The notes below the pieces were generated by a model. That model made no database searches, was not told the origin of the DNA, and saw nothing but the letters and a program-made list of their open reading frames with translations. A stretch of DNA of 40,777 nt from NCBI GenBank assembly GCA_025458675.1, contig JALORY010000005.1:1-40777 (forward strand), in the 5' to 3' direction. The DNA is from Gammaproteobacteria bacterium. GTDB lineage: Bacteria > Pseudomonadota > Gammaproteobacteria > Chromatiales > Chromatiaceae. The position numbers and the translations under genes are program-made. This document shows, piece after piece, positions 1 to 40,777 of this stretch (within the stretch, counting starts at the first letter, position 1; each line of letters starts with the position of its first letter).

Positions 1-869
<869 letters not shown>

Positions 870-874
870 GGTCC

Positions 875-1564
875 TCACTCCTCGCGCGCCGCCGGCGCGA
901 GGACGGCCGGCACCGCGTTGTCCATCGGCTGGTAGAGCTCCTCGATCGCCCGTTGCATCGCGTAGGCCGATGGTCCCGACCGCGGCAGCTCCGCTTCCCA
1001 CAGGGCGGGGCGGACCGCGTTGCGCCAGACCAGGGTGCCGTGGCGCCCGTCGAAGGCCGCGGTCTCGAGCGGCGCGGCCGGGCGAGTGACCACGCCCGCG
1101 AGGGCGGTCAGCGTCTTGCCGGTCACGCCGGCGCAGTCCGGCGCGGCGTCGAGCAGCAGGACGCCGTCGGCGCCGGCGTCGCGCGCCAGCGCCACGAGCT
1201 CGCTGCGCAGCGGCGCCGGCGGACGGTCACCGGCACTCGCCGCGCGCTGCCACTCCGCCAGTCCGCGGGCCAGGCGGAGCGTCGCGTCGCTGCGCGGCGG
1301 CCGCACGATGTCGTAACCCTTCCAGTCGCGGACGAACAGGACGGCCGACTGGTCGAGCCGCGGCGCCATGTCCGGCCACTGGCAGCTCCCTGGCGCGTAG
1401 GTGACCGGCAGCACCAGGAGGCGGCGCAGCGGGCCGACGCCGCCGGCCGCGGCGGGTACGGCGGCTGTTCCGGCTGCGGGTGCTTCGCGACCCGTGCCGC
1501 AGGCGGCGAGGGCGGCAGCGAGGAGGGCGGCGAGGGCGAGTCGGATCGGTCGCACGTTGCTCAC
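875..1564 (-). CDS. Putative lipoprotein of unknown function
   Basis: 229 residues. The N-terminus is a lipoprotein signal with lipobox LAAC (Cys about residue 20), so the mature protein is probably anchored in the outer or inner membrane facing the periplasm. After a low-complexity Ala/Gly linker the mature part begins with a hydrophobic beta strand (RRLLVLPVTYAPG), which is common in small alpha/beta lipoproteins that bind outer-membrane complexes. I do not recognise the family. The GTG start at 1564 overlaps the TGA of the upstream lipoprotein gene (GTGA), which argues for translational coupling and a joint role. Its stop lies 5 nt before the EF-G-like gene. The longer in-frame extension upstream lies wholly inside the neighbouring gene and was discarded. 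Confidence 0.8.
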   Translation of the reverse strand: MSNVRPIRLALAALLAAALAACGTGREAPAAGTAAVPAAAGGVGPLRRLLVLPVTYAPGSCQWPDMAPRLDQSAVLFVRDWKGYDIVRPPRSDATLRLARGLAEWQRAASAGDRPPAPLRSELVALARDAGADGVLLLDAAPDCAGVTGKTLTALAGVVTRPAAPLETAAFDGRHGTLVWRNAVRPALWEAELPRSGPSAYAMQRAIEELYQPMDNAVPAVLAPAAREE

Positions 1565-2379
1565 TCCGTCCAGGCGACGGCCGGCAGGCGGCGCGTCGTC
1601 ATGGCGGCCAGCACCTGCGCGGTGTCGAGGATCGCCTCGCGCAACCGTTGGCCGTCGTTTTCCGCGAACTCCTTCATGGTCGCGCACCGCGGGGGCGGGG
1701 CGTCGGTGCTGCGTCGCCAGGGCGTGAGCAGGAGCGGGTCGCGCAGCAGCTCGGTGCCCTCGTGGCTCACCGTCAGCTCGGCGTCGACGACGACGCAGAT
1801 CGCGCAGTTCGCGCAGGTGCCGCTGCGCGGCGCGAGGCCGAAGGTGCGGATCGTGACCGTCACGTTTGCTGGCGGGCCCTCGCCCCCCGCGGGCGCGGCA
1901 CGCCGCACCAGGGCCGACCGCAGCTGCGACGGCAGGTCGACTTCCTGCAGGGTGCGCACGATGGTGTTCTGGTAGCGCCGCTCGTAGAGCTCGAGGCCCG
2001 TGGCGGCCGGCACCAGCAGCGAGCCGAGCGCGATCGTGCCCGCGTAGAGGGGTGGCGCCGCGGCGGCCAGCGCCGTGGCGATGGCGCCGGCGCCCTCGAG
2101 CGTGCGCTTCTCCTCGACCATCTTCTCCCGGCTGCGGTCCACCGGCCCCAGGTCGGGGCCGGCCGCCGCGCGCACCGCGACGGACACCGGCAGGGCGGGG
2201 AGCTCTGGCGAGCGCTCGAGACGCCGCACCGGCACGCGCTCGATCTCGGACGCGGGGTCGCGGGGCTGGTAGCCGGCCGGGGTGCCCGACTCCGGCGTAC
2301 TCCCGCAACCGGCGAGCAGGACGCCCGCGAGCAGCGCCGCGCCGGCCGCGGCGATCGGAGAGGGGGGCGGGGAGGACAT
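1561..2379 (-). CDS. Putative lipoprotein with a CxxCxxC motif
   Basis: 272 residues. A clear lipoprotein signal ends in lipobox LLAGC (Cys about residue 25). The central part contains a small hydrophobic Ala/Leu-rich region (about residues 100-130) that could be a membrane-associated helix. About residue 190 comes CANCAIC, followed by a further Cys in the C-terminal third (RCATMKEF). Such clustered cysteines in an exported protein suggest disulfides or metal binding, but no known family was recognised. It is the first gene of a minus-strand unit with the overlapping lipoprotein gene and the EF-G-like gene. ATG at 2379 directly precedes the signal peptide and is the natural start. Confidence 0.8.
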   Translation of the reverse strand: MSSPPPSPIAAAGAALLAGVLLAGCGSTPESGTPAGYQPRDPASEIERVPVRRLERSPELPALPVSVAVRAAAGPDLGPVDRSREKMVEEKRTLEGAGAIATALAAAAPPLYAGTIALGSLLVPAATGLELYERRYQNTIVRTLQEVDLPSQLRSALVRRAAPAGGEGPPANVTVTIRTFGLAPRSGTCANCAICVVVDAELTVSHEGTELLRDPLLLTPWRRSTDAPPPRCATMKEFAENDGQRLREAILDTAQVLAAMTTRRLPAVAWTE

Positions 2380-2504
2380 GGCGATCCGGCTCTGCTTCCG
2401 AGGAAAAACCGCAACTTACCCAGGGTATCCGTCCGTCGTCTTGACGGCCGGCAATCGCCCGCCACGTCGCCAGCTTGCGGCGGCGGGCCGGCAGAGGCGA
2501 AATC

Positions 2505-2510
2505 TATACT
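2505..2510 (+). promoter_or_regulatory. Possible -10 element of the redox operon
   Basis: TATACT stands 55 nt before the aldo/keto reductase start, in the 185-nt region between divergent genes. It matches the sigma70 -10 consensus in five of six bases, but no good -35 lies at 16-18 nt spacing. An activator-dependent promoter is possible. Nothing else was seen in this intergenic stretch. Confidence 0.3.
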
Positions 2511-2564
2511 CAATCGGCGCGGGCGGCACGATCGTGGCGCCCGCCAGTCGATCCGGAGGGCCCC

Positions 2565-3770
2565 ATGAAGCGCCGCCAGTTCCTCAAGACCTCGCTCCTT
2601 GCCCCCGCCGCGGTCGCGGTGTCCCCGGCGCCGGCGCGGGCAGCACCCGAGAAGGCTCGCGTCGAGCAGTACCGCGTGCTCGGCCGGACCGGCATGCGGA
2701 TCAGCGATATCTCGTTCGGCGCCGGCCAGGTGCCCTCGGCCTCGCTGGTGCTGCGCGCCGTCGACCAGGGCGTGAACTACTTCGACACGGCGCCCGACTA
2801 CGGACAGAGCGAGGCGATCATCGGCGAGGCGCTCGCCAAGCTCGGGGCGCGGCGCGAGCAGGTCCACGTCGCCTCGAAGTTCTGCCGGCCGGTGGGCTAC
2901 GAGGAAGGGGTGAGCCACCTGCAGCTCGGCGCGACGAAGGCCGACTACAAGTCGGCGGTCGAAGGCAGCCTCAAGCGCCTGCAGACCGCGTACCTCGACG
3001 CGGTCTTCGTCCACGCGATCGGGGGCGTCAACGACTACGAGAAGGAGCGGCGCCGGCTGCTCGACGAGGCGATGCTCTCGGCCTTTCAGGAGCTCAGGCA
3101 GGAGGGCAAGGTGCGCTGGCTCGCGGTCTCGTCCCACGGGCCCTACCACATGGAGCGTCTGCTGACGGACGCGGTCGGCTCCGGGCACTTCGACTACGTC
3201 ATGCCCGCGTTCAACTTCGTCAAGTTCCCCAAGGTGCCGGAGGTGCTCAGACTGGCGAGGGAGCGCAATGTCGGCGTCGTGGCGATGAAGACGCTCGCTG
3301 GCGCGAAGGACGCCGGGGTGCTCGGCCCGCAGGACGTGCCCTTCGAGCAGGCGGCGTTCAAGTGGGTGCTGAAGCACCCGGAGGTCGCGGGGCTCGTCGT
3401 GACGATGAAGCGCGTCAGCGACCTCGACCTGTTCCTGCCGGCTTCGGGGGCGCCGTTCACGGCGGCCGACCAGCGGGTGCTCGACCGCTATGCCGCCGCC
3501 TTCGGCACCGACTACTGCCGCACCGGCTGCAGCGACTGCGAGCCGGCCTGCCCGGCGGGGGTGCCGGTCGCGTCCGTGCTGCGTTTCCAGATGTACTTCA
3601 CCGACTACGGCGACCAGAAGCGGGCGATGGCCGAGTACGCGGCGCTCGAGCGCAAGGCCGACGTCTGCCTCGGCTGCGAACCGTCGCCCTGCAATGCGGC
3701 CTGCCCGCACGGCGTGCCCGTGGCGGCCAAGCTGCACGCCGCGCACCGCGACCTCGGGACGCGGGTCTGA
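2565..3770 (+). CDS. Tat-exported aldo/keto reductase with two C-terminal iron-sulfur binding sites
   Basis: 401 residues. The start MKRRQFLKTSLLAP followed by an Ala-rich hydrophobic stretch ending ARA (residue 26) is a twin-arginine signal, so the folded protein should be exported. The aldo/keto reductase barrel (about 35-310) keeps the tetrad Asp74, Tyr79, Lys105 and His150. The tail has two cysteine sets, Cys318/322/325/329 and Cys368/371/376/380, each ending in CP, as in ferredoxin-type 4Fe-4S proteins. Family knowledge: aldo/keto reductases use NADPH, which is absent from the periplasm, so either another electron donor feeds the iron-sulfur sites or the barrel binds a different cofactor. 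It leads an operon; the next gene starts 3 nt after its stop. A strong ribosome site CGGAGGG lies 4-10 nt before ATG 2565. Substrate unknown. Confidence 0.9.
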   Translation: MKRRQFLKTSLLAPAAVAVSPAPARAAPEKARVEQYRVLGRTGMRISDISFGAGQVPSASLVLRAVDQGVNYFDTAPDYGQSEAIIGEALAKLGARREQVHVASKFCRPVGYEEGVSHLQLGATKADYKSAVEGSLKRLQTAYLDAVFVHAIGGVNDYEKERRRLLDEAMLSAFQELRQEGKVRWLAVSSHGPYHMERLLTDAVGSGHFDYVMPAFNFVKFPKVPEVLRLARERNVGVVAMKTLAGAKDAGVLGPQDVPFEQAAFKWVLKHPEVAGLVVTMKRVSDLDLFLPASGAPFTAADQRVLDRYAAAFGTDYCRTGCSDCEPACPAGVPVASVLRFQMYFTDYGDQKRAMAEYAALERKADVCLGCEPSPCNAACPHGVPVAAKLHAAHRDLGTRV

Positions 3771-3773
3771 GCC

Positions 3774-4727
3774 ATGGCGGAACCGCGGCCGGCCCCGGCG
3801 GTCGCACGCGCCGCGCTGCTCGTGTTCCCGCCCCTGCTGGCGGCGGGGCTGTGGTGGCAGGCGCAGCACCACGACGCGGGGCTCGTCGCGTTCGAGGGCG
3901 CGCGCACGGAAGCGCAGGACCCGCTCGTGGCACGCCTGCCCGAGACCCTCGCCGGCCTGCCGAAGGCGGGCGTGCCGCGCCACTATCGGCGCGACAACCT
4001 CTACGAGTACGTGAACGGCCATGCGGAGTACTACCTCTCCGCCGGGTTCGAGGGGCTGCTCGTCGTGGAGTACGGGGCCGACTCCCAGGGCCAGCCGCTG
4101 CTCGTCGCCAACCTCTGGGACATGGGCCGGCCGCTGCACGCGCTGGGCGTGTTGATGGACGAGGCGGGCCCGCAGGCGGCCGCCCGCGTCGCCGACCCGC
4201 CCGTGCTCGAGACGGCCAAGGGGCTCTCGTTCGCGCACGGTGCACGCTACGTGCAGCTGACGCGTTTTGCCGAGGGCGTCGACCTGAACGCCGCCACGTC
4301 GGGGCTGCGTCCGGCGCTCGGCAAGGGGGAGGGCGGCGGCCTGGCCGAGATCGCCTTTCCCGACTTCGGCGCCGCGCTTGCGACCCGCTTCGTCAAGGAG
4401 GGCTACCGCGGCTACGACGCGCTCGCCAACGTGGTCGAACGGCGCTTTGCGCGAGACGGCGGCGAGCTGACGGCCTTCGTGGTCGAGGCGGCGCCGGCGA
4501 AGGTGGCGGAGGTGCAGCGCGCGCTGCTCGCCTTTCTCGCGACGGAGGGCATACCGCACCGCCCGGTGACGGCAGGCGCGGTCACGCTGCACCACGTGGA
4601 GGACCGCTATGAGGGCGAGTGGTTCTTCGCGGCCGGCGGGGGCCGGCTCGTCGGCGCCTTTGCGCCGCCCGACGACGCGCTCGCGCAGGCCGTCGCGGCC
4701 CACTTGCAGGCGGAGGTGAAACCGTGA
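3774..4727 (+). CDS. DUF6599-like membrane-anchored protein
   Basis: 317 residues. A hydrophobic segment near the N-terminus (about 13-27, VARAALLVFPPLLAAGLWW) looks like an uncleaved anchor or signal, putting the rest in the periplasm. The motif YRRDNLYEYVNGHAEYYL (about 65-82) followed by a beta-rich stretch resembles the DUF6599 family, whose function is unknown. No catalytic residues could be assigned. It lies 3 nt after the aldo/keto reductase gene, and its stop overlaps the GTG of the DUF362 gene (GTGA), so the three are surely co-translated. Context suggests a structural or substrate-handling part of an exported iron-sulfur redox complex; that is inference. The DUF6599 name is from memory of the motif. 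Confidence 0.8.
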   Translation: MAEPRPAPAVARAALLVFPPLLAAGLWWQAQHHDAGLVAFEGARTEAQDPLVARLPETLAGLPKAGVPRHYRRDNLYEYVNGHAEYYLSAGFEGLLVVEYGADSQGQPLLVANLWDMGRPLHALGVLMDEAGPQAAARVADPPVLETAKGLSFAHGARYVQLTRFAEGVDLNAATSGLRPALGKGEGGGLAEIAFPDFGAALATRFVKEGYRGYDALANVVERRFARDGGELTAFVVEAAPAKVAEVQRALLAFLATEGIPHRPVTAGAVTLHHVEDRYEGEWFFAAGGGRLVGAFAPPDDALAQAVAAHLQAEVKP

Positions 4728-5743
4728 CCTCGGGCGAACGACCGAAGCGCCGCTCGCAGCACGGCCGGCAGGCGCGGCCGCTCACGCGCCGCGAGTTCCT
4801 GCTCGAGATGGGAGCGCTCGCCGGTGTCGCGGCAGGCGCCGGCGCCCTCGCCTGGCTCGCCTACAGCGACGAGCCGGTGCGCCGCGAGGAAGAGGTCGTG
4901 CACCGGCTGCCGGACTTCCGCGTGCCGGCCTCGACCATGCACCCGCTGCTGGCGGTCGTGCACGGCACACAGCCGGAGGCGATGGTGCGCGAGGCAGTCG
5001 GCCGTCTCGGTGGCATCGGGCGTTTCGTGCAGAAGGGCGAGCGCGTTCTGGTGAAGCCCAACGTCGGCTGGGACCGTCAACCCGAACAGGCGGCGAACAC
5101 CAACCCCGAGGTGGTCGGCGCGGTCGTCGCGCTGTGCCGCGAGGCGGGCGCCTCGACGGTGTGGGTGAGTGACGTCTCGCTCAACGACCCTGCCCGTTCC
5201 TTCGCGCGCTCGGGCATCCGGGCCGCGGCCCAGGGGGCCGGGGCCGAGGTGCGCCTGCCCGGCGCGAACGACTTCTTCGCCACCGACATGGGCGGCAGCC
5301 TGCTGCGCGTGTGGCCGGTGTCGCGCTTCTTCCACGAGGTGGATCGCGTCATCAACGTGCCGATCGTCAAGCACCACTCGCTCTGCGGGTGCACGCTGGC
5401 GATGAAGAACTGGTACGGCGTGCTCGGCGGGCGGCGCAACCAGCTGCACCAGGACATCCACACGTCCATCGTCGACCTCGCGCACGCGGTGCGCCCGACG
5501 CTCACGGTCATGGACGCCATCCGCGTGCTCAAGCGCAACGGACCGACCGGCGGCAGCCTCGACGACGTCGCGATCGAGAACACGATCGTCGCGGGGCTGG
5601 ACGAAGTCGCGATCGATTCCTGGAGCCTGCAACTCCTCGGCCTCACGCCCGACAAGGTGCGCTACCTCGCGATGGGGCAGGAGCGTGGCCTCGGCGTGGT
5701 CGACTGGCGCTCGCTCAACTGGGTCGAGAGCCAGGTGGGCTGA
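4724..5743 (+). CDS. Tat-exported DUF362 family protein
   Basis: 339 residues from GTG 4724, which overlaps the previous stop. The N-terminus has TRREFLLEMGALAGVAAGAG (about 25-44), a twin-arginine signal with its hydrophobic core. The DUF362 core follows: VLVKPNVGWDR, then NTNPEVVGAVV, then INVPIVKHHSLCGCTLAMKN, then GGRRNQLHQDIHTSIVDLA. The conserved Lys/His/Asn residues in these motifs are typical of the family, whose reaction is unknown; some family members carry ferredoxin domains, but this one has none, and the iron-sulfur sites are supplied by the genes on either side. Tat export usually means a cofactor is inserted in the cytosol first. The last gene of the operon (larC) makes such a cofactor, which makes the pairing interesting. 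Confidence 0.88.
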   Translation: MTSGERPKRRSQHGRQARPLTRREFLLEMGALAGVAAGAGALAWLAYSDEPVRREEEVVHRLPDFRVPASTMHPLLAVVHGTQPEAMVREAVGRLGGIGRFVQKGERVLVKPNVGWDRQPEQAANTNPEVVGAVVALCREAGASTVWVSDVSLNDPARSFARSGIRAAAQGAGAEVRLPGANDFFATDMGGSLLRVWPVSRFFHEVDRVINVPIVKHHSLCGCTLAMKNWYGVLGGRRNQLHQDIHTSIVDLAHAVRPTLTVMDAIRVLKRNGPTGGSLDDVAIENTIVAGLDEVAIDSWSLQLLGLTPDKVRYLAMGQERGLGVVDWRSLNWVESQVG

Positions 5744-5747
5744 GCCC

Positions 5748-7274
5748 GTGCGACTGATCCCGCTCAAGCTCCGCACCCTGCGCCGCTGGTGGGCGGTGTT
5801 CTTCCTCGCCCTGTTCCTGTTCCTGCTCGTCGTCACCGACTACCACCGCATGCAGGGCTGGCAGACCTCGCTGCTGCTCGAGCTCGACCCGCTCACCGCG
5901 CTCGGCGGCCTGCTCACCAGCGGCACGGTCTACAAGGGCCTCGCGCTCGCGCTGATCGTCCTCGTGCCGACGCTGGTCTTCGGACGCTTCTTCTGCTCCT
6001 GGGTCTGCCCGCTCGGCATCATGAACCAGATCGCCGGCCGGCTCTTCAGCCGCCGGCGGCCGGCGCAGGAGCAGGAGCAGAACGCCTACCGGCCGGTCTT
6101 CGCGCTCAAGTACTACCTCCTGACCGCGCTGCTCGTCCTCGCCCTGTGGGGGTCGCTGCAGATCGGCCTGCTCGACCCGATCGCGCTCACCGTGCGCTCG
6201 TTCACCGCGGCGGTGCTGCCGGCGCTCGACCGGGTCGGCGCGCCGGTGCACCTGCACCCGCCGGTGTTCTGGGGCGGCGCGCTGATCGCGGGGCTCTTCC
6301 TCGCGATCATCGTGGCGAACCGCTACATGCCGCGCTTCTTCTGCCGCGTGCTCTGCCCCCTCGGCGCGCTGCTCGGCGTGCTGTCGCGGCGCGCCCCGTT
6401 CCGCATCCAGCGGGACCTCGACAAGTGCACCGACTGCAACAAGTGCCTGCGGCACTGCCAGGGGGCCTGCGACCCGCACCGCGAGCTGCGCGTCGCGGAG
6501 TGTCACGTCTGCATGAACTGCCTCGAGGACTGCCCGGAGGACGCGCTGCACTACGGCCTCGCGACGCCGCGCAGCTCCGCGCACCGGCCGATAGACGTCA
6601 GCCGTCGGCGCCTGGTCGAGACGGCGATCGGCACGGCCGTGGCCTTCCCGATGCTGCGCAGCTCGGTCTCCGCGAGCACGGTGCCCACCGCGCCCGTGAT
6701 CCGGCCGCCGGGCTCGCTCGCCGAGGTGGAATTCCTCGGCCGCTGCATCAAGTGTGCGGCCTGCATGCGCGTCTGTCCCACCAACGTGCTGCAGCCCGCG
6801 CTGCTCGAGGCCGGCATCGAGGGGCTGTGGACTCCCGTGCTCGTCAATCGCGTCGGCTGGTGCGAGCAGTACTGCGTGCTCTGCGGCCAGGTGTGCCCGA
6901 CGGGCGCGATCCGCCGCATCACTGTCGCCGAGAAGAGCGGCCAGCCGCCCCACGCGCAGCCGATCCGCCTCGGCACGGCGTTCTACGACCACGGCCGCTG
7001 CCTGCCCTGGGCGATGCACGTGCCCTGCATCGTCTGCGAGGAGATGTGCCCGACTTCGCCCAAGGCGATCTGGTACGAGGTGGCGCAGGTACCCGGCCGC
7101 GACGGGAAGCCGATCGAGCTCAAGCGACCCTATGTCGAGCCGAAGCTCTGCATCGGCTGCGGCATCTGCGAGAACAAGTGTCCGGTCGAGGACCTGCCGG
7201 CGATCCGCGTGAGCTCGGTCGGCGAGACGCGCTCCTCGACCAACCAGATGCTGCTCAAGGGCTCGTCCGGCTGA
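5748..7274 (+). CDS. Membrane polyferredoxin, NapH-like part fused to a NapG-like ferredoxin part
   Basis: 508 residues from GTG 5748, 4 nt after the DUF362 stop. The N-terminal half has about four membrane helices, the motifs FCSWVCPLG (82-90) and FCRVLCPLG (198-206), and two 4Fe-4S sites starting at Cys227 and Cys252, exactly as in NapH/CcoG-type quinol-linked electron carriers. Then comes an internal SRRRLVETAIGTAVAFPM (285-302), like a twin-arginine segment, followed by four further cysteine sets (from Cys333, Cys372, about Cys418 and Cys468), as in NapG/MauM periplasmic ferredoxins. So two proteins normally separate appear joined. Likely role: pass electrons from the quinol pool to the exported partners of the operon. 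The electron direction cannot be told from sequence. Confidence 0.88.
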   Translation: MRLIPLKLRTLRRWWAVFFLALFLFLLVVTDYHRMQGWQTSLLLELDPLTALGGLLTSGTVYKGLALALIVLVPTLVFGRFFCSWVCPLGIMNQIAGRLFSRRRPAQEQEQNAYRPVFALKYYLLTALLVLALWGSLQIGLLDPIALTVRSFTAAVLPALDRVGAPVHLHPPVFWGGALIAGLFLAIIVANRYMPRFFCRVLCPLGALLGVLSRRAPFRIQRDLDKCTDCNKCLRHCQGACDPHRELRVAECHVCMNCLEDCPEDALHYGLATPRSSAHRPIDVSRRRLVETAIGTAVAFPMLRSSVSASTVPTAPVIRPPGSLAEVEFLGRCIKCAACMRVCPTNVLQPALLEAGIEGLWTPVLVNRVGWCEQYCVLCGQVCPTGAIRRITVAEKSGQPPHAQPIRLGTAFYDHGRCLPWAMHVPCIVCEEMCPTSPKAIWYEVAQVPGRDGKPIELKRPYVEPKLCIGCGICENKCPVEDLPAIRVSSVGETRSSTNQMLLKGSSG

Positions 7275-7297
7275 CGCGGTATCGGGGGCGACACGAC

Positions 7298-8476
7298 GTG
7301 AGCAAAGGACTGCACCTGCAACTCGACCCGGTGGGCGGCATCGCCGGCGACATGGTGTGCGCGGCGCTGCTCGACGCCTTTCCCGAGCGCCTCGACGGCC
7401 TGCGCGCGACGGTCGCCGCCCTCGAGCCCCCTGCCGGCTGGGCGATCGAGCTCGACGAGGTCGCCGAGCCGATCCGTGGCCACCGGTTCCGCGTCGTCCT
7501 GCCCGGCCGTCCCGACCACCGCCACCGCCACTGGCGGGACATCCGCGCGCTGCTCGAGGAGCGGCTCGACGATGCCGCCGTGCGCGCTCGGGCGCTCGCG
7601 ATCTTTTCCCGCCTCGCCGAGGCGGAGGCGCGCGTGCACGGCGTCGCGGTCGACGCGGTCGAGTTCCACGAGGTCGGCGACTGGGACTCGATCATCGACA
7701 TCGTCGGCGCCGCCCAGCTCCTCGAGGGGCTCGACGTGGTCTCCGCCAGCTGCGGCGCGCTGCCGCTCGGGGGCGGCACCGTGCGTACGGCGCACGGCGA
7801 GCTGCCGGTCCCTGCGCCGGCGACGCTCGCCCTGCTCGCGGGCTTTGCCTGGCAGGACGACGGGATCGGCGGCGAGCGCGTGACACCGACCGGGGCGGCG
7901 ATTCTCGCCGCGCTCGCGCCGTCGCCGGTGATGCCCGCAGGGACGCTGCGCGCGACCGGTGTCGGCTACGGGACGCGTCGGCTCGGCGGCAAGCCCAACT
8001 GCCTGCGCGTGCTCTGCCTCGAGCGCGCCTCCGCGGGGATCGCAACCGAGACGTTGCTCGCGCTCGCGTTCGAGGTCGACGACCAGGCCGCAGAGGACCT
8101 CGCCGACGCGCTCGAACGGCTGCGCGGCGTCGTCGGCGTGGTCGACGTGCAGGTGGTCGCGTCGCTCGGCAAGCGGGGCCGCCTCGTGCAGGGCGTGCGC
8201 GCGCTGCTGCACCCGGCGGCGCTGGGCGGGGCGATCGACCGTTGCCTGCGCGACACCACGACCATCGGCCTGCGCTGGCACGCGGTCGAGCGCGTCGTGC
8301 TCGCGCGTCGCCTCGTCGAGGTCGAGGTCGAGGGGCGGCGGATGCAGGTGAAGGTCGTGGATCGCCCGGGCGGCGCGACCGCGAAGGTCGAGAGCCGCTC
8401 GCTCGCCGACGTGGCGGACGAGGCCGAGCGACGCCGCCTGCGCCGGCTCGCCGAGGCCGCCGCGCTGCGCGGCTGA
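7298..8476 (+). CDS. larC: Nickel-pincer cofactor nickel insertion protein LarC
   Basis: 392 residues, the full fused form of LarC (formerly DUF111). LarC is the CTP-dependent cyclometallase that inserts nickel into pyridinium-3,5-bisthiocarboxylic acid mononucleotide, the last step to the nickel-pincer nucleotide used by lactate racemase and related LarA enzymes. Visible family motifs: LQLDPVGGIAGDM near the N-terminus, a His-rich short stretch (DHRHRHW, about residue 70), EFHEVGDWDSIIDIVG, and LPLGGGTVRTAHGELPVPAPAT in shortened form across residues 150-175. The start is GTG 7298, 23 nt after the polyferredoxin stop and on the same strand, so it is likely the fifth gene of that operon. larE and larB lie 3 kb further on; larA is not in the window. 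Confidence 0.92.
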   Translation: MSKGLHLQLDPVGGIAGDMVCAALLDAFPERLDGLRATVAALEPPAGWAIELDEVAEPIRGHRFRVVLPGRPDHRHRHWRDIRALLEERLDDAAVRARALAIFSRLAEAEARVHGVAVDAVEFHEVGDWDSIIDIVGAAQLLEGLDVVSASCGALPLGGGTVRTAHGELPVPAPATLALLAGFAWQDDGIGGERVTPTGAAILAALAPSPVMPAGTLRATGVGYGTRRLGGKPNCLRVLCLERASAGIATETLLALAFEVDDQAAEDLADALERLRGVVGVVDVQVVASLGKRGRLVQGVRALLHPAALGGAIDRCLRDTTTIGLRWHAVERVVLARRLVEVEVEGRRMQVKVVDRPGGATAKVESRSLADVADEAERRRLRRLAEAAALRG

Positions 8477-8541
8477 CCCGTGTCCGGCCCGCGTCAAGCC
8501 ACCCCGGCAATTTGCGGAGGCCGGTCCCACGGGCCGGGGCG

Positions 8542-8547
8542 TATGAT
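8542..8547 (+). promoter_or_regulatory. Possible -10 element upstream of the DUF3313-like lipoprotein gene
   Basis: TATGAT (five of six consensus bases) lies 66 nt after the larC stop and 72 nt before the likely start of the next gene. No convincing -35 is present at normal spacing. It suggests that the lipoprotein gene has its own promoter. Confidence 0.3.
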
Positions 8548-8613
8548 CACCGCCGAGCGCGCCGGCCGCCGTCCCGGCGGCGGCGCTCCATTCGTCCGGG
8601 GAGGGCTGTGCAC

Positions 8614-9414
8614 GTGTCAGGATCGTTTCGAGGGGTCGCAGGCTGGGGGCTTGGTTTCGTGCTGGCGGGTGCCGTGCTGGCCACGGGCTGCGGGTCGCTC
8701 GAGTCGACGGTGCTCGGCAGCGGCGCCAGCGTGACGGCGAGCGACCCGGCGCGCCTGACCCGCTCGGGCTTCCTGTCGGACTACGGGCGGCTCGCGCCGG
8801 TGGACTGGGCCCAGGGCATCCAGTGCTGGCGTGCCCCGGGGCTGGACGCGAGGAAGTACGACAAGGTGCTGATCGCGCGGATGACGGTCACGCTCAAACC
8901 GGGCCAGGAGCACGGCATCGACCCGTCCGATCTCAAGGCCCTGACCGACTACTTCCACGCATCGCTCGTGAAGGCGCTGAGCCCGCAGATGAAGGTGGTG
9001 GACAAGCCCGGCCGCGGCGTGCTCGTCCTGCGCATCGCGCTGACGAACCTCGCGCCGACGGGCATCGCCGAGAGCGTGACGGGTACCGTCGTGCCTTACG
9101 CCTTCATCGCCGAGGCGGGCTCGGGCGTCGCCACGGGCCGGCCCGCCGGATCCACCCCTTACATGGGCGAGACCGGCATGGAGATGCAGTTCCGCGACGG
9201 GGAGACGAACAAGGTCCTCGGCGAGTGCCGGGACACCGAGATCGGTCGCAAGTACGCGGCGGACCTGGACTCGAACGCGGTGGGCGCCGCCCAGACCTGG
9301 GCGAGCGGCTACCTCAACTCGTTCCAGAGCTGGGCCTACGCGCGGAACGCGTTCGACAAGTGGGCGGCGCTCACCGCGAAGCGGATCGCGGCGTTGCGCG
9401 GCGTCTCGCCGTAG
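8614..9414 (+). CDS. DUF3313-like lipoprotein
   Basis: 266 residues. An N-terminal hydrophobic signal ends at TGC (about residue 27; ATGCGS) in lipobox-like context, so this is probably a lipoprotein. The body (SGFLSDYGRL, then a beta-rich stretch, then a C-terminal helix ending in FDKWAALTAKRI) resembles DUF3313, a family of unknown function common in proteobacteria. GTG 8614 was chosen because GGGGAGGG ends 8 nt before it; the in-frame GTG at 8608 would be only 2 nt from that site. It stands apart from larC by 137 nt. No functional residue can be named. Confidence 0.8.
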   Translation: MSGSFRGVAGWGLGFVLAGAVLATGCGSLESTVLGSGASVTASDPARLTRSGFLSDYGRLAPVDWAQGIQCWRAPGLDARKYDKVLIARMTVTLKPGQEHGIDPSDLKALTDYFHASLVKALSPQMKVVDKPGRGVLVLRIALTNLAPTGIAESVTGTVVPYAFIAEAGSGVATGRPAGSTPYMGETGMEMQFRDGETNKVLGECRDTEIGRKYAADLDSNAVGAAQTWASGYLNSFQSWAYARNAFDKWAALTAKRIAALRGVSP

Positions 9415-9475
9415 CCGGACCGGGGGCCCGCGCCGTGCCACGCACCCCAGGCCGCCACGCAACAGGAGCCTAGCC

Positions 9476-9790
9476 ATGCGCCGCCGTCTGCTCTTCACGC
9501 TCGCGCTCGCCCCGCTCGCTGCGCTCGCTCAGTCGGGCCAGTCGCTTCAGTTCCAGGAGGCCCCGCCGCCGCCCGGCAACCTCAACCTCTCGGTGTCGGA
9601 GTCCCAGCTCGTCGAGCGGGACCTGGGTCAGGGGAAGGGCCTGGGCAACGAGTGCCAGGCCATGCTGCAGCAGCTGGACGGGATGAAGTACGAGCCGTTG
9701 CGCCGCGACGCGCTCTGGCAGCGCTACCAGAACGAGTGCCAGTCCGGCCTCAATGGCGCGCCGCGCTACGTGCCCCCGATGCCCCAGTGA
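9476..9790 (+). CDS. Small exported protein of unknown function
   Basis: 104 residues. A signal peptide (RRRLLFTLALAPLAALAQS, cut probably after ALA) is followed by a soluble, Gln- and Pro-rich region with two cysteines (NECQAML and NECQSGL) in repeated NECQ context, likely joined in a disulfide. CAGGAG precedes ATG 9476 at good spacing. It follows the lipoprotein gene by 61 nt and ends in front of a strong hairpin. No family was recognised. Confidence 0.72.
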   Translation: MRRRLLFTLALAPLAALAQSGQSLQFQEAPPPPGNLNLSVSESQLVERDLGQGKGLGNECQAMLQQLDGMKYEPLRRDALWQRYQNECQSGLNGAPRYVPPMPQ

Positions 9791-9801
9791 CGCGGACGCG
9801 C

Positions 9802-9830
9802 GGGGAGCAGGGGCGCCGCCCCCGCTCCCC
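9802..9830. terminator. Hairpin between convergent genes, likely terminator
   Basis: GGGGAGC (9802-9808) pairs with GCTCCCC (9824-9830) and GGGGC (9810-9814) with GCCCC (9818-9822), leaving a 3-nt loop and one mismatch. GGTCTTT follows on the plus strand. It sits between convergent genes ending at 9790 and 9866, so it can serve both. Confidence 0.6.
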
Positions 9831-9865
9831 GGTCTTTCGGGCCAACTACCGCCGCCTGCCCGCCG

Positions 9866-10264
9866 TCACGGGCAGCCCATGGTCGCCTTCATCTCCTTCA
9901 TGCGGCCGGCCTGCACTCCGGTGGCGAGGCCCTTCGCCTTCTCCTTGTCACCCGCGTAGATGGCGGGGACGATCTCGTTCTCGCGGGTCGCCTTGAAGGC
10001 GTCCCACACCGGCTTGAAGGCGTTCGCCTTCGCCGCGTCGGGTCCGCTCGCCATCGCGGCGAGCTCCGCGTCCACCGCCTTGCTGGCCGCCTGTATCTTC
10101 GCCTTGTAGCCGTCGAACTTGGTGGCGTCCGCCTCGCCGAGCAGCGCGACGAGCTGGGTGCGGGCCTCGCCGAGATTGGTGCAGACGTCCGCCGGGCCGG
10201 CGGCCCCTGCGATGCCGGCGGAGAGCAGTGCGGCGGCCGCCGCGAGCGTCGGGATGTGCTTCAT
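9866..10264 (-). CDS. Small periplasmic helical protein
   Basis: 132 residues. A Sec signal (MKHIPTLAAAAALLSAGIAG, cut about residue 21) precedes an all-helical, Ala/Lys-rich mature chain of about 110 residues, probably a helix bundle. It has two cysteines, near the mature N-terminus (ADVCTN) and at the very C-terminus (MGCP), which may form a disulfide. No heme CXXCH is present, so it is not a cytochrome. The late motif NEIVPAIYAGDKEKAKGLA recalls four-helix sensor bundles of chemoreceptors, but as a free periplasmic protein its role is unknown. AGGAGG lies upstream of ATG 10264. It is a single-gene unit on the minus strand. Confidence 0.75.
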   Translation of the reverse strand: MKHIPTLAAAAALLSAGIAGAAGPADVCTNLGEARTQLVALLGEADATKFDGYKAKIQAASKAVDAELAAMASGPDAAKANAFKPVWDAFKATRENEIVPAIYAGDKEKAKGLATGVQAGRMKEMKATMGCP

Positions 10265-10403
10265 GTCGCGATCCTCCTGGGGTCGGGTGGGGTGCCCCGC
10301 GGGCGCCGGTCGGACGCCCGCGGGGATCGACCATGCTTAGGATCCGGCCGACGGCGCGCCACGGGAGCCGTCAAGAATCCGCATCGTCGGCGCCACGCTG
10401 CGT

Positions 10404-10423
10404 GCCGGCACCGGCGTGCCGGC
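10404..10423 (-). terminator. GC-rich hairpin after nudF
   Basis: GCCGGCA (10404-10410) and TGCCGGC (10417-10423) form a 7-bp stem with a 6-nt loop, 5 nt beyond the nudF stop. There is no T run, so termination is uncertain. The rest of the 163-nt gap between genes shows nothing further. Confidence 0.3.
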
Positions 10424-10427
10424 GGGG

Positions 10428-11030
10428 TCACTGCCCGCGCGGGGTGCGACGCAGGGCTTCCCGGTTGAGGGCCAGCCACTGCAGGGCGATCAGCGGCCAC
10501 GCCGAGTCGATCGCCCCGTCGCGCAGCAGCGCAAGCGCCTGCGCCGCCTCGACGCGGCGGACGCGGATGTCCTCGCCCTCGTCGGCGAGACCGGCGTGTG
10601 GCTGCGCCGTGCCGGCGTCCACGAGGCCGCAGTACAGGTGGGTGGTCTCGTTCGAACGGTGCGGGCTGGTGTAGAAGCGGCCGACGGGGACGAGTTGCGT
10701 CACCCGGCAGCCGGTCTCCTCGAGGCACTCGCGGCGCGCCACGTCCTCGGGCCGCTCGCCTCGCTCGATGCGGCCGGCGACGATCTCGAGCAGCCAGGCG
10801 TCCGGTCCCCGCTCGATCGCCCCCACCCGGAACTGCTCGATCAGCACGACCTCGTCGCGATCCGGGTCGTAGGGCAGCAGCGCCGCGACGTCGGCGCTGA
10901 CGAGCCGCTCGCGGACGAGCGGGCGGCTCAGCCCGCCGGCGTAGAGGCTGTGCCGGAGCTTGAGTCGCTCGAGCCGGAAGAAGCCGTCGAACGCCGTCTC
11001 GGCGTGCAGCAGTTCGATCGTCTTGGTCAT
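10428..11030 (-). CDS. nudF: ADP-ribose pyrophosphatase (Nudix)
   Basis: 200 residues, near the 209 of E. coli NudF. The protein splits ADP-ribose into AMP and ribose 5-phosphate in the cytosol, which limits free ADP-ribose. The Nudix box is complete: Gly86, Glu92, then REcLEETG at 100-107. The upstream RGGLSRPLVRERL-like segment and the downstream GRFYTSPHRSNE motif are typical of the ADP-ribose/nucleoside diphosphate-sugar branch. ATG 11030 was chosen as the first residue before the conserved N-terminal part; longer in-frame extension upstream has no support. It is monocistronic here. The substrate call is from family likeness; other nucleotide sugars are possible. Confidence 0.88.
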   Translation of the reverse strand: MTKTIELLHAETAFDGFFRLERLKLRHSLYAGGLSRPLVRERLVSADVAALLPYDPDRDEVVLIEQFRVGAIERGPDAWLLEIVAGRIERGERPEDVARRECLEETGCRVTQLVPVGRFYTSPHRSNETTHLYCGLVDAGTAQPHAGLADEGEDIRVRRVEAAQALALLRDGAIDSAWPLIALQWLALNREALRRTPRGQ

Positions 11031-11282
11031 CGGGAGCCCCCGGGTGTCCCCGTTCCTTGCGCTGTCGCGCGGATGCTGCGGAAGATAACGGGCACGCGAG
11101 CGGATTGGCCAAGCCGTTTCGTGGGTGCGCCGCGCGAGCAGCGGCGCCCGGCGTGCTGCGCTACGTAGATACACTGAGTGGATACACGCATGGCCGGTCG
11201 CGCCGCCGCGCGCTATTTTTCCCTGCGCCGTCAGGCACGTCCGCATGCGGCGGGCCGCGCGGCGATGCCGCAGGGGGCCGAA

Positions 11283-11570
11283 GTGACACAGGACCGGATC
11301 GACTCGCTGGATCCCCGTCTTCCCGACGCAGCCGCGCCGTCCGAATGCCGCGTCTGCGGGGCGGTCCTCAGCACGTTCGCCATGCTCGCCGGGACGGTGG
11401 CGTTCTCGCTGATCGTCGTCAGCGCCCACTTCGACCTGACGCCGGCTGTCGCCTTCACCGTCGGGTTGCCCATCGCCGTGGGGGTGCTGGCCCTGCTCTC
11501 GTTGGCCCGCACCGCACTGCGGGTCACCCGCGGCGAGGCCGGTGCCGGCCGGAGCCTGCGCTCGTCCTGA
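11283..11570 (+). CDS. Small two-helix membrane protein, unknown
   Basis: 95 residues if started at GTG 11283, which has CAGGGGG 6 nt upstream; ATG 11265 is an in-frame alternative. After a short polar N-terminus with a CRVC motif (about residues 22-25), two hydrophobic helices follow (VLSTFAMLAGTVAFSLIVV and AVAFTVGLPIAVGVLALLSL) with a basic C-terminal tail. It looks like a small inner-membrane protein. No family was recognised. A direct repeat GATACAC with 6 nt between copies lies upstream around 11166-11185. The gene is plausible but not certain. Confidence 0.5.
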   Translation: MTQDRIDSLDPRLPDAAAPSECRVCGAVLSTFAMLAGTVAFSLIVVSAHFDLTPAVAFTVGLPIAVGVLALLSLARTALRVTRGEAGAGRSLRSS

Positions 11571-11644
11571 AGCTGCCGGGCTCCGCGGGCCCGCCTGCCT
11601 AAACCCCGTCAACTGCGTGCTCGGCGCGTCGGCCACGGCGAGGC

Positions 11645-11650
11645 CATAAT
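11645..11650 (+). promoter_or_regulatory. Possible -10 element of larE-larB
   Basis: CATAAT matches the -10 consensus in five of six bases. A start about 7 nt downstream would fall at the GTG of larE (11658), giving a leaderless or nearly leaderless mRNA. No clear -35 was found. Confidence 0.3.
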
Positions 11651-11657
11651 CGGCGTC

Positions 11658-12470
11658 GTGCGTGCCGAAGCCTCCGCTCCCGTTTCCGTCCTCGCGGCGC
11701 TGCTGCGCGAGCTCGCGCCGGTGCGCGTGGCGGTGAGTGGCGGCGTGGACAGCATGACGCTCGCGCTGGTCGCCGGCCGGGAGCTCGCTGACGCCGTGGA
11801 GGTGGTGCACGCCGCCTCCCCCGCGGTGCCCGCCGAGGCGACCGCCCGGGTGCGCGCCGTCGGGGCCGCCGAGGGCTGGCGGGTGCACGTGATCGACGCG
11901 GGCGAGTTCGCTGACGAGGCCTATCTCGCCAACCCTTACGACCGCTGCTTTCACTGCAAGAGCCACCTCTATCGCGCGATGGCCCGGCTCGGCGGCGGCC
12001 TCCTGCTGTCGGGCGCCAACACCGACGACCTCGACGACTATCGCCCCGGCCTCGCGGCCGCGCGGGACCACGGCGTGCGCCACCCGTTCGTCGAGTGCGG
12101 TATCGACAAGTCCGGGGTGCGGGCCCTCTGCGCGAGCCTCGGCTACCGCGACATCGCGGCGCTGCCCGCGGCGCCCTGCCTGTCCAGCCGGATCGAGACG
12201 GGGCTGCGCATCGAGCCCGGGACGCTGGCGTTCGTGCACGCGGTGGAGTCGGCGCTGCGCGAAGGTCCGGGACCCCTGGTCGTCCGTTGCCGCGTCCGGC
12301 GCGACGGCGTCGTGGTCGAACTGGACGAGGCCGCCCTGCAGTCACTGCGCGCCGGCGACGAAGAGGGGTGGCGGCAGCGGATCGCCGCGCTTGCCGCAGC
12401 CAACGGGCTCGCGCCGGAGATCCGCTTCGAGCCCTACCGCCGGGGGAGTGCGTTTGTCGCAGCCAGCTGA
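11658..12470 (+). CDS. larE: Nickel-pincer cofactor sulfur transferase LarE
   Basis: 270 residues. LarE is an ATP-dependent PP-loop enzyme that adenylates the carboxyl groups of the LarB product and replaces them with thiocarboxylates. The PP-loop SGGVDS is at 27-32. Other family motifs are CFHCK (97-101), LLSGANTDDL (117-125) and APCLSSR (172-178). Cys97, Cys100 and Cys174 are all present. In some LarE proteins the single cysteine of the last motif is consumed as the sulfur donor, while three-cysteine types bind a 4Fe-4S cluster; this protein has three, so the catalytic type is more likely, but the exact positions need alignment. The start is GTG 11658. The 3' end overlaps larB by 17 nt. It was not called a tRNA thiolation or ExsB enzyme because of the larB neighbour. 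Confidence 0.92.
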   Translation: MRAEASAPVSVLAALLRELAPVRVAVSGGVDSMTLALVAGRELADAVEVVHAASPAVPAEATARVRAVGAAEGWRVHVIDAGEFADEAYLANPYDRCFHCKSHLYRAMARLGGGLLLSGANTDDLDDYRPGLAAARDHGVRHPFVECGIDKSGVRALCASLGYRDIAALPAAPCLSSRIETGLRIEPGTLAFVHAVESALREGPGPLVVRCRVRRDGVVVELDEAALQSLRAGDEEGWRQRIAALAAANGLAPEIRFEPYRRGSAFVAAS

Positions 12471-13158
12471 ACCGGGATCGCAGGTCGTGATCGACTTCGC
12501 GCGCGGGGCGCGGATCGGCCTCGAGGAGGCCGTCTACTGCGCGCACAAGCATTCGGCGCAGATCGAGCACGTGCTCGCCGAGCACGACGCGCGGGGTCGT
12601 CCCTGTCTGCTGACGCGCCTGTCCCCCCAGCAGCACGCGGCCCTGGACGGTGCCTGGCACGCGCGGCTCGACTACGAGCCGGTCTCGCGCACCGCCTTCT
12701 ACCGCGCCGTGCCGGCGCCCGCGGGACCGCCGCAGGTCGCCATCGTCAGCGGGGGGAGCTCCGACGCCCCCGTGTGCGGCGAGGCGGCGCGCACGCTCGC
12801 GTTCCACGGCGTCGCCAGCCGGCGTTTCGAGGACGTCGGCGTGGCCGGGTTGTGGCGACTGATGGACCGGATCGAGGAGATCCGCGCCCACCCCGTCGTG
12901 ATCGCGGTCGCGGGCATGGAGGGCGCGCTGTTCAGCGTGCTCGGCGGGCTCGTCGGCAGCGTCGTCATCGCCGTGCCGAGCTCGGTCGGCTACGGCGTGG
13001 CCGCGGCCGGCGAGCTGAGCCTCAGGTCCGCGCTCGCGAGCTGCGCCCCGGGCATCGTCACGGTCAACATCGACAACGGCTACGGCGCCGCCTGCGCCGC
13101 CCTGCGGGCGCTCGCCGTGGCCCGCGCGACACTGCCAGTCGGTGCGATCCCCGGCTGA
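12454..13158 (+). CDS. larB: Nickel-pincer cofactor carboxylase LarB
   Basis: 234 residues. LarB, related to PurE (AIR carboxylase), carboxylates and hydrolyses nicotinic acid adenine dinucleotide to pyridinium-3,5-biscarboxylic acid mononucleotide, the first step of the nickel-pincer pathway. Visible: the N-terminal IDFARGARIGLEEAVYC, the PurE-like nucleotide motif VAIVSGGSSDAPVC (about 91-104), and the glycine-rich VAGMEGALFSVLGGLV and NIDNGYGA. The frame overlaps the end of larE. TTG 12454 has GGGGGAG 5 nt upstream and is my preferred start; GTG 12448 is the alternative. With larC at 7.3 kb this completes the LarB-LarE-LarC pathway. Confidence 0.9.
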   Translation: MSQPAEPGSQVVIDFARGARIGLEEAVYCAHKHSAQIEHVLAEHDARGRPCLLTRLSPQQHAALDGAWHARLDYEPVSRTAFYRAVPAPAGPPQVAIVSGGSSDAPVCGEAARTLAFHGVASRRFEDVGVAGLWRLMDRIEEIRAHPVVIAVAGMEGALFSVLGGLVGSVVIAVPSSVGYGVAAAGELSLRSALASCAPGIVTVNIDNGYGAACAALRALAVARATLPVGAIPG

Positions 13159-13160
13159 CC

Positions 13161-13182
13161 GTCGCGGGGCCCGTTCCGCGAC
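13161..13182. terminator. Hairpin between convergent larB and DsrC-like gene
   Basis: GTCGCGG (13161-13167) pairs with CCGCGAC (13176-13182) around an 8-nt loop. It lies in the 28-nt gap between two convergent stops. No T run is present. Confidence 0.4.
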
Positions 13183-13186
13183 CCCG

Positions 13187-13528
13187 TCAGAGCGAGCGGC
13201 AGAGGTAGTCCGGCAGGCCCGCGATCCGGCACGCCTGCTCGCAGCCGCCGTCCGGGAAGAGCCGGCCGATCGCCTCGCCGGCCGACGTGCGCTCCCGGCC
13301 CAGCGATTCGCCGAGCGCCCGGTACATGGCGCGGGCCGGCGGCGGGATCAGGTGCCCGCAGTAGAAGTCGCGCAGGAAGCGGATGACTGCCCAGTGGCCG
13401 GCCTGCAGCTGCAGGCCCTCCTCCTCCGCAAGGCCGCGCGCCACCTCGTCGTCCCAGGCCCAGAAATCGGCCATGAACCCCATGTGATTGAAGTCGAGCT
13501 GCCGCCCTCGCACCTGCATCGGGACCAT
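13187..13528 (-). CDS. DsrC/TusE-family protein with a divergent C-terminal cysteine arm
   Basis: 113 residues, the normal size of DsrC/TusE proteins, which carry sulfur as a persulfide on a C-terminal cysteine (sulfite reductase partner DsrC, or tRNA thiolation TusE). The N-terminal LDFNHMGFMADFWAWDDEVA and the central GHWAVIRFLRDFYCGH are typical. The C-terminus is CEQACRIAGLPDYLCRSL: Cys100 and Cys110 are nine residues apart, and the last Cys is fourth from the end. In canonical DsrC the arm is CRIAGLPKPTGCV, with ten residues between and Cys penultimate. Cys57 and Cys96 are extra. So a sulfur-relay or regulatory homologue is likelier than standard DsrC. ATG 13528 follows GAGGAG by 4 nt. 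No tusBCD or dsr gene is adjacent. The 248 nt upstream hold no other feature I can support. Confidence 0.85.
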   Translation of the reverse strand: MVPMQVRGRQLDFNHMGFMADFWAWDDEVARGLAEEEGLQLQAGHWAVIRFLRDFYCGHLIPPPARAMYRALGESLGRERTSAGEAIGRLFPDGGCEQACRIAGLPDYLCRSL

Positions 13529-13776
13529 CACACTCCTCCTCTGTCGTTGTCGTCGGCCGGCGGCGCCGAACTGCGGACCGCGGCACCACGGCGCTTCGGC
13601 CGGAACCTGCGAACCGTTAGCAGTCCGGGGCCGGGGCGTGAGCCGGTTCACGGTTTCCGGGACGTCGACGAGGTCCGGGCCGAGAGCGGGACCGGCAGAC
13701 TCCCTGGCGGCGGGTGCTATCCAGCAGGGGGGCGGTCGCGGCACAATACCGCCCCTGTCTTCGGGGGATACCGGCC

Positions 13777-14436
13777 GTGCGCGCCTGGATATACGACAGG
13801 GCCTTCTCCGGCCTGACGACCAACTGGTACCGCGAGGTGCTCAAGCGGCTGCCGCGCGGGGCCCGGCTGCTCGACGTGGGCATCGGCACCGGCGCGTCGC
13901 TCGCGCGCAGCGCGCAACTGGTGCGCGAGCGCCGGCTGCACGTCGTCGGCCTGGACATCGACGACACCTACCTGCGGCGCTGCCGCCAGCGCCTGGCCGA
14001 CGCCGGCCTCGCCCGCCACGTCACGGTGAAGCTCGAGTCCGTCTACGACCACCACGACGGCCCCTACGACGCGGTCTACTTCAGCGCCAGCTTCATGCTG
14101 CTGCCCGAGCCCGTGCGGGCGCTGCGGCATGTCTCGCGGCTGCTCGCTCCCGGCGGGCGCGTCTACTTCACCCAGACGATCCACGCCAAGAAGTCGCCGG
14201 TGATGGAGCGGCTCAAGCCGCTGCTGCACCGGATCACGACCATCCACTTCGGCCGGGTGACGTACGAGGAGGAGTTCGTCGCCGCGATCCGCCAGGCCGG
14301 CCTGCAGGTCGACGAGTGGCAGACCCTCGGGCGGGCGAGCAACCTGCGCTTCTGCCTGGCGACGGCCAAGCGGCCCCAGACGCGGCCCGTGGACGTCGCG
14401 GTGGGCGTTCCGGCCGCACGGCTCGCCGTCGGCTAG
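13777..14436 (+). CDS. Class I SAM-dependent methyltransferase
   Basis: 219 residues from GTG 13777, with GGGGGA 8 nt upstream. Motif I LLDVGIGTGAS is at about 31-41, then GLDIDDTYLRRCRQR (acidic residue binding SAM ribose) and YDAVYFSASFMLLPE (motif IV region), then LLAPGGRVYFTQT. This is the ordinary Rossmann methyltransferase fold, similar to small-molecule or quinone/lipid methyltransferases. The tail KSPVMERLKPLLHRITTIHFGR is basic. The substrate is unknown; the gene stands alone between the divergent DsrC-like gene and the convergent NosL genes, so context gives no help. Confidence 0.8.
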   Translation: MRAWIYDRAFSGLTTNWYREVLKRLPRGARLLDVGIGTGASLARSAQLVRERRLHVVGLDIDDTYLRRCRQRLADAGLARHVTVKLESVYDHHDGPYDAVYFSASFMLLPEPVRALRHVSRLLAPGGRVYFTQTIHAKKSPVMERLKPLLHRITTIHFGRVTYEEEFVAAIRQAGLQVDEWQTLGRASNLRFCLATAKRPQTRPVDVAVGVPAARLAVG

Positions 14437-14443
14437 CCGGCCC

Positions 14444-14953
14444 TCACTTCAGCTGCCCGGCGTCGAGGTCCTTCAGGAGCTGCGGCGTGACGTCGTCGTG
14501 GCGGACCACGCGTGTGCCCTTGTGGTCGCGCAGAAATTCCTCGGCCTCCGCCCGCGTCGCGAAGGGCACCAGCTCGTGGCCCATCGGCCCGAGGGTGTCT
14601 GACCCGATCACGTACCAGGCGTCCCTGGCGGCGATCCGCGTGACGCCGTAGTACTCGGTGACGCCGACGGCGGCGATGTCCTCGGCCCGGTGGCCGGGCG
14701 CCCAGCGCGGCAGGTCCAGCAGGTACTTGTACAGATCCTTGGCGCCATCGAAGTGGTGCGCGTGACCGTCCCGGTAGAGCACGGTCGCGATCCAGTCCGG
14801 GTAGCGCGCCACGAACATGCCGCAGACGGGGCAGGTGTCGCGCTCGCCGGGGCCCGGCAGGTCCAGGGCGAGGGCAGGCCCCGCCAGCGCGAGGCCCAGA
14901 AGAAGGGCGCCCGCCGCGCGGCGGGCGCCCTCGAGCGTCGGGCGCGAGAGCAC
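14444..14953 (-). CDS. NosL-type copper chaperone (Sec-exported)
   Basis: 169 residues. A signal peptide (ALLLGLALAGPALAL, about 16-30) precedes the NosL motif CPVCGMFV (41-48), whose Cys and Met residues bind Cu(I) in NosL of nitrous oxide reductase gene clusters. The C-terminal half (HHFDGAKDLYKYL, then VTEYYGVTRIAARDAWYVIGS, then MGHELVPF) follows the NosL fold. No lipobox Cys was seen, unlike many NosL lipoproteins. GTG 14953 starts 5 nt after the stop of a second NosL gene and lies behind TGAGG. It is the last gene of the cassette that reads down from 20.05 kb. Copper binding is family knowledge; the client enzyme is unknown. Confidence 0.85.
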   Translation of the reverse strand: MLSRPTLEGARRAAGALLLGLALAGPALALDLPGPGERDTCPVCGMFVARYPDWIATVLYRDGHAHHFDGAKDLYKYLLDLPRWAPGHRAEDIAAVGVTEYYGVTRIAARDAWYVIGSDTLGPMGHELVPFATRAEAEEFLRDHKGTRVVRHDDVTPQLLKDLDAGQLK

Positions 14954-14958
14954 GTGCC

Positions 14959-15585
14959 TCAGCTCTTGCCTTCCATCATCTTGGCGCGCTTCTCCGCCCG
15001 CTTCTTGCGGATCATCAGCGTGTCGTCGGCCATGCTCGCATACGCAGCCTTGAGCGCCGCGTCGAAGTTGCCGAGCTCGCCGCCGTTCTCCTTCTGCGCT
15101 GCCTCGGCCACCGCCTTGCTGCCGAAGGCCTTCTTGCTCCGTGCCGTCATCACGCCGGGCAGCTTGGAGCCGATCAGGTAGGTGGCCTCGTCGACGTTGA
15201 CCAGCGGTTTTATCTCGGCGGCCGCGCCGAAGTCCGCCGCGTAGATCGCCTTCGGCCCGCGGTCGAGGTTGATGGCCAGGCTGATCGCCGCGCAGTGCAG
15301 CGAGCAGGTGCCATCGGCGAGGTCGTCGGCGTACTGCACGAGGTGCCGGCTGTGGTGGTACTGCTTGCGGTCCATGCCGCAGTAGGGGCACTTCGGGTAC
15401 TTCGCGAGCTCGTCCTTGAGCGGCTCCGGGTCGGGCTTGGTCTTGGGCACGAACTGCATCGGCGTGCCGTCGCCCTCGCAGGCGGCGTGCGCGGTGCTGC
15501 CCTGGGTGACCGCGAAGCCGGCCAGGCTGCCGACCGCGAGCAGCTTCAGCGCGTGACGGCGGTCGAGGTGGGTGTTGTCGCTCAT
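14959..15585 (-). CDS. NosL-like protein with twin-arginine signal
   Basis: 208 residues. The N-terminus has DRRHALKLLAVGSLAG (8-23), a twin-arginine signal ending near AHA (34). The body shows the NosL-type KCPYCGMDRKQY (65-76; Cys66, Cys69, Met71), then CSLHCAA (94-100) with a second cysteine pair, and VDEATYLIGSKLPGVM. Tat export of a NosL homologue implies folding, perhaps with copper, before export. The C-terminus is Lys-rich (RKKRAEKRAKMMEGKS). CAGGAG is 9 nt before ATG 15585. The gene is separated from the SafE gene by 147 nt, with a palindrome in between, so it may have its own promoter. Confidence 0.82.
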   Translation of the reverse strand: MSDNTHLDRRHALKLLAVGSLAGFAVTQGSTAHAACEGDGTPMQFVPKTKPDPEPLKDELAKYPKCPYCGMDRKQYHHSRHLVQYADDLADGTCSLHCAAISLAINLDRGPKAIYAADFGAAAEIKPLVNVDEATYLIGSKLPGVMTARSKKAFGSKAVAEAAQKENGGELGNFDAALKAAYASMADDTLMIRKKRAEKRAKMMEGKS

Positions 15586-15708
15586 CTCTACTGCTCCTGA
15601 GTGGGGAAACGCGGGTCCGTCGGACCTGGTGCGTCAGATACAACGCGCAGCGGGCCTCCGCCCTTGATGGGGAGCAAGCACGCCGGCTCTGGACGCCAAC
15701 CGGCGGTA

Positions 15709-15723
15709 GAAATGGGGCATTTC
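15709..15723. promoter_or_regulatory. Perfect 6+6 palindrome upstream of the NosL genes
   Basis: GAAATG and CATTTC are separated by GGG. It lies 10 nt after the SafE gene stop and 124 nt before the NosL gene start. It could be an operator or a weak transcript hairpin; the 3-nt spacer is short for a hairpin loop. It is one of few AT-rich spots here. Confidence 0.35.
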
Positions 15724-15732
15724 ACACAGTCG

Positions 15733-16404
15733 TCAGCCGGCGAGGCCGCGCATGACGTCGTAGAAGACGAGGCCCTCGTAAAGTGTCCAGAGGCCGAGCG
15801 CCACGACGACGGCGCCGGCGACGTGCCGCGCTCGGCCGCAGGCCCGGTTGCCGAGCGCGCCGGAGAGCAGGCTGACGCCGAGCATCGCCGGCACGGTGCC
15901 GAGGCCGAAGGCCAGCATCAGGGCAGACGCCCGCGTCGGGCTCGCGGTCGCCGCCGCCTTGATCGCGACCGAGAAGACGAGGCTGCAGGGAACCAGCCCG
16001 TTCCCGACGCCGGCGAGGGCGTAGCGCCAGAGGTCCGGGCGTCCCGGCTTCGCAGAAGCGGGGCCGGGTACGGCCGCACAGCGTGCCGGTGCCGAGGCCC
16101 CGAGCACGCCGGCCAGCCCCAGACCGAGGACGACGATCACCAGGCCGGCGACGATCATCAGAAGGCCCTGCGCCTTGCCGAAGCCACCGACCTGCACGAT
16201 CACCTGGCCGAGCGCGGCGCCCGCCACGCCGAGGGCGACGTAGGTCGACACGCGCGCGCCGTGGTAGACGGCGGCGGGCAGGCCGCGCTGCGCGAGGCCC
16301 TGGTGCAGGAACAGCCCGCCCGCGAGGCCGGTGCACATGCCGAGGCAGTGCGGCGCGCCGGCGAGGCCGGCGGTGAAGGCGAGCAGCAGACCGGGCTCGC
16401 TCAC
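15733..16404 (-). CDS. SafE/UreH-type membrane protein (TauE/SafE family)
   Basis: 223 residues with about six membrane helices. The N-terminal motif GAPHCLGMCTGLAGG (His19, Cys20, Cys24) is the His/Cys/Met signature of the SafE/DsbD-like membrane proteins often annotated as sulfite exporters and also found beside copper-oxidase assembly genes. A second GxG helix start (GVGNGLVPCSLVFSVA) lies about residue 140 and repeats the fold. In this context a metal- or thiol-redox role in the membrane is more likely than sulfite export; that is inference. The GTG start at 16404 overlaps the TGA of the TlpA gene (GTGA), so the two are coupled. Confidence 0.82.
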   Translation of the reverse strand: MSEPGLLLAFTAGLAGAPHCLGMCTGLAGGLFLHQGLAQRGLPAAVYHGARVSTYVALGVAGAALGQVIVQVGGFGKAQGLLMIVAGLVIVVLGLGLAGVLGASAPARCAAVPGPASAKPGRPDLWRYALAGVGNGLVPCSLVFSVAIKAAATASPTRASALMLAFGLGTVPAMLGVSLLSGALGNRACGRARHVAGAVVVALGLWTLYEGLVFYDVMRGLAG

Positions 16405-16925
16405 AGCAGGTCCGCGACGATGCGCTCGAAGACCTCGGGCGTGGACTCGCCGAGCACCTTCGCCCGCAGCCGGCCCTCGCGGTCGATGAAGAACGTGGTG
16501 GGCAGGCCGATCACGCCGTAGCGGCGGCTGACGCGCCCGTCCACGTCGAGCAGCGTCTCGTAGCTGACGCCGAGGCGGCGCACGAAGCGCTCCGCGGTCG
16601 CCGGGTCCTGGCGCACGTTCACCGCCAGGATGCGCAGCCCCCGGTCCCGGTACTTGCGGTACACCGGCTCGAGCTGGGTCATCTCGCTCTCGCAGAAGGG
16701 GCACCAGTCGGCCCAGAAGCGCAGCGCGACCACCTCGCCGCGTGCCTGGGCGGGGAACTCCACGGGGCGGTGCGCGAGGTCGTCGAGCGTGAACGACGGC
16801 ACTACCGCGCCGGTCTCGAGCTTCGGTATGGCGTCGCCGCAGCTGCCCAGGGCGAGCAGGAGCGCGACAAGGCACGCGCGCAGCGACGCGGTCACCACGC
16901 GACTCGCACCGGCCGGTACCCCCAC
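16401..16925 (-). CDS. TlpA/ResA-type thioredoxin lipoprotein
   Basis: 174 residues. A lipoprotein signal ends at LALGSC (Cys29). The thioredoxin fold has the active site WADWCPFCES (Cys75-Pro-Phe-Cys78), and GLPTTFFIDREG carries the cis-proline. TlpA/ResA proteins keep cysteines of heme- or copper-accepting proteins reduced outside the inner membrane. The CPFC variant differs from ResA's CEPC. In a NosL/ABC cassette it likely reduces the cysteines of copper chaperones or of the client enzyme. GTG 16925 has AGGGAGG 6 nt upstream; it follows the membrane protein gene by 13 nt and its stop overlaps the SafE gene. Confidence 0.88.
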   Translation of the reverse strand: MGVPAGASRVVTASLRACLVALLLALGSCGDAIPKLETGAVVPSFTLDDLAHRPVEFPAQARGEVVALRFWADWCPFCESEMTQLEPVYRKYRDRGLRILAVNVRQDPATAERFVRRLGVSYETLLDVDGRVSRRYGVIGLPTTFFIDREGRLRAKVLGESTPEVFERIVADLL

Positions 16926-16938
16926 GGGCTGCCTCCCT

Positions 16939-17946
16939 CTACCACCAGACGCCCACCATCGTGAGCCCGGACCGGAGGATCGTCCAGGCGGCGACCGCGT
17001 AGAAGAGCCCGAAGCCGGCGAGCGCGAGCCACGTCAGGCGCCGCGTCTCCCCCGGCACCGCGGCGGCGAGGCTGGGCACGCCGCGCCAGGGCGCCACGGC
17101 GGCCGCGCCCAGCGCCAGGGCAGCCCCGGCGAACAGCGGCAGGTAGAGCCAGTAGCCGACGTGGTCGTGGCCCGCCTTGAGCACGCAGAAGGGACAGTGG
17201 TGGTGCGGGTGCTCGTAGACGTAGAGGGCGATCAGCGAGACCACGGCCGCCAGCGCGACCAGGAAGGCGGCGAGCGCGCTGCCGCCGAAGACCCAGCCGC
17301 CGGAGCCGCGGCGCAGCAGCCACGCGCCGCTGCCCGCGACCAGCACGCCGCTCGCGCCCAGTGCGACCGCGGCGTCGCGCGGCGCGGTGCCGGCGACCTC
17401 GCCGGCCACGCCAGCCGAGTCGGGCGAGAACAGCGCCCCGCAGCACGACGTGATCACGTCCGGCTGCAGGTTGAGGAAGTAGAGCGCCTGCACGACGGCG
17501 CCGGCGGCCACCAGGGGGACGATGCCGAGCAGCAGGCCGTACTTCACCCGGATGAGCGGGTAGTCCCAGCCCTGGTTGTCGAGGCGGTTCAGCGTGAGCC
17601 ACACCGCCCCGGCGAAGAACGCAGCGATCTGGAGGAACAGGGTCGGCCAGCCCCAGCGGTTCACGTTGAGCACGCCGGTCGCGCACATCGCGCCGACGAA
17701 CTGCGTGTGCATCGCCTCGGCGTTGTACACGAACAGCAGCAGCGACAGGGCCTCGGCCCCGCAGCAGAAGGCGACGAGCGTGGCGATCAGGTAGGTGCGG
17801 CGCTCGAGGCGCAGCTGCCGCTCGCTGCCGCTCGTGATGTCCCAGTGCCGCAGCACGCGGACGGCGAAGGCGGCGGCGAGCGTCATGAGCAGGGTCACGA
17901 CCGCGGAGACTGCGAGCAGGGCGAGGACCGCGGGGTTCAGCAGCAC
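16939..17946 (-). CDS. Multi-helix membrane protein rich in Cys/His pairs, unknown
   Basis: 335 residues with about eight membrane helices. Possible metal ligands are striking: Cys61-Cys62 (AFCCGAEA), His80, Cys88 (VGAMCATG), Cys168-Cys169 (ITSCCGAL), and HPHHHCPFC (246-254) followed by His260 and His262 (KAGHDH). Several fall at helix ends facing outside, from rough topology. I recognise no named family. Its place between an ABC ATPase and a TlpA lipoprotein suggests a metal-binding or redox membrane partner in copper delivery; this is inference. GTG 17946 has GGAGG at 5-6 nt and lies 1 nt after the ATPase stop, so it is co-translated. Confidence 0.8.
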   Translation of the reverse strand: MLLNPAVLALLAVSAVVTLLMTLAAAFAVRVLRHWDITSGSERQLRLERRTYLIATLVAFCCGAEALSLLLFVYNAEAMHTQFVGAMCATGVLNVNRWGWPTLFLQIAAFFAGAVWLTLNRLDNQGWDYPLIRVKYGLLLGIVPLVAAGAVVQALYFLNLQPDVITSCCGALFSPDSAGVAGEVAGTAPRDAAVALGASGVLVAGSGAWLLRRGSGGWVFGGSALAAFLVALAAVVSLIALYVYEHPHHHCPFCVLKAGHDHVGYWLYLPLFAGAALALGAAAVAPWRGVPSLAAAVPGETRRLTWLALAGFGLFYAVAAWTILRSGLTMVGVWW

Positions 17947-17947
17947 G

Positions 17948-18622
17948 CTAGCCTCCGGCCAGGCGCCCGTCGCGCATCTCCACGACGCGGTCGACGACGG
18001 GGCTGTCGTAGACCTCGGGGTCGTGGCTCGACAGCAGCACCGTCTTCCCCGCCGCCCGGAGGTCCCCGACGATCCCCATGAAGTCGCGCGACAGCTGGGT
18101 GTCGAGATTGGCCGTCGGCTCGTCGGCGACGAGCACGCGCGGATCGTTGACCAGCGCCCGGCAGATGGCGGTGCGCTGCGCCTCGCCGCCGGACAGCCAC
18201 TCGACGCGATAGCCCGCCTTGGCCGCGAGGCCGAACTGCGCGAGCAGGTCGTGGGCGCGGGCCTCGAGGCGCCGGCGCGGGCCGCCGAGCGGATAGGCCG
18301 GCAGCATCACGTTCTCGAGGACCGTGACGCCCTTGATCAGGTTGAACTGCTGGAAGATGAACCCGAAGGTCCCGCGCCGCACCGCGGTGAGGAAGCGTTC
18401 GGGCAGGCCCGACAGCAGCTGCGTCTCGAACAGGATCCGGCCCGCGGTGGGCCGCGACAGGCAGCCGATCATCGACAGCAACGTGGTCTTGCCCGAGCCG
18501 CTCGGACCCTTGAGCACCGTGACGCGGTTCGCGTCGACGGTGAGGCTCACGCCGCGGATCGCCCAGAACTCGTTCGGGCGCCCCTGATTGAAGGCCTTGC
18601 GGACGTCGACGAGCTCGATCAT
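17948..18622 (-). CDS. ABC transporter ATPase, LolD/MacB type
   Basis: 224 residues. Walker A GPSGSGKT (39-46), signature LSGGEAQR, Walker B VLVADEPTANLD and the H-loop SSHDPEV are all present. The size and the GxVxFExxxxxGL-type lid are those of the MacB/LolD group that energises FtsX-type permeases rather than import systems. Its ATG overlaps the TGA of the permease gene (TGATG), making a transporter pair with that gene. In nos clusters the ATPase NosF is associated with copper-site assembly; this protein may do likewise, though NosF belongs to a different subgroup, so the parallel is loose. Confidence 0.9.
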   Translation of the reverse strand: MIELVDVRKAFNQGRPNEFWAIRGVSLTVDANRVTVLKGPSGSGKTTLLSMIGCLSRPTAGRILFETQLLSGLPERFLTAVRRGTFGFIFQQFNLIKGVTVLENVMLPAYPLGGPRRRLEARAHDLLAQFGLAAKAGYRVEWLSGGEAQRTAICRALVNDPRVLVADEPTANLDTQLSRDFMGIVGDLRAAGKTVLLSSHDPEVYDSPVVDRVVEMRDGRLAGG

Positions 18623-19755
18623 CAGCGCATCACCGTGTCCGGGTCGGTGATCGCCGCGCGCCAGATCGGCACGATGGTGGCGACGGTGTAGGGAAAGACG
18701 GTGAAGAAGAACAGCGTCGCGAGCTGCAGCCCGTCCACCGTGGGCACGAGCGCGAAGCGGGGGTAGAGGACCGCCCAGCCCTTGAGCACGGGCTCGAAGA
18801 GCGCCGCGTCGGCGAGGAAAACGTGCGCGTAGGCGGCGAGATAGCCGAGCAGGAAGGCGGTGAGCGAGACGATCGCGCCCTCCCAGAACTTCATGCGGAT
18901 GACGTCGCTCGTCTCCCAGCCGATCGCCTTGAGTATGCCGATCTCCCGGCGTTCCTCCGCCGACAGCCCCGAGGCCTTGTCCCAGGCGAACACGACGAAG
19001 GCGAGGATGGCGCCCAGCAGCAGCACCGCCACCACGCCTTGGCGCCAGTTGAAGATCGCGTCGTAGGTCCGCAGCACCTCATCGCGCAGGATCGGCCGGG
19101 TGTCGGGCAGCAGCAGCGTGAGCTTCTCGGCGACCTTGCGCACCTCCTGCGCGTTGCGCACGCGCAGCGCGACGTCGGTGTACTGCCCCGCGGGGATGCC
19201 GAAGAAGGCGCGGAAGAAGGGCTCCGCGACCAGCACGAGGTCGCTGCTCACCAGCTCCGAGCGGGCGTCGAGCAGTCCTGCGACGCGCAGCGTGTGCGCC
19301 TTGCCGTCGCTGCCGCGCAGGGTGAGGTAGTCGCCGGCCGAGAGGCCGCGCGTGCGGGCGATGCCGGCGCCGATGATCGCGTCGCCCGGTGCGATCTCGC
19401 GGTCGGGCGGCACCATGAGCGTGTAGTTCGCCTTCACGGCCGGGTCGTAGAAGTAGCCCCACAGGCGTCCGGCCTTGGTCTGCACCCCGCGCACCTGGCC
19501 GATCCGGGCGATGTGCTCCTCGCCGATCAGGTCGTGCCGCCCGGCGACCATGCGCTGCAGCACGATCTCGGGAGCGCCGGCGAGCACGTGCGCCGCCTCG
19601 TGGCGCAGCGCGTGCGTGTAGAGCATGACCGAGGCGAGCGCGAACACGATGAGCGCGTAGACCAGCAGCAGCCCGAGATTCTTCGCGCGGCGTCGCAGCA
19701 GCGACGCGAGCGTGAAGTCAATCAGGTACTTCTGTCGCTGCAGCCAGATCGGCAT
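18622..19755 (-). CDS. FtsX/MacB-type ABC transporter permease
   Basis: 377 residues. One N-terminal helix (about 26-48), a large periplasmic domain (50-235, MacB-PCD-like beta/alpha), and three C-terminal helices (about 243-262, 292-315, 345-365) make the FtsX topology. The coupling motif EERREIGILKAIGWETSDV (about 266-284) is typical. FtsX-type permeases work by mechanotransmission on periplasmic partners or lipoproteins rather than as pores. Here partners could be the small anchored protein upstream, the NosL chaperones or the TlpA lipoprotein. Its ATG start lies 38 nt inside the upstream gene, in another frame. Confidence 0.9.
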   Translation of the reverse strand: MPIWLQRQKYLIDFTLASLLRRRAKNLGLLLVYALIVFALASVMLYTHALRHEAAHVLAGAPEIVLQRMVAGRHDLIGEEHIARIGQVRGVQTKAGRLWGYFYDPAVKANYTLMVPPDREIAPGDAIIGAGIARTRGLSAGDYLTLRGSDGKAHTLRVAGLLDARSELVSSDLVLVAEPFFRAFFGIPAGQYTDVALRVRNAQEVRKVAEKLTLLLPDTRPILRDEVLRTYDAIFNWRQGVVAVLLLGAILAFVVFAWDKASGLSAEERREIGILKAIGWETSDVIRMKFWEGAIVSLTAFLLGYLAAYAHVFLADAALFEPVLKGWAVLYPRFALVPTVDGLQLATLFFFTVFPYTVATIVPIWRAAITDPDTVMR

Positions 19756-20050
19756 GGCGGGTCGGGAACAGATGCGCGGGCGGCGCGAGCAGGCTGCCGC
19801 TCGGAAAGTGCTCGAAGGCGAGGGGGTGATCCTGGAAGGCGGTGTGCAGGTCTGCCTGGGAGAGGTGTCGCGTGTAGCGCGCCTCGGTGAACAGGGCGAG
19901 GTCGGTGAGACCGAGCTCCTGCACCAATGCTGCGCTCGTGGCCAACCGCGGCGAGGCCTCGTGCGAGCGCAGCGTCGCGTCCACGAAGGTCAGCGCCGTG
20001 GCGAGCGCCAGCACGGCCATCAGCCAGAGGAAACGGTCGGTGCGGGACAT
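19718..20050 (-). CDS. Small membrane-anchored periplasmic protein, first gene of the copper-like cassette
   Basis: 110 residues. A hydrophobic anchor (FLWLMAVLALATALTFV, about 7-23) is followed by a short periplasmic domain with several His (LHTAF, HPLAFEHFPSG, HLFPTRHADL). It has no recognised family and no cysteine. The coding 3' end overlaps the permease start by 38 nt, so the two proteins are probably made together and it may be a permease partner. ATG 20050 was chosen; the ribosome site before it is weak, and an in-frame upstream start cannot be excluded. Confidence 0.65.
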   Translation of the reverse strand: MSRTDRFLWLMAVLALATALTFVDATLRSHEASPRLATSAALVQELGLTDLALFTEARYTRHLSQADLHTAFQDHPLAFEHFPSGSLLAPPAHLFPTRHADLAAATEVPD

Positions 20051-20192
20051 CGAGAGGCGGTCGCCGGTCTCGGAAGCGGAATTGGGCCATTCTCCCGGCG
20101 CACTCCCGGTGCCACATTGATGCACCGCAAGGCCCCATGGGCGGTGCGGGCCGGCGAGCATTAAGATGACCCCACGGATTCTGTGCCGACCC

Positions 20193-20897
20193 ATGCGCCT
20201 CGACCGGTTGTTGAGCCACGTCGCGGGACTGACCCGGTCCCAGGCCCAGCGCGCCGTCCGCGCCGGGCGCGTCGCCGTCGACGGCGCACTGGCCGAAGAC
20301 CCCGCCTGCAAGCTGGGGGACGGGGCAGAGGTCCTGCTCGACGGCGTTCCGGTGGCGAAGCGCGCGCCGCGCTACCTCATGCTCCACAAGCCGGCGGGCT
20401 GCGTCTGCGCGACGACCGACGGCCGGCACCCCACGGTGCTCGACCTGCTGCCCGAGGCCGAGCGGGGCGGCCTCCACGTGGTCGGACGGCTCGACCTCGA
20501 CGTCACCGGCCTCGTGCTGCTGACCGACGACGGGGCCTGGTCGCACCGTGTCACGGCACCCCGGCGCAAGTGCCCGAAGACCTACCTCGCCGGCCTCGCC
20601 GAGGCCATCGACGACGCGGCGCTCGACGCCCTGCGCCGCGGGGTGCGGCTGCGCGGCGAGGAGGAGGACACGCGGGCGGCCGCCATCGAGCGCCTGGCCC
20701 CCGACCACGTGCGCGTCACCGTGACCGAGGGCCGGTACCACCAGGTCAAGCGCATGTTCGCCGCCGTGGGCAACCGGGTGCTGACCCTGCGCCGCGAGCA
20801 GGTCGGGCCGGTTGCCCTGGATCCGGCCCTCGCGCCGGGGGCGTGGCGCGCGCTGACGGCCGACGAGGTCGCGGGGCTGCGTGCCTGCGGGGCCTGA
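20193..20897 (+). CDS. rsuA: 16S rRNA pseudouridine synthase RsuA
   Basis: 234 residues (E. coli RsuA 231). It makes pseudouridine in 16S rRNA (position 516 in E. coli). The N-terminal S4 domain (1-50) carries MRLDRLLSHVAGLTRSQA. The catalytic motif VGRLDLDVTGLVLLT has the nucleophile Asp101. The C-terminal VTEGRYHQVKRMFAAVGNRVL is the family signature. ATG 20193 is the natural start. It is divergent from the copper-like cassette across 142 nt in which no strong promoter is obvious. RluB/E/F paralogues were considered, but size and motif spacing fit RsuA. Confidence 0.9.
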   Translation: MRLDRLLSHVAGLTRSQAQRAVRAGRVAVDGALAEDPACKLGDGAEVLLDGVPVAKRAPRYLMLHKPAGCVCATTDGRHPTVLDLLPEAERGGLHVVGRLDLDVTGLVLLTDDGAWSHRVTAPRRKCPKTYLAGLAEAIDDAALDALRRGVRLRGEEEDTRAAAIERLAPDHVRVTVTEGRYHQVKRMFAAVGNRVLTLRREQVGPVALDPALAPGAWRALTADEVAGLRACGA

Positions 20898-20986
20898 GCC
20901 CGGCGCCGGGGCAGCGGAAAGATGCGGGTCATGGGGGCTGGGGTATGATGCGCGGCCATTCGCGCCCGCCCCGGAGAAGCCGCCCC

Positions 20987-21787
20987 GTGCACCCCCTCGA
21001 GCTCCGCCGCCCCTTTCGCCTGCTGCAGATCACGGACACGCACTTCTGCGAGCGGCCCGGCGACATCCTCGCAAGCCGCGTCGACACCGACGCGAGCCTG
21101 CGGCGCGTGCTCGATACGCTCCACTATCACGAGCACGGCTGCGACGACGTGATCGTCACCGGAGACCTCGCGCAGGACCCGACCGAGTCGGCCTACCTGC
21201 GGCTGCGGCAGACCCTGAACGCCTACCCCTTCAGCTTCCACTGCCTGCCGGGCAATCACGACGACGCCGACCTGCTCCTGCGCACGCTGCCGGGCGGCAA
21301 CGTCGCCTGCCCCAAGGTACTGGTGCGCCACGACTGGGTCCTGCTGCTGCTCGACAGCTCTGTCCTGAACGAGCCATGGGGACACCTCGCGGCGGAGGAG
21401 CTCGCCCTGGTGGACGAGACGCTGTCGCGCCACCCGGCGCCGCACGCGCTCGTCTTCTTCCACCACCACCCGGTGCCGGTCGGCAGCCCCTGGATCGATC
21501 GCATCGCCCTGCGCAACGCCGACGCGCTGTTCGCCACGCTGGACCGTCACGCCGCCAAGGTGCGCGGCGTCGTCTTCGGCCACGTGCACCAGGAGTTCGC
21601 GGCCGAGCGTGCGGGCGTGCGGCTGCTCGGTGCGCCGGCGACCTGCATCCAGTTCGCGACTCGCACCGAGCGCCTCGAGCTGGACTCGTTGCCGCCCGGC
21701 TACCGCTGGCTGGATCTGCACGCTGACGGCCGGATCGAGACCGGCGTGTGCTTCCTCGAGGACGAGGCGCTGCGCGCCACGGCCTGA
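20987..21787 (+). CDS. cpdA: Metallophosphoesterase, CpdA/Icc-type cyclic AMP phosphodiesterase
   Basis: 266 residues (E. coli CpdA 275). The calcineurin-like dimetal motifs are all present: Asp17-x-His19 (ITDTHF), VTGDLAQD, LPGNHDD, FFHHHPVPVG and FGHVHQEF. Together they fit the class III cyclic-nucleotide phosphodiesterases, which hydrolyse cyclic AMP. GTG 20987 follows CGGAGAAG. A TATGAT box at 20944-20949, 38 nt upstream, may be its -10. The substrate is inferred from the HHHPVP and GHVHQE context; related enzymes act on other phosphodiesters. Confidence 0.85.
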   Translation: MHPLELRRPFRLLQITDTHFCERPGDILASRVDTDASLRRVLDTLHYHEHGCDDVIVTGDLAQDPTESAYLRLRQTLNAYPFSFHCLPGNHDDADLLLRTLPGGNVACPKVLVRHDWVLLLLDSSVLNEPWGHLAAEELALVDETLSRHPAPHALVFFHHHPVPVGSPWIDRIALRNADALFATLDRHAAKVRGVVFGHVHQEFAAERAGVRLLGAPATCIQFATRTERLELDSLPPGYRWLDLHADGRIETGVCFLEDEALRATA

Positions 21788-21844
21788 TCGCCGGACACGA
21801 GGGCGCATGCGCCCGCGCGGCGGCAGGCGTAAATTGATCGCGTG

Positions 21845-22642
21845 ATGGACGCCTCGCCTGCCATTCGCACCCTCCCGGCCCGGGCGACGCTCGTCGCGCA
21901 CCGGCTCGACCTGCGCCGGCTGCAGCAGGTCCAGCCGCTCGCGACGACCCCGCTGACGGTCGAAGTCGCAGGGGGGGGTGTGGCGATGCTCTTCCGCTTC
22001 GGGGCCGTCGTGTTCTTCGGCGTCGCACCGATGGAGGAGGCGTCCTTCCTCGAGAAGCTCGCGCCCTTCGCGGTGGAGCCGCTCACCCAGCCCGAGGTCG
22101 AGGCGCTGGATATCGTGGTCGACCCGGGCCGCCCCGAGGGCCTCGACCAGTCCGGCCTCTACCTGCCCGACGCCGACCTGCCGCGCCTGCAGGTGGTCGC
22201 GGACATCCTCGCCAAGAGCGTGCTGCTCGCGGAGCAGGAGGCGCGCGTCGCGAGCGCCTTCGACCGCGTCGAGCCGCTCGCCGAGCAGCTCCAGCGCGGC
22301 GGCCGCGGCACGGGCAGCAACGTCGAGCTGACCCGTCACATCGGCGAGATCCTGCTGATCCAGCACCGAACGGTCGGCCGCGCCGAGGTGGGCGACAAGC
22401 CCGACATCCTCTGGGAGCGCACCGACCTCGAGCGGCTCTTCCAGCGCCTCGACGCCGAGTACGAGCTCGGCGAACGCCGCCAGGCGCTCGAGCAGAAGCT
22501 CGAGCTGATCGGCGACACGGCGCAGACCCTGCTCGACCTGCTGCACAACCGCCGCAGCCTGCGCGTCGAGTGGTACATCGTCATCCTCATCGTGGTCGAG
22601 ATCGTTCTCACGCTGTATGAGCTCTTCGTCCGCGCGCACTAG
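21845..22642 (+). CDS. RMD1/DUF155-family membrane protein
   Basis: 265 residues from ATG 21845 (GTG one codon earlier, 21842, also possible). The pattern is that of the DUF155/RMD1 family: an N-terminal beta-rich domain with VAMLFRFGAVVFFGVAP (about 47-63), a central helical part, and a C-terminal hydrophobic anchor (VEWYIVILIVVEIVLTLYEL, about 240-260). In yeast and human mitochondria RMD1 relatives (Rmd1, Rmnd1) matter for translation, but the bacterial role is unknown. It overlaps the next gene by 26 nt in another frame, so it probably works with the GNAT/peptidase and ATP-grasp proteins. Confidence 0.88.
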   Translation: MDASPAIRTLPARATLVAHRLDLRRLQQVQPLATTPLTVEVAGGGVAMLFRFGAVVFFGVAPMEEASFLEKLAPFAVEPLTQPEVEALDIVVDPGRPEGLDQSGLYLPDADLPRLQVVADILAKSVLLAEQEARVASAFDRVEPLAEQLQRGGRGTGSNVELTRHIGEILLIQHRTVGRAEVGDKPDILWERTDLERLFQRLDAEYELGERRQALEQKLELIGDTAQTLLDLLHNRRSLRVEWYIVILIVVEIVLTLYELFVRAH

Positions 22643-23774
22643 ACCCGCCACGGCGGTGCCGACCGTCCGGCCCGCCGGTCTCGACGACCTCGACGGCCTC
22701 GTCGAGATCGAGAATCGCTGCTTCGACACCGACCGGCTGTCGCGCCGCAACTTCCGCCACCTCCTCACGCGTGGCCGCGCGGCCACGCTGGTCGCAGAGC
22801 GGGCCGGCGCCGTGCTCGGCTACGTGCTGGTGCTGTTCAGCCACGGCACCTCGATGGCCCGCGTCTACTCGATCGCCGTGGACCCCGCCGCCGCCCGGCG
22901 CGGCGTCGGCGCGCTGCTCATGGGCGCGGCGGAGCAGGCCGCGCGCGATCAGGACTGCAGCGAGCTGCGCCTCGAGGTGCGCAAGGACAACGCCGCCGCC
23001 ATCCGGCTGTACGAGTCCCTGGGCTACCGCCGCTTCGGCGTGCTGGCCGACTACTACGAGGACCACGCGGACGCCGTCCGCTACCACCGCTCGCTCGCCC
23101 CGCAGCTGGGCCTCGGCATGGTGCGCGTGCCCTACTACGCGCAGACGCTCGACTTCACCTGCGGGCCCGCGGCGCTGATGATGGCGATGGGAGCGCACGA
23201 GCCGTCGATGCCGCTCGACCGCAAGCTCGAGCTGCGGCTCTGGCGCGAGGCGACGACGATCTTCATGACCTCGGGGCACGGCGGCTGCGGGCCCTACGGC
23301 CTCGCGCTCGCCGCCCACCACCGCGGCTTCGCCGTCGAGGTCTACGTCAACGCGCGCCGCACGCTGCTGTCGGCCACGGTGCGCAGCCGCGAGAAGCGTG
23401 AAGTCATGCGCCTCGTGCAGGAGGACATGATCGAGGAGCTCGACCGGCTCGGCGTGCCGATCCACCACCGCACCGTGCAGCCCGACGAGCTCGAGCGGCT
23501 GTTCGTGGGGGGCGGCATCCCGCTGGTGCTGATCAGCTCCTACCGGATCTACAAGGAGAAGTTCCCGCACTGGGTGGTGATCACCGGCTTCGAGCAGCGC
23601 TACATCTACATGCACGACCCGTTCGTGGACGAGGAGGAGGGCGAGTCGATCGCCGACTGCATCAACATGCCGGTGCTGCGGCGCGAGTTCGCCGCGATGG
23701 CGCGTTTCGGTCGTGCCAACCTGCGCGCGCTGGTGGTGATCTACCCGAAGTGGACGGAGAAGGCCGGTGGCTGA
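22617..23774 (+). CDS. GNAT acetyltransferase fused to a C39-like peptidase domain
   Basis: 385 residues. The N-terminal GNAT domain (about 16-155) has the acetyl-CoA motif RRGVGALLM (94-102) and the RimI-like NAAAIRLYESLGYR. The C-terminal domain (from about 168) starts VPYYAQTLDFTCGPAALMMAM with Cys182, the expected nucleophile of papain-like C39 peptidases, and later FPHWVVITGFEQ and MHDPF supply the His and Asp. So acetyl transfer and peptide cleavage sit in one chain. It overlaps the RMD1 gene upstream and the ATP-grasp gene downstream (8 nt). From memory, this fusion next to a RimK-like ligase has been noted as a recurrent neighbourhood of ATP-grasp amidoligases, without a known product. 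Confidence 0.88.
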   Translation: MSSSSARTRPATAVPTVRPAGLDDLDGLVEIENRCFDTDRLSRRNFRHLLTRGRAATLVAERAGAVLGYVLVLFSHGTSMARVYSIAVDPAAARRGVGALLMGAAEQAARDQDCSELRLEVRKDNAAAIRLYESLGYRRFGVLADYYEDHADAVRYHRSLAPQLGLGMVRVPYYAQTLDFTCGPAALMMAMGAHEPSMPLDRKLELRLWREATTIFMTSGHGGCGPYGLALAAHHRGFAVEVYVNARRTLLSATVRSREKREVMRLVQEDMIEELDRLGVPIHHRTVQPDELERLFVGGGIPLVLISSYRIYKEKFPHWVVITGFEQRYIYMHDPFVDEEEGESIADCINMPVLRREFAAMARFGRANLRALVVIYPKWTEKAGG

Positions 23775-25224
23775 CGTCGTTGTGCTCGTCGAGAAGGCCG
23801 CGGACTGGCGGCCGGAGTTTCCCGCGGTGCGGCTCGCGACCGCGCGGGAGTACCTGACCGAGCCGAGCTTCGCGGACCGCGGCGGCCTCATGGTGATCAA
23901 CCTGTGCCGCAGCCAGCAGTACCAGAGCACCGGCTACTACTGCTCGCTGCTCGGCGAGGCGCGCGGCCACCGCGTGATCCCCTCGGTGCGAACCGGGCAG
24001 GACCTGCGCCGCCCCGCCGCGTTCGCGCCGCGCTACGGGCTCGACGCCCCGGTCCGCCGCTTCCTCCGGGGCCTCGAGAGCGACCGCTACCGGCTCGAGG
24101 TGTACTTCGGCGACACGACCGAGCCCGCGTTCGAGGATCTCGCGCGCGAGGTGTTCGACACCTTCCGCGCGCCGCTCCTGCGCGTCGAGTTCCGGCGCGA
24201 GGGCAACTGGCGCATCCACGCCGTGCACGTCCAGTCGCTGCACCGGCTGCCCGCATCGGGGCGCGAGGCCTTCGGCGCGGCGCTCTCCAAATACCTCGCC
24301 CGGCGCTGGCGCGAGCCGCCGAGCCCCCGGCGCTACCGCTACGACCTCGCGATCCTGCACGACCCCGAGGAGACGATGCCGCCGTCGAACCGGCGCGCGA
24401 TCAAACGCTTCATCGAAGCGGGGCGGAAGGCGGGCATCGACTCCGAGCTCATCACCCGCCGCGACTTCGCGAAGCTCGCCGAGTTCGACGGCCTGTTCAT
24501 CCGGGTCACGACGCAGGTGAACCACTACAGCTACCGGTTCGCGCGGCGGGCGGAGCGCGAGGGCATGGTCGTGATCGACGACCCGCTCTCGATCCTGCGG
24601 TGCAGCAACAAGGTCTACCTGGCCGAGCTGCTGCGCCGCAACCGCATCCCGACCCCGCCCTCGGTGGTCCTCGCCCCGGGCGGGCTGGACGCGGCCGAAC
24701 AGGTCTGCGGCTATCCGGTGGTGCTCAAGGTGCCGGACGGCTCCTTCTCGCGCGGGGTGTTCAAGGCGGAGAGCCCGCAGCAGCTCGAGGCGAGGGCGCG
24801 CGAGATGTTCGAGCACTCGGAGCTCATCCTGGCGCAGGCCTTCACCTACACGGACTTCGACTGGCGCGTCGGCGTCCTCAACCGCGAGCCGCTCTACGTC
24901 TCGCAGTACTTCATGGCGAAGCGGCACTGGCAGATCGTCAAGCACGGTTCCACCGGCTCGCGGCTGGCGGGCGGCTCGACGACGATGCGGGTGGAGGACG
25001 CGCCGCCCGAGGTGGTGAAGACCGCGCTCAAGGCCGCGAACCTGATCGGCGACGGGTTCTACGGCGTCGACCTCAAGCAGTCGCCCGACGGCACCGTGGT
25101 GGTCATCGAGGTGAACGACAACCCGAGCATCGACGCGGGCGTGGAGGACGAGGTGCTGGGCGACCGGCTCTACGAGCGGGTGATGCAGGAGTTCCTGCGC
25201 CGCCTCAGTGATATTTCTCCGTGA
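23767..25224 (+). CDS. RimK-like ATP-grasp ligase with N-terminal RLAN-type domain
   Basis: 485 residues from GTG 23767, overlapping the previous stop. The N-terminal part (about 1-200) matches the RimK-like ligase N-terminal domain (NLCRSQQYQSTGYYCSLLGEARGH). The ATP-grasp part (about 255-480) shows NKVYLAELLRRNRIPTP, YPVVLKVPDGSFSRGVFKAE (phosphate-binding loop) and VIEVNDNPSIDAG (metal binding). RimK-type ligases join a carboxylate to an amine, for example adding glutamate to a protein C-terminus. With the GNAT/C39 partner it may modify or make a peptide; no precursor peptide was found nearby. Its 3' end overlaps the convergent fpr gene by 20 nt. Confidence 0.88.
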   Translation: MADVVVLVEKAADWRPEFPAVRLATAREYLTEPSFADRGGLMVINLCRSQQYQSTGYYCSLLGEARGHRVIPSVRTGQDLRRPAAFAPRYGLDAPVRRFLRGLESDRYRLEVYFGDTTEPAFEDLAREVFDTFRAPLLRVEFRREGNWRIHAVHVQSLHRLPASGREAFGAALSKYLARRWREPPSPRRYRYDLAILHDPEETMPPSNRRAIKRFIEAGRKAGIDSELITRRDFAKLAEFDGLFIRVTTQVNHYSYRFARRAEREGMVVIDDPLSILRCSNKVYLAELLRRNRIPTPPSVVLAPGGLDAAEQVCGYPVVLKVPDGSFSRGVFKAESPQQLEARAREMFEHSELILAQAFTYTDFDWRVGVLNREPLYVSQYFMAKRHWQIVKHGSTGSRLAGGSTTMRVEDAPPEVVKTALKAANLIGDGFYGVDLKQSPDGTVVVIEVNDNPSIDAGVEDEVLGDRLYERVMQEFLRRLSDISP

Positions 25225-25948
25225 TGACGTGACCGGGCTCGCGGCGCCGGTGCCGCCTGAGCCCGCGTGCCTCGAGCGCCTTGAGCGAGTCGGCGATGAG
25301 CCCGGAGTTGCCGCACACCATGACGTTGGAGGTCTCCGGCGAGAGCGGGAGGCCGGCGCGCTCCTCGAGACGGCCGTCGGCGATGGCGTCGGGAATACGC
25401 CCGGTCAGGGCGAAGTCGGTGGCCTCGCGGCTCACGAAGGGCACGAAGCGGAACTGCCCTGGGTGCGCGGCTTCCAGGGCGCCGAACAGGTCGCGGTAGG
25501 CGAGGTCGGCGGCACGGCGCGCCGCGTGCACCACCACGATCCGTTCGAAGCGCCGCCATGGCGCCTCGGTCCGCAGGATCGAGACGAAGGGCCCCACCCC
25601 CGTGCCGGAGGCGAGCAGCCAGAGGTGCGGTCGGTCGGGCACCTCGGCGAGCGTGAGGAAGCCGTTCGGTTCGGCCACCACCCACAGCCGGTCGCCCGCC
25701 TCCATGGCCGCGAGCCGCGGGGTCAGCGGGCCCTCGGGCACCGTGTTGAAGTGGATCTCGACCAGCGGGTCGGTCGGCGCGTTGACGTAGGAATACGCGC
25801 GCCCGACGCGCTCGCCGTCGATGTCCAGAGCGATCTTGGTGAACTGCCCGGCCTCGAATCCCGCCACCGGCGCGTCGATCCGCACCGAGTAGAGCTCGTC
25901 GTTCCAGCGGATCTTCTCGACCACCTTCCCCTCGACCCAGGTCTGCAT
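25205..25948 (-). CDS. fpr: Ferredoxin/flavodoxin-NADP+ reductase
   Basis: 247 residues (E. coli Fpr 248). It moves electrons between NADPH and ferredoxin or flavodoxin through FAD. The FAD motif GRAYSYVNAP (about 49-58), the NADP-site LASGTGVGPFVSI (about 112-124) and the C-terminal VMVCGNSGLIADSLKALE are all visible. The C-terminal HVITEKYH ends in an aromatic-plus-His pair as in bacterial Fpr. ATG 25948 has GGGAG 8 nt upstream; a GTG one codon earlier is the alternative. Single-gene unit. A possible electron source for the iron-sulfur proteins in this window, but no link is shown. Confidence 0.92.
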   Translation of the reverse strand: MQTWVEGKVVEKIRWNDELYSVRIDAPVAGFEAGQFTKIALDIDGERVGRAYSYVNAPTDPLVEIHFNTVPEGPLTPRLAAMEAGDRLWVVAEPNGFLTLAEVPDRPHLWLLASGTGVGPFVSILRTEAPWRRFERIVVVHAARRAADLAYRDLFGALEAAHPGQFRFVPFVSREATDFALTGRIPDAIADGRLEERAGLPLSPETSNVMVCGNSGLIADSLKALEARGLRRHRRREPGHVITEKYH

Positions 25949-26002
25949 CACACGAGCTCCCGCCGAATCAGGCTAGGGGAGATGGGGCCGGGGGCGGCGG
26001 CT

Positions 26003-26473
26003 TCAACCCTGGCCGGCGCGCTCGTCGCCCGCGGCGTCCACGGGGGGCTCGCCGCCCATCGCCGCCACGGCCCAGCCCAGCACCCGCCGCAGGCGCGTGT
26101 TGAGCAGGGCGTGGGCCCGCGCTGCGGTCACCCAGCGGTATTCGTGGTGCTCGGGCCGGCCGAGGTCGGGGTTGATGCCGAGCGTCACGTGCGGGCTCGG
26201 CGTGCGCGCGACGTAGTAGCGTGCGACCTTGCCGTGCGCGTAGGGCTCCGTCTCGCAGAAGCCCTCGCCCCAAGGAAAGTCGAGCTCGCCGATGCCCGCC
26301 TCCTCGCGGGTCTCGCGCAGCGCCGCGTTGAGCGGGCTCTCGCCCTGTTCCACGTGACCCTTCGGGAAGTCCCAGTAACGATAGCTGCGCAGCAGCAGAA
26401 AGCGCGGGCCCAGCGCCGTCTCGCGCACCACGATCACGCCTGCCGACAGGTTGGGGCTCGCGCCGTCGCTCAC
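26003..26473 (-). CDS. Nudix hydrolase, dinucleoside-polyphosphate type
   Basis: 156 residues. The Nudix box is complete: Gly39, Glu45, then RETREEAG (53-60). The YWDFPKGHVEQGES context is that of diadenosine tetraphosphate and related hydrolases. The GTG start at 26473 overlaps the TGA of the methyltransferase gene upstream (GTGA), so translation is coupled. The C-terminal tail (about 20 residues) is Ala/Gly-rich and poorly conserved in appearance. It could also be an RNA pyrophosphohydrolase-like enzyme. The substrate is not provable from sequence. Confidence 0.82.
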   Translation of the reverse strand: MSDGASPNLSAGVIVVRETALGPRFLLLRSYRYWDFPKGHVEQGESPLNAALRETREEAGIGELDFPWGEGFCETEPYAHGKVARYYVARTPSPHVTLGINPDLGRPEHHEYRWVTAARAHALLNTRLRRVLGWAVAAMGGEPPVDAAGDERAGQG

Positions 26474-27153
26474 GGCTTGCGGAACCTCAGGAAAAAACTC
26501 TCGCGCAGCAGCGGCTCTTCGCCTGCGTAGCGGAAGCCGGCGAGCTCGACCTCGTGGATCACCTGCTCGCGCCCGGCCCGGACGTGGTGCAGCACCCACG
26601 CGCTCGCGACCTCCGGGTCGCGCCGGAAATCGACGATCACCAGCTCGCCCGCCGGACGGAGCGCCTCGTGGATCGAGCGCAGCATGTCCGCGGGGTGCTC
26701 GAAGTGGTGGTAGGTGTCGGCGACGAAGACGAGGTCCACGCTGCCCGGCGGCAGGAGCGTCGAACGCTGCGTGTTGACGATGCCCTGCACGTTCTGGAGG
26801 CCCAGCGCGCGCGCGCGGTCCTCGATCGCCCGGACGAAGGTCGACGCGACGTCGACCGCGTAGACCCGTCCGCCGGGCGCCACCGCGCGGGCGAACAGCT
26901 CCGTGTAGAGACCCGTGCCGGCGCCGACGTCGGCCACGCGCATCCCGGGCTGCAGCGCCAGCGCCGCCAGCACCGCCTGGCGGCGGTCGTAGAGCTCCCG
27001 GCCAGGCCGCTCGAAGGCCTCGACCCAACGCCCGTGGTCCGGGGAGGCGAACGGTGCGTTGACGTGCGGGTCGGCGCCCGGCGCCATCGCGGCCGCCCGG
27101 CCCGCGGCGAGCAGCAGCGCGAGGAGCGGCAGGATCCGGCAGCGCGAGGTCAT
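26470..27153 (-). CDS. Exported class I SAM-dependent methyltransferase-like protein
   Basis: 227 residues. The N-terminus MTSRCRILPLLALLLAAG ending in RAAA (about residue 22) reads as a Sec signal peptide. The mature part has the methyltransferase motifs RVADVGAGTGLYTELFA (about 70-86), VYAVDVASTFV and a later VDLVFVADTYHHFEHPAD. SAM is not present in the periplasm, so an exported methyltransferase is unusual, although signal-peptide versions of this fold do occur in proteobacteria. A cytosolic start further in is possible but no ATG or GTG with a good ribosome site was seen. The ATG at 27153 was chosen because the longer start adds only a low-complexity Pro-rich stretch. Confidence 0.75.
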   Translation of the reverse strand: MTSRCRILPLLALLLAAGRAAAMAPGADPHVNAPFASPDHGRWVEAFERPGRELYDRRQAVLAALALQPGMRVADVGAGTGLYTELFARAVAPGGRVYAVDVASTFVRAIEDRARALGLQNVQGIVNTQRSTLLPPGSVDLVFVADTYHHFEHPADMLRSIHEALRPAGELVIVDFRRDPEVASAWVLHHVRAGREQVIHEVELAGFRYAGEEPLLRESFFLRFRKP

Positions 27154-27250
27154 GGGCTCGGGTCGGGGCGGAGACGGCGTCGGGTGGCCCGCCATCTATA
27201 CGATGCCGTCGCAGACCTGGCAACGCCGCCCGCACGGGCCGGATCGCCGC

Positions 27251-27982
27251 TCACGACGCCTCCCGCGTGCGGACGATCCCGGCGAAGCGGCGCAGCACCG
27301 ACGCGCTCTCGGGCGTGGGCGGCAGCGCGGCGCACAGCGCGTCGGCGTCGCGCCCGAGGGTCGCGAGCAGCGGCCGGAACAGGTCCACGTAGGCCGGCAT
27401 GATGGCCGCCTCGAATTCCGGGTGGAACTGCACGCCCCAGGCGCTGCCGAGGCGGAAGGCCTGGTGCGCCTCGAGGGCGCTGCGCGCGAGCAGGGTGGCG
27501 CCGGGCGGGAGCCGGCTCGCCGCCTGGCGGTGGCTCACGCAGCCGGGGAACCGCGCCGGCAGGCCGCCGAGGAGCGGGTCGTCGCCGGCGGCGCCGAGCA
27601 GCTCCACGTCGACGACCCCGACCTCGACGCCGTGCGGGCTCCATCCGGCCGCGCCGCCCAGGGCCTGCGCGAGCAGCTGGTGGCCGAAGCAGATGCCGAG
27701 GACAGGCCGCTCCGCGGCCGCGGCGGCGCGCAGCCAGGTCGCGGTCGACTGCATCCAGGGCGTTCTGTCCGTGACCATCGCCGCCGAGCCCGTGACCACG
27801 GCCCCCGCGATCTCTGCGGGCGGGGGCAGCGCCGCGCCCTGGTGCACCGGCACGATCGCCGCCCGCTCGGCGGACCAGCCCATGCCGGCGAGGATCCAGT
27901 CCTCGTAGTCCCCGGCGACGAAGGCGAGGGCCGGCGGCTTGGTCCCGGTCTTGACGATGACGAGTGGCGGTTCGTTGGCCAT
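27251..27982 (-). CDS. Class I glutamine amidotransferase (GMP synthase-like domain, stand-alone)
   Basis: 243 residues. The catalytic Cys98 is in [16 protein letters not shown], and the His-Glu pair is in [10 protein letters not shown], so the triad is complete. These free-standing class I amidotransferase-like proteins act as glutamine or related amide hydrolases, such as gamma-glutamyl-polyamine hydrolase (PuuD-like). Substrate not assigned; PuuD-like, GMP-synthase-like or another amide are all possible. ATG 27982 is the start. It is divergent from htpX. Confidence 0.85.
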
Positions 27983-28043
27983 GGGCGGCGTTTCCGCGGG
28001 GGGAAGACGGGCTCGCAGGGCGGGTCGCCGTCACGCCGGCGTG

Positions 28044-28073
28044 CTTGAAAAGCGCCGGCCGGACCAGCATCTT
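28044..28073 (+). promoter_or_regulatory. Candidate heat-shock (sigma32-like) promoter of htpX
   Basis: CTTGAAA (28044-28050) matches the sigma32 -35 consensus. CCAGCATCTT (28064-28073) follows after 13 nt and resembles the CCCCAT-type -10 with an inserted base. htpX is under heat-shock or envelope-stress control in E. coli. The ATG lies 52 nt downstream. Confidence 0.45.
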
Positions 28074-28124
28074 ACCGCGGCGGCGTGGCCGCATCGCTCA
28101 CGCGTTCAGAGGGCAATTCGCATC

Positions 28125-29012
28125 ATGAAGCGCATCTTCCTGTTCCTTGCCACCAATCTCGCCGTCCTCGCCGTCATCTCGGTGACCTTCCGGCTGCTCG
28201 GCATCGACCGGGCGCTGTCGCAGGGCGGCTACATGGACATGGGCACCTTGCTCGTGTTCTCGGCCGTCATCGGCTTCGCCGGCGCGCTCGTCTCGCTCTT
28301 CTTGTCGAAGACGATGGCCAAGCGCGGCATGGGCGTGCAGATCATCGAGGAGCCGCAGACCGAGGCCGAGCGCTGGCTCGTCGAGACGGTGCGCCGCCAG
28401 GCCAAGGAGGCGGGCATCGGCATGCCCGAGGTCGGCTACTTCGAATCGCCGGACCCGAACGCCTTCGCGACGGGCTGGAACAAGAACAACGCACTGGTCG
28501 CGGTCAGCACCGGCCTTTGGAACAACATGAACCGCGACGAGGTCGAGGCCGTCCTCGGCCACGAGGTCAGCCACGTCGCGAACGGCGACATGGTGACGCT
28601 CGCGCTGATCCAGGGGGTGGTGAACACCTTTGTCGTGTTCCTCGCCCGCATCGTCGGCATGGTGGTGGACAGCTTCCTGCGGCGCGGCGAGGAGAGCAGC
28701 GGCCCCGGCATCGGCTACTTCGTGACGTCGCTGATCGCCGAGCTGGTGCTCGGCGTCCTCGCGTCGGTGATCGTGATGTGGTTCTCCCGCCAGCGCGAGT
28801 TCCGCGCCGACGCGGGCGGTGCGACGCTCGCCGGGCGGCAGAAGATGATCGACGCGCTCAAGGCGCTGCAGCGCGCCCACGACCCGCACAGCCTGCCGTC
28901 CGAGCAGTTCGCCGCCTTCGGCATCTCGGGCGGGGCGGGGCGCTTCGGCAAGCTGTTCATGACGCACCCGCCGCTGGAAGAGCGGATCGCCGCCCTCGAG
29001 CAGGGCCGCTGA
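28125..29012 (+). CDS. htpX: Membrane zinc metalloprotease HtpX
   Basis: 295 residues (E. coli 293). HtpX degrades misfolded membrane proteins at the inner membrane, alongside FtsH. Four membrane helices: about 4-24, 40-60, 155-180 and 205-225. The zinc motif HEVSH is at 146-150, after [14 protein letters not shown] (104-117). The third ligand Glu lies in [13 protein letters not shown]. The C-terminal [14 protein letters not shown] is conserved. ATG 28125 was chosen; the Met-Lys-Arg-Ile start matches the family. The upstream region between htpX and the divergent amidotransferase (142 nt) has a heat-shock-like promoter candidate. Confidence 0.95.
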
Positions 29013-29037
29013 CCGGGGGCTGCACCCCGACGAGGGC

Positions 29038-29066
29038 GAAGACGCCGGCCGCGGGCCGGCGTCTTC
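29038..29066. terminator. Strong 13-bp hairpin between convergent htpX and HIT-like gene
   Basis: GAAGACGCCGGCC (29038-29050) pairs perfectly with GGCCGGCGTCTTC (29054-29066) around a GCG loop. It fills the gap between the two stops and ends 1 nt before the minus-strand gene. No T run, but its strength and position suggest two-way termination. Confidence 0.6.
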
Positions 29067-29067
29067 G

Positions 29068-30129
29068 TCAGCGGGGTCGACGGGGCGCGGCCTGGGCGAG
29101 CTCGACGCGCACGTCGTCCGCGTGGAGCCGCTGCAGGTCGTCGACGTCGAAGCAGGTGAAGCCGCCCGCGATCTCGTACCAGGCGAGGCCGCCCACCCAG
29201 GGCGCGTGGCGGACTGCGCCCTGGAAGACGCGCGCGACCAGATAGATCCTGCCCGGGCGGTACAGCAGGTTGTAGGGCCGGTTGGCGGCGTGCAGCGCCT
29301 CGATCGCCCGCCACGCGCGCCCACAGTCGTCGTGCACGTCGCAGGCCGCCGGGTAGACGGCGGCTCCCCCGTTGTGCGCCCAGGCGTGGTCCTCGATCGG
29401 CAGCGGCTCCGGTCGGACGAAGGTCTGGAAGTGCAGGTGGTTGACCGACGCCCCGGCGCCGTAGGCGTTGTAGCCGAGCCCGGCCCCGGGAAGCGACCGT
29501 CCGAGCGTCGCGACGAGCTTCCAGGCGTGCGCGTGGTCGTCCTCCGTCAGCAGCTGCGGTCGCCGCGCGGCCGGCTCCGGCACCCAGATCCCGTGCAGGT
29601 CGACGAAAGGGAACTTGTTGTAGTAGAGGCCGCCCAGCCGCCCGGCCAGTTCCCCTTCCCACAGCAGCTCGCGCCGCAGGAAGGGCTTGTCGAAGTGGAA
29701 GCCGTCGGGGGCGAAGGGGGCGGACACCGCGTCGATGCGCGCGGCGGTTGCCCGTGGCGGGCGGAACGACCGCAGGACGTTGAACTGCAGCTCCCAGGGC
29801 CCGGCTCGCCGATACGCCGTGGTGGGCAGTCCCTCGATGCCGATCGCGGCCAGCTTGAGAAAGACCAGGAGGTCGTCGGGCGGCTCGGCGATCGGCCGCC
29901 CCCGTCGCAAGGCCTCGCGGCAGCGCTCGGCGAGCTCCTCGAAGCGCAGCGCGAGCCGCGGCGCGAGCAGGTGGTGCAGATGCGGGTCGAAGCTCGCGTT
30001 GGCCAGCGCGAGGATGAAGGTGCCGAGACCGGGCTCCGCGATGAGTCGCGCCAGGCCCTCGACGAAGACGGTGCGGAAGCTCTCGGGGCTGCGAAAGGGC
30101 GCCGGCAGCTCGGGCACGCGACGTTCCAC
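29068..30129 (-). CDS. HIT/GalT-superfamily protein, possibly nucleotide-sugar phosphorylase-like
   Basis: 353 residues. About residue 230 the motif VNHLHFQTF gives the HxHxQ active site seen in GalT and in GDP-hexose phosphorylases; a true HIT site would have a third His. Before it, YNKFPFVDLHGIWVPEPAA and TEDDHAHAWKLV resemble the substrate-binding part of that group. The remaining N-terminal part (1-120) is helical and not recognised. The enzyme type is inference from the active site; the substrate is unknown. It is the second gene of a short unit with DUF2788 upstream (10 nt). Confidence 0.72.
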   Translation of the reverse strand: MERRVPELPAPFRSPESFRTVFVEGLARLIAEPGLGTFILALANASFDPHLHHLLAPRLALRFEELAERCREALRRGRPIAEPPDDLLVFLKLAAIGIEGLPTTAYRRAGPWELQFNVLRSFRPPRATAARIDAVSAPFAPDGFHFDKPFLRRELLWEGELAGRLGGLYYNKFPFVDLHGIWVPEPAARRPQLLTEDDHAHAWKLVATLGRSLPGAGLGYNAYGAGASVNHLHFQTFVRPEPLPIEDHAWAHNGGAAVYPAACDVHDDCGRAWRAIEALHAANRPYNLLYRPGRIYLVARVFQGAVRHAPWVGGLAWYEIAGGFTCFDVDDLQRLHADDVRVELAQAAPRRPR

Positions 30130-30139
30130 GGCGACCTCC

Positions 30140-30340
30140 TCAGAGCCCCATGAAGAGGACCATCGCCTCCTTGGCGATGAACCCGATCATGCCGACGGCG
30201 AGGACGACAAAGAGCATGATCGTGCCGAACTTGCCGGCTTTGGAGTCGCGGGCCAGGCGCCAGATGATGAACAGCATGTAGCCGATCAGCACCCCGCAAC
30301 CGACGTAGAAGGAAATCGCCTCGAACCTCTCGATGTCCAT
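30140..30340 (-). CDS. DUF2788-like small membrane protein
   Basis: 66 residues with two membrane helices: YVGCGVLIGYMLFIIWRLA and GTIMLFVVLAVGMIGFIA, joined by the basic loop RDSKAGKFG. That arrangement is the DUF2788 family of small proteobacterial proteins of unknown function. ATG 30340 was chosen, as it starts MDIERFEAISFY; upstream in-frame sequence is low-complexity. It precedes the HIT-like gene by 10 nt. No specific function can be given. Confidence 0.82.
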   Translation of the reverse strand: MDIERFEAISFYVGCGVLIGYMLFIIWRLARDSKAGKFGTIMLFVVLAVGMIGFIAKEAMVLFMGL

Positions 30341-30408
30341 GTCGCGTCCCGGGGTAGGCTGGCGCGCGCCGCGCGCGGCGGGACTATAGCCGCCGGCCCG
30401 CGCCTGTG

Positions 30409-30669
30409 TCATGGCCTGGTGCCGTCGTCCTGACCCGGCGGCCCTGGCGGATCGGGCACCGGGTCGTAACCTCCCTCGTGCCAGGGGTGGCAGCGCGCCA
30501 CGCGCCTGAGCCCGAGCCAGAGCCCGCGCAGGGAGCCGTGCTTCTCGATCGCCTCGATCGTGTAGGCGGAGCAGGTCGGAAAGTACCGGCAGTTGTGGCC
30601 GAGGAACGGGCTCACCAGCGCGCTGTAGCCGCGCACGAGGAGCAGCAGAGCGCGCTTCAGCACGTCCAC
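30409..30669 (-). CDS. yidD: Membrane protein insertion efficiency factor YidD
   Basis: 86 residues, typical size. YidD assists YidC in placing proteins in the inner membrane. The full signature is here: [17 protein letters not shown], then [19 protein letters not shown] (Cys27, Cys33) and [24 protein letters not shown]. In most gammaproteobacteria yidD sits between rnpA and yidC; here it follows zur, which is unusual placing. GTG 30669 starts only 1 nt after the zur stop (30671), so the two are probably co-transcribed. Confidence 0.93.
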
Positions 30670-30670
30670 C

Positions 30671-31123
30671 TCACCGCGCCGCTCCGGCGCAGCGGGCGCA
30701 CCGCCCCTGTATCTCCACCACGGGGTGCTCCGCGGCGAACCCGCTTGCGTCGGCCGCCGCGAGGACCGAGCGGCTGACCGCCAGGTCTTCGACCTCGTGC
30801 ACGGCGCCGCAGTCCCGGCAGATCAGGAACTGCCCGGCGTGCAGCTCGCCGGGGTGGTCGCAGCCGACGAAGGCGTGGAGGGTCTCGATCCGGTGCACCA
30901 GGCCGTGGGCCACCAGGAACTCGAGGGCCCGGTAGACGGTTGGCGGGCCGGCGCCGCCGCCCTCGCGGCGCAGTGCGTCGAGCAGCTCGTACGCGCCCAG
31001 CGGCCGGCCCGCGCGCAGCACGAGCTCGAGCACGCGGCGCCGCTGGGCCGTCAACCGCGCCCCGCGTGCGTGGCAGATGGCCTCGGCGCGGTCCAGGGTG
31101 GCGGCGATCTGCGGGCCGTCCAT
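30671..31123 (-). CDS. zur: Zinc uptake regulator Zur (Fur family)
   Basis: 150 residues. Zur is a zinc-sensing repressor of zinc uptake genes. The helix-turn-helix ([13 protein letters not shown], then YELLDALR and [10 protein letters not shown]) is followed by [14 protein letters not shown] and two structural zinc pairs, CRDC (about 101-104) and CARC (about 144-147). The Zur versus Fur call rests on the znuBCA genes beside it. ATG 31123 is 1 nt after the znuB stop; longer in-frame extension overlaps znuB and was discarded. Znu genes and zur form one minus-strand unit with zur last. Confidence 0.9.
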
Positions 31124-31124
31124 C

Positions 31125-31952
31125 TCAGCCGCTCCCGCGGGGCAGCAGCTGCCGCGCCAGCGTGGAGAGCAGGTAGGCCCCACCGGCGAGGACGATGATG
31201 GTCGGTCCGGCGGGCAGGTCGGGCGCGTACGACAGCGCGAGCCCGGTCGACGTCAGCGCAGCGCCGAGCGCGACGGCGAGCACCATCATGCGGCCGAGCG
31301 TCGCCGCGTACTGCGTGGCGATGGCGGCCGGCAGGGTCAGGAGGGCGATGACCAGGATGAGCCCGACGACGCGGATCAGCAGCACCACGGTCAGTGCCAC
31401 GAGGCAGAGCAGCAGGAGGTACAGGAAGGTCACGGGCAGGCCGCGCAGGCGGGCGAACTCCTCGTCGAAGGCCACCGCGAGCAGCGGCCGGTACAGCGCG
31501 AGCACCGTGCCGACGAGCACCGCGTCGAGCGCCGCCATCAGCCACAGGTCCTCCCGCGGCACCAGCAGGATGTTGCCGAACAGGTAGCTCATGAGGTCCA
31601 CCCCGTAGCCGGGCGTGCGCGCCAGGAACAGCACGCCGACGGCCATTCCGACGGCCCACAGGGCCGAGATCAGGGTGTCCTCGTGCTCGCGGAAGCGCAG
31701 CGTGATCCAGCCGATGACGAGCGCCGACGCGACCGCGGCGAGCAGCGCGCCGAGCATCGGGTCGTGGCCGTAGTAGAGCGCCGCGCCCATGCCGCCGAGG
31801 ACCGTGTGGGCGATGCCGCCGGCGAGGAAGCCGATGCGCTTGACCACGACGTAGGTGCCCATGATCCCGCAGCCGACGCTGGCGAGCAGGCCGGCGGCGA
31901 GGGCGGACTGCAGGAAGCCGTGGCTGGCGAGGGCGCTGAAGAACTCGGTCAC
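31125..31952 (-). CDS. znuB: Zinc ABC transporter permease ZnuB
   Basis: 275 residues with about eight or nine membrane helices, the ABC-3 permease fold for zinc and manganese. The segment GIMGTYVVVKRIGFLAGGIAHTVLGG shows the family motif (about 25-50). Together with ZnuC and ZnuA it brings zinc across the inner membrane. GTG 31952 is 7 nt after the znuC stop; its own stop is 1 nt before zur. Confidence 0.93.
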   Translation of the reverse strand: MTEFFSALASHGFLQSALAAGLLASVGCGIMGTYVVVKRIGFLAGGIAHTVLGGMGAALYYGHDPMLGALLAAVASALVIGWITLRFREHEDTLISALWAVGMAVGVLFLARTPGYGVDLMSYLFGNILLVPREDLWLMAALDAVLVGTVLALYRPLLAVAFDEEFARLRGLPVTFLYLLLLCLVALTVVLLIRVVGLILVIALLTLPAAIATQYAATLGRMMVLAVALGAALTSTGLALSYAPDLPAGPTIIVLAGGAYLLSTLARQLLPRGSG

Positions 31953-31959
31953 GGTGCGC

Positions 31960-32694
31960 TCAGTGCGAATGGGAGTGGGCGACGCGGCGGACGTCGCCGC
32001 CGTAGAGGTCGCGGATCACGCCGCCGTCGATCGCCTCCGTGCGGTGGCAGATCAGCGTGCGGTTGAGGCAGGCGACCCGGTGCACGTAGGCGGAGATGAA
32101 GGCGATGTCGTGCGACACGACGAGGATCGTGATGTGCCGGTTGAGTCCGCGTAGCAGGTCGAAGATGTCGCTCTCCACCCGCTGGTCGATGTTCGACGTC
32201 GGCTCGTCGAGGATCAGGATCTTCGGCTCGCAGGCCAGCGCGCGCGCGAGCAGGACCCGCTGCAGTTGTCCGCCGGACAGCGTGCCGATGCGGCGCCCCG
32301 CCAGGTCGGCGACCTCGGTCCGGGTCATCGCCCAGCGCGCCATCTCCCGGTCCCGCGCGCCGTAACCCCCGAGCAGGCGGCGCCGGCCGAGTCGTCCGGT
32401 CAGGACGACCTGTCCGACGGTGACCGGGAAGTCGCGCGCGAAGGCGGGGTACTGCGGCAGGTAGCCGAGCTCGTGGCGCGCTTCGGCCGGCGCGCGGCCG
32501 AGCACGCGCACGCGGCCGGCGGTCGGCTCGAGCAGCCCGAGGATCAGCTTGAGCAGGGTGCTCTTGCCTCCCGCGTTGGGGCCGACGATGCCGAGGAATT
32601 CGCCCTCGGGTACCTCCAGGCTCACGTCCTCGAGCACCCGCGTCGCGCCGTACGCGAACGTCACGCCGTCGAGCGCGATCGCCGACCCGCTCAT
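31960..32694 (-). CDS. znuC: Zinc ABC transporter ATPase ZnuC
   Basis: 244 residues. Walker [11 protein letters not shown] (38-47), LSGGQLQR, Walker [13 protein letters not shown] and the H-loop VSHDI are all present; the Asn-Ala-Gly-Gly Walker A is usual in metal-uptake ATPases. The C-terminus has the short His-rich tail HSHSH, often seen in ZnuC. ATG 32694 overlaps the znuA stop (ATGA), so the two are translationally coupled. Confidence 0.94.
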
Positions 32695-33584
32695 CGGCCC
32701 TGCGCCTCGAGGAGCGCCCGCGCCAGGGCGCGCTTGCTGCCGAAGTAGTCGGTCGCCATCGGATCGAGAACCTCCAGGCGCGCGCCCACCTCGCGGGCCA
32801 GGGCCTCGGCGCTGCGCCGGCTGGTCTGCGGCTGCACGAAGATCACGCGCGTGCGGTCGGCCCGCAGCCGGGTGGCGAGCCCGGCCAGGGCGCGTGCCGC
32901 AGGCTCCTTGCCGTCCTGTTCCACCGCGATCTGCTCGAGACCGTAGTCCGCGGCGAACTGCCCCCAGGCGGGGTGGAAGACGACGAAACGGCGTGGCTCG
33001 AGCGACGCGAGGAGGGCGCGCAGCTCGGCGTCCAGGGCCTCCAGCTCGGCGGCGAGGGCAGTGGCATTCGCCCGGTAGGCCGCGCCGTTGGGCGGGTCGG
33101 CGGCGGCGAAGGCCTCGGCCAGTGGCCCGACCATCGCGCGCACGGCGCGAGGGCTGGTCCACAGGTGGGGGTCCGCGGCGTGGGCGTGATCGGGTCCGGA
33201 GTGATCGTGCGATGCGTGGACGGACCCCGCCGCCGGTTCTGCCGCGGGGCGCCCCAGCGCCGCGCGGGCGTCCACCACGACCATGCGGGGATTCGCGGCG
33301 CGCAGGCGCGGCAGCCAGGCGCGCTCGTAGGGCATGTCCACAGCCCAGAAGACCTGCGCCGCCGCGAGGGCCTCGATCTGCCGTGCGCTCGGCTCGAAGG
33401 TGTGCGGGTCCTGGCTGGGGCTCACGAGCGAGCGGACCTCCACCGTCCCCCCCCCGACGCGCCCGGCGAGCGGCACGAGCGGTGGCACGCTCACGTAGAC
33501 GCGCAGGTCGGCGAAGGCGGGAGCGAAGGCCAGTGCGGCCAGGAGGCCGACGAGCAGGGTGACGGGGTGCCGATGGGGGCGCAT
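32691..33584 (-). CDS. znuA: Zinc-binding periplasmic protein ZnuA
   Basis: 297 residues. A Sec signal (about 1-25, ALAFAPAFA) leads into the cluster A-I metal-binding fold. Zinc ligands: His61 in [11 protein letters not shown], His140 in DPHLW, and a His about residue 205 in VVFHPAWGQ. Between 123 and 140 lies the His-rich loop [18 protein letters not shown], typical of zinc-specific members. It captures zinc for ZnuB/ZnuC. It is the first gene of znuA-znuC-znuB-zur. The Zur-box-like palindrome begins 7 nt upstream of the ATG, so zinc repression is expected. Confidence 0.94.
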
Positions 33585-33591
33585 GACGGGT

Positions 33592-33609
33592 GCAATCTTA
33601 TAACGTTGC
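33592..33609. promoter_or_regulatory. Zur box candidate between znuA and a divergent gene
   Basis: GCAATCTTATAACGTTGC is an imperfect palindrome, 14 of 18 positions symmetrical, centred on TTATAA. It resembles the E. coli Zur consensus with a TATAA core. It lies 7 nt before znuA and 49 nt before the divergent zinc-ribbon gene, and covers a likely -10. It could control both. Confidence 0.7.
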
Positions 33610-33658
33610 CTCGTCGGCGCGGCACCGGGAAGATCGCGGGGCCAGTCCCGAGGCCGCG

Positions 33659-34237
33659 ATGACCACCGGCAGCCTGCTGCTCTTTCCCGCCGATCCCGAC
33701 GCCGACCCGCCGGCGGGCGAGGCCGTATGCGCCACGCTCGGCGTGCTCGGCCTGGTCGGGGCTGCCCTGCCCGAGCCCGCGACCTTTCTGCCCGGCCCGG
33801 AGTTCGCGCGGCACGTCGTGTTCGCCGGCTGCTCGCCGCACCTCGTCCTCGAGCCGCCCGCCGACGGCGGCGCCTACAGCCACGTCCGGGTGCACGGCCC
33901 GCACGCCGCTCCCCGGCTCCTCGCGGGCGACAACGCCACTGCGCCGCGCTGCCCGGCGTGTCGGGCGCGCCTCGACGATTGGCGCGCGCAGCTCGCCGCC
34001 TGGCGGGCGGATCCCGCGGTGCCGGTCGCCTGTGTGGCCTGTGGCCGGACGCACCCGGCGTCGCGTCTCGACTGGCGGGCGAGCGCGGCCGTCGGTCGGC
34101 TGTTCGTCGAGATCGGCAACGTGTTTCCGGGCGAGGCGGTGCCGGGCGAGACGCTGCTCGCGGCGCTGGGGGCGCTGGGCGGCGGCGCCTGGCGCCACGC
34201 GTGGGTCCGCGGCGAGGCCTGGCGCGCGGCTACTTGA
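33659..34237 (+). CDS. Zinc-ribbon protein of unknown function, divergent from znuA
   Basis: 192 residues. Two CXXC pairs, CPAC (about 100-103) and CVAC (about 122-125), form a likely zinc ribbon in the middle. The N-terminal part is acidic-to-neutral with a hydrophobic stretch; the C-terminal part is helical. No family was recognised. The candidate Zur box lies 49 nt before ATG 33659, so the gene may be made under zinc shortage or belong to zinc handling. The 3' end overlaps the convergent GGDEF gene by 8 nt. The ribosome site is weak. Confidence 0.7.
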   Translation: MTTGSLLLFPADPDADPPAGEAVCATLGVLGLVGAALPEPATFLPGPEFARHVVFAGCSPHLVLEPPADGGAYSHVRVHGPHAAPRLLAGDNATAPRCPACRARLDDWRAQLAAWRADPAVPVACVACGRTHPASRLDWRASAAVGRLFVEIGNVFPGEAVPGETLLAALGALGGGAWRHAWVRGEAWRAAT

Positions 34238-35534
34238 GGACGCAGCGGTTCTTGCCTGCTCGCTTGGCCTCGTAGAGCGCCGCGTCGGCGCGCTCGAAGG
34301 CCTTCTCCGGGGTGTCGTCGGCGGCGAACTCGGTGATCCCCGCCGATATGGTGAGCTCCACCGGGCGATTGCGGGTGTGCAGGCCGGCCCGCGAGACCGA
34401 CTGCCGCATCTCGTCCGCCACCCGCAGCGCCGCGACCCGCGACGCCCCGATCAGCAGCACCGCGAACTCCTCCCCGCCGTAGCGGGCGATGAAGTCACTC
34501 TGGCGCAGGCGGGCGCGCAGCGCCGAGGCGATGACGTGCAGCGCCTTGTCGCCCGAGGCGTGGCCGAAGCGGTCGTTGATCGACTTGAAGTTGTCGACGT
34601 CGAAGACCGCGAGGCTGAGCTGGCCCTTGAAGCGCCGCCAGCGCGCGTACTCCTGGTGCAGCCGTTCGTCCCAGGCGGTGCGGTTGGCCAGCCCGGTGAC
34701 CTGATCGACCATCGCCAGCTCCTGGACGACCGCCACCTCCTGGCGCAGGCCCTTCGCCTCCGACTCGAGCTGGTCGAGCCGCGCCCGCAGGGCCTTCTCG
34801 GTCTCGCGGGCCTGCTGGTGACGCTGCTCCTCCGCGGCGAGGTGGCTGCCGAGATTCGCCTCGATCACCGCCAGGTGGCGGCCGACGTCCTGCCGGAGCT
34901 CGGCGAGATCCGTCGCGTCGCGCACCGTGTCGTGGATGCCCCGCACCTCCTCGCGCACCACCCGGTCGAGCGCCCTCCCGCCGGCGAGGGACTCGTCGCG
35001 CAGCGTCGAGCCCTTCTGCATGAACGCGTCGAGCTCCTCGAGGCGCGCCGTCAGCTCGGACAGGAACTCCTCGGCGGCGCGCACCTGGTCGCGAGAGTCG
35101 CGCACGGTTTCCGCGATCAGCGCGGTGAGCCGCACCATCACCTCGGCCCAGGCGTTTGCCGGCGCGCCGTCCGCCAGCCTGTCCTTGAGCGTGTCGATCT
35201 CGGTGGCGAGGCTCTCGGGCCAGCGCGTGCTGACCAGGAGGTCGCGCAGCCTCTGATTCGGGGTCTCCTGCCGGGGCGCGTCGCTGCTGCGCAGCACCGC
35301 GTCGGCGACCCGCGTCACCTCCACCTCGATCGCCGCGACGTCGTCGGTCCGCCGGGCGACGTCGCGCAACCGGGCGAGCAGCGGGTCGAGCGTCGGGTCG
35401 AGGCCGGTGGCGGCGGCACACAGGCGCGCGATGATCGACCGCAACGCCTGCGACGCCTCCGCGCTGCGCCGCGCCTCCGCCTTCAGCTCGTCAGCCAGCC
35501 CGTAGGCCTTCGCCTTCCAGTCGTTCGATTCCAT
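34230..35534 (-). CDS. Diguanylate cyclase with long coiled-coil N-terminus
   Basis: 434 residues. The C-terminal GGDEF domain (about 270-434) has DQVTGLANRTAWDER, DVDNFKSINDRFGH and the active-site YGGEEF, so cyclic di-GMP synthesis is likely. The N-terminal 265 residues are helical and charged, with an extended coiled coil (about 150-270) and no membrane helix; this matches the DgcH-type proteins known next to dsbA and EEP genes in Pseudomonas. The inhibitory I-site RxxD is not placed with certainty. ATG 35534 lies inside the EEP gene 3' end (44-nt overlap). Fourth gene of the cc4-dsbA-EEP-GGDEF order. Confidence 0.9.
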   Translation of the reverse strand: MESNDWKAKAYGLADELKAEARRSAEASQALRSIIARLCAAATGLDPTLDPLLARLRDVARRTDDVAAIEVEVTRVADAVLRSSDAPRQETPNQRLRDLLVSTRWPESLATEIDTLKDRLADGAPANAWAEVMVRLTALIAETVRDSRDQVRAAEEFLSELTARLEELDAFMQKGSTLRDESLAGGRALDRVVREEVRGIHDTVRDATDLAELRQDVGRHLAVIEANLGSHLAAEEQRHQQARETEKALRARLDQLESEAKGLRQEVAVVQELAMVDQVTGLANRTAWDERLHQEYARWRRFKGQLSLAVFDVDNFKSINDRFGHASGDKALHVIASALRARLRQSDFIARYGGEEFAVLLIGASRVAALRVADEMRQSVSRAGLHTRNRPVELTISAGITEFAADDTPEKAFERADAALYEAKRAGKNRCVLK

Positions 35535-36372
35535 CGCGTGGTCTGTGCAGGCTGCGGTGTGGAAACACCAGATCGACCTCCGGCGGCAGCACGACTTCCA
35601 GGCTGATCGGCAGGTGATCCGAGAGAGAATAGTCGAGTACCCGTGCGTTACGTATGGACAATGCCTCTGAGACGAGGATGTGGTCGATCCGCCGCATGGG
35701 CCGCCAGCTCGGAAAGGTCTTCTGGTCGCAGGCGGGCTCGCGCAGGCCGGTCGTGTGCATCAGGTGCCGCACCTCGCGCGCCTCGCAGCCGCAGTTGAGG
35801 TCGCCCATGACGACCGCGTGCGGGTGGTTGCCGATCAGGTCGGCGACGAAGCGCATCTGCATCTGCCGCGACCGCCGCCCCAGCGAGAGGTGCACGATGC
35901 AGACGCGCAGTCCCGCCCCGGGCGGCCCGAAGTCGGCGAGCATCGCGCCGCGGCCGGGCATGCCGGGGAGCTTGTGCTCGGCGAGGTGGACGGGCCGCAG
36001 GCGCGTGAGCAGGCCGTTGGAGTGCTGCGCGAAGGCGCCGATGTTGCGGTTGATCTGCTGATACCAGTGGGGAAACCCGGCGCGATGGGCGAGGTACTCC
36101 GTCTGTCCGATGAAGCCGCTGCGCAGGCTTCCCGCGTCGACCTCCTGGAGCCCCACGAGGTCGTACCCGGCGCACAGGTCCGCGATGCGGTTCAGGTTGC
36201 GGATGCGCTCCCGGTGCGGGAGCACGTGCTTCCAGCTCTGGACCAGGTAGTCGCGGTACGTGCGGGTGTCGATGCCGGCCTGGATGTTGTAGCTCAGGAT
36301 GCGCAGGCGTCGTGCCGGCGCGGCCATGGGCTCGACCGGGGGCTGCATCGCCGCCTGCGCACCGGTCGTCAC
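35491..36372 (-). CDS. Endonuclease/exonuclease/phosphatase family protein
   Basis: 293 residues from GTG 36372, which overlaps the dsbA stop (GTGA). ATG 36348 or 36327 are alternative starts. The metal-dependent EEP fold is shown by ILSYNIQAG, VGLQEVDAG, VMGDLNCG, MRRIDHILVS and the C-terminal LSDHLPISL, with the expected Asn, Glu, Asp, Asn and His catalytic residues. The exact substrate (DNA, nucleotide or lipid phosphate) is unknown. Neighbour order with dsbA and GGDEF is conserved in Pseudomonas. The 3' end overlaps the GGDEF gene. Confidence 0.88.
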   Translation of the reverse strand: MTTGAQAAMQPPVEPMAAPARRLRILSYNIQAGIDTRTYRDYLVQSWKHVLPHRERIRNLNRIADLCAGYDLVGLQEVDAGSLRSGFIGQTEYLAHRAGFPHWYQQINRNIGAFAQHSNGLLTRLRPVHLAEHKLPGMPGRGAMLADFGPPGAGLRVCIVHLSLGRRSRQMQMRFVADLIGNHPHAVVMGDLNCGCEAREVRHLMHTTGLREPACDQKTFPSWRPMRRIDHILVSEALSIRNARVLDYSLSDHLPISLEVVLPPEVDLVFPHRSLHRPRDGIERLEGEGLRAG

Positions 36373-37016
36373 TGGGCCGGCGTCGACGGGGCCTGGCGCA
36401 GCCTGCGCGCCTCCTCGATCAGAAAGTCGGCGACCTCGGTCATCTGCTGGTAGCTCGAGAGCCCGTCGCCGTTCTTCCACCGGCCGTCGACCACGAGCTT
36501 GGGGACGCCGTCCACCCGATACCGGTCCGCGAGCTGCACCGCACGCCGGACCTTGGCTGCGACCGCGAAGGAGCCCATCGCCTCGCGGAACTTCGCTTCG
36601 TCCACGCCGAGCTGGCGGACGAAGTCGACCACCGCCTGTTCGTCGGCCATGCGTCGGCGGTCCTGGATGAGCGCGGTGAAGAAGGCGTCTCCGAGGCGCT
36701 TCTCCTCCCCCAGCGCCTCGAGGGCGTAGAACGCGCGCGCCAGCAGCTGGGCGTTCGGGTTGAAGGCAGCGGGCACCTTGGAGAACTCGACGTCCGCCGG
36801 CTTGCGCGCGAGCCACTGCTGGAGGTACGGCTCGAACTGCATGCAGTGCGGGCAGGTCCACATGAAGAATTCGAGCACCTCGATCTTCGAGCCCGGCTCG
36901 GGCGGCGGGGCGTTGGCGATCGGCACGTAGTGCGTCAGCTCCTCGAACTTCGCGGCGCCGGCCGGCGATGCGAGGGCGAGCACGGCGAGGGTGAAGGCGG
37001 CGAAAAGTCGATTCAT
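36369..37016 (-). CDS. dsbA: Thiol:disulfide interchange protein DsbA
   Basis: 215 residues (E. coli 208). DsbA puts disulfides into exported proteins. A signal peptide ends near GAA (residue 22). The active site is Cys55-Pro-His-Cys58 in FFMWTCPHC, and VDGVPKLVVDG has the cis-proline. The central helical insertion is present. ATG 37016 fits the signal; the longer frame has no signal character. Upstream, a terminator hairpin ends the cytochrome c4 transcript, and TATGCT at 37087-37092 (minus) may be its own -10. Its targets may include the exported cysteine proteins in this window. Confidence 0.94.
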   Translation of the reverse strand: MNRLFAAFTLAVLALASPAGAAKFEELTHYVPIANAPPPEPGSKIEVLEFFMWTCPHCMQFEPYLQQWLARKPADVEFSKVPAAFNPNAQLLARAFYALEALGEEKRLGDAFFTALIQDRRRMADEQAVVDFVRQLGVDEAKFREAMGSFAVAAKVRRAVQLADRYRVDGVPKLVVDGRWKNGDGLSSYQQMTEVADFLIEEARRLRQAPSTPAQ

Positions 37017-37121
37017 GGGTCTCGCTCCGGGTTGATCCGTCCGGGGCGCCGCGGGGCCACCGGGGCCCGGCCGCGACGAGGCCGCAAGCATAGCGGCTGC
37101 CCCGGGGTTTCACCTAAACGC

Positions 37122-37148
37122 AAAAAGGGGGTGGCGTCGGCCACCCCC
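37122..37148 (-). terminator. Rho-independent terminator after cytochrome c4
   Basis: Read on the minus strand: GGGGGTGGC, loop CGAC, GCCACCCCC, then TTTTT. A 9-bp GC-rich stem with a T run, 28 nt after the cytochrome c4 stop. It separates cytochrome c4 from dsbA. Confidence 0.92.
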
Positions 37149-37176
37149 TCGAACGCGCTTCCGGCCGGTCGCCGGA

Positions 37177-37794
37177 CTACTTCATCTGCTGGACGTACGC
37201 GGCGACCGCGGCGATCTCCGCGTCCGTCATCTTGGCCGCCACGCTGCGCATCATCTGGTTGGGGTCGCTGACCCGGGTGCCCGCCTTGAAGTCGTGCAGG
37301 GCCTTCTCGACGTACGGCGCGTGCTGACCGGCGACGCTCGGGAAGTTGGCGGGACCGATGCCGGCGCCGGCGGGTCCGTGGCAGGCCGCGCACGCCGCGA
37401 CCCCGGTCGCGGGGTTGCCGCCGCGGAACAGCTGCTGGCCGACGGTCATCTGCTCGACGGTGCCCGCCTCGCCGGCTTGGCGCTTCTGCGAAGCGAAGTA
37501 GGCGGCGAGATCGGCGAGGTCCTCGTCGGTGCCGATGATCAGGGCCATCGGCGACATCGCGTCGTCCTTGCGATCGCCGGCCTTGAAGGCGCCGATCTGC
37601 TTGGCGATGTAGCTGGGGTGCTGGCCCGCCAGCTTGGGCCAGATCGGGTTCGGGCTGTTGCCGTCCTCGCCGTGGCAGGCGATGCAGCCCAGCGTCGCGG
37701 ACTTCTCTTTGCCTGCCGCGGGGTTGCCTGCCGCCTGCGCGGCGCCGGCCGCGAGGGCGAGGGAAACCGACAGCGTCAGCAACCAATTCTTCAT
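37177..37794 (-). CDS. Diheme cytochrome c4
   Basis: 205 residues, the usual size. A signal peptide ends near AQA (about residue 21). Two heme sites, CIACH (37-41) and CAACH (135-139), lie in two similar halves, each with a later Met (about SPMALI, NQMMRS) for axial ligation. Cytochrome c4 carries electrons to terminal oxidases (for example cbb3) in the periplasm. The neighbouring dsbA-EEP-GGDEF order supports the call. A strong sigma70-like promoter lies upstream at 37918-37947. Its own terminator follows. Confidence 0.95.
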   Translation of the reverse strand: MKNWLLTLSVSLALAAGAAQAAGNPAAGKEKSATLGCIACHGEDGNSPNPIWPKLAGQHPSYIAKQIGAFKAGDRKDDAMSPMALIIGTDEDLADLAAYFASQKRQAGEAGTVEQMTVGQQLFRGGNPATGVAACAACHGPAGAGIGPANFPSVAGQHAPYVEKALHDFKAGTRVSDPNQMMRSVAAKMTDAEIAAVAAYVQQMK

Positions 37795-37917
37795 GGTTCG
37801 TCTCCAGACCAGCGGGTGAGGACACCGGGACCGGCCCCGTGTCGGGGCGCACCGGCGCGAGCTGTCGGGTTTCGACCCGGCAGCGCCGGGGGTCCGGCTC
37901 GGGCAAATAACCGCGTT

Positions 37918-37947
37918 CTTATAAACGAATCGCCCGGAGGCGGTCAA
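37918..37947 (-). promoter_or_regulatory. Sigma70-like promoter of cytochrome c4
   Basis: On the minus strand TTGACC (-35, 37942-37947) and TATAAG (-10, 37918-37923) are separated by 18 nt. Both are near consensus in an otherwise GC-rich gap. The start codon is 124 nt below the -10, leaving a long 5' leader. Confidence 0.65.
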
Positions 37948-37956
37948 ACGGCTGCC

Positions 37957-37986
37957 TTGTCGCGCAGGCGCCGTGGTTGCTGTAAT
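37957..37986 (+). promoter_or_regulatory. Possible sigma70-like promoter of the mannose-1-phosphate guanylyltransferase gene
   Basis: TTGTCG (37957-37962) and TGTAAT (37981-37986) are 18 nt apart. AGGAGGA at 38001-38007 is the ribosome site for ATG 38013. Confidence 0.45.
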
Positions 37987-38012
37987 GCCGCATTCTGCCG
38001 AGGAGGACCCTG

Positions 38013-39467
38013 ATGCTCCTGCAACCCGTGATCCTGTCCGGCGGCTCCGGGACCCGCCTCTGGCCCCTGTCGCGCGAGGCCCACCCGAAGCAGTTCCTGC
38101 CCCTGGTCGGCGACCAGTCCCTGCTCCAGGCCACCGTCGTCCGCCTCGACGGGCTCGCGTCTCCCTCCGGCGCCGTCCCGGTGGCCGACCCGATCGTCGT
38201 CTGCAACGAGCAACACCGCTTCCTCGTCGTCGACCAGCTGGCGGAGCAGGGGCGCCGTGTGGCCGCGCTGATCCTCGAGCCGGTGGGGCGCAACACTGCG
38301 CCCGCGCTCACCTTGGCCGCGCTCGCCGCGACCGCGGGCGGCGCGGACCCGCTGCTCGTCGTGATGCCGGCGGACCACGTGATCGCCGACGGCCACGCGT
38401 TCCGCGAGGCGGTGGTCCGCGGCTGCGCGCTGGCGGCGGAGGACGCGGTGGTCACCTTCGGCATCGTGCCCGACACGCCGGCCACCGGCTTCGGCTATCT
38501 GCGCAAGGGGGTCGCGGACGGGCCGGCATTCCGGCTCGCGGCCTTTGTCGAGAAGCCGGACGAGGAGACCGCGCGGGGCTATCTCGCGAGCGGCGAGTAC
38601 CTCTGGAACAGCGGCATCTTCCTGCTGCGGGCCGGACTCTGGCTGGATCTCCTCGGTCGCTTCCGCCCCGACATCCTTGCCGCCTGCCGCACCGCCTGGG
38701 CGGGGGGCGCGCCGGATCTCGAGTTCGTGCGCGTCGACGTCGACGCCTTCCGCGCCTGTCCGAGCGACTCGATCGACTACGCCGTCATGGAGCCCTACGC
38801 GGCGCAGCCGGACGCCCGGGCCCGCGTCGTTCCGCTCGACGCGGGCTGGTCCGACGTCGGCGCGTGGGCCTCGCTCTGGGAGGTCAGCGAGCACGACGCG
38901 GCGGGCAACGCCGTGCGCGGCGACGTCTACACTCACGGCGCCACCGGCAACCTGATCAACGCCCAGCACCGCATGGTCGCGGCGGTCGGCGTCAAGGACC
39001 TCGTCGTGGTCGAGACAGCCGACGCCGTGCTCGTCGCGGACAAGGCGAAGGCACAGGACGTCAAGGCGGTCACCGAGTTCCTGAAGCTCGCGGGACGCAG
39101 CGAGAACCGGTACCACCGCTGCGTGCACCGCCCGTGGGGCACCTACGAGCCGATCGACAGCGGCGACCGATTCCAGGTCAAGCGCATCACGGTCAAGCCC
39201 GGCGCGTCGCTGTCCCTGCAGATGCACCACCACCGCGCCGAGCACTGGATCGTGGTGCGCGGCACGGCGCGCGTCACGCGCGGCGACGAGGTCTTCCTGC
39301 TCGCGGAGAACCAGTCGACCTACATCCCGCTCGGCGTGAGCCACCGTCTGGAGAACCCGGGCGTGATTCCGCTCGAGCTCATCGAGGTGCAGTCCGGCGC
39401 CTACCTGGGAGAGGACGACATCGTGCGCTTCGAGGACCGCTACCGCCGCGACTCGAAGGACGGCTGA
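38013..39467 (+). CDS. manC: Mannose-1-phosphate guanylyltransferase / mannose-6-phosphate isomerase
   Basis: 484 residues, the normal size of ManC/AlgA/CpsB enzymes. The protein converts mannose 6-phosphate and GTP toward GDP-mannose for polysaccharides and glycans. The N-terminal nucleotidyltransferase has [24 protein letters not shown] (in part, 8-31) and the VEKPDEETA motif (about 184). The C-terminal cupin isomerase part starts about 370 with [12 protein letters not shown] and has [18 protein letters not shown] with its metal ligands. No other sugar gene is adjacent, so the glycan product is not shown. Confidence 0.92.
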
Positions 39468-39534
39468 GCGGCGGCGCGTACCGCCGGCGGCGCGTTTCCG
39501 CTATCCTGCGCGGCCTTTTTCCGGGAACCTGGCC

Positions 39535-40626
39535 ATGGGCTTCAAGTGCGGCATCGTCGGCCTGCCGAACGTCGGCAAGTCGACCCTCTTCAACGCGCTC
39601 ACGCAGGCGAGCATCGCCGCGGAGAACTACCCGTTCTGCACCATCGACCCGAACGTCGGCGTGGTGATGCTGCCCGACGCGCGGCTCGACGTGATCGCGG
39701 GGATAGTCAGGCCGCAGAAGGTGATCCCGACGACCATGCAGTTCGTCGACATCGCGGGCCTCGTCGCCGGTGCGTCCAAGGGAGAGGGGCTCGGCAACAA
39801 GTTCCTCGCCAACATCCGCGAGACCGACGCGATCTGCCACGTCGTGCGCTGCTTCGAGCACGGCGACGTCGTGCACGTCGCCGGCCGCGTCGACCCGCTC
39901 TCGGACATCGAGGTGATCGACACCGAGCTCGCGCTCGCCGACCTCGAGACCGTCGAAAAGGCGCTCGACCGCGCCGCGCGCGCGGCCAAGGTGGGCGACA
40001 AGAAGGCCCAGGCGCGCAAGGAGCTGCTCGAGCGCGTGCAGGCGCAGCTCGACCAGGGCAAGGCGGTGCGCGGCCTCGCGCTCGGCGAAGAGGACCGCGC
40101 CGAGCTCTACGACCTGCATCTGCTGACCGTCAAGCCGGTGCTCTACGTCGCCAACGTCAACGAGCACGGCTTCGAGGACAACCCGCACCTCGACGCGGTG
40201 CGAGCACACGCGGCGGAGGAAGGCTCCGAGGTCGTACCGGTCTGCGCCGCGCTCGAGGCCGAGATCGCGCAGCTCGACGAGGCCAGCCGAAAGGAGTTCC
40301 TCGCCGACCTCGGACTCGACGAGCCGGGCCTGAACCGCGTGGTGCGCGCCGGCTACCGGCTGCTCGGTCTGCAGACCTACTTCACGGCGGGGCCGAAGGA
40401 GTGCCGCGCGTGGACGATTCCGGTCGGCGCCAAGGCGCCGCAGGCCGCGGCCGTCATCCACACCGACTTCGAGCGCGGGTTCATCCGCGCCGAGGTGATC
40501 GGCTACGACGACTTCGTCGCCTGCAACGGCGAGCAGGGCGCGAAGGAAGCGGGCAAGCTGCGGTCCGAGGGCAAGGAGTACGTCGTCCAGGACGGCGACG
40601 TGGTCCACTTCCGCTTCAACGTGTGA
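39535..40626 (+). CDS. ychF: Redox-responsive P-loop ATPase YchF/OLA1
   Basis: 363 residues, the same length as E. coli YchF. The OBG-family P-loop NVGKST (13-18) is followed by [17 protein letters not shown], and the C-terminal TGS domain (about 280-363) includes [23 protein letters not shown]. YchF prefers ATP to GTP and binds ribosomes. ATG 39535 fits [23 protein letters not shown] (39502-39507) upstream might be a -10, but no -35 was found. In E. coli ychF follows pth; here it precedes a tRNA-Met gene. Confidence 0.95.
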
Positions 40627-40680
40627 GCACACCGGAAGCAGGGCGGCAGACAGGAGAAAACCCCTGTTATCCGCGGCAGT

Positions 40681-40710
40681 TTGACAGCGCGCGGAAGGCT
40701 CCGCTATCTT
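40681..40710 (+). promoter_or_regulatory. Sigma70 promoter of tRNA-Met
   Basis: TTGACA (40681-40686) is a perfect -35, and TATCTT (40705-40710) stands 18 nt later. The G/C-rich stretch after it (GCCGCTCC) is like the discriminator of stable-RNA promoters under stringent control. The tRNA starts 17 nt below the -10. Confidence 0.8.
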
Positions 40711-40726
40711 GCCGCTCCTCGTTTTC

Positions 40727-40777
40727 GGCTACGTAGCTCAGCTGGTTAGAGCGCGGCACTCATAATGCTGAGGTCGG
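40727..40777 (+). tRNA. tRNA-Met, elongator type (anticodon CAT), cut by the window edge
   Basis: The 51 visible bases give acceptor GGCTACG, the D arm GCTC...GAGC, the anticodon stem CGGCA/TGCTG and the loop CTCATAA, anticodon CAT at 40761-40763. The acceptor start and body match E. coli elongator tRNA-Met; initiator tRNA has a GGG/CCC anticodon stem, which is absent. The T arm and 3' end are outside the window. Confidence 0.9.

Follow-up and report, generated by a model that had tools for sequence, protein, structure and literature searches.

What does a membrane protein of eight predicted helices, with cysteine and histidine motifs in its loops and no recognisable family, do among genes of an ABC transporter and a thioredoxin-like protein? 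The question is raised by an open reading frame in the window, that is, the whole stretch of 40,777 nucleotides analysed here. In the initial annotation its product was described as an unrecognised protein of eight helices, and the position of its gene, between those of an ABC ATPase and a TlpA protein, was taken to suggest that it carries out metal or thiol chemistry within the membrane. The routes by which copper reaches enzymes outside the cytoplasm and is inserted there have been worked out in just a few cases.

The eight-TM protein and its conserved residues

The ORF runs from a GTG start codon at 17946 to a TAG stop codon at 16941-16939 on the minus strand. The AlphaFold2 model of its product, for which 41 homologues were used as input, has eight long helices (residues 5-34, 42-82, 99-123, 132-158, 189-213, 217-244, 263-289 and 296-325), with pLDDT 90.6 and pTM 0.89 and low confidence at the loop 171-177, bearing out the number of helices first read from the sequence. 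The ORF is a genuine gene, coding for an inner-membrane protein with eight predicted transmembrane helices.

No Pfam or NCBIfam family scored above its cut-off with the eight-TM protein, PDB sequences gave no profile match even at E 10 and PDB folds gave no Foldseek match at E 0.001, so that the protein is indeed unrecognised, as annotated. Scattered weak matches to Pfam B12D, DUF3262 and CD20 in 1-4 of the 41 members were taken as chance. Selenocysteine in the member from genome G143, raised by a 'TGA inside' flag, was dismissed since the tblastn alignment of locus L099 contained no internal stop. No homologue was found in a plasmid collection, and the open-access literature searched contained neither a description of a NosL-TlpA-FtsX/ABC system nor a type VII ABC system linked with copper. 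The eight-TM protein represents a family of its own, and we found no earlier description of the copper-type ABC module to which it belongs.

The residues singled out in the initial annotation (C61-C62, C88, C168-C169, HPHHHCPFC at 246-254 and KAGHDH, residues 257-262) had all been placed correctly; only some of them are conserved. In 88 sequences including the window protein, C88, C168, C169, H249, H250 and C251 are present in all and C254 in 87, whereas C61 (3/88), C62 (6/88), H260 (49/88) and H262 (3/88) are poorly kept. The C61-C62 pair and the histidines of KAGHDH were therefore accidental parts of the original observation, and the core of C88, C168-C169 and H249-H250-C251 stands. When a divergent member from genome G392, which shares 27.5 % identity with the protein of the window, is added as the 89th sequence, the potential ligands conserved throughout are M87, C88, C168, C169, H249, H250 and C251; in the HPHHHCPFC loop P247, P252 and F253 are also invariant. 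Two divergent lineages, L087 and G392, have Asp instead of Cys at position 254. The existence of relatives at many loci, together with core motifs invariant in 89 sequences, makes the observation more than chance.

Since each motif loop comes after an even-numbered helix (2, 4 or 6), all three lie on one face of the membrane. This face has 3.4 Lys+Arg per protein, compared with 9.5 on the opposite face, which by the positive-inside rule places the motif loops on the periplasmic side.

The gene module and its linkage

The eight-TM gene is the fourth of eight genes in a run on the same strand, transcribed in the order upX, FtsX-type permease, LolD/FtsE-like ATPase, eight-TM protein, TlpA, DsbD_2, NosL1 and NosL2, and several neighbouring genes overlap or almost touch (Table 1). 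The genes adjoining that of the eight-TM protein are those originally reported. The NosL pair further downstream, which was absent from the initial annotation, is the main clue to copper.

Table 1 Features of the module in the window, in order of transcription
Feature	Position	Strand	Remarks
upX, small membrane-anchored periplasmic protein, ~110 aa	19718..20050	minus	ATG at 20050
FtsX/MacB/LolE-type (type VII) ABC permease, 377 aa	18622..19755	minus	family and fold matches
ABC ATPase, LolD/FtsE/MacB type, 224 aa	17948..18622	minus	directly upstream of eight-TM gene
Eight-TM membrane protein gene	16939..17946	minus	335 aa
Codons M87-C88 (GAMC loop after TM2)	17683..17688	minus	invariant
Codons C168-C169 (ITSCCG loop after TM4)	17440..17445	minus	invariant
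Codons HPHHHCPFC (246-254, loop after TM6)	17185..17211	minus	homologue alignment
TlpA/ResA-like thioredoxin lipoprotein	16401..16925	minus	invariant lipobox Cys29, WADWCxxC
DsbD_2 (CcdA/TauE-like) membrane protein	15733..16404	minus	invariant HCxGMC
NosL1, NosL family, Tat signal (RR)	14959..15585	minus	CPYCGMD, C94xxHC98
NosL2, NosL family	14444..14953	minus	CPVCGM, H64, M124-G-H126

The permease, with four TM helices, a periplasmic domain and an invariant H311, matched PF02687 (E 2.5e-8), its homologue at locus L119 matched MacB_PCD (E 2.6e-7), and in Foldseek its model matched LolE (E 2e-16) and MacB (E 1e-13). The module thus resembles the type VII ABC systems (LolCDE, MacB, FtsEX, YbbAP) in its permease fold, in the plan of TM1, periplasmic domain and TM2-4, and in its LolD/FtsE-like ATPase, but it differs from them in always having an additional eight-TM protein with metal ligands and a small His-rich anchor, and from Lol and FtsE in scoring below the equivalog cut-offs. 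A Lol-like release system dedicated to the TlpA lipoprotein, with the eight-TM protein as a scaffold, would agree with the resemblance of permease and ATPase to LolE and LolD in fold and score and with the invariant lipobox Cys of TlpA; it is nevertheless very improbable, given scores of 163.8 bits against a cut-off of 307.75 for LolD and 36 against 362.45 bits for LolCE, NosL proteins which look Tat- or Sec-exported and not like lipoproteins, and an invariant Cys/His set which it would leave unexplained.

The small anchored protein, UpX, belongs to no family. It has the conserved pattern TEARYTRH...H...QDHP....HFPSG, with H98, H105, H111 and H117 in the numbering of the longer ORF 19718-20158. 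Residues suited to soft metals or thiol chemistry are thus conserved in envelope proteins other than the eight-TM protein: these four histidines, the WCxxC of TlpA and the HCxGMC of the DsbD_2 protein, which has in addition a PC in a later segment, the Cys being present in 92 %. The two NosL-family proteins matched PF05573 (E 2e-31 and 7e-11), and CGM is conserved in both. At the N-terminus of NosL1 (15500-15585, minus strand) a twin-arginine signal, R9-R10, is kept by at least 93 % of homologues. Such a signal is unusual for a copper chaperone and suggests that NosL1 is exported in the folded state, perhaps loaded with metal in the cytoplasm.

Relatives of the eight-TM protein were found in 180 candidate stretches of the genome collection, from which 80 loci were drawn. 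The permease and ATPase genes were directly upstream of the eight-TM gene in all 74 loci with enough flanking sequence. Among 42 loci flanked by long sequence on either side, upX was present in 42, TlpA in 38, NosL1 in 36, NosL2 in 34 and DsbD_2 in 30; six loci (L068-L071, L077 and L079) had no NosL inside the flanks covered. The order is not uniform: TlpA-NosL1-NosL2 precedes upX in G022, in G201 and G084 these three genes are on a different contig, and in the most divergent genome, G392, only NosL2, upX, permease, ATPase and eight-TM genes occur together, the NosL having a His/Met-rich tail with the C-terminal end HGMPGMEHGHHDH. That the genes were rearranged yet retained in these four genomes indicates that the linkage is not the consequence of one frozen gene order. 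At the G392 locus a Rieske-like protein is encoded between NosL and upX (L119:11105-11926, minus strand; TIGR01416 E 5e-12, below cut-off), its cluster-binding motifs appearing degenerate by eye.

Strong NosL2-type matches were present in 18 of 19 genomes with the eight-TM gene and in none of 12 chosen genomes lacking it (31 genomes; Fisher p = 9e-8, a descriptive value which ignores phylogeny). In the nineteenth carrier the contig breaks off just behind NosL1. The homologues come from gamma- and betaproteobacteria, among them sulfur oxidisers and their symbionts, Chromatiaceae, Rhodocyclaceae and Gallionellaceae; a few records bear the names of other proteobacteria, and one Deltaproteobacteria genome bin contributes two loci. 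Culturable carriers include Thauera aminoaromatica S2 (L076), Sulfurisoma sediminicola BSN1 (L068) and Sedimenticola hydrogenitrophicus SN1189 (L023). Carriers are sparse (13 of 370 genomes of the class and 7 of 398 of the phylum). The genome of the window has a second copy of the module (G000 contig C67, L109:52-5631, minus strand), in which the eight-TM protein is 76 % identical and NosL1 aligns as two segments (residues 1-52 and 89-207), with the CPYCGM region skipped. This copy may be a paralogue whose NosL1 is damaged, or it may result from misassembly or from a contig of a contaminant.

The proposal of metal or thiol chemistry can now be divided. The metal part is upheld by the invariant periplasmic ligand set and the two NosLs, and thiol exchange by the CPFC pair is disfavoured because of the replacement of C254 in two divergent lineages. 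A thiol-disulfide relay, in which the eight-TM protein would be a new DsbB/CcdA-like membrane thiol oxidoreductase exchanging electrons with the TlpA lipoprotein, would account for the C168-C169 and CPFC pairs and for TlpA and a CcdA-like DsbD_2 as neighbours. Like DsbB and CcdA, the eight-TM protein is polytopic with Cys pairs facing the periplasm, but it matches neither in sequence or fold, it does not require CPFC, and its His ligands, a pair adjoining C251, are invariant. Furthermore, no TlpA or DsbD_2 is found near the G392 module, and a CcdA-like electron donor is already encoded in the operon. The relay is thus rather improbable, and metal chemistry is favoured over thiol exchange.

Copper, client enzymes and control

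Both NosLs of the module carry the CXM motif, through which NosL probably binds Cu(I) (PMC6530538). TlpA is known to reduce copper-site cysteines in the case of CoxB and ScoI (PMC7558416). The module resembles this TlpA/ScoI/CoxB route to the CuA site of aa3 oxidase in having a membrane-attached TlpA reductase beside copper chaperones, but contains NosL in place of Sco/PCuAC, and the route has no counterpart of the ABC transporter or the eight-TM protein. Several beta-type loci encode an HMA-like protein and a P-type ATPase between the TlpA and NosL genes. The ATPase has CPC, an N-terminal MTCASC and YN...MxxSS, a pattern which we take to be that of a CopA-like Cu(I)-ATPase.

These features bear on whether the metal is copper. 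The module might instead serve the maturation of something other than a copper centre, such as heme or a c-type cytochrome, a Cu-S cluster needing sulfide, or a protein with another thiophilic metal (Hg, As). TlpA and CcdA-like proteins are indeed known from the maturation of cytochrome c, HrtBA, a heme exporter that is itself a type VII ABC system, was among the fold matches of the permease, and structural homology of NosL with MerB is named in the title of a reference in PMC7558416. Since the two CXM NosLs and the Cu(I)-type ATPase of some loci point to copper, such a role is given a low probability.

The arrangement also recalls NosDFYL, in which an ABC ATPase and permease accompany a periplasmic NosL Cu(I) chaperone. 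In contrast to NosDFYL, with its NosY-type ABC-2 permease, the module has an FtsX/MacB_PCD permease of LolE/MacB fold, no operon protein matched the NosD family, a second NosL, the eight-TM Cys/His protein, TlpA and DsbD_2 are added, and the module shows neither linkage to nosZ nor a matching distribution. Of the 18 complete carriers in the chosen set 9 have NosZ; class-wide it was present in 4 of 12 carriers versus 59 of 358 other genomes (p 0.13), and no recurrent cluster among the module's neighbours resembled nosZ. Several of the nosZ-bearing carriers have an additional NosL match on the nosZ contig. With NosZ in only half of the complete carriers, the module is no ordinary nos cluster, and nitrous oxide reductase was rejected as the sole client, as were cbb3 oxidase, COX2 and multicopper oxidase, each of which is missing from some complete carriers. 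No enzyme gene recurs beside the operon among the neighbour clusters; the recurrent neighbours, HMA, P-type ATPase and small-protein genes, are those of beta-type loci. None of these cuproenzymes is common to all complete carriers, and the client is not solely nitrous oxide reductase; there may be several.

FNR-like boxes (TTGAYNNNNRTCAA) were found 75-160 bp ahead of the matched upX start in five loci, which account for 5 of just 17 boxes of this kind in 1.30 Mb (binomial p 5e-7, with approximately three lineages behind the five loci and the interval chosen after the sites had been seen), suggesting that in some hosts the module is under anaerobic control. An FNR-like box is absent from the window, and no CueR-like box was found in front of upX.

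Both the regulatory sites and the chaperones bear on efflux or detoxification of Cu(I) or another soft metal, in which the ABC transporter and the eight-TM protein would expel or sequester the metal with NosL as a periplasmic buffer. The ligand set and ABC class would be the same, MacB-type transporters being exporters, and a CopA-type ATPase is encoded in some beta-type loci. The operon proteins, however, include no MacA-like adaptor and no outer-membrane channel, the boxes in front of upX are FNR-like and not CueR-like, and NosL is a delivery chaperone where it has been studied (PMC6530538); efflux is considered unlikely.

A putative copper-delivery machine

The eight-TM protein is probably (about 0.58) the membrane Cu(I)-binding component of an ATP-driven periplasmic machine for copper delivery, i.e. 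cuproprotein maturation, with copper as the putative metal and cuproenzymes as putative clients. Counting against this reading are the lack of a cuproenzyme shared by all complete carriers, the loci without NosL in their flanks and the fact that no type VII ABC system is known to carry copper. A more specific form of the reading, which is offered tentatively, is a new kind of ATP-driven machine for the assembly of metal centres, in which a type VII ABC mechanotransmission complex bears a novel fold of eight TM helices whose multinuclear Cu(I) or Cu-S site loads the two NosLs, one of them Tat-exported, and in which the NosL pair serves a candidate periplasmic cuproenzyme.

In such a delivery machine, the CcdA-like DsbD_2 would pass electrons to TlpA, which would keep the Cys ligands of the eight-TM protein reduced, and the latter would bind Cu(I) through its Met/Cys/His set, the source being perhaps the P1B-1 ATPase where present, or the periplasm. 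Type VII ABC systems use ATP to move periplasmic domains. An ATP-driven movement of the periplasmic domain of the permease, by mechanotransmission as in LolCDE, MacB and FtsEX, could then drive the hand-over of Cu(I) to NosL1 and NosL2, which would metallate the client enzymes. The machine would work like NosDFYL, with an FtsX-type permease replacing the NosY-type and the eight-TM protein as the metal-binding platform.

The module couples NosL chaperones to a different class of ABC motor and to a membrane protein without known family, in denitrifying, sulfur-oxidising and symbiotic Proteobacteria, and half of the complete carriers examined are without nitrous oxide reductase. Should the reading prove right, the copper-chaperone function of NosL would extend beyond what its name implies, and the assembly of metal centres would be added to the roles of type VII ABC machines.

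Other genes of the window include, near the end of the copper-type operon, one for a DsrC/TusE-family sulfur relay protein (13187-13744, minus strand; TIGR03342), the listed start of which is probably too far upstream, and, on the plus strand at 11658-13158, adjacent genes for LarE (TIGR00268) and LarB (NF033503) of nickel-pincer cofactor synthesis. At 22617-25224 (plus strand) a RimI-like acetyltransferase, with a C-terminal extension that by eye resembles a C39-type peptidase, is followed by a RimK-family ATP-grasp ligase, and the two are possibly a peptide-modifying pair.
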